From Candidatus Binatia bacterium (GTDB lineage: Bacteria > Desulfobacterota > Binatia > Bin18), in NCBI GenBank assembly GCA_951812575.1, contig OX638322.1:4530501-4594500 (forward strand): DNA of 64,000 nucleotides, read 5' to 3'. Shown piece by piece: positions 1 through 64,000 of this stretch. Made by a program: the position numbers and the translations under genes. Under the pieces are notes generated by a model that did no database searches, was not told the DNA's origin, and worked only from the letters and a program-made list of their open reading frames with translations. Position 1 is the first letter of the stretch; every line of letters begins with the position of its first letter.

Positions 1-17
1 ACCGTGCGACCATACAG

Positions 18-43
18 GAGCCCGCCTCAGTGCGGGCTCTTTT
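18..43 (+). terminator. Intrinsic terminator of a gene left of the window
   Basis: An 8-bp perfect GC-rich stem (GAGCCCGC at 18-25 pairs with GCGGGCTC at 32-39) has a 6-base loop and is followed by TTTT. It faces rightward, so it probably ends a transcription unit that begins outside the window. Confidence 0.75.
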
Positions 44-223
44 GCGCGGGGAGTTCTTCCCTTCCAGGCCTCCCCGCTCCTCCGATGAATCCCGGAGGGA
101 GCCACGCTAAGAGTGATATCTCTCACAGTGCGAGTCCCTGCCTCCGCTTTTGCGTCACTCCCATAAGTATGCTACATCTGTCAGCGCGTTTTGCATCCAG
201 AGGGGTCAGGGAGGTCATGGACT

Positions 224-2804
<2,581 letters not shown>

Positions 2805-2829
2805 AACACCTTAGGATCGATGTCGAATC

Positions 2830-2858
2830 ATGCTACGCCGCCCGTCCCAGGCTGTCAA
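2830..2858 (-). promoter_or_regulatory. Predicted sigma-70 promoter for thiC
   Basis: On the minus strand TTGACA (2853-2858) is followed after exactly 17 bp by TAGCAT (2830-2835). The riboswitch begins about 26 nt downstream of the -10 box, as expected for a leader. The -35 is perfect and the -10 matches TATAAT at 4 of 6 positions. Confidence 0.6.
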
Positions 2859-2890
2859 CGCAGGCAAACCGAGCAACGCGGGTTCGGCAG

Positions 2891-3637
2891 CTACCCCGGC
2901 AAGTACTCTCCACCGTTGACATGGATAGTTTGGCCAGTGATAAAGGCTGCCTCGTCGGAGAAGAGGAAGGCAACCGTCGCCGCTATTTCTTCGGGCCGAC
3001 CAGTACGACCAACCGGAATATTCTTTCGCATCTTCTCCCAGGTTTCATCGGGGAAAACGCCCTTCAGCCCTTCATGCCAGATAAGCCCTGGGGCCAGCAC
3101 ATTGACGGTTACCCCATGGGGTGCCAGATCACGTGCGGTCGAGCGTGTGTAGCCGGTAATGCCAGCCTTCGCGGCGGCATACGGCGCTTCCGCTTCGCCC
3201 GGATGATAGGCGTACAAAGAAGCCAGATTCACGATGCGTCCAAAGCCCTGCTCCTTCATGGCGGCACTAAACGCGCGCGTCATATAAAACGTGCCGTGCA
3301 GGTTGACCCGGAGCACAATTTCCCAGACCCGCGACTCGAGCTCCCAGACCGCGCCGGCGCCATTCACGCCGGCATTATTCGCCAAATACGCAATATGGAC
3401 GCCCTGGTCCTTCAGCATCCGCGCCAACTCGTTCACCTGGTCTTCCTTGGTGACATCGAGAGGGTAGAAGGCCACGCGCTCACGCTGTTCGGTCGGAATA
3501 TGCTCAAACCACTCGTCAGCCCGCTCAGCACGGCGGTCGCAGGCCACCACGGCATATCCGTCGGCCAGGAGTCGCCGCACCATACCACTCCCCAGGCCAC
3601 CCAGCGCTCCGGTCACTAACGCATGTCCATGTGCCAC
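2891..3637 (-). CDS. Short-chain dehydrogenase/reductase (SDR)
   Basis: A classical NAD(P)-dependent SDR of 248 residues. Visible motifs are the Rossmann glycine loop TGALGGLG, NNAG, a serine-containing strand NLASLYAY and the catalytic YAAAK, with the C-terminal GQTIHVNGGEY. The substrate cannot be inferred. I chose GTG 3637 because GGGAGGAG lies just upstream; a second in-frame GTG at 3664 overlaps the preceding stop as GTGA and remains possible. It follows the FemAB/GNAT-like gene on the same strand and is probably co-transcribed with it. thiC downstream has its own promoter. Confidence 0.9.
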   Translation of the reverse strand: MAHGHALVTGALGGLGSGMVRRLLADGYAVVACDRRAERADEWFEHIPTEQRERVAFYPLDVTKEDQVNELARMLKDQGVHIAYLANNAGVNGAGAVWELESRVWEIVLRVNLHGTFYMTRAFSAAMKEQGFGRIVNLASLYAYHPGEAEAPYAAAKAGITGYTRSTARDLAPHGVTVNVLAPGLIWHEGLKGVFPDETWEKMRKNIPVGRTGRPEEIAATVAFLFSDEAAFITGQTIHVNGGEYLPG

Positions 3638-3660
3638 GCCTGCTCCTCCCTCAGGTCTCT

Positions 3661-4872
3661 TCACTCTTGTTCTGTTTTATCCGATCGCTCCAGGTCCAGG
3701 CTGCCATACACAAACGTTTTTTCTGACGGAGTATGCTTGAGCTGGCTCTCTTCCCACATCCAGTCTATGGATTGATCGGTGTGGTCCCGCTCGCGGACCA
3801 GGTAGTCACTGACCGCTTCGTGGAGACGCGAATCGGCCAAATAGTGCATACTCACCGTCGGCTGGGGATCGAAGCCGCGCAAACGCTTGAAGTCCCCCCC
3901 CGCGCCGGGTTCAAACCGAATGAAGCCATTTTCAATGCAGTGCCGAATGGCGGCATAATAACTCACGTTGAAATGCATATGCCGCTGCTCGCGTAACACC
4001 CCCCAATAGCGGCCATAAAACACCCCGCCCTTTTGGACATTAAAGGTCCCGGCGATGATCTCACCGTGCTGCCGGGCAATCACAAAACACAGGTTGCGCT
4101 TAAAGCGTTGAGCCAGCAGGTCAAAGAACTCGGGCAGGAGGTATTGGCGCCCCCAGTACAGATTGTTCACCGTGGATTGGTACAGATTAAACATGACCGG
4201 AAACATCTCATCCGGGATAGCCTCGCCACTCAGCACCTCGATCTCTATGCCGCGCTTGTCCATCTCACGGATTTCACGCTTAATCTGGTTGCGCCGTTTA
4301 CTGCGGAAGTGGGCCAGATAGTCATCAAAGGTCTGGTAGGCATGATTCAGCCATTGATACTGAATACCCAGGCGTTTGAGATAGCCAATCTGAGACAGGG
4401 CTGCGGCTTCGTCCGGCAAGCAAAAATTGACATGCACCGAGGACAGATTGTTGCGTTTACACACCTCACGCAGGGTTCTGCCCAGGATATGAATTAAACT
4501 CGTCCGGTCGGAACCCTCCGCGGTCAGAAGCCGCACACCCGTTGCCGGCGAGAATGGGGACGCCACTAAAATTTTGGGATAATAATTGATCCCGGCGCGG
4601 TGGGCAGCATCAGCCCAGGCGTGGTCAAAGACAAACTCGCCCATACTGTGCCCCTTGAGATACATCGGACAGGCCGCAATCAGGCGCTCGCCGTCATAGA
4701 CCGCCACATGCTGGGGCTGCCAACCGGATTTGGCTCGGACGCAGTTCGACTCTTCCAGACACGCCAGCCAGTCCCATTCGAGGAACGGCGAGCCCCGCCC
4801 GAGCAGGCCATCCCACTCCTCCCGTCCCACGTCCTGCATGCTGTTGAGTATTTTGACTTTCAGCTCGGCCAT
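3661..4872 (-). CDS. FemAB/GNAT-like acyltransferase (COG3146 type)
   Basis: A 403-residue protein resembling the GNAT-fold peptidogalycan-type family (COG3146). Suggestive stretches are SPFLEWDWLACLEES near the N-terminus, YPKILVASPFSPATG, FRSKRRNQIKREIREM, and the C-terminal GRYWGV followed by FEPGAGGDFKRLRGF. Members are predicted to add an aminoacyl or acyl group to a cell-wall or lipid acceptor, but few are characterised. I start at ATG 4872 (MAELKVKIL) rather than the longer frame at 4902. It is immediately upstream of the SDR on the same strand. Confidence 0.85.
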   Translation of the reverse strand: MAELKVKILNSMQDVGREEWDGLLGRGSPFLEWDWLACLEESNCVRAKSGWQPQHVAVYDGERLIAACPMYLKGHSMGEFVFDHAWADAAHRAGINYYPKILVASPFSPATGVRLLTAEGSDRTSLIHILGRTLREVCKRNNLSSVHVNFCLPDEAAALSQIGYLKRLGIQYQWLNHAYQTFDDYLAHFRSKRRNQIKREIREMDKRGIEIEVLSGEAIPDEMFPVMFNLYQSTVNNLYWGRQYLLPEFFDLLAQRFKRNLCFVIARQHGEIIAGTFNVQKGGVFYGRYWGVLREQRHMHFNVSYYAAIRHCIENGFIRFEPGAGGDFKRLRGFDPQPTVSMHYLADSRLHEAVSDYLVRERDHTDQSIDWMWEESQLKHTPSEKTFVYGSLDLERSDKTEQE

Positions 4873-4981
4873 AATGAATCGATGCTTCTGCGCGCTTCGC
4901 AATACGTCTCAAGTCGGGACACTATAACGGAGAACACCGAGATCAACACCCCTGCCTCTTAGCGCGAAACATGGGGCATTT

Positions 4982-4995
4982 GTAGGGGCATGCCC
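4982..4995. repeat. GTAGGGGC-type dispersed repeat (short copy)
   Basis: GTAGGGGCATGCCC contains the 10-bp palindrome GGGCATGCCC. The same GTAGGGGC start recurs in hairpins at 16586-16611, 18139-18163 and 35683-35708. This copy lies between the divergent ends of the GNAT-like and DHH genes. Confidence 0.45.
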
Positions 4996-5034
4996 GGTGG
5001 GGCGCGGCGGGACCGGATTCCCGGTCCTCAGCAA

Positions 5035-5901
5035 TCAATCGGCTTCAACCAACAACGGTGGCCGCACGGTTTGAAAGCCGGCGGCATTCCGATGTCCGCC
5101 TCCGCCGTAGCGCTTGGCGACCGCACTGACATCGAAGTCGCCCGTCGAGCGGAGACTCCACTCCCGACGATCCTCGGCAGTATCCCGATAGCTGGCACTG
5201 AACGCCGCCGAGGGAAACATCTCGCACAAGCGGTTCCCCAGATCGGAGGTATTTCCGGTGGCATTGACGACGGGAATCCGGTAGCCACCCAGCTCCATCC
5301 ACATCACTGCGGCCAGCAGTTCCTCTATGTCGTGGGCTTGTTTACGCAGAATCGCCTCGCCGTCCGCAAGGAGCTGCGGCAGGGCATCTGCCGCGGCTAG
5401 TTTGTCCGCCCAGAGGGTAAAATCGTACGGATAGCTTCGAATGGCCGCATTGATCGCCCGACTGCCCGGCAAGGCGTGCTGCCAGAGGTCCCGGTCTTTA
5501 ATATAGCGCAGGAGTTCCGGGCAATCCGTCTCGGGATGAAAATACTGCCACGCCAGGGTTGCTCCCGACTCATCCATATCAAAAAGCGCAAACAGACCCG
5601 GTGGTGCCTGGTCAGGCGCAAATCGCGGCGGTTGCTCCCGGATATCCGCAAGCGCGGCCTGGGCTGATTTATGATGATCCAGGACGGTGATATGCGTCAC
5701 GCTCTGCCTCAGTTGCCCGAGCTGTTCTGCCGGATAGGCAAAATCAACCATGAAGAGGCGCGCACAGTCCGGGAGGGGCGGTGGCGGCACACCGTGACGA
5801 ACCGGCACATAGGTCGCCGTCTCGCCCAGTCGCTTCCAGGCTGCCCAGGCGGCTCCAAAGCCGTCCGGACAATGGGCGTGGTAGAGAACATAGTCGCGCA
5901 T
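5035..5901 (-). CDS. DHH-family phosphoesterase
   Basis: A 288-residue DHH/DHHA1 protein. The N-terminus has HAHCPDGFGAAWAA, then MVDFAYP, then the family signature VLDHHKSA, and DMDESGATLAW. The C-terminal DHHA1 part has the glycine-rich GGGGHRNAAG. DHH enzymes are Mn-dependent phosphoesterases acting on short oligonucleotides, cyclic dinucleotides or pAp; this branch is not assigned a substrate. I chose ATG 5901 because GGGAGGAG (5905-5912) is placed correctly for it, whereas the longer frames to 5919 or 6042 are not supported by such a site. It appears monocistronic. Confidence 0.87.
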   Translation of the reverse strand: MRDYVLYHAHCPDGFGAAWAAWKRLGETATYVPVRHGVPPPPLPDCARLFMVDFAYPAEQLGQLRQSVTHITVLDHHKSAQAALADIREQPPRFAPDQAPPGLFALFDMDESGATLAWQYFHPETDCPELLRYIKDRDLWQHALPGSRAINAAIRSYPYDFTLWADKLAAADALPQLLADGEAILRKQAHDIEELLAAVMWMELGGYRIPVVNATGNTSDLGNRLCEMFPSAAFSASYRDTAEDRREWSLRSTGDFDVSAVAKRYGGGGHRNAAGFQTVRPPLLVEAD

Positions 5902-6119
5902 CAACTCCTCCCGCTTCATCAAGATATTGTCCAAGTGTCCGGGTAGTATAGCAGGTCGGGCAACCGGCAGACATCCAGGCCCGAAGCCGGCTCTTTTTGA
6001 TACCGGCCTCGCCTCAGCCCCTAAGGGTATTTCTCTGGCCAATGCAAACAGATATGTAGGACGCCTGTGTCAGGACCCGAAACCCACGCATTACGATACG
6101 CCAGAAGATTGAAACCCTT

Positions 6120-8171
6120 ATGCAGCCTGGATCCGTCGTTGTTTATCGTGAACGTGGGCAGCTTGCGCTCGGCGTTGTTCAAAAAATCGGCACCTCAGGA
6201 AAAGGCAGTCTGGAACTCCTCGGGGAAAGTGACAAAAAACTGTCCGTATCGAGGGAGCGTATATTTTTCGATTGTCGAGCGACGTTTCCACTCGACCAGT
6301 CCTCCACAGACCGCAAAAGACATCTCGCCGAGCTGCGCGATACCATACGGCACCATGCCCAGACGATAGAGCTCAAAGAGCTGTGGGAACTGTTGGAAGC
6401 GGACCATAGCGCAGTCTTCACCTGGCAAGAACTGGCCGGATTTATCGTTTCCGGTGATGAGCCGTTCGCCATTGCCGGCGTCCTTGAGGCACTCTGGAAC
6501 CAGTCTCTGTATTTTAAGGAGAAACAGGCCGGCTCTTTTTCTCCGCGAGACCCACACAGTGTGGAGGAGCGCCTGCTTCAGCAGCAACGAGAGCACGAAA
6601 AAGCCCAGGAGCAGCAGGCCTTCCTCACCTGGATGGAAGCGCAACTACAAGGCCGACCCGCAGACCAACCACCCCCAGGCCATACACAATTTCTGGCATT
6701 GATTCAGGGTTTGGCTCTGTATGGCGAGGGATATGACAAACGCCCGCAAGCTCTGCAACTCTTGAATGCCATCGGCTTTCAGGGCAAGGGACAGCCCTGG
6801 GACGCCGCGTTTCAGTTACTCGTCCACATCGGTATCTGGCAGCCGGACGAAGAACTCTGCCTGCTGCGCTATCACATTCCGACGTATTTTTCCGAGGAAG
6901 CCCTCCAAGCGGCGAACGATCTCCCAGTCTTTTCGGCAGACACGGCGGACAGCGGCGAGCAGGGCACTCTGGAAGACCTGACGGCTTTGGAAACGTTTAC
7001 GATTGATGATGCCGATACGAACGAGATCGACGACGCGCTCAGCCTGACCGAACGCGATGGGAAGCTCCTCATCGGCATCCATATTGCCGACGCTGGTGCC
7101 TATGCCCCGCCGCGGAGCATCCTCGACAAATCCGCCCTGGCGCGTGGCACGACCATTTATCTGCCGAGCGGCAAATTTCCCATGCTGCCACCGGTCATCA
7201 GCGAAGAGAAGGCCAGTCTTATTGCGCAAGCGGAGAGACGCGCGCTCAGCTTTTTTGTCCAGATTGATGAGATCGGCCACCTCCAGCCCGAACGCATCAC
7301 CCGCAGTATCGTTCGGGTGTCTCATCGCCTGTCCTATGCCGAAGCGGACGCGGCCTTAGTCGAAGGCAGCACGGCCTCCTATGGCTCGACCCTGCGGCAA
7401 CTCGCCCAACTCGCCCAGAAACGGAAAGAGCAACGTATCGCCCAGGGAGCCGTTGTGATCGACGGAGACGAAGTCAAGGTCAAGGTGAGCAACGGAACGG
7501 TCTCAACGACCCTGCTCGACTATAACTCACCGTCCCGTGGCCTGGTGAGTGAATGCATGATCATGGCCAACGAAACAGCCGCCCGCTATTGCCACGCCAA
7601 CCACCTCCCCGCCCTCTATATCGGCCAGCCACCGCCGGATGACACCATTCCGGACCGCTCCGATTTCCCCACCCGGCAAACCTATGTCCATGCGGCCAGA
7701 CGCCTGATGTCCCCATCTCAGCTCGGCACCCTGCCAGAGGCACATACCGCCCTGGGGCTGCCATTATATACCCAGGCGACCTCCCCGCTCCGGCGTTATA
7801 CCGACCTTCAGATGCATCACCAGATCAAGCACCACCTTGTACATGGCAGCGCCCTGTTTCAGGAGAGCCAGCTTCAGGTCGTGGCGGCCAGTACCCAGGC
7901 TGCTATTGGAGATGCCCGACGTTGCGAGCGCGAGAGCACACGCTTCTGGTTACTGCGTTTGCTTGAGGGACAGCAAGGGGCGGTCGTCAGTGGCCAGGTC
8001 GTGCGTACCCAGAACCGCCGGCTCTTTGTCGAGTTGGACGAGACGCTTCTGTTCGTTCCCATGAACAATGCGCCACCGCTACCCCTCGGCACTCCGGTCC
8101 AAGTCAGCATCAACCACGTCAATGCCAGACGCGACATACTGAGCGTGAAGTTAATTGACAGCAGGGGTTAG
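6120..8171 (+). CDS. RNB-domain exoribonuclease (RNase II/R family)
   Basis: A 683-residue 3'-to-5' exoribonuclease. The catalytic RNB domain begins near residue 290 with FTIDDADTNEIDDALSL, whose aspartates bind Mg2+, followed by IGIHIADAGAY and later YTQATSPLRRYTDLQMHHQI. The last 60 residues (SGQVVRTQNRRLFVELDE) look like an S1-type RNA-binding barrel. The N-terminal 280 residues lack the usual cold-shock signature, and the total is shorter than Escherichia coli RNase R. It is expected to degrade cytoplasmic RNA. ATG 6120 opens a compact frame; no partner gene is adjacent. Confidence 0.92.
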   Translation: MQPGSVVVYRERGQLALGVVQKIGTSGKGSLELLGESDKKLSVSRERIFFDCRATFPLDQSSTDRKRHLAELRDTIRHHAQTIELKELWELLEADHSAVFTWQELAGFIVSGDEPFAIAGVLEALWNQSLYFKEKQAGSFSPRDPHSVEERLLQQQREHEKAQEQQAFLTWMEAQLQGRPADQPPPGHTQFLALIQGLALYGEGYDKRPQALQLLNAIGFQGKGQPWDAAFQLLVHIGIWQPDEELCLLRYHIPTYFSEEALQAANDLPVFSADTADSGEQGTLEDLTALETFTIDDADTNEIDDALSLTERDGKLLIGIHIADAGAYAPPRSILDKSALARGTTIYLPSGKFPMLPPVISEEKASLIAQAERRALSFFVQIDEIGHLQPERITRSIVRVSHRLSYAEADAALVEGSTASYGSTLRQLAQLAQKRKEQRIAQGAVVIDGDEVKVKVSNGTVSTTLLDYNSPSRGLVSECMIMANETAARYCHANHLPALYIGQPPPDDTIPDRSDFPTRQTYVHAARRLMSPSQLGTLPEAHTALGLPLYTQATSPLRRYTDLQMHHQIKHHLVHGSALFQESQLQVVAASTQAAIGDARRCERESTRFWLLRLLEGQQGAVVSGQVVRTQNRRLFVELDETLLFVPMNNAPPLPLGTPVQVSINHVNARRDILSVKLIDSRG

Positions 8172-8265
8172 CTCCCGGTTTATGAGCGGTGTCTCTCATA
8201 ATGGCCAATATTGTCGCTTGCATCAGGGGAAGTTCAGACGTACAGTAGGCTGTACAGGAGGAGGT

Positions 8266-8592
8266 ATGCGAGTAAAGAGATTAGTGAGCCTGGTCGAGGC
8301 ACGATCCTCTCTCAGCCGCCTTGCGCGCGAGGTCGCTCAAAGTGGGGAGGCCATTGCCATAACCCAAAGATCAAAGCTTGCGGCAGTCCTCGTTGGGGCC
8401 AGTCGCTATGAGGCGGATATGGCAGAACTTGAACAATACCGTCGCCGGCAGCGCGCCCATCCGACCCCCTCTTTTTCAGGCCTGATGGAAATTGTTGGCG
8501 ACCTCGAAGAGGGTTCCCATCAGCTCACCGAGTCCTATGAAGCGGCACTCAAGCGGAGTGGAGATCAACTCGGCGATGCTCTACGTGACTGA
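8266..8592 (+). CDS. Phd/YefM-type antitoxin
   Basis: A 108-residue antitoxin-like protein. The N-terminal half (RLVSLVEARSSLSRLAREV, then GEAIAITQRSKLAAVLV) matches the Phd/YefM fold that binds DNA and autoregulates the operon. The C-terminal tail would bind the toxin. I chose ATG 8266 because AGGAGGAGGT directly precedes it. It overlaps the downstream PIN gene by 17 bp, the arrangement of a translationally coupled type II toxin-antitoxin pair. Confidence 0.85.
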   Translation: MRVKRLVSLVEARSSLSRLAREVAQSGEAIAITQRSKLAAVLVGASRYEADMAELEQYRRRQRAHPTPSFSGLMEIVGDLEEGSHQLTESYEAALKRSGDQLGDALRD

Positions 8593-8977
8593 TACCCATC
8601 CCCTTGTCTATTTTTCTACGGGAAGAGCCCGCAAACTCGGCCAGCAGGCTCGTCGGGCTTTTCAACAGGCCGAGCGTGGACGCGGGCATATTGTTATTCC
8701 CGTCACTGTTCTGGAAGAAATTTTGCGTCTCAGTGAAATGGGACGGGTTCGGCTCAAACTCCCCTTGAGGGAATTAGTGTCGCAGTATCAACAACAGGGC
8801 AGCCCCTTCTCAGTGCAAGATTATAATGTAGATATTCTGCTTGCCACCGAGCAGTTTCCGGGCGTCCGGGACCCCTTTGATCGCGTGATAGTCGCCACCG
8901 CCCATACCTTGGGCTACCCCCTTATTACCCACGACGGATTTCTCCAGGATCACCAGTTCGTTCAGACCGTGTGGTAA
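8576..8977 (+). CDS. PIN-domain toxin (VapC-like)
   Basis: A 133-residue PIN-domain ribonuclease. The acidic residues expected in the active site are visible: Asp in YVTDTHPLVYF, Glu in VLEEILRL, and Asp in RDPFDRVIVATAHTLG. PIN toxins cut RNA, often tRNA or rRNA. The ATG at 8576 lies inside the 3' end of the antitoxin gene, so translation is probably coupled. With its antitoxin it forms the first of several such loci in the window. Confidence 0.87.
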   Translation: MLYVTDTHPLVYFSTGRARKLGQQARRAFQQAERGRGHIVIPVTVLEEILRLSEMGRVRLKLPLRELVSQYQQQGSPFSVQDYNVDILLATEQFPGVRDPFDRVIVATAHTLGYPLITHDGFLQDHQFVQTVW

Positions 8978-9082
8978 TCTGATAGGGGGAGATGCGAGAA
9001 AAGCCACGTCCCCCGGTTGAGGCAATGTCGATGAGATACCTCTAATGGCGTGGGATCATTATATTTTCTCCGTTAGTCAGTA

Positions 9083-9898
9083 TCACCACATGACCACGCC
9101 ACCGTCAATATTGAGGGACTGGCCGGTGATATACGAGGCTTCAGGCGTACACAGATAGGCCAGGAATTTTCCAATCTCCGTATCGGAACCGGGCCGATTC
9201 AGAGGGATCAACTGCTGGACCGTTTTGTTCCAGGTTTCATCCCGCCCGAGGTCGTCCATACGCGAGGTATCAATTATACCCGGACAGACCGCGTTGACCC
9301 GAATATTATGCGCGGCCAATTCCATGGCCAGAGCTTGGGTAAAGCCCTGAATTCCGAAATTCGACGTACAATAGGCCACCATATTCGGGTTGCCCTTTTT
9401 GCCGGCAATGGACGATATATTCAGGATACTTCCCCCCTGACCTTGCCGGATCATGCTCGGCACCACGGCGCGGCTCATCAAAAAACTGCCGGTGAGCTTG
9501 ATATCGAGAACTTTCCGCCACACGTCTTCGGAGAGTTCGGTCAGCGGCACCCGGTCCGGCCCGCGCGCAAAAGCCGAATTGTTCATCAGGATATCAATCC
9601 GTCCGAACTCCTTGAGCGTGGCATCGACCGTGTCTTGCACCGCCGCACTGTCAGTGACATTGGCCACCAGCGGCACACACCGCCGGCCAGCGGCCCGTAC
9701 CTGTTCGGCCGTACTCTCAACATCCCGCCAGCCTGCGGCTTTTTCGTCTTCCGGATAGTGCTGAGGATCGCGTCCGGTTCCAGTGACAACAAGGTCAGCT
9801 CCCAGTTCAGCCAAGGCCAGGGCCGCGGCCCGGCCGATCCCGCGCAAGCGCCCTGCCCCAGTGATAATTGCGACTTTTCCATCAAGGCTGCCCATCAT
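9083..9898 (-). CDS. SDR-family protein with Asn in place of catalytic Lys
   Basis: A 271-residue SDR-fold protein. The glycine loop is stretched (TGAGRLRGIG), NNAG is replaced by NNSA, and the active site reads YCTSN instead of YxxxK: the codon is AAT, so the usual proton-relay lysine is missing. The serine strand NISSIAGKKG and the C-terminal GQSLNIDGGVVMW are normal. It may be a weak or altered oxidoreductase, or a binding protein. Start ATG 9898 follows GGGAGAG; ATG 9895 is equally possible. It lies downstream of the dienelactone hydrolase on the same strand but behind a terminator. Confidence 0.87.
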   Translation of the reverse strand: MMGSLDGKVAIITGAGRLRGIGRAAALALAELGADLVVTGTGRDPQHYPEDEKAAGWRDVESTAEQVRAAGRRCVPLVANVTDSAAVQDTVDATLKEFGRIDILMNNSAFARGPDRVPLTELSEDVWRKVLDIKLTGSFLMSRAVVPSMIRQGQGGSILNISSIAGKKGNPNMVAYCTSNFGIQGFTQALAMELAAHNIRVNAVCPGIIDTSRMDDLGRDETWNKTVQQLIPLNRPGSDTEIGKFLAYLCTPEASYITGQSLNIDGGVVMW

Positions 9899-9936
9899 TC
9901 TCTCCCTTTTGTCAGACGACTCTCTATTGTCAAAGA

Positions 9937-9967
9937 ACAAGGGCGCACGATTGTGCGCCCTTGTTTC
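9937..9967 (-). terminator. Intrinsic terminator after the dienelactone hydrolase gene
   Basis: A 12-bp perfect stem (9937-9948 with 9953-9964) with a 4-base GATT loop lies between two leftward genes. On the minus strand the stem is followed by a T-rich stretch (GTTCTTTG). The stem is nearly symmetric and could work in both directions. Confidence 0.75.
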
Positions 9968-9994
9968 CCCAAATAGCGACCAACAGGCCGTCCG

Positions 9995-10735
9995 CTACGA
10001 GCCGAGTTCTTCGGCAAACAGAGCTTTCACCCGCGCCCAGGCGTCAGTCGCAGCGGCCTCATTATACGACCCGCGCTGGTCACAGAAAAACCCATGGTCG
10101 GCCTCGGGATAGACCACCACTTCATGCTGAATGCTGTTGGATTCGAGTGCACCTCGAATCGTATCCACATCGGACATGGGGATGTGGGCGTCTTGCCCGC
10201 CGAACAGGCACAGCATGCGGCCTTCAATTTGCCCGGTCCGGCCTACAGTTGACGGCTGGCCACCAAAGCCTTGCTCTCCGGCGATCCCGCCACCATAAAA
10301 GCTGGCCGCGGCGACCACGTCGGTTTCACACGCGGTTAAATAGGTCATATGCCCGCCAACACAAAACCCCATGGCCCCGATTTTATTGCCGATTACAAAA
10401 TTCTTGCGTTTGAGAAAAGAGACGGCCGCCAGCGCATCGGCCGCCATTTCGTCCGCGTTGAGTTGACCCAGGAGTTTAATGCCCGCTTCCATACCCGCTT
10501 CGTCATAGCCGTATTCCACCCCAGGGCCGGTTCGATGAAAAAAGTCCGGCGCCAGCGCGACATAACCTTCTTTAGCCACCCGTTCGGTCACATCCCGAAT
10601 ATGGGAATTGACGCCAAAAATTTCCATAAAGACGAGCACGGCCGGTCGGGGTGTCGAGTCCGCCGGCCGGACCATATAACCGTCCATAGTCTGCGCATTG
10701 ACATTGATATGAATACGCTCAGTCGTAATCTCCAT
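9995..10735 (-). CDS. Dienelactone hydrolase family protein
   Basis: A 246-residue alpha/beta hydrolase of the dienelactone hydrolase family. These enzymes open dienelactones made in chlorocatechol and related aromatic breakdown, though many members have other ester substrates. The catalytic triad can be read: Cys125 in GFCVGGH, Asp182 in GGQDAHIP, His214 in ADHGFF. The nucleophile is cysteine, as in true DLHs. I start at ATG 10735, preceded by AAGGAGGACC. Intracellular, no signal peptide. It is divergent from the alpha/beta hydrolase at 10906, so the 170-bp gap should hold both promoters. Confidence 0.92.
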   Translation of the reverse strand: MEITTERIHINVNAQTMDGYMVRPADSTPRPAVLVFMEIFGVNSHIRDVTERVAKEGYVALAPDFFHRTGPGVEYGYDEAGMEAGIKLLGQLNADEMAADALAAVSFLKRKNFVIGNKIGAMGFCVGGHMTYLTACETDVVAAASFYGGGIAGEQGFGGQPSTVGRTGQIEGRMLCLFGGQDAHIPMSDVDTIRGALESNSIQHEVVVYPEADHGFFCDQRGSYNEAAATDAWARVKALFAEELGS

Positions 10736-10905
10736 CCGGTCCTCCTTCTGGGTGCTCCTATTTTGCTGCGCGACCGGACTCCAGGCAAACACCGGCAGTC
10801 ATGATCGGCCCTCCTCCGTTTTTCTCACATACCCGTACACCCTCGTCAAGGCGTTGGGGGTGTGATACAGCGGGGCCGAGAGAATCACACACGAAGGAGG
10901 GCGCT

Positions 10906-11703
10906 ATGCCGCATGTACATCGAGACGGAGTGAATGTGTATTACGAAAGCTATGGGTCGGGAACACCGATTGTCTTTCTGCATCCGTTTTCGACCAACGG
11001 CTATATCTGGTATTTTCAGACCTTCTCGTTCGCCCGGGATTATCAGTGCATTACGGTCGATCATCGCGGCCACGGGCGTTCGGATAAGCCCGAGTCCGGC
11101 TATGCCATTCCCGAGATGGCCGCGGACGTTGCCGCCATTCTTGATGCAACCGGTAACGAGCAGGCCGTCCTGGTCGGCAATTCGATTGGCGGCATGATTG
11201 CCATGCAGTTCAACCTCGACTTTCCCGACCGCGTCCTGGGCACGGCTATCGTCAGCAGCGGAACCAACCTCGGAGCCGGTATGCCACCCGAGGCTCTGCA
11301 AGCCTTTCAGCAAGACCTCAGCGGCGCGTTCGGTGGCCTGATGGAAGGCGCGGTCGCGGCAAAGACCAAACAGGATAAACCGGAAATTCTGGACCTGATG
11401 AAGGCCAATTTCGCGGTGGATGACAATTTTACCGAGCAGGTCTTTTTTGCCAATGCGACCGACCCGAATGGGGTCTTTCAGTGGAATATTTCGGATCAAC
11501 TCAAGAACATCACCAAGCCGACCATCATCTTTGCCGGTGAAGAGGATCAGGCCACGCCGGTCGAAGCCAACCAATTCCTGGCCGACAATATCCCCAATGC
11601 CCAGATCAAAATTCTGAAAAATATTGGCCATTTTTACCAGTTGGAAAGTCCTGCGGATTTCAACGCAGACCTGGCCCAGTTCCTGAAACAGGTCGTGGCC
11701 TGA
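10906..11703 (+). CDS. Alpha/beta hydrolase
   Basis: A 265-residue alpha/beta-hydrolase-fold enzyme. The nucleophile elbow is GNSIGG (Ser93), the oxyanion region is HPFSTNGYIW, the likely acid is in GEEDQATP, and the catalytic His is in KNIGHFYQLE. The family covers esterases, epoxide hydrolases, haloalkane dehalogenases and C-C bond hydrolases; the substrate is not clear. ATG 10906 is preceded by GAAGGAGGGCG. It is followed 46 bp later by the acyl-CoA ligase on the same strand, suggesting one transcription unit. Confidence 0.88.
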   Translation: MPHVHRDGVNVYYESYGSGTPIVFLHPFSTNGYIWYFQTFSFARDYQCITVDHRGHGRSDKPESGYAIPEMAADVAAILDATGNEQAVLVGNSIGGMIAMQFNLDFPDRVLGTAIVSSGTNLGAGMPPEALQAFQQDLSGAFGGLMEGAVAAKTKQDKPEILDLMKANFAVDDNFTEQVFFANATDPNGVFQWNISDQLKNITKPTIIFAGEEDQATPVEANQFLADNIPNAQIKILKNIGHFYQLESPADFNADLAQFLKQVVA

Positions 11704-11749
11704 CGCGCAGTTTCACGGGGCTCAGTTCTTCGGTAGCGAGCGGTGAAGC

Positions 11750-13552
11750 ATGGGCGATACATCACTGGCCAGCATGATTCTTGAGCGGGCTGCGCGGTAC
11801 GGCTCACGCCGTGTTTTTCTGCGCAAACGCGACAACTCTTGGGAAGACATATCCTGGCAGCAGTTTGGCGACCGGATTGTCCGTGCCGCCCGCGGGCTGG
11901 CGGCTTTAGGCTTTCAGTCGGGCGACCGGCTGGCCATTCTGGCCGATAACCGCCCCGAATGGCCGCTGATCGATCTGGCCAGTCTGTATCTGGGCGGGGT
12001 AGACGTACCGCTCTACCTGACCAGCCCGCCGGACGACCTGGCCTATGTCCTCAACGATGCCGGGGCGAGCGTGCTGGCCGTGGCCGGCGATGACCAACGG
12101 CAAAAGATCGCCCAGATTGCGTCCGAGGTACCGAGCCTCAAGCAAGTCATTCATCTCGACGTGGATTCCGCGCCGGACATCGGTTTGCCGAGCCGTCTCA
12201 CCGCGCTCAGCCTGACAGACCTGTTGGCCAGTGGCGAGCACGGCACCGAACCGGCCCAGCCGGTACCCGATCCCGGTTTGGCAACCATCATCTACACCTC
12301 GGGCACGACCGGTCGACCCAAAGGCGTCATGCTGAGCCATACCAATATGCTGGCCAACGCCGAGGATGCGGCCGCGGTCCTGCCGCTGAGTGAAGAAGAC
12401 CTGTTCCTGTCCTTTCTGCCCCTGTCGCACGGGTTCGAGCGCACCGGCGGGCTCTACACCAGTCTGCGGGCCGGCGGCACCATCGCCTATGGCGGCGGTA
12501 TCGCCAGCCTGACCGACGACTTGGCCGCGGTCCGGCCAACCATACTGTGTTGTGTGCCGCGCGTGCTGGAACGGGTCTATCAGCATATGCTGGGCGAAAG
12601 AGAAAACGCGCCCTTTGTGAAACAGAAAATTCTGAGCTGGGCGCTGGAGGTTGGACGAGCGGTCGGCCGGATACGCGCGGCCAACACCGCCGGCACGGCT
12701 GCCCTGCCCTTTCCGCTCAGCGTGCAACACAGTCTGGCCGACCGCCTGGTATTTCGCACGCTCCGCTCGGCGCTCGGCGACCGGATTCGTTTTCTGGTGT
12801 CGGGCGGTGCCCCGCTCAACGCGGACTTGGCCTGCTTCTTTTATGGCGCGGGCATCCCCGTCTATGAGGGCTACGGCCTGACCGAGGCCGGACCGGTCGT
12901 GGCCTGTAATACGCCGGACCGGAACCAGGTCGGCAGCGTGGGAACGCCGCTGCCCCAGGTATCGGTTCGTATCGCCGACGACGGAGAGGTGTGCGTGCGT
13001 GGGCCGAACGTCATGGCCGGCTATTACAACCGGCCGGAGGACACGGCCGCGGCCTTGGACGCCGAGAGCTGGCTGCACACCGGCGACATAGGAGCAATCG
13101 ACGCCCAGGGCTTTCTGACCATTACCGACCGTAAGAAGGATCTGCTCATCACCTCGCAGGGTGAGAATGTCGCGCCGCAGCCCATTGAGGGCCGCTTTCG
13201 CCAGGAGCCGCTGATCGAAGAGGCCTGTCTGATTGGCGACCAGCGTCCCTATCTGACCGTGCTGCTCGTGCCCGACCGTGAATTTGTGGAGATCATGGCC
13301 AACACGCACGGGGTGAGCGGCGAATGGCCGACCGTATTGGACCATCCCACTATTCGCGCGCGGTTTCAGCAGTGTTTCGAGACGGTCAACGGTAGCCTGC
13401 CGCGACACGCCCAGCCCCGCCAGTTCGCCCTGCTGGTCGAACCGTTCTCGCAGGCCAGTAATGAATTGACACCCACCCTCAAGGTCAAGCGCCGCACGGT
13501 GTTGCAAACGCGACGGGCTGCAATTGACGGCCTGTACCCGGACCAGCAGTGA
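11750..13552 (+). CDS. Long-chain acyl-CoA ligase (AMP-binding)
   Basis: A 600-residue adenylate-forming enzyme of the long-chain fatty-acyl-CoA synthetase group. It activates a carboxylic acid with ATP and joins it to CoA. The motifs occur in order: phosphate-binding YTSGTTGRPKG near residue 182, YEGYGLTEAG, HTGDIG, and ITDRKKDLLITSQGENVAP near residue 455. The near-C-terminal catalytic lysine region is LTPTLKVKRR. The length fits the FadD15-like subfamily. It lies between the hydrolase and the Ycf45-like ATPase, with a 16-bp gap to the latter. Confidence 0.93.
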   Translation: MGDTSLASMILERAARYGSRRVFLRKRDNSWEDISWQQFGDRIVRAARGLAALGFQSGDRLAILADNRPEWPLIDLASLYLGGVDVPLYLTSPPDDLAYVLNDAGASVLAVAGDDQRQKIAQIASEVPSLKQVIHLDVDSAPDIGLPSRLTALSLTDLLASGEHGTEPAQPVPDPGLATIIYTSGTTGRPKGVMLSHTNMLANAEDAAAVLPLSEEDLFLSFLPLSHGFERTGGLYTSLRAGGTIAYGGGIASLTDDLAAVRPTILCCVPRVLERVYQHMLGERENAPFVKQKILSWALEVGRAVGRIRAANTAGTAALPFPLSVQHSLADRLVFRTLRSALGDRIRFLVSGGAPLNADLACFFYGAGIPVYEGYGLTEAGPVVACNTPDRNQVGSVGTPLPQVSVRIADDGEVCVRGPNVMAGYYNRPEDTAAALDAESWLHTGDIGAIDAQGFLTITDRKKDLLITSQGENVAPQPIEGRFRQEPLIEEACLIGDQRPYLTVLLVPDREFVEIMANTHGVSGEWPTVLDHPTIRARFQQCFETVNGSLPRHAQPRQFALLVEPFSQASNELTPTLKVKRRTVLQTRRAAIDGLYPDQQ

Positions 13553-13568
13553 TGTTCCGCACCGTGTT

Positions 13569-15086
13569 ATGAGCCTGGAAACCGTTGATGATATCGAGCG
13601 GCTGCTGGACGTTTTTCCACCGACGCTGTGTCAGGCCGTGTTGCGGGAGAGCGCCCTGCACGAGTTGCTGGAAGTCATCCTCGACCTGGGCCGTCCACCC
13701 GAGGCGCGCTATGTCGCCAAGACCACCGATCTGGCTGCCGAGTCGGTCGATACTGAAACCATCGCCTTTGTGGTGGAACGTATCGGCGCGTTCAGCCACG
13801 ACAACCGGGCCGGCATTCCGCGCACCCTGCACCGCATCTCCGCGCTCCGCAACCGCACGGGCGGTGTCATTGGACTGACCTGCCGGGTCGGACGGGCCGT
13901 GTTCGGGACGCTCGATATCGTGCAAGATCTGGTGCACCAGCCGGACAAGAGCATTTTGCTCTTAGGCCCGCCAGGTGTGGGTAAAACCACCCTGCTGCGC
14001 GAGGCAGCCCGCGTGCTGGCCGACGAGGACGGTAAACGGGTCGTTATCGTGGATACCTCAAACGAAATTGCCGGCGACGGAGATATTTCCCACGCCGCTA
14101 TCGGGCGTGCCCGGCGGATGCAGGTGCCCTCGCCGGACCGTCAGCACCAGGTGATGATCGAAGCAGTTGAGAACCACATGCCCGAAGTCATTGTGGTGGA
14201 TGAGATCGGAACGGAAGCTGAAGCCGAAGCGGCACGGACGATTGCCGAGCGCGGCGTCCGGCTTATTGCCACGGCGCATGGCGGGACGCTGGAGAATCTC
14301 GTCCTGAATCCCACCCTGGCAGACCTCATTGGCGGCGTGCAGTCGGTGACCCTGGGCGATGACGAAGCCCGGCGGCGGCGGACCCAAAAGACCGTACAGG
14401 AACGGAAGGCACCCCCGACCTTCGACGTGCTGATTGAAATCCATACACGGCACCGCTTTGCCGTCCACCCCGACGTGGCAGCCGCGGTTGACGGCTTGCT
14501 GCGGGGCTGGAGTTCCAGCCTGGAGATACGCACCCGCCAGGAGGACGGCAGCATTACGACCGAGCAGTTGACGGAGACCGATTCCGCGCTTCAGGACCAG
14601 ACTGCCGCTCCCACCCAGGGACCGCAAAACCGGGTTCTGCGGATTTATCCCTACGGCATTAATCGACAGCGGCTCGAACACGCCATACATGCGCTCGATG
14701 TCCCGGCTCGGGTTGTCGCCCAACCGACTTACGCCGATGTCATTCTCACGGTCAGAGGCCAGGCCAAACGCCAACCAAAAGCGCTCCGTTTGCTGGTCGA
14801 ACGCGGCATGTCGCTCTACGCCTTACGCAGCGATACGGCCTCGCAAATGGAGAAATTCCTGCGCGCTCATCTCAGCGAGGAATTTCCTGAAGATCGGGCC
14901 GCACTGGCTGAGGCCGAAGCCGGCGTGCAGCGGGTGATTGCCCAGAACGAGCAGTGCGAGCTTTCGCCACAACGCACGCGGCTGCGACGCTTGCAGCACC
15001 AAGTGGTGAAGAGCTATGGCTTGATCTCACACAGTGAGGGGGAAGAGCCGTTTCGACGGCTGATTGTCTATCCGGTCGGCCGCTGA
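13569..15086 (+). CDS. Ycf45/SpoIIIAA-like ATPase with C-terminal R3H-like region
   Basis: A 505-residue protein. A helical N-terminal domain (1-100) is followed by a P-loop ATPase with Walker A GPPGVGKTT near residue 133 and Walker B VIVVDEIG near 206, and a sensor region LIATAHGGTLENL. This ATPase resembles stage III sporulation protein AA and plastid Ycf45. The C-terminal 60 residues resemble the R3H single-stranded nucleic-acid-binding domain seen in this family. The role is poorly known; nucleic-acid-linked ATPase activity is the best guess. ATG 13569 was chosen because it begins just after the ligase stop; the Shine-Dalgarno signal is weak, suggesting coupling. Confidence 0.85.
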   Translation: MSLETVDDIERLLDVFPPTLCQAVLRESALHELLEVILDLGRPPEARYVAKTTDLAAESVDTETIAFVVERIGAFSHDNRAGIPRTLHRISALRNRTGGVIGLTCRVGRAVFGTLDIVQDLVHQPDKSILLLGPPGVGKTTLLREAARVLADEDGKRVVIVDTSNEIAGDGDISHAAIGRARRMQVPSPDRQHQVMIEAVENHMPEVIVVDEIGTEAEAEAARTIAERGVRLIATAHGGTLENLVLNPTLADLIGGVQSVTLGDDEARRRRTQKTVQERKAPPTFDVLIEIHTRHRFAVHPDVAAAVDGLLRGWSSSLEIRTRQEDGSITTEQLTETDSALQDQTAAPTQGPQNRVLRIYPYGINRQRLEHAIHALDVPARVVAQPTYADVILTVRGQAKRQPKALRLLVERGMSLYALRSDTASQMEKFLRAHLSEEFPEDRAALAEAEAGVQRVIAQNEQCELSPQRTRLRRLQHQVVKSYGLISHSEGEEPFRRLIVYPVGR

Positions 15087-15088
15087 GA

Positions 15089-15110
15089 GGGGTGATCGGT
15101 CGGTCACCCC
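15089..15110 (+). terminator. Hairpin after the Ycf45-like gene (weak terminator)
   Basis: GGGGTGA (15089-15095) pairs with TCACCCC (15104-15110) across an 8-base loop, three bases after the stop codon. There is no T-run, so termination is uncertain. Confidence 0.35.
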
Positions 15111-15138
15111 CCCAAAGAGACCAAGGGGAGCGTACCCT

Positions 15139-15192
15139 AGGAGCGCAGGCTGGAAGCCTGCCCAGGGCGGGCAAGACGCCCGCGTTCCCAGG
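15139..15192. repeat. Double-hairpin dispersed repeat, copy 1
   Basis: Two consecutive inverted repeats (GCAGGCTGGAAGCCTGC, then GCGGGC...GCCCGC) are framed by CTAGGAGCG and GTTCCCAGGG. A diverged copy with the same frame lies at 28688-28740. It sits in the tail-to-tail gap between the Ycf45-like gene and the thiolase. Confidence 0.6.
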
Positions 15193-15224
15193 GTTAAGGT
15201 GTCCAGATGCCGGAGCGGCAGGTG

Positions 15225-16454
15225 CTAGGAGCCAATGACCATGGCCACGCTGGTCGTGCCCGAGCCACCGATATTCAGGGTCGCGATTTTTTTCGCGCCG
15301 TCAATCTGGTAATCTCCAGCCGTTTCCGTCACCTGACGAAAGGCATCCAGGGCCTGCCGCGTCCCGGTTGCGCCAACCGGGTGTCCACAGCCGATCAACC
15401 CGCCGCTGGCGTTAATCGGCAGCTTGCCGCTAAATTCAATCACGCCGTCCTCGATGGCCTGCCACGACTCGCCCGGGTTGGTCAGACCGAAATGGTCGAT
15501 GGCCATATACTCGGAGGTGGTAAAACAATCGTGCGTCTCGATACCCTGCACCTGCCAGGCATCGGACAGACCGGCCCGTTGAAAGGCATCCACAATCGCC
15601 TGCCGCGTATGGGGCAGGACGTAGGGGTTGCCCTTGCTCTGGGCGATTTTGGTATCAAATTTGATCGGGGCGGTGTGGTGACCCCAGCCCAGAATCTGGG
15701 GCAGATTCGCCAAAGCCAACCCTCTCCGTTCGGCGTATTTTTTGGCAAAGGATTCCGAGGCTAAGAAAATCGACGTGGCACCGTCCGTGACCTGCGAACA
15801 GTCGCGCACCCGTAGCCGGCCGGCCACCGGATTCCCGTATTTCCCAGAGTCCAAATTCTGCGATTCGTCCGAAAACCAGCCGCGGGTTTGTGCTCTGGGG
15901 TTGCGGCGGGCGTTCGAGTAATTCACTTCGGCAATCCGGGTAAGGTGCTCTTCACGCAGCCCGTAGCGTTCTTCATACACGTCACCGAGCTGGCCGAACA
16001 GCTTTGGAAACGCAAACTCCACCCCTTTGGCTTCCTGGTCGTACCAGGCTGCGGTGCCGAGAAAATCTCCGCCCGTGGCCGGGTCAACGGTCTTCATCTG
16101 CTCGACCCCAACGACCAACGCGAGATCATACCGGCCGGCTTCGATTTCTGCCGAGGCCATCAGCATGGAAACACTGCCCGAGGCGCAGGCGGCTTCGTGT
16201 CGCGCGGTAGGAATCCCTGAGAGAGCCGGATCGATCTCCGCCAGAAAGGCACCGAGATGGCCCTGCTTGCAGTAGAGTTCCGCTGCGAAATTGCCGACAT
16301 GGGCGACATCGATTTCCTGCGGATCAATCTCCGTTGATGAGAAGCCGTCCGCTACCGCTTCTTTGAGCATATCGACAATGTCGTTCCCCTCTTTCATCCA
16401 GTTGCGAGCGAAATCGGTCTGATGCCCACCAAGCACGTATACGGGTGCCGCCAT
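15225..16454 (-). CDS. Thiolase (acetyl-CoA acetyltransferase / SCP2-thiolase type)
   Basis: A 409-residue thiolase-superfamily enzyme that would cleave or form 3-ketoacyl-CoA. The acyl-carrying cysteine is Cys90 in HEAACASGS, a second conserved segment is THDCFTTSEYMA, and the C-terminal CGHPVGATGTRQ carries the other catalytic His. The HDCFT variant is typical of the SCP2/lipid-transfer thiolases rather than FadA. I start at ATG 16454, preceded by AAGGAGGAG; the longer frame to 16562 is not supported. It would fit beta-oxidation of unusual or sterol-like chains with the other CoA enzymes here. Confidence 0.92.
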   Translation of the reverse strand: MAAPVYVLGGHQTDFARNWMKEGNDIVDMLKEAVADGFSSTEIDPQEIDVAHVGNFAAELYCKQGHLGAFLAEIDPALSGIPTARHEAACASGSVSMLMASAEIEAGRYDLALVVGVEQMKTVDPATGGDFLGTAAWYDQEAKGVEFAFPKLFGQLGDVYEERYGLREEHLTRIAEVNYSNARRNPRAQTRGWFSDESQNLDSGKYGNPVAGRLRVRDCSQVTDGATSIFLASESFAKKYAERRGLALANLPQILGWGHHTAPIKFDTKIAQSKGNPYVLPHTRQAIVDAFQRAGLSDAWQVQGIETHDCFTTSEYMAIDHFGLTNPGESWQAIEDGVIEFSGKLPINASGGLIGCGHPVGATGTRQALDAFRQVTETAGDYQIDGAKKIATLNIGGSGTTSVAMVIGS

Positions 16455-16585
16455 AATACTCCTCCTTATCGGCGAGACGTTTTCTTTGTTCTTGAGATAA
16501 CGGGAGCGGTCACGCTCCGCCTTGACGAGAGTCGTCCTATCCTGCTCATGGGACAAGGTCAATCCGCCTCACGTCCCCCATGACC

Positions 16586-16611
16586 GGGCAACCACAGGGG
16601 GTTGCCCCTAC
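16586..16611. repeat. GTAGGGGC-type hairpin repeat
   Basis: GGGCAAC (16586-16592) pairs with GTTGCCC (16601-16607) and ends in CTAC, giving GTAGGGGCAAC on the minus strand, as at 18139-18163. Confidence 0.5.
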
Positions 16612-16622
16612 CGTGTTGCATT

Positions 16623-16660
16623 CCCTCTCCCCTGGAGGGAGAGGGCTAGGGTGAGGGGGC
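16623..16660. repeat. CCCTCTCCC-palindrome repeat, copy 1
   Basis: CCCTCTCCC pairs with GGGAGAGGG and is followed by CTAGGGTGAGGG. The same unit occurs at 30206-30240 and, inverted, at 47519-47555, always in short intergenic gaps beside a gene end or start. Confidence 0.65.
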
Positions 16661-16665
16661 CGAGT

Positions 16666-17103
16666 TCAGACATCGCTTATCGACGGCTGTGTATCCACCT
16701 GTTCGACTGGTGGCGAGGTTCCGCCTGCGGCTTCCAGCAGTTCAATAACTCTGGTTTTGCTGTTTTTCTTGGCAAAATAGAGTGCGGTCTGGCCGTAGTC
16801 ATCTTCGGCGTTGACATCGGCACCGTGCTCAAGCAGCGCTTCGACAATGGCAACATGGCCAAACCGCGCGGCAACAATGAGGGCCGTCGGGCCGCCGAAG
16901 GAGGCATGGACGTTGATGTCCACGCCTTGCTCCAGCATCTCCAGCATAGTCTCCATATCGCCCGAGCCGGCCGCCCCAATAAAAATATCCCGCTGTATCA
17001 CTTCCGGCGGGACGTCCGAGGAAGGCCCGGAGCGAAGCCATTCCAGTGACACAACAATCACCACAATCAGGAGCCCAACGGCGATCAGCGTTTTCTTATC
17101 CAT
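16666..17103 (-). CDS. Membrane-anchored ankyrin-repeat protein
   Basis: A 145-residue protein. Residues 5-21 (TLIAVGLLIVVIVVSLEW) form one transmembrane helix, followed by about three ankyrin repeats with the hallmarks GGPTALIVAARFGHVAIVEAL and LLEHGADVNAEDDYGQTALYFA. It is probably inserted by the N-terminal helix with the ankyrin part in the periplasm, as a protein-interaction module. Nothing identifies a partner. It lies between the thiolase and the MDR dehydrogenase on the same strand. ATG 17103 is the only sensible start. Confidence 0.85.
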   Translation of the reverse strand: MDKKTLIAVGLLIVVIVVSLEWLRSGPSSDVPPEVIQRDIFIGAAGSGDMETMLEMLEQGVDINVHASFGGPTALIVAARFGHVAIVEALLEHGADVNAEDDYGQTALYFAKKNSKTRVIELLEAAGGTSPPVEQVDTQPSISDV

Positions 17104-17147
17104 CGTCTACGTCCCCCTCTTGGACAGGAAGATATGCTGACAGCAGT

Positions 17148-18113
17148 CTAGCGTCGAGAAGGAGTGGTACGCAACAGCACTTTACGAGCCCCACGCTGGG
17201 CGGCGTGGTTGAGGGCCTGCATACCGGCGGAGAGCGGATACGCCGCCTCAATCAGGGCGGTAACCGGAATCCGGTTACGGGCCAAGGCATCCAGGGCCGG
17301 GGGGAACAGGCCGCAGCGCGAGCCGACCACCATGACCTCGTTTATGACTAACGGTGCCAGCGAGAGGCTATGGTTCTCGGCAAGCGTACTTTTCAGCACG
17401 AGCGTACCACGTGGACGGACGGCCGCCATGGCGAGTTGCAAACCGGTAGACGAGCCGGTTGCTTCAACTACCAGATCAACGGCCTGGGGTTGCCAGTCGG
17501 AGAGATTCACCGCTCTCATGCCAGCCTTCTTCGCCAAGGCGAGTTTCGTGTCATGCCGACCGACAACGGTCACCGCCGCGCCAGCCTGATGCAGCACGAA
17601 CGCGCACAGCAAACCCAGCTTGCCATCGCCGAGCACGACCGTTGGTATTCCAGGCCGGACAGGTATTTGTTCCAGGATTTCAAACGCGGCGGCGAGCGGT
17701 TCGGTAAAAACCGCGGCTTCGTCGGGAACGGAGTCGGGAACGGGATGCAGGTTAGCAGTCGGCACAGACAGATATTCGGCAAAGCTGCCGTCCGCGCCCA
17801 GGATGCCCATGACCCGGCGGGTTGGGCAGTGGCGCTGCATGCCGCGCCCACACGCCTCACACCGGCCGCAGCCGAAATTGATCTCAGCCACGACCCGTTT
17901 ACCCGGCCAGTCGGCCGGCCCTTCGGAGACCTCACCCACGAACTCATGCCCCGGTACACCCCGGAAGTCCATATAGCCTTTGAGGATCTGCAAATCGGTC
18001 GAACACACCCCGGCCAGTCGGACGCGCACCAGCGCCCGCTCAGCACTCGCCTGCGGTGCAGGATACCGCTCCTGCACCCGCAGGTTTTGTCCGTCCCAGT
18101 GAAGCGCACGCAT
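17148..18113 (-). CDS. Zinc-dependent MDR alcohol dehydrogenase
   Basis: A 321-residue medium-chain dehydrogenase. Catalytic zinc ligands are Cys37 (GVCSTD) and His56-Glu57 (GHEF). The structural zinc loop has four cysteines at 82, 85, 88 and 96 (CGRCEACGRGMQRHC). The NAD(P) Rossmann loop is VVLGDGKLGLL. The reaction would be oxidation of an alcohol or polyol; the substrate is unknown. It is shorter than the typical 340-350 residues, with a trimmed C-terminal part. ATG 18113 is the first in-frame start. Confidence 0.9.
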   Translation of the reverse strand: MRALHWDGQNLRVQERYPAPQASAERALVRVRLAGVCSTDLQILKGYMDFRGVPGHEFVGEVSEGPADWPGKRVVAEINFGCGRCEACGRGMQRHCPTRRVMGILGADGSFAEYLSVPTANLHPVPDSVPDEAAVFTEPLAAAFEILEQIPVRPGIPTVVLGDGKLGLLCAFVLHQAGAAVTVVGRHDTKLALAKKAGMRAVNLSDWQPQAVDLVVEATGSSTGLQLAMAAVRPRGTLVLKSTLAENHSLSLAPLVINEVMVVGSRCGLFPPALDALARNRIPVTALIEAAYPLSAGMQALNHAAQRGARKVLLRTTPSRR

Positions 18114-18138
18114 AGTTGTGTTTCAATCCTCACCAGCC

Positions 18139-18163
18139 GTAGGGGCAATTCGTGCATTGCCCC
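18139..18163. repeat. GTAGGGGC-type hairpin repeat
   Basis: GGGGCAA (18142-18148) pairs with TTGCCCC (18157-18163), preceded by GTA. It is a member of the same dispersed family as 16586-16611 and 35683-35708. Confidence 0.5.
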
Positions 18164-18180
18164 GACACCAGCTAAAAAGA

Positions 18181-18206
18181 AATCCCCTCCCCGTACGTGT
18201 GATGCG
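18181..18206. repeat. Single end of the 28.6-kb MITE-like element
   Basis: AATCCCCTCCCCGTACGTGT followed by GATGC matches both ends of the inverted-repeat element at 28604-28836 (shared core ACGTGTGATGC, preceded by CCCCTCC). Only one end is recognisable here. Confidence 0.5.
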
Positions 18207-18240
18207 AAAAGGAACCGACCCGTAAGAGGAGGCAAGCCCG

Positions 18241-19134
18241 CTACGGCTCTAGAGTCACTTTTTGTGCGAAATCCTCCATAAATCCTACGCCCTCTTCCAG
18301 CTTATCGCTCCATAACGGCAGCGGCGCCAGAAAAGAATCATAGCCCAGGTCCTGATAGCGTTTGGTCTCTTCAATGAAGGTATCAACCGAGGTGGTGTAG
18401 GCTGGCGCAACGAGAATTTTGATGCCGCTCATGTCCCGTCCGGCTTTGTCCGCGGCGACTCTGATCATCTCCACCCCCTCTTTGAAGCCGTCATAACTCT
18501 TGGCCACCGCAACCCAGCCATCACCGTGTTCGACGACCCGTCGCATCGCGCGGGCGGAATGCCCGCCAATCCAGACCGGTAGCGGGTTCTGGACCGGCTT
18601 GGGTTCGCATTTGATATCGCTGAACTTGCAGAACTCACCGTCAAATTGCGGGTCGGGATTCGTCCACAGCTCGCGCATGGCTTGCAGATACTCATCACTC
18701 AGCCTGCCGCGTTTCTTGAACGGCGCGCCGAGCAGACTGATCTCTTCTTCCATCCAGCCAATACCGGCCCCCAGCATCATGCGTCCCCGCGACAGCACAT
18801 CCAGGGTGGCGAACATTTTGGCTGTGACAATCGGGTTGCGGTGCGGCAGCACGAGCACCCAGGTCCCCAGCCGGACCCGCTTGGTTGCCCCGGCCAGATA
18901 GCCCAGCAGCGACAACGGCTCAAGAAAACCGTCGGCCGGATTGGCCGGAAACTCGCCGGTGTCATTATACGGGTAGCGGGATTCGATGTGCATTGGCATG
19001 ATCACATGGTCGGCCACCCAGAGTGCATCATAGCCCAGCTCTTCCGCCTTCATGGCAATGGTCGTTACCACATCCACCGAGCCGGGTCCGGTGGCTAAAG
19101 GCCCAAGATTGGGGACGAGTAATCCTACTTTCAT
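18241..19134 (-). CDS. LLM-class F420-dependent oxidoreductase
   Basis: A 297-residue luciferase-like monooxygenase-fold protein. The N-terminal KVGLLVPNLGPLA and EELGYDALWVADHV, RVRLGTWVLVLPHRNP, and GIGWMEEEISLLG with FKKRGRLSDEY follow the F420-binding LLM family. Such enzymes oxidise or reduce organic substrates with F420 or FMN; the cofactor here is inferred, since no F420-synthesis gene is in the window. ATG 19134 is preceded by GGAGAATGTC. A second family member lies at 51314. Confidence 0.9.
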   Translation of the reverse strand: MKVGLLVPNLGPLATGPGSVDVVTTIAMKAEELGYDALWVADHVIMPMHIESRYPYNDTGEFPANPADGFLEPLSLLGYLAGATKRVRLGTWVLVLPHRNPIVTAKMFATLDVLSRGRMMLGAGIGWMEEEISLLGAPFKKRGRLSDEYLQAMRELWTNPDPQFDGEFCKFSDIKCEPKPVQNPLPVWIGGHSARAMRRVVEHGDGWVAVAKSYDGFKEGVEMIRVAADKAGRDMSGIKILVAPAYTTSVDTFIEETKRYQDLGYDSFLAPLPLWSDKLEEGVGFMEDFAQKVTLEP

Positions 19135-19280
19135 GACATTCTCCTTTGTCGAAAAATTTGTGTTCCTCTCCTATAGCGTCGCAGCCGGTTCGACAAGCGC
19201 ACGGCTCGACGCTGTGAGTCGCCCCTTCGCTAACGCCCCGCTTTCCGCTATACAGTCGCTCAACAAAAGGGAGGACTGCT

Positions 19281-20501
19281 ATGGCAGACACACAACCATC
19301 CATGCTGGCCGGTACGACCGTACTCGACTTTACCCAGTATCTGGCCGGTCCGACGGCAACCCGGCTCATGGCCGAACTCGGGGCGAACGTCATCAAAGTC
19401 GAACAGGCCACGGGCGGTGACCCGGCGCGCTCCCTGCCCTTTGTGAAAGACAACCGCAGCATTTACTTCATTCAGCAGAATCGCGGCAAGAAAAGCCTGT
19501 GTATCGATTTCAAACGACCGGAAGGCGTCGAGCTGATTCGGGCGCTCATCCCCCAGGTGGATGTCGTCATTGAAAACTACGGTCCTGGGGTGATGGAACG
19601 CCGCGGCTTGGATTACGAATCCCTCAAGACGCTCAATCCCGGCCTGGTCATGTGTTCCATCTCCGCCTTCGGTCGGAAGAGCCCGCTGTCCCATTTGACC
19701 GGCTACGATTATATCGCCCAGGGGTTTTCCGGCATTATGCATATGACGGGCGACCCGGACGGCCCGCCACGTTTCGTCGGTGTGGCCATAGCCGACGGCA
19801 TAGCCGGGGTCAGTGCCTTTGGGGCGCTCGGCTATGCCCTGCTGCACCGGGACCGCACCGGCCAGGGCCAGCACGTCGATATCTCCATGGTCGATGCCCT
19901 GTATCATATGCAGTCCGTTGAAGTGCAGGCCTTTGCCGCCAGCAACGGCCGATACAAACCCATGCGTTTCGGCACCCATCATTATGCCTCCTGTCCGCTG
20001 GGCGTGTTCAAGAGCAGGCAGGGCCATTGTGTGATTTTAGCCCTGAACCGCCAGTGGCCGAATGTGGCCAAGGCGCTGGGCAAGCCGGAACTCGTGGATG
20101 ACCCCCGTTTTGCCACTGCCAAGGCGCGCGGCCAGAATCAAAAAGAACTGATTGCCATGATCGAGGCTTGGCTGCAATCGTTTCCAACCGATGAGGCCGC
20201 GCTCAAAGCCCTGGCCGACCACCGCGTTCCGGCCGGACCGGTGTTATCGATTGAAGAAACGGTCTCCCATCCCTATTTCATTGCCCGCAAAATGGTCCGG
20301 CAGGTGCCTGACCAGATTCTTGGCGAGGTCACCATTCCGGGCTTCCCGTTCAAGTATTCGGCCTTCCCGGATGAACCCGACCTCCAGGCTCCCCTGCTCG
20401 GTCAGCACAACGCCGAGGTACTGGGCCAGTACCTGGGCCGCTCTTCGGACACGATTAGCACGCTGCACGATCAGGGAGTGTTGTATAAGGGGGAGCGGTA
20501 A
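19281..20501 (+). CDS. CaiB/BaiF-type CoA transferase (family III)
   Basis: A 406-residue family III CoA transferase. The N-terminal LAGTTVLDFTQYLAGPTATRLMAELGANVIKVE, NRGKKSLCIDFKRPEG, ENYGPGVMERRGLDY and GQGQHVDISMVDAL are diagnostic. The catalytic aspartate expected in this family is probably in TGYDYIAQGFSG. It moves CoA between acids, for example to activate a degradation substrate without ATP. Start ATG 19281 follows AAAGGGAGGAC. It is divergent from the LLM gene and ends 17 bp before the convergent DUF5615 remnant. Confidence 0.93.
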   Translation: MADTQPSMLAGTTVLDFTQYLAGPTATRLMAELGANVIKVEQATGGDPARSLPFVKDNRSIYFIQQNRGKKSLCIDFKRPEGVELIRALIPQVDVVIENYGPGVMERRGLDYESLKTLNPGLVMCSISAFGRKSPLSHLTGYDYIAQGFSGIMHMTGDPDGPPRFVGVAIADGIAGVSAFGALGYALLHRDRTGQGQHVDISMVDALYHMQSVEVQAFAASNGRYKPMRFGTHHYASCPLGVFKSRQGHCVILALNRQWPNVAKALGKPELVDDPRFATAKARGQNQKELIAMIEAWLQSFPTDEAALKALADHRVPAGPVLSIEETVSHPYFIARKMVRQVPDQILGEVTIPGFPFKYSAFPDEPDLQAPLLGQHNAEVLGQYLGRSSDTISTLHDQGVLYKGER

Positions 20502-20518
20502 GGGAGCGCCACCATGCG

Positions 20519-20835
20519 TTAGAACTCGACTTCCGGATACCCCCCCGGTTTTACTGAATTGAGAGCGGCAACGACACGGTTAACCGCTCTTTCAATCCGA
20601 GGCCAACTGGTAGTCATGAGGACAACAACGGCGATCTGACGATTCTCCAGATTCTGTTGATACCTCAGATTCTGATCCGTAGTGACCAAGACCTCGAACC
20701 CTTCGTACTCAGCAGTGCTGAGCAGTTCTCCATTCTGAAGCGTACTCCATCCCTTTTCGAAGACAGTGGCAACAGCGTGGAGAGCAAGGTAACGAGCAGG
20801 GGAACCGGGGTACCTTGGTCAAACAGTACCCGCAT
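20519..20835 (-). pseudogene. Frameshifted DUF5615 PIN-like toxin gene
   Basis: The first 13 codons read MRVLFDQGTPVPL, the standard beginning of DUF5615 PIN-like proteins. One base is then missing near 20792-20797: from about 20791 the rest of the family continues in another frame (WSTLQNGELLSTAEYEG, VLVTTDQNLRYQQNL, VNRVVAALNSVKPG) to a stop at 20519. Inserting a single base restores a protein of about 105 residues. It starts 5 bp after the DUF433 stop, the usual pair order. Either a real inactivating deletion or a base-calling error. Confidence 0.8.
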
Positions 20836-20840
20836 AGAGT

Positions 20841-21065
20841 TTACTTTGCCTCGGTCTGGAGGCTTTGCTGGGTATGGTTGAGCACGGCTTCGACTTGCTG
20901 GCGCGTGACGCCAGGAAACCAGAGCAGGAAATCATCAAGACACGTCCCATCTTCCAGATTCTCAAAGAGTGCCTTCACCGGGACACGAGTGTCGCGAAAA
21001 ACCCACGCCCCGCTCACTCTACCAGGTACGCGCTCGACGGCGGGGCAGGACGACCAATCCAACAT
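20841..21065 (-). CDS. DUF433 antitoxin-like protein
   Basis: A 74-residue DUF433 protein; the family is a VapB-like antitoxin with a winged-helix fold. Visible conserved elements are CPAVERVPGRVSGAWVFRDTRVPV and LEDGTCLDDFLLWFPGVTRQQVEAVL. I start at ATG 21065 (MLDWSS); the frame is open to 21116 but the extra residues do not resemble the family. It directly precedes the broken DUF5615 gene, so the pair would now be an antitoxin without a working partner. The 246 bp upstream, to the Uma2 stop, holds nothing I can identify. Confidence 0.82.
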   Translation of the reverse strand: MLDWSSCPAVERVPGRVSGAWVFRDTRVPVKALFENLEDGTCLDDFLLWFPGVTRQQVEAVLNHTQQSLQTEAK

Positions 21066-21311
21066 GGAATTGAGGCTAACGAAAAATCTGAGAAGGGACA
21101 AGCGAGTATGGATCAAAAAGGCTGGCTAAGTACCAAACGACCTTCTACCCCTATACAACCTCAACTGTAGTACATATTAACCATCTCGTCTCGTTCGCTC
21201 GGGCCGCTGGTGCTTGGCGACAGGGCGCGCCAAAAACACTGGGCCATACTCCGGCGAGAGGCTACCGGGTATCACATCGTTCGGTGAGACATTGCTGCCC
21301 CGCGACGGGCT

Positions 21312-21926
21312 TCACCCCTCCCCCCACAGCTTGGCCACCGGTAAGCGCAAGCCTGGCAAAAGAGGCTCGCCGTCCAGACTGTCAGGGTTATCCAGACACT
21401 CGGTTGGCATCCCGGGCCGGTAGATATGGACGCGTCGCTCCTCGGGGTCAATCAGCCAGCCAAGCTGTGCTCCGTTGTCCATATATTCCTGCATTTTGGC
21501 CTGAAGCGGAGCAAGCGTATCGGACGACGAACGCAGTTCAACAACGAAGTCCGGACACAACGGCGGGAACTCAGCCTGTTGGTCCTCAGTCAGCGCTTCC
21601 CATCGAGAACGCCTGACCCACGCGAGGTCGGGCGAGCGTTTGGCTCCGTTCGGCAGGGTAAATCCGGTTGACGAATCAAAACCAACGCCCGTCCCATCTG
21701 CTTCAACCCAGCCGCCAAAGAGTGTGGTCAGGAGAAAATTACGCTGACCAGTCTTTCCTCCCGTGGGCGGTATAATGACTAAATCCCCTTCGTGCGTCCG
21801 CTCAAAGCACCAGTCACGATTGAGCTGACAAAACTCAAAAAACTCATGCTCGTTCATCTTTTGCAACACGGGACCAAAATGGAGGGTGAGCGACGTTTCT
21901 TCGACTGCGGGGAGTACGGTACTCAT
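21312..21926 (-). CDS. Uma2-family restriction-endonuclease-like protein
   Basis: A 204-residue Uma2 (DUF820) protein, a PD-(D/E)XK nuclease fold common in cyanobacteria and other multi-element genomes. The core is NEHEFFEFCQLN, GGKTGQRNFLLTTLFGGWVE, FTLPNGAKRSPDLAWV (catalytic Asp), CPDFVVELRSSSDTL (catalytic Asp/Glu) and MQEYMDNGAQLGWLIDPE. The biological role is unsettled. Start ATG 21926 follows ACGGAGGCC; the frame is open to 21977. It appears monocistronic. Confidence 0.9.
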   Translation of the reverse strand: MSTVLPAVEETSLTLHFGPVLQKMNEHEFFEFCQLNRDWCFERTHEGDLVIIPPTGGKTGQRNFLLTTLFGGWVEADGTGVGFDSSTGFTLPNGAKRSPDLAWVRRSRWEALTEDQQAEFPPLCPDFVVELRSSSDTLAPLQAKMQEYMDNGAQLGWLIDPEERRVHIYRPGMPTECLDNPDSLDGEPLLPGLRLPVAKLWGEG

Positions 21927-22014
21927 GGCCTCCGTCCTTTCCGCCTGAAGGTAGCGCCCGGCCTTCCGTCTGGTCAAGTCAACAAATGGGGAGCCAGTAC
22001 GCGGCAGGGCCGCC

Positions 22015-23616
22015 TCACGCCGGTCGCAGGTCGTCCCAGCGCCGACACCACCGCTGGCGTTCCTTGTCCGAGAGCGCGAACATGCGCTCGGACTCGGACC
22101 GGGGCAGCAGGGTGCAACGATTGCGTGAGAGTTTCGCGATCAGCGTATCCAGGAGATCGTCGCCCTGGCTCGGGTCGGTCAGGAGGCCGCGCGCGGGGTT
22201 CCGCTTGCGCTGAGACGCGGCAATAGAGTAGCGGGCAGATTCCGCATAGTCTCGGTACGAGGCGAGGCTTATCGCCGCTGCGGGATCACCTGTCGCTTCC
22301 GTTTCTGATGGTCCGAGCAGGCGCGTCATCTGAAACCCGAAGACGTTCATACCCAAATCGTAACGACCGGGGAAAGCGGGGTTTTCCCGAACGTCCGCAC
22401 GCCGCGGCTCGAGGTGGCCCATACCACCGATCACGTCGAAAATCCACGCGCCGTGCTTATACTGACCTCCGAAGGCAACCATATAATCGGTATTGTCGGC
22501 CAGCGTGGGCTTGAGCGCGTCGTCCTTGATGGCCCACGGCTCATGCGAGAATCCAACACCGAGCATGAAGCTTTCGGACACCTGATAGGTGAGCCCGGTA
22601 CCCAGCCGCCAGCGGTCCTTGGCCCGACCCACCGCGGGTTGATTCAGCGCAGTATACTTCTTGAACCGGACGCGCGTCTCATCGAACACGGACAGATGGC
22701 TCCAGCGCGCCTGACCGACAAACGTCAGACGGTCGGTGATCCGGTAGGCAAAGCCGAACTTGACGTTCTGCGGGATATTAAAATAGACCGTGGCGTCGTC
22801 GCCCATCCCGTCCACCCGGGCGTTGCCGAACATCCAGATTTTGCCCGGCGTCTTATACGTCAGCCCCAGGTTGAGGCGGTCCGTGGGTTGATACATCACC
22901 CCGATAGTCCCGAACAGGCCCGGGCCGCGTACATCGAGATCGAGCCGACCGAGCGGAGTGGGCGATTTGGTCTTCAGCCGCCCATAGGTCGGATTGAGAC
23001 TGACGCCGAGGTGCAGGTTCGATGCCAGCGAATAGGCCAGGGACGGCGCCAGCGACACCGCGACCAACTCGGTAAAGAAATTGTTGGGGACTCCGTGTTC
23101 GGGTCCGGCCTCATGGTTGAAGGCGAAACCCAGTGAGCCGTACATGCCGATACCGAATGAGAGAGGGGCAAACCGGTCGGTCACATATCCGAAGTTCGGT
23201 GCTATTGGAAATTCGCGGCTGGTGCTGTCGTAGTATCCGGAACGCCCGGTCATAGGGCTGAACCCGGAGATGGCACGGAACCCTTCCTTCTCCTGATCGG
23301 ACAGAGGCAGCGGCAGGGAGTCCGGCAGGAAGATACCGTGCCTGTTCTCATAGGACGGATGGAACATGATGTTGAATGCACCGGTGGAGAAGGAGTTCGG
23401 CAGCAAGCTGAGCTGGGCCGGATTATGGAACAGCGCGGTCGCCGCGTTGAACGGGTAAGCCACGGCATTACCGACCACCATACCGTCGCTGGCGGCCAGC
23501 CCTGGTGCGGTGAGTTGGCTGGCCTGCGCGAGGGAGCTTGTGCAGAGTACGACGCTTAGGAGGAGTGTCCATATTCCCCACCACAAACGGCCCCTCAGAA
23601 GCTGAACCTTCCTCAT
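22015..23616 (-). CDS. OmpP1/FadL-type outer-membrane transporter
   Basis: A 533-residue outer-membrane beta-barrel protein. Residues 1-32 form a signal peptide (WTLLLSVVLCTSSLAQA). The FadL-family N-terminal plug is seen in FNAATALFHNPAQLSLLPN, followed by alternating strands such as GIGMYGSLGFAFNHE and LNLGLTYKTPGKIW. FadL proteins let long-chain fatty acids or hydrophobic aromatics cross the outer membrane, which matches the ligase and CoA enzymes nearby. ATG 23616 follows AGAGGAGCAGGG. The last 120 residues are outside the barrel pattern and unassigned. Confidence 0.9.
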   Translation of the reverse strand: MRKVQLLRGRLWWGIWTLLLSVVLCTSSLAQASQLTAPGLAASDGMVVGNAVAYPFNAATALFHNPAQLSLLPNSFSTGAFNIMFHPSYENRHGIFLPDSLPLPLSDQEKEGFRAISGFSPMTGRSGYYDSTSREFPIAPNFGYVTDRFAPLSFGIGMYGSLGFAFNHEAGPEHGVPNNFFTELVAVSLAPSLAYSLASNLHLGVSLNPTYGRLKTKSPTPLGRLDLDVRGPGLFGTIGVMYQPTDRLNLGLTYKTPGKIWMFGNARVDGMGDDATVYFNIPQNVKFGFAYRITDRLTFVGQARWSHLSVFDETRVRFKKYTALNQPAVGRAKDRWRLGTGLTYQVSESFMLGVGFSHEPWAIKDDALKPTLADNTDYMVAFGGQYKHGAWIFDVIGGMGHLEPRRADVRENPAFPGRYDLGMNVFGFQMTRLLGPSETEATGDPAAAISLASYRDYAESARYSIAASQRKRNPARGLLTDPSQGDDLLDTLIAKLSRNRCTLLPRSESERMFALSDKERQRWCRRWDDLRPA

Positions 23617-23728
23617 CCCTGCTCCTCTCTTGCTGCTGGAGCGCTCTAGCTTATGTGAAGCGCGGGGTTTACAAAAGGGGGGCAAGCCGGATTAACCCTC
23701 AGCTCGGGACACGGAGAGGAGACACGGC

Positions 23729-25756
23729 ATGGACCCACAATTTGAGCGCATACGGACTACCTGTCCGCGCGACTGCTATGACGGCTGCGGTATAGTGGTC
23801 GAGCGAAGAGACGGAGCCATCAGTCGGGTGCTGGGCGACCCGGACCATCCGGTTTCGCGGGGCGCGCTGTGCGGCAAATGCGCCACAGCCTATAACGGCG
23901 TCTGGCAGGATGCGCAGGCCCGCTTGTTATACCCGCTCAAACGAACCGGCCCCAAAGGCCACGGCCGGCTCAAACGCATCAGTTGGGACGACGCCCTCAC
24001 CACCATTGCCTCGAAACTCCGGGACATTGTGCAGACGACCGGCCCGGAGGCTATCATTCATACCCATTACACCGGCACGCTGTCGCTGCTGGCCTATATG
24101 TTTCCCCTGCGTTTCTTTCACCGCCTGGGCGCAACCGAGGTCGAGCCCGACACGATCTGCAATATGGCCGGACATGTTGCCTGGGGTCTCTTGTTCGGGA
24201 ATTCATCCGTCGGCTTTGACCCCCGCACGGCCGCGGACTCGCGCTGCATTCTGGTCTGGGGCGCAAACCCGGCCCATTCCGCCCCGCACGCGCACAAGCA
24301 TTGGTTACCCGAATCCTCCGCCCACAAGATCGTTGTCGACCCAGTCCGGACGGAGACCGCGGCCCAGGCCGACCTCCACCTCCAGCCTTTTCCCGGCACG
24401 GACGCGGCCCTGGCCTTCAGCCTGCTGCACGTTCTGCACCGGGACGGATTTTTTCAGACTGACTTCATAGCCGAACACACCGTGGGTTACGACGAAATGC
24501 TGCCCTTGTTGGCGTCCTGTACCCCCGCCTGGGGAGAGCGGACAACCGGCGTTCCGGCAGACCTGATCGAACGCGCCGCCCATCTGTACGGACCCGGCCC
24601 TTCTCTGCTGTGGGTCGGACAGGGTTTGCAGCGCCAAACCACCGGCGGCAATATCATGCGCGCCTGTGGGCTGCTGCCGGCGCTGACCGGGAATATCGGT
24701 AAACCCGGTGCCGGCTTTTACTATCTGAACATCACCCCCGCTATTGCGGGTCTGGACTTTGATGCGCTGGCCGGCGGCTCGTTGGCAAATGGGAGGCCGC
24801 CAAGCATCAGCCATATGGATTTTACCGCACGGCTCGAAGACACGAGTGCCTCACAGGCCCTTGTGTGTTGGAATACCAATCCCGCGGCGTCGGCCCCGCA
24901 ACAGCAACGCCTGCACACGGCCCTCAAACGCGAAGACCTGTTCACGGTAGCCATCGATTGTTTTCCCACCGACACCACGGATTTTGCCGACATTGTACTG
25001 CCGGCGGCGAGCTTCCTCGAATTTGACGACCTGACCTTCAGCTATTTTCATCTCAACATTGGCGCGCAGTCCAAAACGCGCGAGCCCATGGGGGAGTCTC
25101 TGCCCAATCAGGAAATTTTTCGTCGTCTGGCCGCGGCCATGGGATTTGAAGAGTCGGCCTTATTTGAGCCGGACGAGGCTGTTATCAGCCAGATGCTCGC
25201 TGAAATGCAGACCGGCTGTGACTTCAGCACCCTCCAACAGACAGGCTGGCGTTCGATCAGCCCGGCCCCACTCATTTTCTACGAAGACCTGAGGTTTGAT
25301 ACCCCCAGCGGCAAGATTGAAATTGCCTCGGACAAGGCCGAACAAAAGGGCCTGCCACGCGTACCCCAGCCCTGGGCGGACACCCAGCCAACGAATAGTC
25401 GTTTCCGCCTGCTGAGCCCGGCCTCGCGCTGGCGGCTCAACGACTCGTACGCCAACGACGCAAACATTCAGCACCGCGCCGGTCAGGCCGGCGTCACCCT
25501 GCACCCGGACGACGCAGCACGGCTAGGTATCACGGACGGAACGCGTGTTCGGCTTGAAAATGAAACCGGTCAGCTTGAGCTGACCGCAACGCTTGACGCC
25601 ATCGCTCCCCGCGGCGTGGCCCTGGCGCATAAAGGCCGCTGGCCCAAGCTCGAAGCCGGTCGTCACAATGTGAACGCGCTGAATCCGGGGATTCGGTCCG
25701 ATATGGGCGAGAGTTCCAGCGTCCACAGTACCGAAGTGACCATTCGTCCGTGCTAA
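23729..25756 (+). CDS. Molybdopterin oxidoreductase (DMSO-reductase family)
   Basis: A 675-residue molybdopterin-dependent oxidoreductase. The N-terminal 4Fe-4S motif is Cys12, Cys16, Cys20 and Cys48 (CPRDCYDGC ... ALCGKC). Cofactor-binding segments include PDTICNMAGHVAWG, LVWGANPAHSAPHAHKHW, the central LPALTGNIGKPGAGFYYLN and the C-terminal molydopterin dinucleotide-binding part RLLSPASRWRLNDSYAND. There is no twin-arginine signal, so it is probably cytoplasmic. No electron-transfer subunit is adjacent, so the partner is unknown. ATG 23729 follows GAGAGGAGAC; divergent from the FadL-type gene. Confidence 0.92.
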   Translation: MDPQFERIRTTCPRDCYDGCGIVVERRDGAISRVLGDPDHPVSRGALCGKCATAYNGVWQDAQARLLYPLKRTGPKGHGRLKRISWDDALTTIASKLRDIVQTTGPEAIIHTHYTGTLSLLAYMFPLRFFHRLGATEVEPDTICNMAGHVAWGLLFGNSSVGFDPRTAADSRCILVWGANPAHSAPHAHKHWLPESSAHKIVVDPVRTETAAQADLHLQPFPGTDAALAFSLLHVLHRDGFFQTDFIAEHTVGYDEMLPLLASCTPAWGERTTGVPADLIERAAHLYGPGPSLLWVGQGLQRQTTGGNIMRACGLLPALTGNIGKPGAGFYYLNITPAIAGLDFDALAGGSLANGRPPSISHMDFTARLEDTSASQALVCWNTNPAASAPQQQRLHTALKREDLFTVAIDCFPTDTTDFADIVLPAASFLEFDDLTFSYFHLNIGAQSKTREPMGESLPNQEIFRRLAAAMGFEESALFEPDEAVISQMLAEMQTGCDFSTLQQTGWRSISPAPLIFYEDLRFDTPSGKIEIASDKAEQKGLPRVPQPWADTQPTNSRFRLLSPASRWRLNDSYANDANIQHRAGQAGVTLHPDDAARLGITDGTRVRLENETGQLELTATLDAIAPRGVALAHKGRWPKLEAGRHNVNALNPGIRSDMGESSSVHSTEVTIRPC

Positions 25757-25810
25757 ACGATTGGCGGCCGGGCTTGGTAGGCAGCCCACACTCCCGTATA
25801 TCGCGGACGC

Positions 25811-26188
25811 TTACGCCGCCAGGGTGCGTATACCGTAGCGCCGGATATGGCGGTCCCTGGTTACGAGGATGAGCCCTTCGGCCTGGGCTTGGGCGATCAA
25901 TAATCGATCGAACGGGTCGCGGTGGTGCATAGGCAGCAGCCCGGCCTGCTCGGCATGAAAGAACGTCAGCGGCAGATGTTCAAAGCCCCGTTCTTCAATC
26001 ACACTTGACAAATTATCCGGAGCAGTGAGGCGCCCCTTCGCTCGCTTGACCGTAATCTCCCAGGCGGTAATGGCACTGACAAAAACGTCGTTGTGCGGGT
26101 CGGCAATAGCGGCGCGAGCGTTCTCGGTCAGCCTTGGGACATCGGAGAGCGCCCACACCAAGGCATGGGTATCCAAAAGCAAGCGCAT
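25811..26188 (-). CDS. PIN-domain toxin (VapC-type)
   Basis: A 125-residue PIN ribonuclease. MRLLLDTHALVWALSD, ITAWEITVKRAKGRL and HHRDPFDRLLIAQAQAEGL contain the acidic active-site residues, and TRDRHIRRYGI ends the domain. It follows its antitoxin with a 2-bp gap on the same strand, a compact toxin-antitoxin operon. It is sequence-distinct from the PIN proteins at 8576 and 45566, so the loci are not recent duplicates. Confidence 0.93.
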   Translation of the reverse strand: MRLLLDTHALVWALSDVPRLTENARAAIADPHNDVFVSAITAWEITVKRAKGRLTAPDNLSSVIEERGFEHLPLTFFHAEQAGLLPMHHRDPFDRLLIAQAQAEGLILVTRDRHIRRYGIRTLAA

Positions 26189-26190
26189 TC

Positions 26191-26445
26191 CTATTCGTCC
26201 TCGTCCGGGAATATCTTCGAGTTCTCGAACATCTCGATGATCTCCTCATCTTCCTCATCAAAATCCGGCGACATCCAAATCTGACCTTCTAACCCACCCA
26301 TTTTTCGTTCTGCCTTGCGCGGGCGATACGGCTCTAGCCGCAGATATGGTTCGCCGGCCTTGGCGATGATGACTTCTTCACCTTGCCACGCCAACTTGGC
26401 CAGGCGTGACAGTTGCGATTTGGCTTCGTGCATGTTGACTTTCAT
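26191..26445 (-). CDS. Phd/YefM-type antitoxin
   Basis: An 84-residue antitoxin. MKVNMHEAKSQLSRLAKLAW and GEEVIIAKAGEPYLRLEPY give the Phd/YefM DNA-binding fold, and the acidic C-terminal tail (DFDEEDEEIIEMFENSK) is the probable toxin-binding part. It is first in the operon with the PIN toxin and should repress their shared promoter between 26446 and 26500. Confidence 0.92.
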   Translation of the reverse strand: MKVNMHEAKSQLSRLAKLAWQGEEVIIAKAGEPYLRLEPYRPRKAERKMGGLEGQIWMSPDFDEEDEEIIEMFENSKIFPDEDE

Positions 26446-26604
26446 TATAGATTCTCCACTAGCTAAACTTGGCTAATACGAATTGGCTACGCGAGTCAAG
26501 AGACAATAGGAGTGCGTCACGCTGGGGACATCGACAGATGCGGAGCAACAGATTACTCTGGCGGCGGTCACGCAAGCGAAACGACCACGATAAAGGAGGA
26601 GCGT

Positions 26605-27903
26605 ATGTCCTGGGGTTTTGAAACCGAGCCGGAATTTCAAAAAGAACTGGATTGGATTACAGAATTTGTCCGTGAAGAGATCGAACCCTTAGACCATATT
26701 TTAGGCAATCCGTACGATATTCAGAATCCGCGCAACAGAAAAATCGTACCTAAGCTCCAAGAACAGGTCAGGCAGCGCGGCCTGTGGGCCTGTCACCTGG
26801 GACCGGAACTGGGCGGCCCCGGCTATGGCCAACTCAAGCTCGCCCTCATGAATGAGATACTGGGTCGCTCCCGCTTTGCGTCCATCGTCTTCGGCTGCCA
26901 GGCACCGGATACGGGCAACAGCGAGATTCTGGCGCACTACGGCACACCGGAACTGAAAGAGCGCTTTCTCACACCCTTGCTCAACAACGAAATCGTGTCG
27001 TGTTTTTCCATGACCGAGCCGCACGCCGGCGCCGACCCCAAGATGTTCAAATGCAAGGCTGAACGGGACGGGGACCAGTGGGTCATCAACGGACAGAAGT
27101 GGTTCTCCTCAAACGCCCGCTGGGCCAGCTTTCTGATTGTCATGGCCGTGACCGACCCGGACGCGGCGCCCTATCAGAGCATGTCCATGTTCGTGGTGCC
27201 GGCCGACACGCCGGGCATCAACATCATTCGGAACGTCGGTATTGGCGAAGAGTCCGAAGACGAGGGCGACCACGCCTATATCAGCTATGAAGACGTGCGG
27301 ATTCCCGCCGACCACATCCTGGGCGGACCGGGTCAGGGCTTCGAGGTCGCTCAAACGCGCTTGGGCGGCGGACGGATTCACCACGCCATGCGCACCATCG
27401 GCCAAGTCAAGAAGTCGTTCGACCTGATGTGCGAACGGGTGTTATCGCGCGAAACCCAGGGCGAAATCCTGGCCAACAAACAAATGGTCCAGGAAAAAAT
27501 CGCCGACTCCTGGATCGAGATTGAGCAGTTCCGGCTGCTGGTGCTGCAAACAGCCTGGCGCATCGACAAATACAAGGACTACCGCAAGGTGCGCAAGGAC
27601 ATTGCCGCGGTCAAAGCCCAGATGCCCACAGTCTTTCACGACGTGGCCTGCCGGGCGCTCTACCTGCACGGTTCGTTGGGTGTGTCCAACGAGATGCCGT
27701 TTTCCAAACAGATCACCGAGTCCTTCGTCATGGGCCTGGCCGACGGCCCGACCGAGGTGCACAAGGTCACCGTGGCCCGCCAGGTTCTGCGCGAGTACGA
27801 AGGCACCAAGGGCCTGTTCCCCACCGGCCATCTGCCGGCGCTACGCGAGCAGGCGATTCGGAAATATGGGGAGATGCTGGAGTTGGAAGTGGGAAATTTG
27901 TGA
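26605..27903 (+). CDS. Acyl-CoA dehydrogenase
   Basis: A 432-residue FAD-dependent acyl-CoA dehydrogenase. The N-terminal helices precede the FAD/substrate region CFSMTEPHAGADPKMFKC and WVINGQKWFSSNARWAS, and the C-terminal domain has LGGGRIHHAMRTIGQ and ADGPTEVHKVTVARQVL. A classical catalytic glutamate cannot be assigned from motif alone. It would form a 2-enoyl-CoA in beta-oxidation or a related pathway. I use ATG 26605, preceded by AAGGAGGAGC; the frame runs open from 26512. Confidence 0.94.
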   Translation: MSWGFETEPEFQKELDWITEFVREEIEPLDHILGNPYDIQNPRNRKIVPKLQEQVRQRGLWACHLGPELGGPGYGQLKLALMNEILGRSRFASIVFGCQAPDTGNSEILAHYGTPELKERFLTPLLNNEIVSCFSMTEPHAGADPKMFKCKAERDGDQWVINGQKWFSSNARWASFLIVMAVTDPDAAPYQSMSMFVVPADTPGINIIRNVGIGEESEDEGDHAYISYEDVRIPADHILGGPGQGFEVAQTRLGGGRIHHAMRTIGQVKKSFDLMCERVLSRETQGEILANKQMVQEKIADSWIEIEQFRLLVLQTAWRIDKYKDYRKVRKDIAAVKAQMPTVFHDVACRALYLHGSLGVSNEMPFSKQITESFVMGLADGPTEVHKVTVARQVLREYEGTKGLFPTGHLPALREQAIRKYGEMLELEVGNL

Positions 27904-27916
27904 CGGACTACAAGAA

Positions 27917-28129
27917 ATGAAATCTCTCATTGTGTTTGAAAAGACGGGCACCGGCTATTCCGCATACTCGCCGGACATTGACGGCTGTGTCGCAACCGGC
28001 TCGACCAAGGACGAAGTTGAAAAGAACATGAAAGAGGCGATTGAATTCCACCTGGAAGGGTTGAAATTGGAAAGGCAAGAAATACCCAGACCGAACAGTT
28101 ATTCAGACTACCTGGAAGTATCCGCCTGA
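27917..28129 (+). CDS. HicB-family antitoxin-like protein (orphan)
   Basis: A 70-residue HicB-fold protein: MKSLIVFEKTGTGYSAYSPD, GCVATGSTKDEVEKNMKEAIEFHLEGL and the closing SYSDYLEVSA are characteristic. It starts 13 bp after the acyl-CoA dehydrogenase stop in a different reading frame. No HicA toxin frame is visible on either side, so it appears to be a lone antitoxin. The Shine-Dalgarno signal is weak. The DNA-binding extension of long HicB proteins is absent. Confidence 0.85.
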   Translation: MKSLIVFEKTGTGYSAYSPDIDGCVATGSTKDEVEKNMKEAIEFHLEGLKLERQEIPRPNSYSDYLEVSA

Positions 28130-28156
28130 AGGGCTGCTTGTCCTCAGTCCAGAATT

Positions 28157-28182
28157 GTCGGATTAGCAAAGCGTAATCCGAC
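28157..28182. repeat. GTCGGATTA palindromic repeat
   Basis: GTCGGATTA (28157-28165) pairs with TAATCCGAC (28174-28182) around a GC-AAA-GC loop. It is the only copy in the window. It lies between two convergent genes and could serve as a two-way terminator, although no T-run follows. Confidence 0.55.
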
Positions 28183-28539
28183 CTAACTGACTGCCGGACC
28201 GAGTAAATAGTCCGGCTCGCAGTGCTCCAGAGAATCCAGTTGCGGAAGACTGTCGCACACCTTTTGCGCCTCCGTACCCTCCCGCAACTCCGGCCATTCA
28301 AAGACCCAAGCCTTAAACCTCTCAAATTCCTTTGTCTTGTTCAGACCTGCTGCCGTGATCTTTTGAAGAATCGCTGCGGCTTCCTTTTCATCGGGCCAGT
28401 GGTGAAACGACAGAATAATGCCGCCGGCTTTTGGATTGTCCCGGTCGAACACGGGAACGTCTGTAAGCGGAACCTCCGTTCCGCCGGCTACGTGGACCAG
28501 CAACAAAAACCATAGGCAGGTAAACGCCGTAACCCTCAT
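28183..28539 (-). CDS. Small secreted protein with I9 (subtilisin propeptide)-like region
   Basis: A 118-residue protein. Residues 1-20 form a signal peptide (TAFTCLWFLLLVHVAGG). The rest resembles a peptidase-inhibitor I9 fold: a first strand GGIILSFHHW, a helix EKEAAAILQKITAAGL, a second strand FKAWVFEWPEL, a helix AQKVCDSLPQLDSLEH, and the typical closing CEPDYLL. No protease domain follows. It may inhibit or help fold a subtilisin-like protease in the periplasm or outside the cell. I use ATG 28539; a TTG at 28557 also opens the frame. The I9 match is from pattern, not a search. Confidence 0.65.
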   Translation of the reverse strand: MRVTAFTCLWFLLLVHVAGGTEVPLTDVPVFDRDNPKAGGIILSFHHWPDEKEAAAILQKITAAGLNKTKEFERFKAWVFEWPELREGTEAQKVCDSLPQLDSLEHCEPDYLLGPAVS

Positions 28540-28603
28540 GTTCCGGCTCGTTTGCAAGGAGGCTTCTCAGGAACCCACCCCGGCCCTTCCACAAGCTCAG
28601 GGC

Positions 28604-28836
28604 CACCCCTCCCAAGGACGTGTGATGCAAATTACATTACTCGGAGGCCCCCCGCTCCCCTGCGCAGTTCCTGTCTGCAACAGGGGGCCAGGAGTGCGGG
28701 CTTCCAGCCCGCAAGCGGCCAAGATGGCCGCTCTCCCAGGAAGCGGGAGAGCGAGCGGCCCGAGGCGGGGGCCGCCGGACCGGTTCCGGGAGGCTCACGC
28801 CACAATATGCATCACACGTCCCGAGGAGGGGATTTT
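28604..28836. repeat. MITE-like element with inverted ends
   Basis: The two ends are imperfect inverted repeats of about 28 bp containing the perfect 14-bp core GGACGTGTGATGCA (28616-28629) and its complement (28808-28821), each preceded on the outside by CCCCTCC. The interior has no gene and carries a double-hairpin repeat at 28688-28740. It fills the 360-bp gap between the I9-like gene and the VOC gene. A third end-like copy is at 18181-18206. No transposase is present, so mobility is inference. Confidence 0.6.
28688..28740. repeat. Double-hairpin dispersed repeat, copy 2
   Basis: CCAGGAGTGC, then GCGGGCTTCCAGCCCGC and GCGGCCAAGATGGCCGC, then CTCCCAGGA repeats the layout of 15139-15192 with substitutions that keep the stems paired. 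Confidence 0.6.
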
Positions 28837-28899
28837 ATGGGGTACGCTTATGGCCCTTAATGGCCCAGTGCCCGTGGCATTCCATCTGAACCGCCCAGG

Positions 28900-29343
28900 T
28901 CAGGCATCGGACCGACGAGATGTGGGCAGGCGATCGCTCTCCGAGAAGAACTCCACGAAGTTGCCCTCATGGTCGTAGATAACCGGCACGAGATGGGGCA
29001 GGCCGCGTTCCTCTTCGAGGATATCAACCTTGTGCTTGGCAGCGATGGCGGCCAGTTGGTCGAAGGACTTGTCGGTCGTAAACGCGACGTGCCCGAAGTG
29101 GTGGTCCTGGCCTACAGTGCGGTCGGTAAACTCGCCCTTGGCCCAGTGTTTGTCCAGCGGCCAGAACTCCATGATGTCGTTCAGCCGGCCGGGCTGCCAG
29201 TCGCCGAACACGACCGTGCGCACGCCGATGCTGTTCAACTGTGGCCCCGAGCCGACCACCTTGCCGTCCAGCAGGTCGGCGTACAGCTCGGCAGAGCGTT
29301 GCGGATCATTCACCCGAAACGACATATGCAGCAGTGTAGACAT
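28900..29343 (-). CDS. VOC-family (glyoxalase/dioxygenase-fold) protein
   Basis: A 147-residue vicinal-oxygen-chelate protein. STLLHMSFRVNDPQRSAELY begins the first module with a likely metal-binding His, HHFGHVAFTTDKSFDQLA begins the second, and PVIYDHEGNFVEFFSE gives the final metal-binding Glu. The family includes glyoxalase I, epimerases and extradiol dioxygenases; the reaction is not assigned. I chose ATG 29343, preceded by AAAAGGAGGTTTG. It is last in a leftward run after CMD and SDR genes. Confidence 0.88.
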   Translation of the reverse strand: MSTLLHMSFRVNDPQRSAELYADLLDGKVVGSGPQLNSIGVRTVVFGDWQPGRLNDIMEFWPLDKHWAKGEFTDRTVGQDHHFGHVAFTTDKSFDQLAAIAAKHKVDILEEERGLPHLVPVIYDHEGNFVEFFSESDRLPTSRRSDA

Positions 29344-29386
29344 GACAAACCTCCTTTTTTGCTTGGATGCATCTCGCGGCACCAGC

Positions 29387-30187
29387 TTAGCCGATACGCG
29401 CGCTCTGACCACCGTCAACCGGCAGCAATACTCCCGTAATGAATCTTGCTTCGTCCGAGGCCAGGAAGAGCGAGGCGTTGGCAATATCCCAGCCCGTGCC
29501 CATTTTCGCGCCCAAAGGGACCGAGGCGTCACGTTCCTGGCGCAATTGCTCTTTGGAGATGCCGCGGGCCTTTGAAATGCCCTCAATCGCCATGGGCGTA
29601 TCCATCAGACCGGGCATAATGCAATTCACCCGAATGCCGTGTTTGGCGTTGCCCAGCGCCATCTGATGCGTAATCGCGTTCACTCCGGCCTTTGAGGTCT
29701 TATACGCCAGAATGCCCACTGCGCAGACTGCGGCAATGGAGGAGATATTGATAATCGCCCCGCTACGCTGGCCACGCATAATGGGAATGACGCATTTGCT
29801 CGGCATAATCACGCTCTTCATGTTGACGCTGAGAATGCGATCCCAGTTTTCTTCCTGCATTCCGGTCACACCCGAGTCGCCGTCACCAATGCCAACGTTA
29901 TTGTGCAGGATGTCGATGCGGCCGTAGCGTTCGACGCAGGCCTCCGTCATTTTCTGGCAGTCGGCCTCACTGGTCGCGTCAGCAGCAAAAGAAGACGCAG
30001 TCCCGCCTTCTTGCTCAATCATGGCCTGGGTGTCCTGGGCGGACTCCAGCCGGCGGTCCACCAGCAGCACCCTGGCTCCCTCACGGGCGTAGACAATCGC
30101 CGTGGCCCGGCCGTTGCCGATCGTCTCGCCCGGCGTCTGCCCGGCCCCGACCACAATCGCCACCTTATCCTTCAGTCTCTCTCCCAT
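29387..30187 (-). CDS. SDR-family oxidoreductase with extended glycine loop
   Basis: A 266-residue SDR. The Rossmann glycine motif is extended (VVGAGQTPGETIGNGRA) and NNAG is NNVG; the catalytic Ser strand NISSIAAV and YKTSK are intact, with GVLLPVDGGQSARIG at the end. The long loop resembles an SDR subgroup found with catabolic genes. The substrate is unknown. It lies 43 bp from the VOC gene and 58 bp from the CMD gene, all on the minus strand. The upstream gap contains a palindromic repeat. Confidence 0.92.
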   Translation of the reverse strand: MGERLKDKVAIVVGAGQTPGETIGNGRATAIVYAREGARVLLVDRRLESAQDTQAMIEQEGGTASSFAADATSEADCQKMTEACVERYGRIDILHNNVGIGDGDSGVTGMQEENWDRILSVNMKSVIMPSKCVIPIMRGQRSGAIINISSIAAVCAVGILAYKTSKAGVNAITHQMALGNAKHGIRVNCIMPGLMDTPMAIEGISKARGISKEQLRQERDASVPLGAKMGTGWDIANASLFLASDEARFITGVLLPVDGGQSARIG

Positions 30188-30205
30188 GATCCCTCCTGAA
30201 TATCT

Positions 30206-30240
30206 CCCCTCTCACTCTGGGAGAGGGCCAGGGTGAGGGC
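30206..30240. repeat. CCCTCTCCC-palindrome repeat, copy 2
   Basis: CCCCTCTCACTCTGGGAGAGGG followed by CCAGGGTGAGGG (the first part pairs with the second). Same family as 16623-16660 and 47519-47555. It separates the SDR and CMD genes. Confidence 0.6.
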
Positions 30241-30245
30241 TCCCC

Positions 30246-30794
30246 TCAAAACCCCTCCAAGCCATCGTCCAACTGCACTCCCAAGGTATTCAGCGCCATG
30301 GACACCAGGTTGTACTGCCCTACGGCAAACACCACATCCATGAGTTGCTTTTTGTCAAAATGCTGACATAACCCGTTCCAGGTCGCATCGGTGATAAACG
30401 CGTCTTTACGCAGCTCATCCGTGGCTTGCAGCAACAGCTTATCGGCTTCGCTCCAGCCCCGCGCATTCGGGCCGGCTTTGACACGGTCAATTTCTTCAGC
30501 GGTCAGCCCGGCTTCTTTGCCAATCAACACATGCTGAGCCCATTCGTACTCGGCCTCACACAGCCAGCCAATGCGCAGAATGATCAATTCTCGCTCACGC
30601 GGCGGCAGAGTGGATTTGAACAACACGTGATTGCCAAATACGAGCCAGCGGCGAAACAGGTCAGGATGGTGGGACAGGGTTTTGAAGATATTAAAAACCG
30701 TTCCCTTTTCGACATTGGGCTGCAAGGTTTTCTTGATATCGTCAGTCCAGTCTTCGGGTTGAATGGGGTCCAAACGAGGTGTATCGAGCTTCAT
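30246..30794 (-). CDS. Carboxymuconolactone decarboxylase (CMD)-family protein
   Basis: A 182-residue CMD/AhpD-fold protein. The helix carrying the active-site residues is LIILRIGWLCEAEYEWAQHVLIGKEAGL (Cys79, His88); only one Cys of the AhpD CxxC pair is present, so it is closer to carboxymuconolactone decarboxylases than to AhpD peroxidases. The C-terminal VVFAVGQYNLVSMALNTLGV is typical. ATG 30794 follows AAAGGAGACCTGT. It heads a leftward CMD-SDR-VOC group, which suggests ring-cleavage or lactone chemistry. Confidence 0.9.
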   Translation of the reverse strand: MKLDTPRLDPIQPEDWTDDIKKTLQPNVEKGTVFNIFKTLSHHPDLFRRWLVFGNHVLFKSTLPPRERELIILRIGWLCEAEYEWAQHVLIGKEAGLTAEEIDRVKAGPNARGWSEADKLLLQATDELRKDAFITDATWNGLCQHFDKKQLMDVVFAVGQYNLVSMALNTLGVQLDDGLEGF

Positions 30795-30890
30795 ACAGGT
30801 CTCCTTTCCTCATCACTCTTTGAGTGCAGGGAGCATAGCCTGTTCGATATTCCTTTGGAAGATCGCAAGAATAATGATAGGGCCAGACGT

Positions 30891-31040
30891 ATGATAACAA
30901 TCACTTTACCGCCTGAAGACAAGGAGCCCAGCCTGTTTGACTTCCTCTCTGCACATATCGGTGTGATAGACGGAACCACCGAGGCGTTATCGGAGAACTG
31001 TGGGCAACGTTTTTCTGAAGGGCTTCTGGAAGAGTATTAA
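30891..31040 (+). CDS. Small hypothetical protein
   Basis: A 49-residue frame starting MITITLPPEDKEPSLFDF and ending FSEGLLEEY. The opening resembles small antitoxin-like or regulatory proteins, but I cannot name a family. The upstream Shine-Dalgarno signal is weak and no toxin gene follows. It sits in the divergent gap between the CMD and GST genes and may be a remnant. Confidence 0.35.
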   Translation: MITITLPPEDKEPSLFDFLSAHIGVIDGTTEALSENCGQRFSEGLLEEY

Positions 31041-31117
31041 CACCGCAAAACAACTTCCCTCCGACCTTCTGGTGACCACGTGGCCTTGTCGTCTAAGACA
31101 AGCCGAAGGAGAAACCT

Positions 31118-31765
31118 ATGAAACTGTACGAACACCCGGAATCCGGCAATAGCCACAAGGTCCGACTTCTGCTGTCCTTCCTCGGCCTTGAATATGAATC
31201 CGTTATTATCGATCTGATGACCGACGAGCAGCACCAAGCGCCGTTTCTGGCCGTCAATCCGCGCGGTGAAGTACCGGTTCTGGTTGACAACGACCTGGTC
31301 TTGCGCGACTCCATGGCCATCCTGGGCTATCTGGCAACCCAGTACGATGCACGCCGGCAATGGCTCCCCACCGATAACGCCGGCACGGCCTCTGTCATGG
31401 AATGGCTGGCCTTTGCCGCCAGTTGGATTCAGTTTGGGGTGTTTACGGCCCGCGCCATAGTGTCGTTCGGGATTAGCGGCAATGGCCTGCCGCATACGTT
31501 CAAGGGCGACGTTGAGGAAGCCCGTATACGTGGCGCAACGTCGCTGACGATCATGGAGAAGCAGTTGTCCGGGCAGGACTGGCTGTGCGGGGACAGGCCG
31601 ACAATTGCCGATGTGGCCTGCTTTCCGTATATCGCGCTCGCGCCTATGGGCGATGTTTCTTTGGAGCCCTACCCTGCGGTCCAAGCCTGGATTGCCCGGT
31701 TCAAGCAGTTGCCCGGTTATCTCAGCATGCCAGGGCTGGAGGACCCGGACTATCGCAAGGGCTAA
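31118..31765 (+). CDS. Glutathione S-transferase family protein
   Basis: A 215-residue GST. The N-terminal thioredoxin-like domain shows MKLYEHPESGNSHKVRLLLSFLGLEYE, the cis-proline NPRGEVPVLVD and RDSMAILGYLA. The helical C-terminal domain has WLCGDRPTIADVACFPYI. It conjugates or reduces electrophilic compounds with glutathione; maleylacetoacetate isomerases belong to this superfamily, which is worth noting because an FAH-family gene follows at 32956. ATG 31118 is preceded by GAAGGAGAAACC. Confidence 0.93.
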   Translation: MKLYEHPESGNSHKVRLLLSFLGLEYESVIIDLMTDEQHQAPFLAVNPRGEVPVLVDNDLVLRDSMAILGYLATQYDARRQWLPTDNAGTASVMEWLAFAASWIQFGVFTARAIVSFGISGNGLPHTFKGDVEEARIRGATSLTIMEKQLSGQDWLCGDRPTIADVACFPYIALAPMGDVSLEPYPAVQAWIARFKQLPGYLSMPGLEDPDYRKG

Positions 31766-31872
31766 GACGCGGCCATGCCCCTACCGGCGACCGGCCTTGC
31801 GTCTCCCCTAGTCCTTGAACGCTGGGGCAAAGAACCATAGGCTGAATGCAGAGAAAAGAGGAGTAATGGCGT

Positions 31873-32889
31873 ATGAGAACAAAGCAAAGGAGCTTGACGC
31901 CCTCCGCTATCCGGTTCCTCATGCTGCTGCTGGCAGTCTTGGTTGCCCCACACGCTGCCAGCGCTCACAGCGTCGCCCACGAGCAAGACTCGAACAACGA
32001 CAGGGTCATGGCTGCGCAAAAGTACGGCGGGGTGCGCAAGAGTACCGGAGAGGTGACCGTCACCTATTACGGTCACATGGCGTTCAAGATCACCTCCCCG
32101 CGTGGCATCGAGCTGCTCATTGACCCGTGGCGCAACGATCCGACGCATATGTTCGGCATGTGGTATCAGATGCATCTGCCCAAGCAGCGGACCGACATCG
32201 CCCTCGTCACCCACGCCCATTTCGATCACGACGCAACCGAACGGGTTGACGCGGCCATGATTCTGGATCGTATGGCCGGAACGTTTGAGTTGGGCGATGT
32301 CAAGATTCTCGGCATTGCCGAAAAACATATGTGCGAAGCCCAAGGCAAGTATCCCTTTCGGAGCGCAGTCATTGCCGCCACCGGCAAGGACCCCTGCCCG
32401 CCCGACGAAAGCACCCAGTGGAACAATAACCTGTACGTGATCGAAACCGGGGGGCTGCGGTTCTTGCACTGGGGCGACAACCGACAGAACCCGCCCGAAC
32501 ATATCTGGGAGATGGTGGGCGATATCGACGTGGCGTTTTTATCGGTCAGCGACGACGGACATATTCTGACGCCCAAGTGGGCCGACGTGGTCATGAAAAA
32601 GCTCGGCGCTAAAATCGTCATCCCGTCTCATTACTACGTCCACGGGATCGGTGTGCCGCACGCCGGCGGCCTGGAACCCGCGTTGGCGTGGACCAAGACC
32701 CACGAGCACACCCTGCTCGACAGCCCGACTCTGGTGCTCACACCGGAGAAAGTGAAGCCCTATAACCAACATGTGATGTATTTTGGCGACCACGTCCCCT
32801 TTGCCGTCACCGGCACGCCGCCGGAACCGCAGCCGGACATACCGCCAGTACCGGAACCGGCCAAAGCCTGGGAGCGCTTTGCCCATTAA
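31873..32889 (+). CDS. Secreted metallo-beta-lactamase-fold hydrolase
   Basis: A 338-residue MBL-fold protein with a signal peptide (residues 13-31, IRFLMLLLAVLVAPHAASA). The metal-binding motif is THAHFDHD; later FLHWGDN and VIPSHYYVH provide further ligands. It resembles UlaG-like or MBL proteins of unknown substrate. Export would place it in the periplasm. The C-terminus is proline-rich. ATG 31873 begins a clear signal peptide; an earlier frame does not. It lies between the GST and FAH genes on the same strand. Confidence 0.88.
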   Translation: MRTKQRSLTPSAIRFLMLLLAVLVAPHAASAHSVAHEQDSNNDRVMAAQKYGGVRKSTGEVTVTYYGHMAFKITSPRGIELLIDPWRNDPTHMFGMWYQMHLPKQRTDIALVTHAHFDHDATERVDAAMILDRMAGTFELGDVKILGIAEKHMCEAQGKYPFRSAVIAATGKDPCPPDESTQWNNNLYVIETGGLRFLHWGDNRQNPPEHIWEMVGDIDVAFLSVSDDGHILTPKWADVVMKKLGAKIVIPSHYYVHGIGVPHAGGLEPALAWTKTHEHTLLDSPTLVLTPEKVKPYNQHVMYFGDHVPFAVTGTPPEPQPDIPPVPEPAKAWERFAH

Positions 32890-32935
32890 CCCGAATTTTT
32901 CCATCAACTCGAATTTTCCCATTAACCCGAAAGAG
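32882..32935. repeat. Three 18-bp tandem units over the MBL stop codon
   Basis: CCCATTAACCCGAATTTT (32882-32899) is followed by a copy with three differences (32900-32917) and a third partial copy (32918-32935). The unit is 6 codons long and includes the stop codon of the MBL gene. It looks like a small local duplication. Confidence 0.6.
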
Positions 32936-32955
32936 CAGCCTGCAAGGAGAAGCGT

Positions 32956-33831
32956 ATGAAATTAGTGACCTTTACTCAGTCCGGAGCGACCCGTATCGGC
33001 ATTATGGATGGAGAGGGCGTTGTTGATCTGTCCGCCGCGGCCCCGGACCTGCCTACCGAGATGTGCGCCTTCCTGGCCGCGGGCGCGGATGCCCTGGCAA
33101 GCGCCCGGCGGGCCGCTGAAAAGAGCACCGCCCGACTTGCGTTGGCCGACATGACCCTGGAAGCGCCGATTCTTCGCCCGCCGAAAATCCTGGCGGTCGG
33201 CCTCAACTACCGAGATCATATTGAAGAAACCGGTATGAAGACGCCGGAAATTCCCATGATCTTTAATAAGCAATCCACCTCCGTGACCGGGCCGGGCAAA
33301 GGCATCCACGTCCCACGCGCCTCGGACCAGGTGGACTACGAAGGCGAGCTGGGGGTGGTCATTGGCCGCTATTGCCGCCACGTACCAAAAAACCGCGCCG
33401 CCGAAGTGGTTGCCGGCTATACCATCGCCCACGATGTCAGCGTGCGGGATTGGCAGATTCGCGTTCCCACCTTCACCATGGGCAAATCGTTCGACACCCA
33501 CTGTCCGCTGGGTCCCTACCTGGTGACGCCGGATGAAGTCGGCGACCCGCACACCCTGGACCTCAAAACCTGGGTGAACGGCGAGCTGCGACAGAGCTCG
33601 AACACCTGTCAGTTGCTGTTCGACTGCTTTGAGCTGATCGAGCACCTGTCAACGAGTTTCACCCTGGAGCCGGGGGATGTCATCTCCACGGGCACTCCGA
33701 GCGGTGTGGGTTTTGCCATGAAGCCGCCCAATTATCTCAAGCCGGGCGATACGGTCAAAATCGCTATCGACAAGCTGGGCGAGCTGGAAAACCCGGTGGT
33801 CGCCGAGCCGGAGAATACGGTCAGGATGTAA
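32956..33831 (+). CDS. Fumarylacetoacetate hydrolase (FAH)-family protein
   Basis: A 291-residue FAH-family hydrolase. LRPPKILAVGLNYRDHIEETG, FNKQSTSVTGPG, DYEGELGVVIGRYCRHV with the metal-binding acidic residues, HDVSVRDWQ and GDVISTGTPSGVG are all diagnostic. Such enzymes cleave beta-diketone acids or hydrate/decarboxylate 2-oxo acids in aromatic breakdown. ATG 32956 is preceded by AAGGAGAAGCGT. Followed 44 bp later by an SDR on the same strand. Confidence 0.94.
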   Translation: MKLVTFTQSGATRIGIMDGEGVVDLSAAAPDLPTEMCAFLAAGADALASARRAAEKSTARLALADMTLEAPILRPPKILAVGLNYRDHIEETGMKTPEIPMIFNKQSTSVTGPGKGIHVPRASDQVDYEGELGVVIGRYCRHVPKNRAAEVVAGYTIAHDVSVRDWQIRVPTFTMGKSFDTHCPLGPYLVTPDEVGDPHTLDLKTWVNGELRQSSNTCQLLFDCFELIEHLSTSFTLEPGDVISTGTPSGVGFAMKPPNYLKPGDTVKIAIDKLGELENPVVAEPENTVRM

Positions 33832-33875
33832 AGCATCTCCTCCAGACGGTGACACACGGAAACTGAGGATGCAGT

Positions 33876-34751
33876 ATGAGACTCGAAGGCAAAGTCGCGG
33901 TGATCACCGGCGGGGCCAGCGGTATGGGACGCTCGACCGTTCTGCGTTTTCTGGAGGAAGGCGCGCGGGTGGTGATTGCGGATTTTAACCAAGCAAACGG
34001 TACCGCAGTTGTGGCTGAAGCCGCAAATGCAGGTCATGGCGACGCGGTTCGTTTTATAAAAACAGACGTTGCCAAAGAAGCCGATGTTGAGGCCATGATT
34101 GCTCTGGCAACGTCGGCATTTGGCCAGGTTGATATTGTGTTCAACAATGCCGGCGTAGGCGGAGCGGTGGGGCCGGTCTGGGATATTGAGGTTGAGGAGT
34201 GGGACTATACGTTTGATGTGCTCACCAAAGGGGTGTTCCTTGGTATCAAACACGCCGCACGAGCCATGAAGCAGCAGGGCCACGGCGGGGCGATCATTAA
34301 CACCGCCTCAACCGCAGGCTTAAGCGGCGGCAGCGGACCGCTCGTCTACTCAGCCGCAAAGGCGGCGGTGATCAACCTGACAAAGGCTGCGGCCGTGCAG
34401 CTTGCACCCGATCGGATTCGCGTCAACGCGATCTGTCCTGGGGGGATTCTGACCGGCCTGACGGATCAGGGAGATCCGGCGGCGAGCGCCAAATCCCTGG
34501 CGACGTTTCAGCCCTGGCCGGAGCATGGCAGGGGCGAAAACATCGCCGGTGCCGCACTCTTCCTGGCGAGTGATGATGCAGCCTTCGTCACCGGTGAGGC
34601 CCTCGTCGTTGACGGCGGCCTGACGGCCATTGGCCCGGACATGTGGCGACGCTTTGGCCTGAAACAGGAAGCGCAGGCACGGAAGAGTCATATCAACCGT
34701 GGCACTACCGGCGAGGTCATGACTTCGAGGCCGGTCAAACCGCTGGATTAG
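33876..34751 (+). CDS. Short-chain dehydrogenase/reductase
   Basis: A 291-residue SDR with the standard motifs: TGGASGMG cofactor loop, NNAG, NTASTAG for the catalytic serine region and YSAAK. GEALVVDGGLTA ends the core, and the remaining C-terminal 35 residues are an extra tail. The D in the ADFNQ strand end suggests NAD(H) preference. It follows the FAH gene and may share its transcript. ATG 33876 follows CTGAGGATGCAGT; the signal is moderate. Confidence 0.93.
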   Translation: MRLEGKVAVITGGASGMGRSTVLRFLEEGARVVIADFNQANGTAVVAEAANAGHGDAVRFIKTDVAKEADVEAMIALATSAFGQVDIVFNNAGVGGAVGPVWDIEVEEWDYTFDVLTKGVFLGIKHAARAMKQQGHGGAIINTASTAGLSGGSGPLVYSAAKAAVINLTKAAAVQLAPDRIRVNAICPGGILTGLTDQGDPAASAKSLATFQPWPEHGRGENIAGAALFLASDDAAFVTGEALVVDGGLTAIGPDMWRRFGLKQEAQARKSHINRGTTGEVMTSRPVKPLD

Positions 34752-34807
34752 TCCGACTCGTCGGATGAATTCGGGCCGAGCCGGTTCAAGGAATGTGGAG
34801 GTGGGGT

Positions 34808-35257
34808 ATGAGGTGGAGGACAAATGCGCGCAAGTACGGGCTGTGCATCATGGTAAGCCTGGTGCTCGGGCTGACCGGCCTGACCGGCTGTGCATCGTAT
34901 GAAAAGCGGACCATGGTCGTGACTGCCTATTCGTCCGACAAAATCAGTACCAATTGGCGGCGTGGCTGGATATTTTTCTGGCGGGCGTATGTCGCCAGTG
35001 GGCCGAATAAGGGTAAACGAAAAATTGTGGGACAGACCGCCAGCGGTACCAAGGCCAAGCATGGCACCATTGCCGCGGACACCCGCTACTATCCGTATGG
35101 AACGGTCATGAAAATCCCCGGTTACGGCAAGGGTGTGGTCGAAGATATCGGCAGTGCCATTAAGGGCCCGAATCGGCTGGACGTATATTTTTCCACCCGA
35201 AAGAAAGCCCTCAAGTGGGGCCGGCAAAAGTTGGTTGTCAAAGTTCGGCAAGATTAA
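34808..35257 (+). CDS. 3D-domain lipoprotein
   Basis: A 149-residue lipoprotein. Residues 8-27 are a lipoprotein signal ending in the lipobox LTGC (Cys28). The mature part has the 3D (Asp-Asp-Asp) double-psi barrel: MVVTAYSSD, GTIAADTRYYPYGTVMKIP, VVEDIGSAIKGPNRLDVYF, with the three conserved acidic positions in AADT, EDIG and LDVY. 3D domains are related to the MltA lytic-transglycosylase barrel, so a peptidoglycan-modifying role is likely. ATG 34808 follows GGAGGTGGGGT. No MltA partner is present. Confidence 0.85.
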   Translation: MRWRTNARKYGLCIMVSLVLGLTGLTGCASYEKRTMVVTAYSSDKISTNWRRGWIFFWRAYVASGPNKGKRKIVGQTASGTKAKHGTIAADTRYYPYGTVMKIPGYGKGVVEDIGSAIKGPNRLDVYFSTRKKALKWGRQKLVVKVRQD

Positions 35258-35268
35258 GTCGCTAAGCA

Positions 35269-35685
35269 ATGCAGAACGAAACGTCTTTTCTCCGGGAGCA
35301 ACTCAGGGCGCGCCCGTGGTGGATGAATATCCTCTTTGTCTGGTGCATCCTCCTGGCTCTGGGCGTTCCCATTGAACTGATAGTCAGACCAGTGGCGGAA
35401 GACGTTGAGGTCTGGTTCGGCTTTGAACTCATGGGCTGGACGGCAAAGGCCGGCGGCCTGCTGCACGCGCTCATTTTTGCCGCAGGGACCTGGGGCTTCT
35501 GGAAAATGCGGCCCTGGATGTGGCCCTGGGCCGCGCTCTACGTCGCCCAGGTCGCCCTGAGCCATCTGGTCTGGAGTGAGCTCAGTCCAAACGGCAGGGG
35601 CTGGCCTATCGGGCTGCTGCAAACCGCCGGGATTTCGATTATCGTCGTACTGCTGTGGCGGGCGAGGCCGCTGTTTCGGAAGTAG
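35269..35685 (+). CDS. Small integral membrane protein
   Basis: A 138-residue protein with four likely transmembrane segments (MNILFVWCILLALGVPIELIV; AGGLLHALIFAAGTWGFW; WPWAALYVAQVALSHLVW; LLQTAGISIIVVLLW). The family is not recognised. It follows the 3D lipoprotein by 11 bp and may be co-transcribed. Its stop codon is part of the palindrome at 35683-35708. Confidence 0.7.
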   Translation: MQNETSFLREQLRARPWWMNILFVWCILLALGVPIELIVRPVAEDVEVWFGFELMGWTAKAGGLLHALIFAAGTWGFWKMRPWMWPWAALYVAQVALSHLVWSELSPNGRGWPIGLLQTAGISIIVVLLWRARPLFRK

Positions 35686-35708
35686 GGGCGACGCATGCGT
35701 CGCCCCTA
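35683..35708. repeat. 26-bp perfect palindrome of the GTAGGGGC family
   Basis: TAGGGGCGACGCA followed immediately by its exact complement TGCGTCGCCCCTA. The left arm contains the stop codon of the membrane-protein gene and the right arm abuts the left end of the IS at 35708. It may act as a terminator for the rightward unit. Confidence 0.7.
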
Positions 35709-36602
35709 ATAACCAGTGGTGCGGGTTAGAGGGCGTAGTGGGCAAGGTGGAAGGCGGGAGGTGGGGAGGGGACCTCGGGCGGCGGAGTCTGGTTGAGAGT
35801 CAAGAGGGTGTTGCACAGAGCCGCGCCATAGGCCACGCGCCTTGGGAAGGCGGTCGCAGTCCGCTGCCAGACTTTCTTCAGTCCACAGACGGTCGTGCCC
35901 AGCGAGCAGGCGGTTTCAATGCGCATACGCTCATTCCATTCCCCCCGGCGGCAGAGCTTGAGATGGGGGGGAGCGCCTTGGGCGGAATGGAAGCCCTGAT
36001 CCGACAGGACACTGCTCGGGCCCGCTAAGGCGGTGCCCAAGGGGAGAAAGGCTTGCTCGGCGGTATTGGCGGTCCGGGTGGCCCAGGCCACGACCCGGCC
36101 CTGCGCATTAAGGACCCAGAAGCGTTTCATGCCGACAATCCCGCGCCCGTTCGCCTTCCCTTTCTGGCCGAGGTGCTGGGAACTCCGGCCCTCGCGGATC
36201 GGGTGGATCAGTTCACTCCCATAGGGATCAATAACGGTGCATACCGAGGGCGGCGCGAGAAAGCGCTGACACCAGCCCTGGGGGGCGATCAGCAAGCGGG
36301 GCAAGCGCGGGCGGGGGGGGGGAAGTGTCCAAAGAGAGGTTCATAGTCGCGGCGTAACCACCGCGCAAAGGCCCGAAACGGGCCGCCCTTGAGGGCAAAG
36401 AGGACCCCGATGGTAACAATCTCACTCGGCCAGAGAGTCGCTTGCGGAGGCGTGGGAAGCGGTCCCAACTGCTCGTCTATCTCGCAGAAGAGAGTAATGA
36501 TAAAGTCTTCGGTCGTCACGGGAGCCTCCGGCCTTCTGTGGTGTGGGACCTAGAAGGATAGAATGGCCACCGTGACGACCGCAACTAGCACCATCGGTTA
36601 CT
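35708..36602 (-). mobile_element. Insertion sequence with DDE transposase (IS4/IS982-like)
   Basis: An element of about 0.9 kb with imperfect 20-bp inverted ends: 35708-35727 (AATAACCAGTGGTGCGGGTT) against 36583-36602 read on the minus strand (AGTAACCGATGGTGCTAGTT), 15 of 20 identical. It encodes one transposase on the minus strand (35726-36519). A possible 3-bp CTA flank (35706-35708 and 36601-36603) is ambiguous. It separates the palindrome from a truncated gene end at 36603. Confidence 0.75.
35726..36519 (-). pseudogene. IS transposase split by a C10 tract
   Basis: A DDE transposase in two frames. The first (GTG 36519, after GGAGGCTCC) reads TTEDFIITLFCEIDEQLG and WPSEIVTIGVLFALKGGPF to a run of ten cytosines at 36313-36322, then stops. 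The second frame (to 35726) continues with VIDPYGSELIHPIREGRS, VLSDQGFHSAQG and the catalytic-type WNERMRIETACSLG. One extra cytosine, or a -1 slip on the run, joins them. Either a disabled element, a slippage-regulated one, or a homopolymer error. Confidence 0.78.
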
Positions 36603-36710
36603 AGAGCGTGTCTCACAAACAATGCCATCAAGCCACATATACTGAGCCTCTTGGGGTCTCTGATTCTTCCATTCATCGAATAATCGATTCAATCGCGCTG
36701 TTCTCGTCAT
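36603..36710 (-). pseudogene. Truncated N-terminal gene fragment
   Basis: Thirty-six codons from ATG 36710 (MTRTARLNRLFDEWKNQ, then WLDGIVCETRS) run directly into the IS end. The composition resembles the start of uracil-DNA-glycosylase-family proteins, from memory only. No continuation is found beyond the other IS end at 35708, so the insertion was accompanied by a deletion or the rest was lost. Confidence 0.45.
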
Positions 36711-36777
36711 AACGTTGCGCTACTCCTGCCTTGAGCCACTGACGGGGGAAGTATGGTGGGGGAAGGAAAGGACATCA

Positions 36778-36797
36778 AGCCCCCCACTGAGGGGGCT
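36778..36797 (-). terminator. GC-rich hairpin after the ArdC-like gene
   Basis: AGCCCCC (36778-36784) pairs with GGGGGCT (36791-36797) around CACTGA. It lies 40 bp after the ArdC-like stop. The minus-strand sequence after it (TTGATGTCC) is not T-rich, so termination is uncertain. Confidence 0.3.
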
Positions 36798-36836
36798 GTC
36801 TCCCCCGCTCTCGTAGGGGGCGGGTCATAAAGCCGG

Positions 36837-37760
36837 CTATTCCGGGGGCTGGCTGTCCAGGCCGAGAATATAATCCGCGGCCCGCTGGGCCTGGGAGGCC
36901 GCCTGCACAAGCAGCCGCGGGTCATGGCTCAACTTCTTCAGCCACCCGTGTACATAGCCCGCAGAGCCGTCAATCGTGCGGTTTTCAATCCCCGCTACCC
37001 CACACAGAAACGCCGCGCCCATCTCAGCGACCAGCTCTTCCTTGCTGTAGTTGGTATCCCCGAAGCGGAGCGCGTCCACCAGCGTCGCGCGATTCAGTCG
37101 CCCGGCATGGCCTGTGGCATGGGTCAGCTCATGAAAAAGGATCGAATAGTACAGCTCCGGGGCCTCGAAGCGCCCCGGCGCGGGCATCGTCACCTGGTCA
37201 ACGCTCTGTCGGTAAAAAGCACCACCCCCGCCGTGCGTGATAGCCGGCCGCCCTGGCATCTCCGCCACGATCTTTTCGCACGCGGCGATTTTGTGGGCCG
37301 GCTCCATGTCCGGCACTACCACCTGCGCCCGCTCTGCCCATGCCTCCGGCAATACGCATTGCGTGGCGTTGAACACGGTATACGCGCGCTCCATGGCAAA
37401 CCCGCCCTGCTCTTTGCGGTCCTGCTGGCCGTCCTGCTCTCCGTCCCGCTCGCCACCCTTCCGGGCCATGAATTTCCAGAAGATGACGGTCTGGCCTTTC
37501 GCCCGTTTGCTGGGACCCGAGAGGAAGAGCAAGGAATCAATCCCCGGGCGGCGCACAAGCTCAGGGCGAGGCTGGGAGACAATCATGGCCATAGAGAACA
37601 TTCCAGAAAGAACCAGAGAGGGCTGGGGCGCAGAACAATGGTCCATTATCGGCGGCAAGCGACCAAGCGAAGAGAGGAAGACGCGGGGCCGAAAAAGTAG
37701 ATTACGACTGGACTCGATATTGCCAGATAAGAGCCCTTTCTCGTCGAAATAGGTGCCCAA
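36837..37760 (-). pseudogene. Truncated ArdC-like antirestriction protein
   Basis: The conserved part (about 37502 to 36837) begins KGQTVIFWKFMARK and contains RAYTVFNATQCVLP, ITHGGGGAFYRQSVDQVTMP, the zinc-metallopeptidase motif HELTHATGHAGRLNR and NYSKEELVAEMGAAFLCG. These belong to the ArdC family of plasmid and phage antirestriction proteins. Its N-terminal single-stranded-DNA-binding domain is missing: the 85 residues the open frame adds upstream do not resemble it. A charged run (ERDGEQDGQQDRKEQ) sits between the domains, as is common in the family. Probably non-functional, a relic of a mobile element. Confidence 0.75.
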
Positions 37761-37808
37761 GAGCGGATGGTGGACCTCGGAACTGCCCTCATGCTATAGG
37801 CAGGGGTA

Positions 37809-39407
37809 ATGGAAGAATTGAAAGAATTCTTTGGGGAATGTTGGGCTTGGCTTGCGGATACAAACAATTATTACCCTGTGGTGGTCCTTATAGGGGCGGC
37901 TGGGGTGGCTGCTAGCATAATCATCCCTTTGCTCGTCGCTACCATCAACAGAAACAAAAGTAAGTCGGTTTCGCCGCCACCGGACGGGGAGGTTCGCCTG
38001 ACTCCAAAGAAATTCCTGGCGCTGCTGGAAGAACGAGAGCGAGAGATAAGAAAGGAGCTTGCCCAGGCGCATGATGAAGAGCGCGCTCCGTTGGAGAATG
38101 AGCTAACAGAGGTCAAACTCAAGCTGTCCGATATTGAGGCCGCTTATGCCGAGGCGCGGGAGAAGATTATCGATCTGGAGACGGCGCTACCCCGACTTGG
38201 TGACGATATCAGCGGCAATCGGCTTGCGGAGATTCGTACGGCAATAGAGACGGGTGATTTCTCACGAGCCGACGCTCTGCTAGCGGAGATTGAAGACCGT
38301 ACGGACGCGGCCGTCGTACGAGCCGCCGAGGCAGCGTTCCAGCGAGGACAAATCGCCGCCATTCAAATCAAATGGGGCGAGGCGGCTACGCACTTTGACA
38401 AGGCTGCTCGTCTTAATCCGACCTATGACAGTCTCAACGAAGCTGGAAAATTTGCACAGCGGGCGGCGCAGTACACGATCGCACTCCGACATTTTGAAAA
38501 GCTGTTGGACCTCTCCCGCCACGAGCACGGCGAGAGGTCGCCCGAAACCGCCACCGGCCTCAGCAACCTCGCCGGCGTGCTGGAGGCAACGGGCCAGTAT
38601 GCCGAGGCGGAGCCGCTCTACCGCCAAGCCCTGGTGATTAAGCAGAAAGCCCTCGGGGAGGAGCATCCAGACTATGCCACCGGCCTCAACAACCTCGCCT
38701 TCCTGCTGGAGGCAACGGGCCAGTATGCCGAGGCGGAGCCGCTCTACCGCCAAGCCCTGGTGATTAAGCAGAAAGCCCTCGGGGAGGAGCATCCAGACTA
38801 TGCCACCGGCCTCAACAACCTCGCCGGCGTGCTGCGGGCAACGGGCCAGTATGCCGAGGCGGAGCCGCTCTACCGCCAAGCCCTGGTGATTAAGCAGAAA
38901 GCCCTCGGGGAGGAGCATCCAGACTATGCCACCGGCCTCAACAACCTCGCCTTCCTGCTGGAGGCAACGGGCCAGTATGCCGAGGCGGAGCCGCTCTACC
39001 GCCAAGCCCTGGTGATTAAGCAGAAAGCCCTCGGGGAGGAGCATCCAGACTATGCCACCGGCCTCAACAACCTCGCCGGCGTGCTGGAGGCAACGGGCCA
39101 GTATGCCGAGGCGGAGCCGCTCTACCGCCAAGCCCTGGCGATTAACCAGAAAGCCCTCGGTGAGGAGCATCCAGACTATGCCACCGGCCTCAACAACCTC
39201 GCCGGCGTGCTGCGGGCAACGGGCCAGTATGCCGAGGCGGAGCCGCTCTACCATCAGGAATTGGAGATTGTCCGAGCATCGCTGGGAGATGATCATCCAA
39301 ACACGAGGCGGCTGGCAGGAAACTACGTGCGGCTTTTAAGGGCACAGTTTCCCGACAATCCGGTATTGACCGAATTGAACACTGTGTTTGGGGAGGACGT
39401 CTTTTAG
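37809..39407 (+). CDS. Membrane-anchored TPR (kinesin light chain-like) protein
   Basis: A 532-residue protein. Residues 22-46 form a transmembrane helix (YPVVVLIGAAGVAASIIIPLL), then a coiled coil (RLTPKKFLALLEEREREIRKEL to about 125), then tetratricopeptide repeats. Six 42-residue units of the kinesin-light-chain type (ATGQYAEAEPLYRQALVIKQ) are almost identical. KLC-type TPRs bind proteins; here no NTPase or protease is fused. ATG 37809 starts the frame; upstream is a fragmented island. The repeat number may vary between strains. Confidence 0.85.
   Translation: MEELKEFFGECWAWLADTNNYYPVVVLIGAAGVAASIIIPLLVATINRNKSKSVSPPPDGEVRLTPKKFLALLEEREREIRKELAQAHDEERAPLENELTEVKLKLSDIEAAYAEAREKIIDLETALPRLGDDISGNRLAEIRTAIETGDFSRADALLAEIEDRTDAAVVRAAEAAFQRGQIAAIQIKWGEAATHFDKAARLNPTYDSLNEAGKFAQRAAQYTIALRHFEKLLDLSRHEHGERSPETATGLSNLAGVLEATGQYAEAEPLYRQALVIKQKALGEEHPDYATGLNNLAFLLEATGQYAEAEPLYRQALVIKQKALGEEHPDYATGLNNLAGVLRATGQYAEAEPLYRQALVIKQKALGEEHPDYATGLNNLAFLLEATGQYAEAEPLYRQALVIKQKALGEEHPDYATGLNNLAGVLEATGQYAEAEPLYRQALAINQKALGEEHPDYATGLNNLAGVLRATGQYAEAEPLYHQELEIVRASLGDDHPNTRRLAGNYVRLLRAQFPDNPVLTELNTVFGEDVF
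38553..39254. repeat. Six 126-bp tandem repeats inside the TPR gene
   Basis: GCAACGGGCCAGTATGCC recurs at 38586, 38712, 38838, 38964, 39090 and 39216, exactly 126 bp apart. Units are nearly identical; the variable spot alternates between codons for AFLLE and AGVLR/AGVLE, giving a 252-bp super-repeat in the middle. The last unit decays after about 39254. Confidence 0.95.
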
Positions 39408-41114
39408 AGCCGTCCACCTTCTACCCACCCGAACCGACATAGTATCAAGCCATAACAATGTTTATCCAACATGCTCAAGGGGGAATAGGAAACGGGTGCC
39501 CGAGCTGGACCGGACAGACGCGACACGCCTCTGGTCACTTGCTGGCGACCAAGGCATTTGTTAGGAGGGTCGTTGGCGTCCCAGACCTCTTCGACGTTGA
39601 TGTCCTCGCCTGACGTCCCCCTTTTGAGCTGCCCCGTGTTGTTCAGATGCCACTGACAGCCGTACAGCGGGTCGGCGACCGTAGGGTCGAGGTCCGTGCA
39701 GCGGTCCAGAAATCTGTTGTAGTCCGTGTCTTCAAAGGCGCGAATGGTGTACGGGCCGATGTCTTCACCACCAGAGTGGGTGACATTGATGTAGTAGATG
39801 CCCGCGTCGAGGCGGTCGTGGAGAAAAAAGGTATACGATGTGTCGCCCTCAACTCCTACCGATATTTTATACAGATTTGTGTCAACCGGGTTGCCTTCAC
39901 TATCAAGTAAGTCCCCGTCGATATTCACATTTTCACTCACGGCCCCCACGAAGATGCTCGTGGTTCCGGTGCTGTTGGGGATTTCGAAGCGGAAGTAGTC
40001 TTCATCGCTCGATGAGTCTATCCTGCTCCCTTCAGCGATGCCAAGTTTCAGGGGAGTGGCGGTGGTAATGGTGTTACCTGGCTCCGTCCCTTTGTTGACA
40101 TGCAAGGTGTACCACCCCGTATACCAATACGAGTCATCGCCCTCGACCTCAATGTAGTACGTTCCGGCGTCGAGGCGGGTGCGGATCAGGAATTGCAGCC
40201 GACTCGGCCAAAGATGCCCGTTATCGTTGGAGTCAATCTCATCCCCGGCGCTGTCCAGGAGGACCCCCACCGTATCACCCACCAAGCCGGTGGTACGAAT
40301 GACGATATCGGTCGTTTCCGAGAGCGTGAACGTGAAGTAATCCGTGTCGTCGCCAGTATCGATAAGCCCGTTTGCAGCCCCGTTTCCATCACTGTCGAAG
40401 GCTATCTCTTGCGCGTTGGCAATACCGCTGGTATCCACTATCGTCCTGGTGCGCAGGACGTAGGACCCCGTAGCATCCTCATAACTGGAGACCTTGATAC
40501 GGTACGTTCCCGCCGCGAGGGTCTGCCACATGAAGAAGCCCAACGGGGTGTCGGAGAAAGGACCGTCATCGTTACCGTCAATCACCGCGCCGCTACTGTT
40601 CTGGAGTTCGCCCACGGTATCGAGATCACCGAGTGTCCGGATGAGTATGCCGGTCTCTTGATTCAGCGTAAACGTGAAGTAATCCACGTCGGTCCCAGGG
40701 TCGATCACACCTTCCATCTGGGTGTCCAGCGTCAGGCTCGTCGCCTCCGAAGCGCTGTCCCCATGATCGGGAGTGCCGGTTTCAGTGGCGGACCAGTCAC
40801 CGGCGCCGTTAGCGTTGACCGCCCGTACCTGCACGTCGTATTCCGTGCTGTCGGTCAGCCCGGAGATGGTATAGGACAGGGCGCCATCGCCGGATTTCCA
40901 GGCATCGTCTTCCACAGTCCAGTTGGCGTCGGCCTTGTCGGTGGCAGCGGTCTCGATATAGCGCACATCGTAAGCTTCGATGGCTGAACTGCCGGTGTCG
41001 GAGGGTGCGGTCCAGGTCACGGCGAGGGTGAGACCGAGAGAGCTGCTGTGTCCCGCCACAACCGTGCTGATAGTCGGGGTGCCAGGTACGCCAGTCTGCG
41101 CCCAGACTTCACTA
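39404..41114 (-). pseudogene. Secreted S8-protease-type protein, main part, truncated
   Basis: Reading left from the IS630 boundary the protein has a fibronectin type III domain (LTLAVTWTAPSDTGSSAIEAY, SYTISGLTDSTEYDVQVRAV), then three PPC-like beta modules (each with DYFTFTL or DYFRFEI and LDAGTYYI-type strands), then DPLYGCQWHLNNTGQLKR and GEDINVEEVWD, the standard entry to a subtilisin (S8) catalytic domain. The frame then becomes unrelated from about 39570 and stops at 39404, so the catalytic domain is gone. The 5' end lies across the IS630 element (42174-42243). Without the protease domain it cannot be a peptidase. Confidence 0.8.
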
Positions 41115-41211
41115 GAGCATTCTGTGAATAGATTGAATCGGGGGGGGCTGTTTCAGCCAGCGTAGAGGTGTGGCAGGATCCTGGGAGCGGGAGGCAGGAG
41201 GGGAGCAGCAA

Positions 41212-41592
41212 ATGGCCCGAGCGTATTCTCAAGATTTGCGGGACCGAGTGATTGATGCCGTCCAGCGCGAGGGGATGAGTCGGCGGGCAGCGGCGCGGCG
41301 GTTTGGAGTCAGTAGCGCGTCAGCGATCAAGTGGCTCCAGCGCTTGTACGGGACCGGGGAGCGAGGGAGTGCGGGCACCGGGGGGCATCGGCCCTCGAAG
41401 GTGCAACCGGAGCGCGCGTGGCTATTGGCGGTGATCGCGGCGCAGCCGGACATCACGCTGAGCGCGTTGGCGGCCCGATTGTTGGGAGAGCGAGGGGTGA
41501 AGGCAGATACCGGGATGCTGTCCCGGTTCTTCAAAGGGGCCGGGATCAGCTTCAAAAAAAAGTCTCTCGGCCTCCGAGCAGGAGCGCCCTGA
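41212..41592 (+). CDS. IS630 transposase, frame A
   Basis: A 126-residue first frame: [17 protein letters not shown] and [22 protein letters not shown] are the paired helix-turn-helix DNA-binding region of IS630 transposases; [18 protein letters not shown] follows. It reaches an A8 run (41554-41561) in SFKKKS and stops after a short tail at 41592. Frame B continues when one A is skipped, so full-length transposase needs a frameshift or transcript slippage. ATG 41212 is in-frame and early; upstream residues to 41170 do not fit. Confidence 0.85.
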
Positions 41593-41596
41593 CATC

Positions 41597-42160
41597 GTGC
41601 GGCGGCGGGCACGTTGGCAGCGCTCCCAAGGCCAGCTTGATCCCCACCGGCTAGTGTTCATTGATGAGACGTGGGCCAAGACCAATATGACCCGCAGCCA
41701 CGGGCGCTGTCCGCGTGGCAAGCGGTTGGCCGCCACGCGCCCCTATGGGCATTGGCAAACCCTGACCTTCGTGGCTGCCCTCCGGTGCGACCGCCTGACC
41801 GCCCCCTGTGTTTTCGATGGCCCGATCAACGGCCCCCGCTTCCTCGCCTATGTGGAACAATGCCTTCTCCCCACTCTGACGGGCGGCGATATTGTCATCC
41901 TGGACAATCTCAGCAGCCACAAGAGTGCCGCCGTGCGGACAGCCATCGAGCGAGCGGGCGCCACGTTGCGCTTCCTGCCCCCCTATTCGCCCGATCTCAA
42001 CCCGATTGAACAGGTCTTCGCTAAGCTCAAAGCCTTACTGCGCCAAGCGGCGGAACGCACGGTCGAGGCGACGTGGCGCCGGGTCGGCACCCTCCTCAAT
42101 CGCTTCGGACCTGAGGAATGTAGCCATTACTTCACCCACGCTGGCTATGCGTCAACCTAA
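41597..42160 (+). CDS. IS630 transposase, frame B (DDE catalytic part)
   Basis: The catalytic DDE region of the same transposase: [22 protein letters not shown] (first Asp), [10 protein letters not shown] (second Asp) and [20 protein letters not shown] (final Glu). Joined to frame A at the A8 run the protein reads [17 protein letters not shown] across the junction, as expected for the family. The listed start is the nearest GTG after the junction; independent initiation there is unlikely. The catalytic triad is intact, so the element may be active. Confidence 0.85.
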
Positions 42161-42173
42161 AAACAGAATGCTC

Positions 42174-42243
42174 TAGAAACCAATAGCCAACACAATCCCC
42201 ATACTGCCGTCCACAGCAGTGTTTTCACCAAGTCCGAGCGCAT
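42174..42243 (-). pseudogene. 5' end (signal peptide) of the IS-disrupted protease-type gene
   Basis: ATG 42243 opens MRSDLVKTLLWTAVWGLCWL followed by LVS, then reaches the TA (42174-42175) where the IS630 element sits. Joining to 41112 with one TA kept gives SSEVWAQTGVPGTPTISTVV in frame with the part at 39404-41114, a complete signal peptide with a likely cleavage site after VWA. It starts 16 bp after the stop of the propeptide-like gene. Confidence 0.85.
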
Positions 42244-42259
42244 GTTTTGGGTCAGTCGC

Positions 42260-42832
42260 TCACTTTGTTGTGTGTTCTTTCCACCAATTAGGGCTGGACA
42301 TGAGCACCCCCTCCTGCGCAGCCAGTGTGTTGGCCAAATCCAGGGACGGAAAGCCCGGCTCGGTCTCGACGAAGAAACTGTTGGCAGCCAAATCTAAGGA
42401 CGACACCCGGTTCAGCTTGATCCGGTTGCGGGCGAAAAAGGAATTCGTTTCTGCCTTGCCCCACTCCGCATCCAGTACCAGCAGCACGCCGCCAGGCAAG
42501 GTCATCAAGGTGCCCGAGGATTCGGAACGGAACACCGGTTGCCCGGTGCTCCTCCTGGAGCTGTCCCTGGTAACGATGTGCTCCCCACTGCTTCTGGCGA
42601 CGCTGCCGTCCCTGCTCACCTCCAGGTCGGACTGCAACCGCACCCGCACGGTGCGGTCGCCGTCTTCGTAGGTGTAGACCTCCCCCTGGACAGCTTGGCC
42701 GGGGTCGCCTCGCGTCTGGGACCTGTCCTGTTTGAGAGCGGAGGAACGCTTGTCTGCCAAGGGCGGAACCATGGGTGCGAACTCAATAGGCTGAGCCCAC
42801 ACGACCGGCGCGGCAACCACCCGCCACAACAA
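42260..42832 (-). CDS. Secreted propeptide-like protein upstream of a protease-type gene
   Basis: A 190-residue protein. The N-terminus LWRVVAAPVVWAQPIEF looks like a shortened signal peptide. The C-terminal 80 residues (GTLMTLPGGVLLVLDAEW, ETNSFFARNRIKLNRVSSL, ANSFFVETEPGFPSLDLANT, LAAQEGVLMSSPNWW) resemble the inhibitor-I9-type propeptide of S8 proteases: strand, helix, strand, helix, strand. It is a separate protein that stops 16 bp before the protease-type start. A TTG at 42832 is the only reasonable start, with AGGGA 8 nt upstream; no ATG is in frame before the stop at 42875. It might fold or inhibit the protease in trans. Confidence 0.65.
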   Translation of the reverse strand: MLWRVVAAPVVWAQPIEFAPMVPPLADKRSSALKQDRSQTRGDPGQAVQGEVYTYEDGDRTVRVRLQSDLEVSRDGSVARSSGEHIVTRDSSRRSTGQPVFRSESSGTLMTLPGGVLLVLDAEWGKAETNSFFARNRIKLNRVSSLDLAANSFFVETEPGFPSLDLANTLAAQEGVLMSSPNWWKEHTTK

Positions 42833-42923
42833 CCAGATCGTCCCTAGGGAGCTCAGGTCCCGACCGTTGTGGCCTTAGAGGGTGGGTTGATTACGGCTGG
42901 CATGAACACAGAGACCTTCTCTC

Positions 42924-44330
42924 CTACACCTCCGGCTGCCGAGTATGCCATTCGGTTGCCTGTTCGTAGGCATGGGCGGCCTGCATGATCGTACCCTCTT
43001 CGCCATGCCGACCAACAAGCTGAAGGCTGAGCGGCAAGCCGTCGTCCGTAAATCCGCACGGCAGGCTGACCGTCGGACTGCCGCTGAAATCCATCGGCGC
43101 GGTAAAGGCCAACAGGGACGGGATATTGTCAGGCGGGAGCACGGCCTGCGGCGAGAAGTCTTTGACCGCCATGGGCGGGGTGGCCATAGCCGGGCACAGC
43201 AGCATATCTACCTTTTGCAGTGTCTCGTCGATCAACCGGCGGGTATACTGGCGGGCAACATGCGCTTTGACGTAGTGGGCGCCAGTGACTTTGACCCCGT
43301 CTTCCAGGAACGCCCGGAACGTGGGTCCGTATTCATCCGCCCGAGACGGAAAGGTTTCTGAGTGTGCCGCCGCAGCCTCTGCCGCGCACATGGCATACCA
43401 GAGCGGCGTGGCATCGTTGATCTGCGACACGTCCACCTCGTGAATCTCGGCTCCCAGGTCCCGGAAAACCTCGACCGTGGCCAGCACGGCGTTGCGCACG
43501 ACCGGGTCAACACCGTTAGTGCAGTAGGCTTCATCCACCCCGATCTGGAGCCCCTCGGCTCCGTTGTAGACGGTGTCCATATAATCGCGCACCGTTTCGC
43601 GACGGGTGGTCGGATCGTTGGGGTCAAAGCCGGCAATCGTGCGTAAAATCACGGCGGCATCAGCCACGCTGCGTGTCATCGGACCGACATGATCCAGGGT
43701 TTCTCCCAAGGGAAACACCCCATAACGACTGACTTTGCCATAGCTTGGTTTGACGCCCACAATGCCGCAGGCCGCAGATGGGAAACGGATCGAACCGCCC
43801 GTGTCCGAGCCCAATGAGCCAAAACACAGCGAGGCCGCAGTCGCCACCCCCGACCCGCTCGACGACGCCCCCGGCCAGTGCGCCGCGCTCCACGGATTGA
43901 CCGGCGGCTGCATGGACGGATGGTAGCCGGACAGGGCAAACTCGGTCATGGCCAGTTTGCCCAGCATGACGGCGCCAGCTTCATAAAACTTATCCACGAC
44001 GGTTGCGTTGAAATCCGGTTTGAAATCCGCATACATCGGCGAGGCCGCGGTGGTGGGAATGCCCTTGGTGTAACACAGGTCTTTGACCGCAATCGGCACC
44101 CCGTGCAGCAGCCCGCGATACGTTCCGCTCTGGATTTCCTGTTCCGCGGCTTTGGCCTGCTCCAAGGCCAGGTCGGCCGTGACCGTAATATAGCTGTGGA
44201 GTGCGCCGTCGAGCGCGTTAACACGCTCCAGCATGGCCTGGGTCAACTCGACCGGCGAGACCTCCTTGGTCTTAATCAGCCCGGCAACCTCGGTCAACGT
44301 TTTCGTACACAGTTCGGCAACATCTGCCAT
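42924..44330 (-). CDS. Amidase signature family protein
   Basis: A 468-residue amidase. The Ser-cisSer-Lys triad can be read: Lys83 in GVPIAVKDLCYTKG, the serine-rich GASSSGSGVATAA around residues 154-164, and nucleophile Ser180 in GSDTGGSIRFP. These enzymes cleave carboxylic amides, and the same fold includes GatA; the lone gene and sequence favour a catabolic amidase. The GASSSGSG loop departs from the usual GGSSGGS. Start ATG 44330 follows AAAAAGGAGGGCC. Divergent from the DUF309 gene; the promoters share 44331-44394. Confidence 0.93.
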   Translation of the reverse strand: MADVAELCTKTLTEVAGLIKTKEVSPVELTQAMLERVNALDGALHSYITVTADLALEQAKAAEQEIQSGTYRGLLHGVPIAVKDLCYTKGIPTTAASPMYADFKPDFNATVVDKFYEAGAVMLGKLAMTEFALSGYHPSMQPPVNPWSAAHWPGASSSGSGVATAASLCFGSLGSDTGGSIRFPSAACGIVGVKPSYGKVSRYGVFPLGETLDHVGPMTRSVADAAVILRTIAGFDPNDPTTRRETVRDYMDTVYNGAEGLQIGVDEAYCTNGVDPVVRNAVLATVEVFRDLGAEIHEVDVSQINDATPLWYAMCAAEAAAAHSETFPSRADEYGPTFRAFLEDGVKVTGAHYVKAHVARQYTRRLIDETLQKVDMLLCPAMATPPMAVKDFSPQAVLPPDNIPSLLAFTAPMDFSGSPTVSLPCGFTDDGLPLSLQLVGRHGEEGTIMQAAHAYEQATEWHTRQPEV

Positions 44331-44394
44331 AGCGTGGCCCTCCTTTTTCTCTGAGCACTTTCTCTTATCGAAGGAAAGGCTACAATACCTGGCC

Positions 44395-44742
44395 ATGGCA
44401 TACCACCCTGCTCTGCTCAGGGCAGTTAAGGATTTTAATTCCGGTCGCTATTTTGAGGCCCATGAGCATTTGGAAGAGGCCCTGGATGAGGTGGAAGACG
44501 ATGACAATACCTGGGAGATGTTCGTCGGCCTGATTCAAATTGCGGTGGGCTATCATAAATATGTCTCTGGCTATCCGGGCGGAGTCAAAATGCTGGGAAA
44601 GGGGCTGAGGAAAGTTTCATCGCTCCCGGAGGAATGCGCCGGAGTCCGCTTGGAGTCACTCCGCCAGCGCGTTCGGCAAGACCTGGAGAATCAGAAAAAT
44701 ATCCGAGCGTCTTCACCAAGAATTCAATTAGTGCACACCTAG
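44395..44742 (+). CDS. DUF309 domain protein
   Basis: A 115-residue DUF309 protein: FNSGRYFEAHEHLEEALDE and EMFVGLIQIAVGYHKYVSGYPGGVKML are the family pattern, a small all-helical bundle of unknown function with conserved His and Glu. ATG 44395 begins the conserved region; the frame is open further upstream but only over the amidase promoter. It is followed 21 bp later by a nitroreductase gene on the same strand. Confidence 0.87.
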   Translation: MAYHPALLRAVKDFNSGRYFEAHEHLEEALDEVEDDDNTWEMFVGLIQIAVGYHKYVSGYPGGVKMLGKGLRKVSSLPEECAGVRLESLRQRVRQDLENQKNIRASSPRIQLVHT

Positions 44743-44763
44743 ACAGGACTGAAAGGAGTATTC

Positions 44764-45561
44764 ATGGAACGCGGAACGACTATTTGCATACCCACAAACG
44801 CCAAGGTCTGGCTCATGACAACGCTCATCGTCACCAGCTTCGGTTTCCAGCCTTATCCGTCGTATGGAGATCAGCATGCGGCTGCCGACAACGGGGAGGT
44901 ACAGTCTACCTCACTGGCCGCCCCGCTTGATCTTACCGTTGTCGATAAATTACTGACGACCACGCGCACGGTGCGGAGACGGCTCGACCTGACTCGTCCG
45001 GTTGAACCGGAGGTTATTGAGGAAGTCATGGAAATCGCTCTCCAGGCACCGAGCGGCAGTAACCTGCAGAATTGGCGTTTTATGGTTGTGACCGATCCGG
45101 ACAGGAAAAAGATCGTCGCGGACCTGTACCGGCAAAGTTTTGAGAGCTATGCCGGCCCGCGTCCCACCGGTACACCGACAACTTCGGGTCAGCGCATTGC
45201 CGCCTCGGCGTGGCATTTGTCCGATCATATGCATGAGGTGCCCGTGCTGATTATCGGCTGCATTGAGGGCCGGCCGGACGACCCGAGCCCAGCGGCGCAA
45301 GCCGGCTTGTACGGCTCGATCCTGCCGTCGGCCTGGTCGCTGATGTTAGCCCTGCGCGCCCGCGGACTCGGTTCTGCCTGGACTACATTGCACCTAGTTG
45401 AAGAACGCAAGGTTGCTGAAGCCCTCGGTATTCCCGACTCCGTCACCCAGGCCGTCCTGCTGCCGGTTGCCTATTACACGGGAAAAGACTTTAAGCCCGC
45501 GAGGCGACGACCGGGGAAAGAGGTCACCTATTGGAATACCTGGGGGGAAGGCCGCGAATAG
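44764..45561 (+). CDS. Nitroreductase-family protein with exported-looking N-terminus
   Basis: A 265-residue nitroreductase-fold FMN enzyme: TTRTVRRRLDLTRPVEPEVIEE, LQAPSGSNLQNWRFMVVTD and SAWSLMLALRARGLGSAW carry the FMN-binding residues. It reduces nitro groups, quinones or similar compounds with NAD(P)H. The first 40 residues (TNAKVWLMTTLIVTSFGF) are an unusual hydrophobic extension that could be a signal peptide or anchor. ATG 44764 follows GAAAGGAGTATTC. If translation begins further inside, the extension is untranslated. Confidence 0.88.
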   Translation: MERGTTICIPTNAKVWLMTTLIVTSFGFQPYPSYGDQHAAADNGEVQSTSLAAPLDLTVVDKLLTTTRTVRRRLDLTRPVEPEVIEEVMEIALQAPSGSNLQNWRFMVVTDPDRKKIVADLYRQSFESYAGPRPTGTPTTSGQRIAASAWHLSDHMHEVPVLIIGCIEGRPDDPSPAAQAGLYGSILPSAWSLMLALRARGLGSAWTTLHLVEERKVAEALGIPDSVTQAVLLPVAYYTGKDFKPARRRPGKEVTYWNTWGEGRE

Positions 45562-45565
45562 AGGG

Positions 45566-45961
45566 CTAATGAAAAATGTTTCGTACCTGTAGCGGACAGA
45601 CCTGAGCAAGAAAAGTGAAGTCACGATCAGCGTGTAGCACTCTCAGGGAATGGCGAAGTGCACATGCCGCGATGAGACAATCGACCGAAGACCGGATCGT
45701 TAAGCCGCTTCGTCGTGCCGATCTATACAGGTCAATTGCAGAGTCAAATACTGAAGCTGTTATCGGAGACTCGACGACCGGGAATGAGAACATGGCTTCA
45801 CGGGCTGTCGCATATGCCTGCTGATCGTCGAAGCCTTGCAGAACCTCTTGGATGACAGGGAGACAGGTCACAATCTCTTCGAGATCAACCACAGCCTCAA
45901 TGTCAAAGGTACTCTGCCGTCGGAAGACTTCAATCCAGACGGACGAATCAACGAGAACCAT
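45566..45961 (-). CDS. PIN-domain toxin VapC
   Basis: A 131-residue PIN toxin: MVLVDSSVWIEVFRRQS (first Asp), LPVIQEVLQGF (Glu), SSVDCLIAACALRHSLRVLHADRDF (Asp pair) are the VapC active-site positions. It overlaps the upstream VapB gene by 14 bp, and convergent transcription from the nitroreductase ends 5 bp away. Confidence 0.93.
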   Translation of the reverse strand: MVLVDSSVWIEVFRRQSTFDIEAVVDLEEIVTCLPVIQEVLQGFDDQQAYATAREAMFSFPVVESPITASVFDSAIDLYRSARRSGLTIRSSVDCLIAACALRHSLRVLHADRDFTFLAQVCPLQVRNIFH

Positions 45962-46166
45962 CAGGAGTATGCTGGTCGTTCCGCATAACGGAGAGGTCCC
46001 CTTGCCAGAGACCAGAGTGCGCCAGCCCTAGAATACGTCTAGCCTTAATCCGGCGGACAAAATCATCGAGAGCCTTATTGACGACTCCAGAAAAAGTCCG
46101 CTCCCCGCTAAGACGTAAAGCTTCATCAAGCAGAGACTCATCCAACACAAGATTTGTGCGTTTCAT
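45948..46166 (-). CDS. VapB-type antitoxin
   Basis: A 72-residue antitoxin with an N-terminal ribbon-helix-helix-like part: MKRTNLVLDESLLDEALRLS and TFSGVVNKALDDFVRRIKAR, followed by a short toxin-binding tail. I use ATG 46166; the longer frame to 46202 adds residues that do not resemble the family. First in the vapBC operon with the PIN gene. Confidence 0.9.
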   Translation of the reverse strand: MKRTNLVLDESLLDEALRLSGERTFSGVVNKALDDFVRRIKARRILGLAHSGLWQGDLSVMRNDQHTPDGSR

Positions 46167-46241
46167 ACACACTAGTATGAAATGGCAGGAGGTCCAGGTC
46201 AAGGAGAAAGCTCGTCCATAGATTGAACGAGAATCCTCTGC

Positions 46242-47516
46242 TCACAGCCGCAAAATAGCCCCACGAGCTTCAAGTTGCTGTTGGAGATTTTTCACATCCA
46301 GGGCTTTTGGGTCGAGGCCGTTTTGCACGGCCAGAGCGGCCGCGGTTCCCGCGGCTTCGCCGGTTGCCACGCAGGGCGGGATTTCCTTGGTGGCATGATG
46401 GACACGGTGATCGACCGAGATGCAGCGACCGGCCACCAGCAGGTTTGAGAACTCTTTGGGGAGGAGGGAGCGGTACGGAATATAGTAGAGGCTTTCGTAT
46501 TTGGTCCAATGGCCGGTGATGGCAATCACGTCCTCACAGGGGATATCCATCTCCTCCCGGCTGAGCATATACTCACCGACCAAGCGTCGGCTTTCGGTAA
46601 TCCCGAGTTGATCGGCAATATGGCATAAATAGGCATGCCGAAAGCCGGGAGCTTCTTTGCGCAGACGATCAACCTCTGCCATGACCTGCTTGCGGCATTC
46701 CAACTCGGCATAGGTCAGGTCGTCGGGATCGGTGGCGTCAATCTTTCTGGAGACCTTGTCAGTCGCTCCCCACGGCAATAAGACTTTGTCCTTCCCGATG
46801 GTATGGAAAAACCAGCCACCAGCACGAATGGCGTCATCCGGATTTTCTACCCCGCCCATAGAGAACCACAGCCAGGGCAGCACCTTTTCTTTTTCATAAG
46901 CAGACCCGGCTGAGACAAAAATATCGCCGTCCCCGCTGGCGTCGATGACGACATCGGCAAGGATGGCAAAGCGGCCGGATTTACTCTGAAACGTCACCCC
47001 CGTAATGCGGTCACCCTCGACCAGGGCCTCACAGGCGTGGGTGTGCATCAGCAGTTGCACCCGGGCGTCTTCAAGCATGCCGTTCAGGGCAAACTTGAGC
47101 TCTTCGGGATCGTAGGCGACCGAATAGCGCACACGATGCGGGCCGTGACCCCAGACCAACCCCCAGGACTGGTCGCGTTGCACCAGTGCTTCATCCGCGC
47201 TGCCCCATTCGTCTTGGGATGGGAATTGGGCCGCACCGCGCTGGTCCAAGCGCTCGGTCACTTCCTGGCATAAACCGCCGACCACCTGCCGCCCTCGCCC
47301 ATCATCAAGCGTCAGCAGCAGAATAATCATGCCGCCGGTGGCCAGGCCACCGAGATAGCCGAGGCGCTCAACCAGGATCACCTCAGCCCCCTGGCGGGCC
47401 GCAGCGACAGCCGCCGATACGCCGGCCGAGCCGCCGCCAATCACCAGGACCTGGGTCTCGGCCTTCACCGGTGTTGAGCGCGCAGGCTCTTCGATGAAAC
47501 GGAGCGGTTTTGACAT
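46242..47516 (-). CDS. FAD-dependent oxidoreductase
   Basis: A 424-residue flavoprotein of the FAD_oxidored type. The ADP-binding loop is VLVIGGGSAGVSAAVAAARQ with the acidic strand end ILVERLG; DVVIDASGDGDIFVSAG and NLLVAGRCISVDHRVHHATK close the FAD site. The reaction is unknown. It is 97 bp upstream of nothing obvious on the left; on the right the Fe-alcohol dehydrogenase is on the same strand 98 bp away, so they may be co-transcribed. ATG 47516. Confidence 0.9.
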   Translation of the reverse strand: MSKPLRFIEEPARSTPVKAETQVLVIGGGSAGVSAAVAAARQGAEVILVERLGYLGGLATGGMIILLLTLDDGRGRQVVGGLCQEVTERLDQRGAAQFPSQDEWGSADEALVQRDQSWGLVWGHGPHRVRYSVAYDPEELKFALNGMLEDARVQLLMHTHACEALVEGDRITGVTFQSKSGRFAILADVVIDASGDGDIFVSAGSAYEKEKVLPWLWFSMGGVENPDDAIRAGGWFFHTIGKDKVLLPWGATDKVSRKIDATDPDDLTYAELECRKQVMAEVDRLRKEAPGFRHAYLCHIADQLGITESRRLVGEYMLSREEMDIPCEDVIAITGHWTKYESLYYIPYRSLLPKEFSNLLVAGRCISVDHRVHHATKEIPPCVATGEAAGTAAALAVQNGLDPKALDVKNLQQQLEARGAILRL

Positions 47517-47518
47517 TG

Positions 47519-47555
47519 GCCCCTCACCCCAACCCTCTCCCCCTGGGAGAGGGAG
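47519..47555. repeat. CCCTCTCCC-palindrome repeat, copy 3 (inverted)
   Basis: CCCTCACCCCAACCCTCTCC followed by CCCTGGGAGAGGG is the reverse orientation of 16623-16660. It lies just outside the FAD-oxidoreductase start codon and so could affect its leader. Confidence 0.6.
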
Positions 47556-47613
47556 TCAGGAATCTATCGCTATGGCTCGTTCCAACCCTCAACCCCTAAT
47601 CCCCAGTCCCCAC

Positions 47614-48729
47614 TTACCACATCTGCCGGAGCAGTCCGAGCAGCGCCTCTTCCCCACCCTGTTGGTTATGCCACAGGGAACTCTCTTTAATCACTTCCTC
47701 GGCAACAATAGGCAGTTCTTCCTCTATGGCCCCCACATCGCGCAGGCGGGTCGGGACGTCGAGCGACCGGATAAAGGCTTCCACCGTGTCCGCCGCTTCA
47801 GCCGCCACAGCCTCAGAACTACGCCCGTTAGTCTGAATCCCCAGGGCCTCGGCGATCATGCCCTGCTGTTTTAAGGTTTGCGGAGCCAGAAAACGCATGC
47901 AGTGGGGGATAGTGATGCACGAGGTCACCCCGTGCGGCACGTCCCAGCGTGCGCCGATCTGATGCCCGAAAATATGACTCAGGCGTACCCCCACATTGGT
48001 CAAGCCGAAGATGGACAGCCAGGCGGCAACCTGACATTCACCCCGCGCTTCGAGGTTGTCGGGTTCCGTAATCGACAGGGGAAGACAGCGGTGCAGTTTG
48101 CGAATGGCCTCCATGGCCAGCGCGTCCGTCACCGGTTGGGGGTTGACCGACCAGATGGCTTCGATGGCATGGTCCAGGGCTTTCATGCCGGTAGCGGTCC
48201 AGAGTAGCTTGGGCGTGGGCAGGGTGACTTCAGGATCGAGAATCACCGTCTTGGGACAAATGCGCGGGTCCGTCCGCAGTCCTTTGACCCGCGTGTCTTC
48301 GTCAGTGATGCCGGCAAAGGGCGTAAACTCACCCGCGGACAGGGTCGTGGAAATTGCAATCTGAGGCATGGCCTCCTGGGGCTGGCCCTCCTGGAGTAAT
48401 TCCATGGCCACAATTTTTGCTGCATCAATCGGACTGCCGCCGCCAAAGGCAATAATGGAGTCGGCCTGCACCTCCCGCGCCTGGGCGACCGCGGCGGTGA
48501 CGGTCTGGCTCGGTACATGTTGGCGAATGCCATTATTCGTTCCGGCCCAGCGTTCTCCCAGCAGGGTTTCCAGTTTTTTCACCAGATCGGTCTTGGTCGA
48601 AAGGCTGTGGCCCGTCAGGATGAGCGCTCGTTTTTTACCCAAGCGGTCCAGTTCTTCGGTGACTTTTTCCAGCGCTCCAACCCCAAAGATCACTTTTTCG
48701 AGCATGGGGAATTTATATTCGCGAATCAT
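47614..48729 (-). CDS. Iron-containing alcohol dehydrogenase / maleylacetate reductase-like
   Basis: A 371-residue group III dehydrogenase. SIIAFGGGSPIDAAKIVAME binds the nucleotide; metal ligands fall in ALDHAIEAIWS, SHIFGHQIGARWDVPHG. The short N-terminus and sequence resemble maleylacetate reductases, which act late in hydroxyquinol and chlorocatechol breakdown; that would complement the dienelactone hydrolase at 9995. The substrate is still an inference. ATG 48729 follows GGAGGCAATATG-type spacing. Confidence 0.9.
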   Translation of the reverse strand: MIREYKFPMLEKVIFGVGALEKVTEELDRLGKKRALILTGHSLSTKTDLVKKLETLLGERWAGTNNGIRQHVPSQTVTAAVAQAREVQADSIIAFGGGSPIDAAKIVAMELLQEGQPQEAMPQIAISTTLSAGEFTPFAGITDEDTRVKGLRTDPRICPKTVILDPEVTLPTPKLLWTATGMKALDHAIEAIWSVNPQPVTDALAMEAIRKLHRCLPLSITEPDNLEARGECQVAAWLSIFGLTNVGVRLSHIFGHQIGARWDVPHGVTSCITIPHCMRFLAPQTLKQQGMIAEALGIQTNGRSSEAVAAEAADTVEAFIRSLDVPTRLRDVGAIEEELPIVAEEVIKESSLWHNQQGGEEALLGLLRQMW

Positions 48730-48901
48730 ATTGCCTCCTTACGACTCTGAGTGCGCCGCCATTATTCGGGTGTGGCTTCGGGTTTGTCAATCGGCTGCGG
48801 CGGAGGTGGGCACGATACCGGCACTCACAGGCATAGGCTTGCCTGGCACGGTCTGCTTCGACACAGTATAGTCAAGGCAACACGGCTGAGGAGGACGATC
48901 G

Positions 48902-49681
48902 ATGAAACGCTCCCTGACACTGTTTGTGCTGTTTGGTCTGTGGCTGATGAGCCGGCCGGGACTGGCCCTCGACGAAAGCAAAATTATTGATCTGACGTAC
49001 CCGTACGATGAACACACCATCTCGTGGCCCACGGCCAAGCCGTATGAATTGGAGGTTGTGGCCGCGCAAAAAACGGACGCGGGCTATTGGTATGCGGCCA
49101 ATAACATCTGTCTGGCCGAGCATAGCGGCACGCATATGGACGCCCCGATTCACTTTGCGGAAGGCAAGCGAACCGCCAGCGAGGTGCCGGTTACACAGCT
49201 CGTCGGCCCGGCGGTTGTGATCGACGTTAGCGCCCAGGCCGCCGAGGACGCCGATTACCGTGTCAGCGTGGCGGATATTCAGGCCTGGGAGTCCACCCAC
49301 GGTGAGATTCCCCCAGGCGCACTCGTGCTCATGTTCAGCGACTGGGGACAATACTGGCCAGATAAAAAACGCTACTTAGGCACGGACCAGCCGGGTGATG
49401 TGGCTAATCTCCACTTTCCGGGCTTTTCGCGAGAGGCCGCCGAGTTCCTTGTTTCGCAACGCGACATAGATGCGGTGGGGGTGGATACGCCCAGCCTTGA
49501 CTACGGCCAGTCGCAGGATTTTATTGCGCACCAGATTCTGAACGGGGCCAACAAGCCGGGTTTGGAAAATATCGCCAATCTGGATCAACTGCCGCCACGC
49601 GGGGCCACGCTTATTGCCCTGCCCATGAAGATCGTCAAAGGCTCGGGCGCACCGGTTCGGATTATTGCGATTTTACCGTGA
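48902..49681 (+). CDS. Secreted cyclase / kynurenine formamidase-like hydrolase
   Basis: A 259-residue cyclase-family metal hydrolase with a signal peptide (residues 1-22, LTLFVLFGLWLMSRPGLA). The Zn/Mn motif is HSGTHMDAPIHF, followed by GVDTPSLDYG and a conserved C-terminal NLDQLPPRGATLIALP. KynB-type enzymes hydrolyse N-formylkynurenine; others act on cyclic amides. Export makes a kynurenine role less likely. ATG 48902. It ends overlapping by 9 bp the convergent coiled-coil gene. Confidence 0.92.
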   Translation: MKRSLTLFVLFGLWLMSRPGLALDESKIIDLTYPYDEHTISWPTAKPYELEVVAAQKTDAGYWYAANNICLAEHSGTHMDAPIHFAEGKRTASEVPVTQLVGPAVVIDVSAQAAEDADYRVSVADIQAWESTHGEIPPGALVLMFSDWGQYWPDKKRYLGTDQPGDVANLHFPGFSREAAEFLVSQRDIDAVGVDTPSLDYGQSQDFIAHQILNGANKPGLENIANLDQLPPRGATLIALPMKIVKGSGAPVRIIAILP

Positions 49682-49966
49682 GAGAGAGGAAGATGTCCGT
49701 TCCAACCGCGCATACGCTTCTTCCAGCTGCGCCCGAATGCGGTCGAGTTTGGCTTCGAGTCTGTCATGCTGCTCTCGGACTTCGGACAGCCTGGAGGTGA
49801 GGTCAGCGGGACGTGCGGGAGCGTCATGATTCCACCCACACAGGCGGCGCTCAACCTCGTCTATGCCTCGTCCAAGACGGATGACGGCAACCCGCCAGGT
49901 GCGGTATTCCGCTTCGAGTGCGTCGATCTGTTGGAGGTCCTGCGTCAACTGGGTGTTGTCATCCAT
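49673..49966 (-). CDS. Small coiled-coil protein
   Basis: A 97-residue protein made largely of heptad-like helix: LTQDLQQIDALEAEYRTWRV and RLSEVREQHDRLEAKLDRIR, then AQLEEAYARLERTSSSL. The family is unknown. I chose ATG 49966 because the longer frame upstream runs over the start of the phosphatase. It diverges from the histidine phosphatase with only 16 bp between the starts, so a shared, compact promoter or coupled regulation is likely. Confidence 0.6.
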   Translation of the reverse strand: MDDNTQLTQDLQQIDALEAEYRTWRVAVIRLGRGIDEVERRLCGWNHDAPARPADLTSRLSEVREQHDRLEAKLDRIRAQLEEAYARLERTSSSLSR

Positions 49967-49982
49967 AACCACGAGACACGAT

Positions 49983-50636
49983 ATGTCTAACCAGAAGCCG
50001 CTGACAGTATATCTGATCCGACACGGAGAAACAGCCTGGAATGAAGAGGGTCGCTGCCAGGGCGTGACCGATATTCCGCTGACCGAGAAAGGCCGTCGCC
50101 AGGCCCGGGCGGTGGCGAACGCACTTGAGCGCCAGCCCATCGGTCGAATCCTGACCAGCCCGCTGCAACGCGCGCGCGATACTGCGGCGTTGATCGCCCA
50201 ATCGCATGCGCTCTCGCTTGAGTGTTATGACGAACTCAAGGAATGGGATCAAGGCAGATTAGAGGGACTGACCGGCCCCGAGTTGATGCAAGATTATCCG
50301 GGCTTCTTTGAGCGCTGGCTGGCCGATCCGGCCGGGACGGCGCCACCAGGGGGCGAGCCGTTAAGCGCCGTTCAACAGCGCGCCTGGCCCATTCTTGACC
50401 GGCTGCGGCAGCTCGACCCAAACGAGTTGACCGGGCCGGTTGTCGTGGTCAGCCACACGCTGACGACCGCGGTCATGCTCTGCGCCGCGCTCGGTCTTGA
50501 TCTCGCTCAGGTCCACCGTCTCAAAATTGATCTGGCCTCGATCAGCAGCCTGATTTTTACCGAGTTCGGCCCCTTTGCCATGTGGCGACTGGCTGCATTG
50601 AACGACCGGCATCATTTGTCCGACGAGTTGCCTTAA
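49983..50636 (+). CDS. Histidine phosphatase (phosphoglycerate mutase-like)
   Basis: A 217-residue branch-1 histidine phosphatase. LIRHGETAWNEEGRCQG contains the phosphorylated His in RHG, LTSPLQRARDTAALIA the second Arg, ELKEWDQGRLEGLTGPEL the catalytic acid, and VVVSHTLTTAV the second His. Members include cobalamin phosphatase and GpmB-type enzymes; the substrate is not clear. ATG 49983 begins the conserved strand. The stop is directly adjacent to the convergent RelE-like stop. Confidence 0.93.
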   Translation: MSNQKPLTVYLIRHGETAWNEEGRCQGVTDIPLTEKGRRQARAVANALERQPIGRILTSPLQRARDTAALIAQSHALSLECYDELKEWDQGRLEGLTGPELMQDYPGFFERWLADPAGTAPPGGEPLSAVQQRAWPILDRLRQLDPNELTGPVVVVSHTLTTAVMLCAALGLDLAQVHRLKIDLASISSLIFTEFGPFAMWRLAALNDRHHLSDELP

Positions 50637-50909
50637 TCACAATCCCCGTAAGAGTCGCTCAAGGTCTTTTCGGTCTATAACTCTCAAAATAATGACGGTC
50701 TGCCCGCGCTCCTCAAAAATCGACCGATATGTCCCGGTTCTGAGACGATAAAATTCGTAGCCCCTGAGCTTTTTAATTTTTGGCGGTCCAGGCCAGGGCG
50801 TTGTTTCGAGAATCGAGAAATCTTCGAGAATCTGCTTCCTAGCAGCGGAGGGAAGCTTGCGCAGGTCTCGGAGGGCACGCGGGGCGATCTCAACCAGCCG
50901 TTGCGCCAT
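50637..50909 (-). CDS. RelE/ParE-family toxin
   Basis: A 90-residue RelE-type protein: LVEIAPRALRDLRKLP, KKLRGYEFYRLRTGTYRSIFE and VIILRVIDRKDLERLLRGL match the mRNA-interferase/gyrase-poison fold. Arginines in the RLRTGTYR region would contact RNA. It begins as TAATG, its start overlapping the antitoxin stop, hence strictly coupled translation. Confidence 0.92.
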   Translation of the reverse strand: MAQRLVEIAPRALRDLRKLPSAARKQILEDFSILETTPWPGPPKIKKLRGYEFYRLRTGTYRSIFEERGQTVIILRVIDRKDLERLLRGL

Positions 50910-51163
50910 TAGTCCGCCAACAGCTCTTTTGCCTGCTGGAGCGATATACCACCCTCTTCTTCGTATTCCTGCTTCGCAGCGTCGATCTCCTCAAGAAAAT
51001 GCGGCTGGGTGAGCACGAGGTCGTCAATATCGTCTTCGGTCAGTTTCACCAGAGCAGCCTGCGGTTTTCCATGTTTCGTCACGATGACTTTCTCTCCTTT
51101 GGCCACTCGCTTGAGCACCTCGGGCGTTTGAATCCGGAGTTCTCGAACACTGACAAATTTCAT
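50909..51163 (-). CDS. Phd/YefM-type antitoxin (partner of RelE-like toxin)
   Basis: An 84-residue antitoxin: MKFVSVRELRIQTPEVLKRV and GEKVIVTKHGKPQAALVKL are the Phd/YefM DNA-binding fold, with an acidic tail EEEGGISLQQAKELLAD for toxin contact. I use ATG 51163; the frame to 51313 would run through an unrelated region. First in the operon. Confidence 0.92.
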   Translation of the reverse strand: MKFVSVRELRIQTPEVLKRVAKGEKVIVTKHGKPQAALVKLTEDDIDDLVLTQPHFLEEIDAAKQEYEEEGGISLQQAKELLAD

Positions 51164-51313
51164 GCAATTATCCTTTATGTTACTCAAATGTTCAACTCGG
51201 ACTAACATGCCGATCAAAGAGAAAGCAAGGTCGGGAAAGCAAAGTGCCGTTCCCGCATCCCGCGCTTTCTGGTACAGTACCCGGCAATCTTCACCGGAAC
51301 AGGGAGCGTTCAC

Positions 51314-52249
51314 ATGGGCGGAACGAAAATAGGTATTGGCTTTGGGTTGTGGGGACTGGGCTTACCGAGTCCGGACACAATCTGTGACTACGCGGAGCGG
51401 GCCGAGGATCAGGGCATCGACTCCATCTGGCTGTCCGATCATATTGTGGCGCGCAATCCTTCGTTTGATACGGCCTGTATCATGGCCATGTGGGCCGGGC
51501 GCACGAAGAAAATCAAAATGGGCCCGAGTGTGTTGACCATGCCGGCCCGCGATCCTGTTCAGGTTGCCAAAACCTATGCCACCCTGGATTATCTGTCGGG
51601 CAGTTGCAACCGAGTCATCATGGCGGTCGGCCTGGGGAGTGATCCCAAAGACTGCCAGGCCTGCGGCGTGCCACTGGAAAAACGAGGCAAACGCATGGCG
51701 GAAGCGGTTGAAGTCATGCGTAAGCTCTGGGCAGGCCCCAATGTGACGCATCAGGGCGAGTTTTATCAGTTTGAAGACGTGACCATTGAACCCCGCCCGG
51801 CAAAGGGCGCCCTCGATGTCTGGATTGGCGGTGGCAGCGATTTGGCCATCAAACGCACGGCGCGTTATGGTGACGGCTGGTTTCCGTCGCTCGTCACTCC
51901 CCAGGAATATGCGGTTGGGTTGGAGAAGCTGATCTCGTACGGCAAACAGTATGACCGCGAAGTGGACCCGGACGAAACCGGCGTGCTGATTTTTACCCAC
52001 ATCAATGAGAATCAAAAAAAGGCCGACGAGATCGCGCGCGCGTTTTTGTCTGATTTTCCCACGATGTCAGCCGAGCCACTGATCGCCCGTTCCGCGATCG
52101 GGCCAGCTGAGATGTGCATGGAGAAAGTTCAAGCCTATATTGATGAGGGCTGCTCTAAGTTCGTGCTCTGGCCGATCGCGCCACCGGATCAGTTGGTGGG
52201 CCAGGTTGAGACCTTTGGACAAAAAATTGTTCCCCACTTCGTCTCGTGA
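51314..52249 (+). CDS. LLM-class F420-dependent oxidoreductase
   Basis: A 311-residue luciferase-like protein: KIGIGFGLWGLGLPSPD, QGIDSIWLSDHIVARNP, IKMGPSVLTMPARDPVQVAK, VGLGSDPKDCQACGVPLEKR and LDVWIGGGSDLAIKRTARYG. It belongs to the same superfamily as 18241 but is diverged and lacks the WMEEE signature. ATG 51314 is preceded by GGGAGCG. Its substrate is unknown; F420 dependence is inferred from the family. Confidence 0.9.
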   Translation: MGGTKIGIGFGLWGLGLPSPDTICDYAERAEDQGIDSIWLSDHIVARNPSFDTACIMAMWAGRTKKIKMGPSVLTMPARDPVQVAKTYATLDYLSGSCNRVIMAVGLGSDPKDCQACGVPLEKRGKRMAEAVEVMRKLWAGPNVTHQGEFYQFEDVTIEPRPAKGALDVWIGGGSDLAIKRTARYGDGWFPSLVTPQEYAVGLEKLISYGKQYDREVDPDETGVLIFTHINENQKKADEIARAFLSDFPTMSAEPLIARSAIGPAEMCMEKVQAYIDEGCSKFVLWPIAPPDQLVGQVETFGQKIVPHFVS

Positions 52250-52353
52250 TGGCTCTGGAGCGATAGGAAGAGGTCGCATCCGCCTCCCCTTCTTGTCGCT
52301 CAGCTCCCCGAATTCACCCCTCCGTCATTCATCACTATTTGTTAGCAATCATT

Positions 52354-53958
52354 ATGGATCGCATTGACAGCAAGATTAAAACGCACTCACCCGAATTCCA
52401 AGACAACACGGCCCATATGGCCGCGTTGGTAGACAGCCTCAAAAAAGAGACGGCCGCAGCCCGGCTGGGTGGACCGGAAGCGTCGCGCGAGCGGCATAAA
52501 GCCCGAGGGAAACTGCTGGCGCGCGAACGGATTGAGGTCCTGCTTGACCCGAACACGCCGTTTCTAGAGCTGTCCCCCCTGGCCGCTCACGGCATGTATG
52601 ACAATCCGCCCTCGGCCGGCATTGTCACTGGCGTTGGGCTGATTCAGGGCCGCGAGACCGTTATTGTTTCCAATGATGCAACGGTCAAAGGCGGCACCTA
52701 TTATCCCATGACCGTCAAAAAGCACCTGCGTGCCCAGGAAATCGGTCAGGAGAACCGCCTGCCGTGTGTGTATCTGGTCGATTCCGGCGGTGCCAACCTG
52801 CCCTTCCAGGCCGATATTTTTCCGGACCGCGAACACTTTGGGCGTATCTTCTACAACGAAGCGCGCATGTCAGCCCTGGGTATCCCCCAGGTCGCCGTGG
52901 TGATGGGGTCCTGCACGGCCGGGGGAGCGTATGTGCCGGCCATGGCGGATGAGAACGTGATTGTCAAAGGTCAGGGCACAATCTTTCTGGGCGGTCCGCC
53001 GCTGGTGAAGGCGGCCACGGGCGAGGAGGTAACGGCGGAAGAACTCGGCGGCGGAGACGTGCATACACGGGTGTCCGGCGTATCGGACCACCTGGCCGAG
53101 GATGATGCCCACGCCCTGGAAATCACCCGCTCGATTTTTGAGAATTTACCCCGCCCCCAGAAATTCCCGCTCGACCGGGAAACGCCGGAAGACCCGGCCT
53201 ATGATCCGGCTGAACTCTATGGCGTGATTCCACACGATACCCGCGTCCCATACGATATACACGAGGTCATTGCGCGCCTGGTCGATGGCAGCCGTTTCCA
53301 CGAGTTCAAACCGCGCTATAGCCCGACAGTCGTGACAGGATTTGCCCGCCTGCACGGTTATCTGATCGGTATTGTGGCCAATAATGGCGTGCTGTTCTCC
53401 GAGTCCGCCCTCAAAGCCACCCATTTTATCGAGCTGTGTAACCAGCGGAAAATCCCGCTGCTATTCCTCCAGAACATCACCGGCTTTATGGTTGGCAAGC
53501 AGTATGAACAAGGGGGCATCGCCAAAGATGGAGCGAAAATGGTCCATGCCGTAGCCAACGCCCAGGTACCCAAGTTCAGCCTGCTCATTGGCGCGTCTCA
53601 CGGTGCGGGTAACTATGGGATGTGTGGTCGGGCGTACTCTCCGCGTTTGCTCTTTATGTGGCCGAATTCCCGGATTTCGGTCATGGGCGGAGAGCAGGCG
53701 TCGTCGGTTCTGCTGACCGTCAAGTTGCAGCAACTGGCGGCCAGAGGAGAGACGATGAGCGCGGAGGAGCAGCAGGCATTTACCGCGCCCACACTGGCGA
53801 AATATGAGGAAGAGGGCAGCCCCTACTACTCGACCGCGCGGTTGTGGGACGACGGCATCCTTGATCCTAAAGAGACGAGGGACGTTCTTGGGCTCAGCAT
53901 TGCCATGTCACTCAACGCGTCCATTCCCGATCATCAGGTCGGGGTATTTCGTATGTAA
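52354..53958 (+). CDS. Acyl-CoA carboxylase carboxyltransferase (methylcrotonoyl-CoA carboxylase beta-like)
   Basis: A 534-residue biotin-dependent carboxyltransferase. [91 protein letters not shown] and [19 protein letters not shown] are diagnostic; the GGANLPFQ and [10 protein letters not shown] details favour methylcrotonoyl- or geranyl-CoA carboxylases. It needs a biotin carboxylase/BCCP subunit, which is not in the window, so no complete enzyme is encoded here. I use ATG 52354 rather than the preceding TTG 52339. Confidence 0.93.
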
Positions 53959-54060
53959 TGCTGGGAGCACCCCAGTTATCCAGACTGTCCAGACCCGCTA
54001 TAGTGTTTCCCTTCTCCCCTTGGCCGTAACGGTATATGCAGTAAGGAGCGGTATATTCGT

Positions 54061-54642
54061 ATGGAATCGCGGCACTCACAACCTGGTATCGAGGACTACG
54101 TGCGCAACATTCTCCAACACATGGGAGAAGACCCAGACCGGGAAGGTTTACTCAAGACTCCGTATCGGGTAGCCCGCGCGTTTGAATATCTCACCAAAGG
54201 CTATCAACAGGACCCGAAAGAAGTCATTAACGGAGCCGTCTTTACCGAAGAAGACTACTCCGAAATGATTGTCGTCAAAGACATCGATTTCTTCTCGATG
54301 TGCGAGCACCATATCCTGCCCTTTTTTGGCCGGGCCAATGTGGCCTATATCCCGGACAAGCAGATCGTGGGGATCAGCAAGATTGCCCGCCTGGTTGACG
54401 TGTACGCCCAGCGCTTGCAGGTCCAGGAACGGATCACCACCCAAGTGGCCAATACCCTCATGGAAGAGCTGAAACCGCTCGGCGTTGGCGTCATCATCAC
54501 CGCCGAACACCTGTGCATGCGGATGCGGGGAGTGGAAAAGCAGAACTCAATCGTCACGACCAGCGCCACCCTGGGCGCCTTTCGGACCCATCAGGAGACA
54601 CGCGAAGAATTTATCACTCTCGTCAACGGGCGTCAGCGTTGA
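54061..54642 (+). CDS. folE: GTP cyclohydrolase I (FolE)
   Basis: A 193-residue homododecameric-type enzyme converting GTP to 7,8-dihydroneopterin triphosphate, first step of folate and pteridine synthesis. Zinc ligands are Cys81, His84 (SMCEHHILPFFG) and Cys152 (AEHLCMRMRG); substrate residues lie in SKIARLVDVYAQRLQVQERI and VTTSATLGAFRT. Length fits the family. ATG 54061 is preceded by AAGGAG with a 12-base spacer. The stop overlaps by 10 bp the convergent AMIN-TolC stop. Confidence 0.97.
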   Translation: MESRHSQPGIEDYVRNILQHMGEDPDREGLLKTPYRVARAFEYLTKGYQQDPKEVINGAVFTEEDYSEMIVVKDIDFFSMCEHHILPFFGRANVAYIPDKQIVGISKIARLVDVYAQRLQVQERITTQVANTLMEELKPLGVGVIITAEHLCMRMRGVEKQNSIVTTSATLGAFRTHQETREEFITLVNGRQR

Positions 54643-56561
54643 GGCAGGTAGTCCTGGGCGAAGACCCCAATGGCGTTGTCGAGATTCAGTAAGGCGATCT
54701 GGTAGGTATAGGTCTGATCGATCAGCTGCGTCCGGACCTGGTTGAGCGCATTGAGGGCGGTGTTGACATCGAGGCTGGTCGAGAGTCCGACCCGGTACTG
54801 CTTCGACGTCATCTCATAATTCTCGCGAGCAAGCGCGACCTCTTTGTGCAAGGTCTCCAGCGTCGTGTGTAAGGTCTCAACACTCAACAGTGCCTCCCGG
54901 ACCTCAACCCGAATCTCTTTTTCCAGTTCGGTCACGCGCAGTTTCGTCTGAGAGAGCGTCTCGTTGGCCTCAAGCAGGTCAAGTTCCCGATTCCCGCCGT
55001 CAAAGAGCGGCCAGCGGAGATTCACAAACAAGGTCCAGAATTCATCCCGGTTGGCAAAGGTTTCCGGATCGAGCCGGGGGTAGGAGAATTGGGCGTTGAC
55101 CTGTGGGAAATAACGGGTCAGGACCAGGTTTTTACGCTCACTGGCAACCCGGACGGCTAGATTCTGAGCGCGCAGATCCTGACGATGGGCATACGCCTGG
55201 TCAAGCAGGCTGGCGTATTCACTCTCGACGGGCTGTGGTGGAGTGGGTTCCATAACGCCCACCATTTCCGACAGCCCCACAGTTCGGGCCAGAACCGTCC
55301 GGGCGAGTTTCAGACGGTTCCGATCAACGACCAGGGCACGGCTGGCGCGTTCGACGGCAACCTCGGCGCGCAATATGTCGGTCTTGGTGACCTCACCGAC
55401 GCGAAATCGGACGTGCGCCCGTTTCAGTTCCTCTTGGGCGAGCTCCAGGGTATCTTGCGCGACCTTGACTTGGGCCTCAAACCGCAACACCTCGTAGTAG
55501 GCTTGGGCAACGCCGAACAGCACGCCACGAATGGTGAACTCGTAGCGCTCCTCCTCCTCGCGAACCGCGTCTTTGCCGAGTCGCCAGGACGGGAAAAATG
55601 AGGGTTCAATAAGCGGCTGGGTAACTTGAAACGTGGTCAGCCAGTTATTCCGGGGGCGAATGACCGAGGAGCCACCAAAAAGACTCCGCGCCTCAGGTGG
55701 GGCATTAAAGGCGATCTCATCCTTATTGCGGGAATAGGCACCGCCGATTTCCCCGCGTGGTGTCATCAGCGCCACCGCCCGCCAGGGCAAGAGTTTCGCT
55801 TTTGCCAACTCGCGCGCCGCTATGGCGACCTGCTCCTCGTTGACGACAGCAAGTTGATATGCCTCTTCCAAGGCGATCACCCGGCTCGGACTCTCGGCGA
55901 GGGGTTGGATGATCGCGGTCGCCCGTGTTGTGGTTTGCTCCGTTTCCGCCTCCCCCGGCTGGAGTGTCTTGGCAGCCGTTTGCGCAGCCGCCTCCGACGG
56001 CGGCACTTGCGATTCTACGACTGGTGTAGCTGCGGGAGACGCCGCCCCCTCCTCATCGACACGAACAGCCGCCTTTTCAGTCTCGGTTGTCGCGTCAGCC
56101 CGAGGGGTTTCTTCTACGGCAGGGCCAATTGAAATCCGCAAACGTGGCGGGTCGGATAGGCGCGCCGCCTGACACGACCGGGCGGAAGCCAGGTCAAGAA
56201 CAACCCGGACCGTATCGGATCGAAACTGGGCCGCCCGGACCTGAAGAATCCCTGCCGAGGCGACAGCCACATAGCGCTGTGCCCGCCTGTCGAGTATGGC
56301 GGGAGTCAGGTCCACATAGCAACGGTCTTTAAGATTACGCTCGGCATCTCCAGGCAGCGTCGTTTGCGTGAAGGACACCTCCTCTGACAGCGTAATCAGC
56401 ACGCTGTCCGCCTCGGCTGTTATCGACCGAACCGGATAGGAAGAGTCCCCAGAGGCCATAGCCGCCGGGGCGAGCAGCAGCAGGCACACGCCGACCCAGC
56501 ACCCTGTCCACCATAAGGAAGCGGATTTGCAGAAACTGTGCGGCGGGAGAGCGTATGTCAT
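54633..56561 (-). CDS. AMIN domain fused to a TolC-type outer-membrane protein
   Basis: A 642-residue exported protein. A signal peptide (residues 13-37) precedes an AMIN domain at about 43-148 (VRSITAEADSVLITLSEEVS, DRCYVDLTP, RAAQFRSDTVRVVLDLAS), a linker rich in Ala, Thr, Glu and Pro (150-225), then the TolC repeats (VIALEEAYQLAVVNEEQVAIA, FGVAQAYYEVLRFEAQVKVAQ, ETLHKEVALAREN, VGLSTSLDVNTALNALNQVR). TolC proteins form trimeric outer-membrane efflux channels. AMIN domains usually target division amidases to peptidoglycan or the septum. No inner-membrane pump gene is adjacent. Second in a possible operon with the AMIN protein upstream. Confidence 0.87.
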   Translation of the reverse strand: MTYALPPHSFCKSASLWWTGCWVGVCLLLLAPAAMASGDSSYPVRSITAEADSVLITLSEEVSFTQTTLPGDAERNLKDRCYVDLTPAILDRRAQRYVAVASAGILQVRAAQFRSDTVRVVLDLASARSCQAARLSDPPRLRISIGPAVEETPRADATTETEKAAVRVDEEGAASPAATPVVESQVPPSEAAAQTAAKTLQPGEAETEQTTTRATAIIQPLAESPSRVIALEEAYQLAVVNEEQVAIAARELAKAKLLPWRAVALMTPRGEIGGAYSRNKDEIAFNAPPEARSLFGGSSVIRPRNNWLTTFQVTQPLIEPSFFPSWRLGKDAVREEEERYEFTIRGVLFGVAQAYYEVLRFEAQVKVAQDTLELAQEELKRAHVRFRVGEVTKTDILRAEVAVERASRALVVDRNRLKLARTVLARTVGLSEMVGVMEPTPPQPVESEYASLLDQAYAHRQDLRAQNLAVRVASERKNLVLTRYFPQVNAQFSYPRLDPETFANRDEFWTLFVNLRWPLFDGGNRELDLLEANETLSQTKLRVTELEKEIRVEVREALLSVETLHTTLETLHKEVALARENYEMTSKQYRVGLSTSLDVNTALNALNQVRTQLIDQTYTYQIALLNLDNAIGVFAQDYLPQR

Positions 56562-56678
56562 TGAGTCACATCAGGGGCCAGACTTTGCGCTCATCAGAAC
56601 GCTGAGCTGTATAGATGAGCGGTGCGTCACCACACTCAGCGACTATCCGAAATGCCTATACGGCGCAACGGGCTGAGC

Positions 56679-57506
56679 TTACCATTCCAGCCGATGGGTG
56701 GCCGAAGAGCCTGACTCTTGGCCCTGTTCCTGGAGCAGATACAGACCGCGGGGCGCCAATTGAAGCGCTTTCTCATCGATCGCCTGCTGGCTGAAAAGAT
56801 TGAATTGGGAAGCGGCCCCCTCGGGCGTCTGCTGATCGAGAAGACTTAATTGGGAAGTGGTCCCCTCGGTTGTTTGCTGATCGAAAATACTGATGGCTTG
56901 CGCCGGTTGGGTCCCGGACGAAAATGGGGTGCGCAAGTCCAGATACTCAAGTGCTCCAGAGGTAGGGAGTTCAGCAGCGGGTTCCTGCAGAGCGACTTGA
57001 TCCATCTGCTGTTCAGGAGGAGGCTCCTGCAGGATCGTCTGAGTTGGCGGTTCAGCAGGACCGAGGCGTACGCTGGTCGTATGAGTCTGCTGCGTCGAAC
57101 GGCCAACTATAACCAGCAGTCGAGCCGGGTTCACAGCTTGCTCGACCCGGCAGGGCTGAGCGGTGAGGAGATCAAGAACGACGCGCACCGTCTGGGGCTG
57201 AAACTGGGCTACCCGGACTCGTTCGACCCGCCGCGCATCCCCAAAATACCAGCGCTCCACCTGCCGCCCTAACACCCCGCCTATATCAACATAGCAGCGG
57301 TCGGCCCGCCCATTGAGCGGGTCCCTGGGCAACGCCGCCTGAGTATAAACCGAGGCGGAGGACAGATGGATCGTGACCTGTTCGGCCGTGACTTCTATGG
57401 ACTGAACGGTCGCCCTGCCCCCGTCGTCCGCGGCAGCACTCCCGGTCTGCCACATAGCCAGGGAAACGGTCATACACAGCAACAACACCAGTCTGAAAGG
57501 CGGCAT
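56679..57506 (-). CDS. Secreted AMIN-domain protein
   Basis: A 275-residue exported protein with a signal peptide (LVLLLCMTVSLAMWQTGSAA) and an AMIN domain at about 32-137 (SIEVTAEQVTIHLSSAS, ADRCYVDIGG, RVAQFQPQTVRVVLDLLT). Cys71 and Cys119 correspond to Cys81 and Cys130 in the adjacent AMIN-TolC fusion, suggesting a disulfide. After a Pro/Gln linker, three short repeats follow (ISIFDQQTTEGTTSQ, LSLLDQQTPEGAASQ, FNLFSQQAIDEKALQ). No amidase or other enzyme domain is present. ATG 57506. Co-directional with the fusion gene 117 bp further on. Confidence 0.8.
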   Translation of the reverse strand: MPPFRLVLLLCMTVSLAMWQTGSAAADDGGRATVQSIEVTAEQVTIHLSSASVYTQAALPRDPLNGRADRCYVDIGGVLGRQVERWYFGDARRVERVRVAQFQPQTVRVVLDLLTAQPCRVEQAVNPARLLVIVGRSTQQTHTTSVRLGPAEPPTQTILQEPPPEQQMDQVALQEPAAELPTSGALEYLDLRTPFSSGTQPAQAISIFDQQTTEGTTSQLSLLDQQTPEGAASQFNLFSQQAIDEKALQLAPRGLYLLQEQGQESGSSATHRLEW

Positions 57507-57573
57507 GATGGCAGATCCTAGGACACAAGGCGGTCTGAACAGTTTCTACCCATACGAGCCCCTGTATAAAAAA

Positions 57574-57951
57574 GGGGAGGAGATCGGTAAGCCGGATTCT
57601 GTGCCCTTTCCTAATAAGGAAGGGAAACGGTCATTCCTCTAGGCGTATCGTTGCCGACACGCTCGAGCGATCGAACCCAGAGGGAGAGTGGGACGACTCT
57701 TGCCCATAGTATGGGCTCCTCTTATTTGATCTTGCTCCGGGTGGGGTTTACCCAGCGTCCTTGATCTCTCAAGGAATTGGTGAGCTCTTACCTCACCTTT
57801 TCACCCTTACCGGCGAACGAGGCCGGCGGTCTCTTTTCTGTGGCACTTTCCCTGCCTTACGGCAGGCTGTCATTAGCAGCCACCCTGCCCCACGGAGTCC
57901 GGACTTTCCTCGCTCCTGCCGTGCAGGACCGCGACCGTTTAATCTCCTCCC
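57574..57951 (-). ncRNA. rnpB: RNase P RNA (bacterial class A)
   Basis: About 378 nt on the minus strand. The P1 helix ends GGGAGGAG (57951-57944) and CTCCTCCCC (57582-57574) pair; the conserved core CGAGGAAAGTCCGGACTCC is near the 5' end, AAAGTGCCACAGAAAAGAGACCGC follows, and GACCCACGCTGGGTAAACCCC-type P8/P9 and the 3' core ACAGAATCCGGCTTACCGAT complete it. The transcript is followed by TTTTTT (57573-57568), so the P1 stem may itself terminate transcription. It lies 8 bp after the zinc-ribbon gene stop. Confidence 0.95.
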
Positions 57952-57959
57952 ACACTCTG

Positions 57960-58709
57960 TTACGTGTCGGACGCCCCGTCCGCCTCGACCTGTATATACA
58001 CAATCCGTCCACAGTAGGGATGCGGACAGTGAAAAATCTCACTGCTGCCCTGCATCTGGCTACTCTGGATCTGGTTACACATATGGGGCGGAATACGCAT
58101 ATAGCAGCCCTGGCAGGTTCCGTCGCGGACTTCCACAACCGCCAGGGCGCCACGATTTCCGAAGATACGCTCATAACGCGCGCATAAACTCGCGTCCAGG
58201 TTCGCCACGAGTTGTTCCCGCTGCCCGCGGTCGGCCTGCGTCTCCTCTTCCAGGGTCGCGATTTGTGTTCCTGCCTGGACCGTCTCCTCAGCGAGCTGTG
58301 TTTGGAGCTCTTCGAGACGCGTTTGGATGTCGGCGAGCTGTTGGCGCTCCTCTTCGAGTTGTTCCATCACACTCAGGATACTTTCTTCGATCTGGCCATT
58401 CGCCTCTTTCATCAATTCGATTTCACGCTGGAGGACGAGCAGTTCGCGTTCATTCCGAACCCGGTTCAACCGGACCCGCTTCTCTTTGATTTTTTCTTCT
58501 TCCAGCTTGAGTTGTCCATCTGTCTCGCGCTGTTGGCTTTCCAGTTCGTCGATACGCTGTTGCCGCTCTTCGGCCTCCCGTTGCCGCAGCTCCTTCTCAG
58601 ACCTGATGGTCGCAATCTGCTGATGGAGATCTTCCAGTTGTTGTTCTTTCCGCTGAAGGCGCTGATCAAGCTCTTGTAGGCTGACCAACTGGGCGATCTG
58701 CGTGGTCAA
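57960..58709 (-). CDS. Coiled-coil protein with C-terminal zinc ribbon (CT398-like)
   Basis: A 249-residue protein. Residues 5-170 form a long antiparallel coiled coil (LQELDQRLQRKEQQLEDLHQ, REAEERQQRIDELESQQRE, and so on). The C-terminal zinc ribbon has Cys residues in RDGTCQGCYMRIPP and FHCPHPYCGRIVY. Homologues (CT398, HP0958) bind RNA-polymerase sigma or flagellar RNA; here the partner is unknown. It lies between the tRNA and rnpB, with 8 bp to rnpB, on the same strand. ATG 58709 follows AAAGGAGGTCAGC. Confidence 0.9.
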   Translation of the reverse strand: MTTQIAQLVSLQELDQRLQRKEQQLEDLHQQIATIRSEKELRQREAEERQQRIDELESQQRETDGQLKLEEEKIKEKRVRLNRVRNERELLVLQREIELMKEANGQIEESILSVMEQLEEERQQLADIQTRLEELQTQLAEETVQAGTQIATLEEETQADRGQREQLVANLDASLCARYERIFGNRGALAVVEVRDGTCQGCYMRIPPHMCNQIQSSQMQGSSEIFHCPHPYCGRIVYIQVEADGASDT

Positions 58710-58764
58710 TGCTGACCTCCTTTCACATCCGGCTTTCGTGCAGAGGCATCCCCTCCGTCCTGCA

Positions 58765-58838
58765 TGGGCCCACCAGGACTCGAACCTGGGACCAACCGGT
58801 TATGAGCCGGTCGCTCTAACCAACTGAGCTATGGGCCC
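58765..58838 (-). tRNA. tRNA with CAT anticodon (Met or lysidine-type Ile2)
   Basis: 74 nt. Acceptor GGGCCCA (58838-58832) pairs with TGGGCCC; D arm TAGCTCAGTTGGTTAGAGC; anticodon arm ACCGG-CTCATAA-CCGGT; T arm ends in GGTTCGAGTCC. The 3' CCA is not encoded: ATGCA follows instead. CAT alone cannot separate elongator Met from Ile2 read by lysidine; the body looks more like elongator Met or Ile2 than initiator Met because the acceptor pairs 1-72 normally (G-C). Confidence 0.95.
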
Positions 58839-58887
58839 ATCTCTCTGCCTCAGCGGCCCCCTGTATACCATGCTCCTCGCCGTTTTC

Positions 58888-60714
58888 CTACGACCTCCCC
58901 AATGCGCGCAGGGCTTCGAGCCGCTGACGGACTCCGGCATCATCTCCTCGCTGCTCTGCCTCTCGAATCTCTCGCTGAAGCCGGACGCGCTTGGACTTGT
59001 GTTGCACCTGCTGAATTTTCTCCATGCAGTCCCCCATCAGTTGCTCCTGCACCGCCGCGCGCTCTTCAGACTCTTCTGCACCCAGCATTTTCGAGACATG
59101 GTCGGCGACTCGTTTTGGTAAGCGATCGAGAAACGCGCCAATGTCGATGCCGGCCCGACCATCTTGCGGCGCATGGTCGGCCTGCTGCTGCCAGGCTTGA
59201 GCGATATCTGCGGCGACCTCCCCCCACTCTTGAAAGGCGGGAATCAGATTGCGCTCACAGATATGCGTCACCACCTGCCGGTCCACGAGCATGAGCTGGA
59301 TTAACTCCAATTCAGCCGAAGAGGGCGGGCTACCCGGCCTGGACCTCTGCGGGTCGGGAGAAGGAGCCGAGCGCTGTGGAGTCCGGTTCGGCCGCAGCCG
59401 GCGGAGTTCTTCTTCGCTGACACCAAAACGCTGCGCCACCTGCGTCAGCAGCGCTCCCCGGGCCAGGGTGTCGGTCATGGGCGACAAGACCGCGACGGCT
59501 GCTTTCGCCGCTTGGGCACGCTGAAAGGCCGACGCCTCGGGGGGCGGGGCGTGTTGTGTAAAATAGAACTCCTCTAAGGGCGAGGCCGTGTCGATCAATT
59601 CTTCGAGCCCCTCCCGCCCCTGCGCCTGTCCGAACGAGTCCGGGTCTTCGCCTTGGGGTAAGAAAACCCCCCGCCCGGTCAGTCCGGCTTCAACACATAG
59701 CGGAAATGCCCGGGTCGCCGCCCGACGACCGGCGTCATCACCATCAAAAAAAATATAAATATCCGTCGAGAAGCGTTTGAGCAGGCGTAATTGTTCCAGG
59801 GTCAGGGCGGTCCCGAGCACGGCAACGGTCTCGCGTAAGCCACGTTGCACGAGCGAAATGAGGTCGGTATAGCCTTCAACCACGAGCACCCGGCCGGTGT
59901 CTCGAACGGGCTCTTTGGCCTGGAAGAGGCCGTACAGCAGCGAGCCTTTCTTGTAGAGGGCCGACTCGGGCGAGTTGAGATATTTGGGCTGTGGCCGTTC
60001 TCTACCCGCGTCTCGCTGCGGGTCGGGCAGCTGGCGGCCACCAAATCCGACTGGTCGCCCGGTCACATCGGTAATCGGGAACATGAGGCGGTGGCGGAAT
60101 TTGTCGTACCACTGGTGGGCCCCTGGCCTGCTTCGTTCGTTCTGTCCGCTGCGTTCGCCAATCAGCCCCAGCGCGGCGGCCTTGTCCAGGGGCGCGCGCC
60201 GGTTGGCAAGAAAACGAACGAGACCGTTCCAGCCGGCGGGCGCGTAGCCAAGCTGGAAGCGCTCAGCCACTTCCTTGGGGATGCCACGCTCGTCCAGATA
60301 GCGTCGTGCCGCGGCTCCGACTTGCTCATCAAGCAGACAGTGGCGGAAGTAGGTCTTGGCCAGACTCGTCAGCCGGTAGAGGCGATCCCGCTCCCGCGCC
60401 TGCGGGTCGTCAGGCGCCTGTGGCAGCGGGACTCCGGCTTTTGCCGCCAGGCGTTTGACGGCCTCCGGAAAGGAAATGCCTTCGAGCCGGCACAAAAAAG
60501 TAAATGCATTCCCGCCTTCCCCGCAGCCGAAACAATGAAAGAAGCCGCGCTCGTCGTTTACACTGAACGATGGGGTCTTTTCCTCGTGGAACGGACACAA
60601 ACCGGTGTAATTCTTGCCCGCTTTACGCAGAGACACATAGACGGAAATCACCTCGACGATACTGACTCGGGAGCGAATCTCAGTCAGCGTCTCTTCGGGG
60701 ATTTTGTGTGCCAT
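58888..60714 (-). CDS. dnaG: DNA primase DnaG
   Basis: A 608-residue primase. The CHC2 zinc finger is Cys40, His43, Cys61, Cys64 (GLCPFHEEKTPSF ... FFHCFGCGEGG). The TOPRIM domain follows: VLVVEGYTDLISLVQRG, then IYIFFDGDDAGRRAATRAF. The C-terminal region is the helicase-binding domain and contains a proline/serine-rich linker (RTPQRSAPSPDPQRSRPGS). It makes RNA primers for replication. I use ATG 60714; the frame is open to 60732. It lies downstream of rpsU, the conserved rpsU-dnaG order; no rpoD follows, its place being taken by a tRNA gene. Confidence 0.97.
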   Translation of the reverse strand: MAHKIPEETLTEIRSRVSIVEVISVYVSLRKAGKNYTGLCPFHEEKTPSFSVNDERGFFHCFGCGEGGNAFTFLCRLEGISFPEAVKRLAAKAGVPLPQAPDDPQARERDRLYRLTSLAKTYFRHCLLDEQVGAAARRYLDERGIPKEVAERFQLGYAPAGWNGLVRFLANRRAPLDKAAALGLIGERSGQNERSRPGAHQWYDKFRHRLMFPITDVTGRPVGFGGRQLPDPQRDAGRERPQPKYLNSPESALYKKGSLLYGLFQAKEPVRDTGRVLVVEGYTDLISLVQRGLRETVAVLGTALTLEQLRLLKRFSTDIYIFFDGDDAGRRAATRAFPLCVEAGLTGRGVFLPQGEDPDSFGQAQGREGLEELIDTASPLEEFYFTQHAPPPEASAFQRAQAAKAAVAVLSPMTDTLARGALLTQVAQRFGVSEEELRRLRPNRTPQRSAPSPDPQRSRPGSPPSSAELELIQLMLVDRQVVTHICERNLIPAFQEWGEVAADIAQAWQQQADHAPQDGRAGIDIGAFLDRLPKRVADHVSKMLGAEESEERAAVQEQLMGDCMEKIQQVQHKSKRVRLQREIREAEQRGDDAGVRQRLEALRALGRS

Positions 60715-60756
60715 AGCGCTCCGACACATCACTGAGGACAGCAGAGGAAAACGCTG

Positions 60757-60792
60757 AAAAAGAAAACACCCACCTTATTCAAGTGGGTGTTT
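60757..60792 (-). terminator. Intrinsic terminator after rpsU
   Basis: AAACACCCAC (60764-60773) pairs with GTGGGTGTTT (60783-60792) around a 9-base loop. On the minus strand TCTTTTTC follows the stem. It lies between rpsU and dnaG, so read-through must be partial if they are one operon. Confidence 0.85.
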
Positions 60793-60830
60793 CTCTGTCA
60801 CTCGTCTCTCAAGCAATGCGACATATCGTC

Positions 60831-61028
60831 TTAATACATGGATCGACTTGCTCGGCGTAACGCACGTTTTCGTGCAGCAATAGCCTTCCGCTTGCGACGG
60901 ACACTCGGTTTCTCGTAGTGTTCACGCTTTTTCAACTCTTGCAGAATACCCGCCTTTTCACACTGCTTTTTAAAACGGCGGATGGCGCTTTCTATGGGCT
61001 CATTGTCTTTGACTCGTACACCTGCCAT
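60831..61028 (-). CDS. rpsU: 30S ribosomal protein bS21
   Basis: A 65-residue small ribosomal protein: [20 protein letters not shown] and [19 protein letters not shown] are the bS21 pattern, with the usual highly basic C-terminus. It sits in the 30S subunit and helps start selection. ATG 61028 follows GGGAGGGGGTGAG. The terminator at 60757-60792 and the promoter-like boxes at 61084-61111 frame a short unit. Confidence 0.96.
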
Positions 61029-61083
61029 ACGGCTGACTCACCCCCTCCCGACTGGGGATCTTTTCTGGATTACTCCTTCGCCC

Positions 61084-61111
61084 AGCTTAGGGATTTCCCC
61101 CAGAAAGTCAA
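61084..61111 (-). promoter_or_regulatory. Possible promoter for rpsU
   Basis: On the minus strand TTGACT (61106-61111) and TAAGCT (61084-61089) are separated by 16 bp, 55 bp ahead of the start codon. The boxes are imperfect and other choices exist. Confidence 0.35.
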
Positions 61112-61195
61112 GAGATTGAAGGACTTACGGCCTTGACAGGCAAACCACCCCTACGCTAAGGAGGCCCCACAGCTGCATTCAAGGAGGTCTGCTTC

Positions 61196-61981
61196 ATGGA
61201 ATTTAAAGAGGTCATTGGCCGGCGTCGCTCTATTCGCTACTTCCTCCCCTACCGTCCGGTTGAGCGGGAAAAAATTCAGACCATTATGGAGGCGACGCGG
61301 CTCTCGTCCTGTGCGGTCAATGCTTCATTCCTCCGAGCTATCGTTGTGGAACGCGATAAACTCGCGCCTGAAGACCTGGAAGCGCTCAAGGTCCCCACAA
61401 CAACCCTCCAACTCGATATGGCTCCGGTACATATTTATTTTTACGGCAATCTCAACGCGATTCAGGAAAGCCATGGACAGACCCTCAAAGAACTCTTCGA
61501 TGTCGGCGCCCTCAATCCCACCCACGGTTGGAGCCATAAATTCATTGAGGAGACCGTTTGGGCGCAAATTTTAGATCCGATTTCAAAGGACCCCAATATT
61601 AATCCCATTGCGGTTTCCATGGATAGCGGAGTGGCGATGAATCAAGCTCTACTGACCGCGTTTGACGAAGGACTGGGTGCCCTGCTGACCGCATTTAACG
61701 CAGAAAAGGCTAAAGCGATATTCAAGGTGCCGGACCATTTCATGCCGCTCTACGCCATGCTTATCGGCTATCCGGCTGAATCCTGGGAGGCCGGAGGACA
61801 ACGGCCGCGTCCCGCGCTTGAAAGCCTGTATTTTGAGGGAGAATATGGCGTACCGATGCAACGAGACCCGGCCGTCGTCGAGCAGCTCAAACAGGATAAA
61901 ATGATACAGGAGCCCGCGCCGCTCCCGTGGCGTAAGGATGAGGTCCGGGCGCTCTCGCGTATGTTTGGCCTGCCTGAGTGA
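61196..61981 (+). CDS. Nitroreductase-family protein
   Basis: A 261-residue FMN-dependent nitroreductase-fold protein: EVIGRRRSIRYFLPYRPVERE begins the family and SMDSGVAMNQALLTAFDEGLGALLTAF and MLIGYPAES are conserved later segments. The middle (residues 50-130) departs from usual NfsB-like enzymes and carries an insertion. The substrate is not assigned. ATG 61196 follows CAAGGAGGTCTG. The ClC gene begins two bases after its stop, so the two are probably co-translated. Confidence 0.85.
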   Translation: MEFKEVIGRRRSIRYFLPYRPVEREKIQTIMEATRLSSCAVNASFLRAIVVERDKLAPEDLEALKVPTTTLQLDMAPVHIYFYGNLNAIQESHGQTLKELFDVGALNPTHGWSHKFIEETVWAQILDPISKDPNINPIAVSMDSGVAMNQALLTAFDEGLGALLTAFNAEKAKAIFKVPDHFMPLYAMLIGYPAESWEAGGQRPRPALESLYFEGEYGVPMQRDPAVVEQLKQDKMIQEPAPLPWRKDEVRALSRMFGLPE

Positions 61982-61982
61982 G

Positions 61983-64000
61983 GTGCGGTATCCAGGACGG
62001 CCTGGCCGTGGGTCCGTCCTGGAGCTCCCAAGAAAGAGGTATTGTACGCAAACTCCACGTCCTGCTCTCCCCGCCCATATTCGCCAGCAGCTCAACCGTA
62101 TCCAACCGTTTTCCATTATGGCGCAGGCCTGCGTCGTCGGTATTATCACCGGCTGCGGCGCCATTCTGTACGATGAGCTGATTCATCTGGTCCAGGGAGT
62201 TGCGCTGAGTTCGGACGACCATCCGCTCCACGTGCTTCCCGAGTTGCCCTGGTATCGTATTCTTCTTGTGCCAACACTCGGCGGATTGGCGGTCGGACTA
62301 GTCGCCTTTTTTCGTCCCCGAGACGCACAAGGACACGGCGTCCCGGAAGTCATTGAGTCGGTTGCCTTGGGGAACGGAAAGTTTCGCTGGCAGACGGCCC
62401 TGGCCAAATCCGTTTCCTCTGCCCTCACTATTGGTTCCGGAGGCTCAGTCGGACGCGAAGGTCCCATCGTCCATATTGGAGCCTCGCTTGGCTCGGTTCT
62501 CGGTCAATTGCTCAAAGTACCTCCCAATCGACTGCCGACCTTGGCGGGCTGTGGAGTAGCGGGCGGCATTGCGGCGGCTTTTAATGCGCCCATTGCCGGG
62601 GCCTTTTTTGCCCTTGAGGTCGTGATCGGCAATTTCGCCATGCCGGCCTTTGGCCCCGTGATGTTGTCCTCCGTCTTGGCTACGGTTGTGAGCCGGTCCT
62701 ATTTTGGCGATCATCCCGCGTTTGTGGTCCCCGCCTATGCGCTGCTGAGTGCCTGGGAGCTGCCCTTCTATCTCGGGCTCGGCGTTGTCTGTGGCCTTGG
62801 CGGTCTGGCCTTTATGTTCATTCTGGATCGGCTGGAAAAAGGAGCCGAACAGATCACCCTGCCCAGTATAATCAAGCCGGCGCTGGGCGGTTTCCTGGTC
62901 GGCTGCCTGATTCTTATTGCTCCGCACGTATACGGTACGGGCCACGGCACCATGGATATCATTCTGCGGGGTGGACTGGACTGGACATATTTACTGCTAC
63001 TCTTCCCCATCAAAATAGGGGCCACCAGCCTGACTCTGGCGTCGGGTGGCTCGGGCGGACTTTTTTTCCCGGCGCTCTACCTCGGTGCCGTATTAGGCAG
63101 CCTGTGTGGCGTGGTCGTCGGTGCAGCCTTTCCCGAGATTACTGGTCCGAGCGGCGGTTACGCGCTGGTCGGTATGGCCGCCTTCCTGGCCAGCGTGGTC
63201 CACTGTCCGATTACCGCTTTTCTGCTGCTCTTCGAGATTACCGCCGACTATCACATTATCCTGCCACTGATGGTCAGTTGTACGGTGAGTACGGTGGTGG
63301 CCAAGCTCTTTCGGGAAGAGTCGATTTACACCTTACAGCTCTTACGGCGCGGTATTGATATCAGGCGGCGTGAACAAACCCTGATGCAGGGGTTTACCGT
63401 AGGACAGGTCATGCGCCCGGAACCGCCAACCTTCCGAGAAGGAGCCCCCTTCCCCGAGGTCATGGACCATTTCCTGGCCAGCACGCTGCCGTTGAGCTTT
63501 GTGGTTGATCGAAACCAGCGCCTGCTCGGGATCATCTCCATTCACGACATAAAGGCCACCCTTCAGGATGACACTCTGGCGCCGCTCGTCGTGGCGGCTG
63601 ACCTGGCCCGACCGCCAGACACGGTCACGACCGCCCAAGAAACGCTGGCACGCTGTCTCGAAAAGTTCAGCCTGAGCGAACAAGCGTATTTACCCGTTCT
63701 TTCGGCTGATCAGAAATTAGAAGGGATTGTCTCGCGGTACGATGTGCTGGATCTCTATAATCGAGAAATCCTACGCAATGAATACCTCGGCGTCAGCCTC
63801 CGCTCCGAAGCACTGACAGAAATGGTCCACCAACAGGTTCATTTGCCGCATGAATATATCGTCGAAATCGTGCATGTCCCCCCGCCGCTCATTGGGAAAA
63901 CCCTGGGCGAGTCTCAGTTGCGCCGTCGGTTTAATGTGACAGCTATCGCAGTCCGTCGTGGTGGTTTCCACAGTCCGGACGAACTCCCCGACCCCGACAC
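61983..64000 (+). CDS. ClC chloride channel/antiporter with CBS and RCK-C-like domains, 3' partial
   Basis: The frame runs off the window without a stop. The ion-selectivity motifs are GSGGSVGREGPIVHIGASLG, AAAFNAPIAGAFFALEVV and GGSGGLFFPALYLG, the latter two in place of the GKxGP and GxFxP patterns. About ten membrane helices are followed by two CBS modules (VGQVMRPEPPTFREG, LLGIISIHDIKA; LPVLSADQKLEGIVSRYDVL) and an RCK-C-like end (VHVPPPLIGKTLGE). The start is uncertain: GTG 61983 follows the upstream stop and gives ALPAHIRQQLNRIQPFSIMAQ, which looks like a true N-terminus; ATG 62118 would lose it. Channel or antiporter is undecided. Confidence 0.87.
   Translation, partial: MRYPGRPGRGSVLELPRKRYCTQTPRPALPAHIRQQLNRIQPFSIMAQACVVGIITGCGAILYDELIHLVQGVALSSDDHPLHVLPELPWYRILLVPTLGGLAVGLVAFFRPRDAQGHGVPEVIESVALGNGKFRWQTALAKSVSSALTIGSGGSVGREGPIVHIGASLGSVLGQLLKVPPNRLPTLAGCGVAGGIAAAFNAPIAGAFFALEVVIGNFAMPAFGPVMLSSVLATVVSRSYFGDHPAFVVPAYALLSAWELPFYLGLGVVCGLGGLAFMFILDRLEKGAEQITLPSIIKPALGGFLVGCLILIAPHVYGTGHGTMDIILRGGLDWTYLLLLFPIKIGATSLTLASGGSGGLFFPALYLGAVLGSLCGVVVGAAFPEITGPSGGYALVGMAAFLASVVHCPITAFLLLFEITADYHIILPLMVSCTVSTVVAKLFREESIYTLQLLRRGIDIRRREQTLMQGFTVGQVMRPEPPTFREGAPFPEVMDHFLASTLPLSFVVDRNQRLLGIISIHDIKATLQDDTLAPLVVAADLARPPDTVTTAQETLARCLEKFSLSEQAYLPVLSADQKLEGIVSRYDVLDLYNREILRNEYLGVSLRSEALTEMVHQQVHLPHEYIVEIVHVPPPLIGKTLGESQLRRRFNVTAIAVRRGGFHSPDELPDPD

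What the first reader, a model, noticed from the sequence alone, without database searches (positions are those of the whole stretch)
42174..42832. Secreted propeptide-like protein encoded separately, 16 bp before an S8-type protease gene
A 190-residue exported protein ends in an I9-type propeptide pattern, and the next gene, once the IS630 element is removed, encodes a signal-peptide protein with an S8 entry sequence. Normally such a propeptide is the N-terminal part of the protease. A separate propeptide could be an intermolecular chaperone or inhibitor, as described for a few subtilases. The pair is seen in the sequence; the function is inference.
Basis: partly seen in the sequence, partly recalled or inferred. 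Interest (0 to 1): 0.65.

Follow-up and report, generated by a model that had tools for sequence, protein, structure and literature searches.

The report
Separately encoded propeptide of kexin-like protease
A bacterium related to sponge-associated species carries the broken remains of a gene pair, intact in a related species, in which the folding and safety segment of a furin-like protein-cutting enzyme is made as its own secreted protein instead of as the front of the enzyme; this looks like a natural split version of a design that is usually one chain.

Summary
On the minus strand a 190-aa ORF (42832-42260) is followed after 16 bp by a signal-peptide gene, cut by an IS630-like element, that runs through FN3 and three PPC domains into an S8 entry sequence. 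In this genome the protease is dead: the IS interrupts its signal peptide and the catalytic domain is missing after about 39575. The first ORF also lacks an ATG.

An intact adjacent pair exists in a related genus (G012, named contig Candidatus Binatota). In a second species (G007) both genes are present, but a contig break lies between them. The intact protease is kexin/furin-like (S8 plus P domain) and has no propeptide of its own. The first protein is a divergent but collinear relative of the propeptides that single-chain relatives carry directly before S8. Its free C-terminus falls at their expected cleavage site. Lys/Arg there goes with an S1-pocket Asp in the partner; a non-basic residue goes with its absence.

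Best explanation: a split zymogen with a trans-acting propeptide as chaperone and inhibitor, working like Aeromonas ASP/ORF2 but with an S8-type propeptide encoded upstream. Chaperone and inhibitor activity are inferred, not shown. New variant of a known kind; moderate interest.

The parts
42260..42832 (-). P1: separately encoded propeptide-like protein, 190 codons from a TTG; propeptide-like core is about 42263-42541
   Evidence: collinear with S8 propeptides; no ATG and an extra base at the 5' end against relatives
42244..42259 (-). 16-bp spacer between the two genes (17 bp in G012)
42174..42243 (-). 5' fragment of the protease gene: start codon and most of the signal peptide
41112..42176 (+). 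IS630-like element inserted in the signal-peptide coding region; 25-bp terminal repeats 84% complementary, TA at both ends; transposase in two frames, about 41203-41592 and 41597-42160
   Evidence: terminal repeats; second copy at genome position 3939063; DDE_3 E=1.6e-33
39575..41112 (-). rest of the truncated protease gene: end of signal peptide, FN3 (about 40781-41029), three PPC domains, S8 entry sequence; the catalytic residues are absent
39404..39574 (-). single-copy sequence after the breakpoint, in frame with the protease remnant until the stop but not homologous to the intact proteases

Best explanation
The locus is the decayed copy of a two-gene split zymogen. Gene 1 makes a secreted propeptide (P1). 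Gene 2 makes a secreted kexin/furin-like S8 protease with its own signal peptide and with FN3 and PPC domains in front of the catalytic domain, but without a propeptide. In the intact copies P1 would be exported alongside the protease and bind the nascent catalytic domain as S8 propeptides do. Its C-terminal tail would lie in the active-site cleft with the last residue in the S1 pocket, helping folding and keeping the enzyme inhibited until P1 is degraded. It is in effect born already cleaved, because the gene ends where the single-chain relatives are expected to be cut. Shown: the two genes and their order, the missing own propeptide, the propeptide relation at profile level, the register of the C-terminus, and the breakage in this genome. 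Inferred: binding, chaperone role and inhibition.
For: Intact two-gene pair in G012 with 17-bp spacer and two signal peptides; P1 and protease also both present in G007, on contigs that break between them. Protease is S8 plus P domain, nearest solved relatives kexin, furin and ASP. No I9-like segment in the G012 and G007 protease chains. P1 aligns collinearly with single-chain propeptides: E 4e-5 against L017 and 2e-4 against the set, score 26.7 versus at most 20.5 in 200 shuffles, 32.0 versus at most 24.8 in 200 shuffles and 15.4 reversed. P1 ends 8 residues after P-x, the place of KR, RK, KR or SK in single-chain relatives. Lys/Arg at that place goes with Asp at the S1 position (4 of 4), non-basic with no Asp (9 of 9), Fisher p=0.0014, G007 and G012 included and on opposite sides. 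Pairwise dN/dS of P1 0.28-0.40. Precedents for action in trans: ASP/ORF2 (PMC5638518) and CspB prodomain (PMC3567191).
Against: No direct family hit for P1, and an HMM of single-chain propeptides alone does not find P1. The structure model does not settle the fold. Adjacency is fully intact in only one genome. The S1 comparison includes close relatives and mostly subtilisin-type sequences in the no-Asp group. Many kexin-like S8 proteases have no propeptide at all (for example L047), so lack of one does not by itself demand a partner.
Confidence: 0.7

Rival explanations
1. P1 is a stand-alone inhibitor or immunity protein derived from a propeptide. The protease folds without it, and P1 only restrains the enzyme before or during export.
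For: Stand-alone propeptide-like inhibitors are known in eukaryotes (PMC6993865). In L093 a separate protein with two prodomains (PF22148 E=2.7e-18) overlaps an S8 gene that keeps its own propeptide, so separate inhibitor-like prodomains do occur next to S8 genes. Kexin-like S8 proteases without a propeptide exist.
Against: Here the partner protease has no propeptide of its own while close single-chain relatives do, so P1 is the natural candidate for the missing chaperone; the two roles are not exclusive.
Confidence: 0.2
2. The pair in all three genomes is an accident of gene decay: a fused gene was split and P1 no longer does anything.
For: True for the window copy: IS insertion, truncated protease, lost ATG, and a second deleted remnant in the same genome.
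Against: In G012 both genes are open, each with its own signal peptide, and FN3-PPC domains lie between them; P1 shows dN/dS well below 1.
Confidence: 0.05
3. P1 is an unrelated secreted protein that happens to end in a propeptide-like pattern.
For: No curated family and no solved structure matches P1 at a significant level.
Against: Collinear domain-wide profile match above all shuffles, register of the C-terminus, and the residue that tracks the S1 position.
Confidence: 0.05

Closest known systems
Aeromonas sobria ASP and its external chaperone ORF2 (kexin-like, propeptide-deficient)
   Same: Kexin-like S8 protease without its own propeptide, with a separately encoded partner in the same operon; the partner's C-terminal residue (Lys in ORF2) sits at the catalytic site and it acts as chaperone and temporary inhibitor (PMC5638518). 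ASP is among the nearest solved relatives of the protease.
   Different: ORF2 is encoded downstream, P1 upstream. P1 is a recognisable relative of single-chain S8 propeptides; relation of P1 to ORF2 is not established (3wqb_B at rank 27, E 1.2). The Binatota protease carries FN3 and PPC domains before S8.
S8 subtilase N-terminal propeptides (I9 / fervidolysin-type prodomain)
   Same: Collinear sequence at profile level, position of the C-terminus at the expected cleavage site.
   Different: Made as its own secreted protein; too divergent for Pfam.
Stand-alone propeptide-like inhibitors (POIA1, yeast proteinase B inhibitor, SPI-1, TgMIC5, Plasmodium SUB1-ProM)
   Same: Propeptide-type domain made as its own protein (PMC6993865).
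   Different: Described as inhibitors of proteases; for most of them the target keeps its own propeptide (own knowledge). Here the neighbouring protease has none.
CspB prodomain of Clostridium perfringens supplied in trans
   Same: A prodomain co-expressed in trans restores folding, and its C-terminal residues block the active site (PMC3567191).
   Different: There it is a laboratory construct from a single-chain protease; here the split is encoded in the genome.

Membership tests
S8 N-terminal propeptide (I9 type) | match to a curated I9 or prodomain model (Pfam) | tested here: not met
   0 families for P1; two of the eight members of A4 match PF22148, and the L075 propeptide matches it. P1 is therefore filed as a divergent relative, not as a Pfam member.
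S8 N-terminal propeptide (I9 type) | sequence homology with propeptides of S8 proteases | tested here: met
   hhalign E 2e-4 to 4e-5, set-level scores above all shuffles
[quoted passage not shown]
   core model pLDDT 75 with a compatible order of elements; fold searches give generic ferredoxin-like matches
S8 N-terminal propeptide (I9 type) | C-terminal tail ends at the autocleavage site | tested here: met
   P1 ends 8 residues after P-x, in register with KR/RK/KR of L071, L073, L075
S8 N-terminal propeptide (I9 type) | same chain as the catalytic domain | tested here: not met
   separate genes in G012 and in the window
S8 N-terminal propeptide (I9 type) | chaperone and inhibitor of the cognate protease | not testable with these tools
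   needs expression experiments
Kexin/furin-like S8 peptidase (S8B) | S8 catalytic domain with D, H, N, S followed by a P domain | tested here: met
   G012: Peptidase_S8 E=3.3e-42, P_proprotein E=1.1e-17; residues seen in the alignment of G012 and G007. The window copy itself is truncated before them.
ASP/ORF2 type external chaperone system | protease without its own propeptide | tested here: met
   no I9-like segment in G012 and G007 proteases
ASP/ORF2 type external chaperone system | chaperone homologous to ORF2 and encoded downstream | tested here: inconclusive
   P1 is upstream; homology to ORF2 neither shown nor excluded (3wqb_B, E 1.2)
IS630-type element (41112-42176) | DDE transposase, terminal inverted repeats, TA target, other copies | tested here: met
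   TA at both ends read from the sequence

The most novel reading that the evidence does not exclude
A natural split zymogen: the ancestral propeptide of a kexin-like protease has become a separate secreted protein encoded upstream, ending at the old cleavage site with a C-terminal residue that tracks the S1 pocket of its partner, while FN3 and PPC domains took its place in the protease chain.
Probability: 0.6. Interest if true: 0.6.

Novelty: new variant of a known kind. Interest (0 to 1): 0.45.

Why it matters
Folding of subtilases with the propeptide supplied in trans is a known laboratory experiment. Here it may be the natural state, in a clade where single-chain relatives are available for comparison. 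The pair makes it testable whether a propeptide can leave its chain without losing function, and whether its C-terminus co-evolves with the specificity pocket of the enzyme. It also suggests that ASP/ORF2 is not the only way bacteria supply a kexin-like protease with a separate chaperone.

Tried and rejected
Pfam and NCBIfam scans of P1: nothing. Profile of the three P1 proteins against PDB sequences: nothing; with single-chain propeptides added it reaches prohormone convertase 1 prodomains at E 0.2-0.3, suggestive only. AlphaFold with two sequences: full length poor (pLDDT 46), core better (75). Fold searches returned ribosomal proteins, ArgR and gyrase, i.e. common arrangements; a subtilisin propeptide is not among the rows shown, which proves nothing. 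The Spirochaetaceae hit L016 is an ABC-transporter permease, spurious. Viral contigs and plasmids: no P1. Readthrough from P1 into the protease was rejected: the frames differ and each gene has its own signal peptide. Catalytic domain moved elsewhere in this genome: not found. Sequence after the breakpoint as a repeat: single copy. The S1 script missed L075 (regex), which was read by eye instead.

Full report
What is in the window. On the minus strand an ORF of 190 codons (42832-42260, TTG start) ends in TGA; 16 bp later ATG at 42243 opens MRSDLVKTLLWTAVWGLCWLLVS. There an IS630-like element interrupts it: terminal repeats 41112-41136 and 42152-42176, TA at both ends, a transposase in two frames with DDE_3 E=1.6e-33, and a second copy of about 100% identity at genome position 3939063. 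Beyond it the protein continues with a signal-peptide cleavage region, an FN3 domain, three PPC domains and the S8 entry DPLYGCQWHLNNTGQ...DINVEEVW. Homology to intact relatives ends near 39575. The catalytic residues are not in the window copy, and the rest of this catalytic domain was not found elsewhere in the genome. The first ORF has lost its ATG: against G007 and G012 its 5' end is diverged and carries an extra base. A second, deleted remnant of the same pair lies at genome position 2416525, where P1 pieces run straight into PPC sequence. In this genome the system is decaying.

Intact relatives. Of the 148 genomes searched in the class, P1 was found in the window's genome and in two others, both of one sister genus; the six other genomes of the window's own genus lack it. 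G012, whose contig has the same length as WTHE01000192.1 of Candidatus Binatota and the same P1 and protease, has P1 of 222 aa, 17 bp, then an intact protease of 1721 aa: signal peptide, FN3, PPC domains, Peptidase_S8, P domain, FN3, cadherin-like and more. In G007 P1 lies at a contig end and the protease begins another contig whose first bases match the spacer, with a short repeat-like stretch after P1. P1 of G007 and G012 is 79% and 69% identical to the window's; pairwise dN/dS is 0.28-0.40.

What the protease is. The catalytic parts of G012 and G007 find kexin, furin and Aeromonas ASP as their nearest solved relatives. The chain before S8 holds FN3 and PPC domains; an HMM of I9-like propeptides finds none in it.

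What P1 is. Single-chain relatives from the wider phylum and from a Pantoea plasmid carry a propeptide directly before S8. P1's last ~86 residues align collinearly with these: E 2e-4 against the set and 4e-5 against L017 alone; score 26.7 versus at most 20.5 in 200 column shuffles with a larger set; score 32.0 versus at most 24.8 in 200 shuffles and 15.4 for the reversed alignment with full-length propeptides. A plain HMM of single-chain propeptides does not find P1, so the relation is remote. In the alignment P1 stops where the chains of its relatives are expected to be cut: PHWIREARKR|, PELIRPRARK|, PNWIENIGKR| against PNWWREHTAK-end (G007) and PNWWKEHTTK-end (window). The cleavage sites of the relatives are predictions from the dibasic residues.

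The last residue tracks the partner's pocket. The residue 8 places after P-x was compared with the S1 position of the protease (the Asp of SWGPxD in furin and kexin; own knowledge for its role). Four of four sequences with Asp have Lys or Arg there, nine of nine without Asp have a non-basic residue, Fisher p=0.0014. L075, missed by the script, agrees by eye (GPSD, KR). Some rows are close relatives and most of the no-Asp rows are subtilisin-type, so this p-value is generous. The two split systems fall on opposite sides: G007 has Lys with SWGPYD, G012 has Gln with SWGITR.

Structure. The core model (pLDDT 75) shows an order of elements compatible with a propeptide, but fold searches return common ferredoxin-like arrangements. 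This neither supports nor refutes.

How it probably works. By established knowledge of S8 propeptides and two trans precedents, ASP/ORF2 (PMC5638518) and the CspB prodomain supplied in trans (PMC3567191), P1 would be exported alongside the protease, help it fold and block the active site with its C-terminal tail until degraded. None of this was tested. The alternative that P1 only inhibits is real: in L093 a separate protein with two prodomains overlaps by ATGA an S8 gene that keeps its own propeptide.

Evolution. Some single-chain relatives appear to have an extra domain between propeptide and S8 (L023-L027, L031, L032, L035). A stop and a second signal peptide in such a linker would give the Binatota arrangement; this is inference.

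Novelty. It works like ASP/ORF2 but is built from a recognisable S8-type propeptide encoded upstream. Paper searches turned up no description of such a pair, in a library that lacks most subscription journals. I rate it a new variant of a known kind. Interest is moderate because the window copy is dead, few genomes carry the pair and function is inferred.

Noticed in passing
L093 (G450:C32), minus strand 2705-2031 and 2100-304: A 225-aa, probably exported protein with two tandem prodomains (PF22148 E=2.7e-18) whose stop overlaps the start (ATGA) of an S8 protease gene that has its own propeptide: a separate inhibitor-like prodomain protein beside a complete protease.
   Followed up: partly
G000:C1:2416525-2416794 (L008 4487-4900): A second, internally deleted remnant of the same pair in this genome; P1 pieces run into PPC sequence of the protease.
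   Followed up: partly
L023, L024, L025, L026, L027, L031, L032, L035: Single-chain S8 proteases with what looks like a propeptide near the N-terminus and a large extra domain between it and the catalytic domain.
   Followed up: partly
G007:C50 end (L070) and G007:C23 start (L072): In G007 about 160 bases of repeat-like sequence follow P1 at the contig end, and the protease starts the next contig; a small mobile repeat between the two genes is likely but the contigs are not joined.
   Followed up: no
window 37809-39407 (+): TPR-like protein with several nearly identical 42-residue repeats, ending beside the truncated end of the protease gene.
   Followed up: no
window 45566-46202 (-): Two small adjacent ORFs that look like a VapBC-type toxin-antitoxin pair (PIN-domain-like protein and a small antitoxin-like protein), by eye from the translations.
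   Followed up: no
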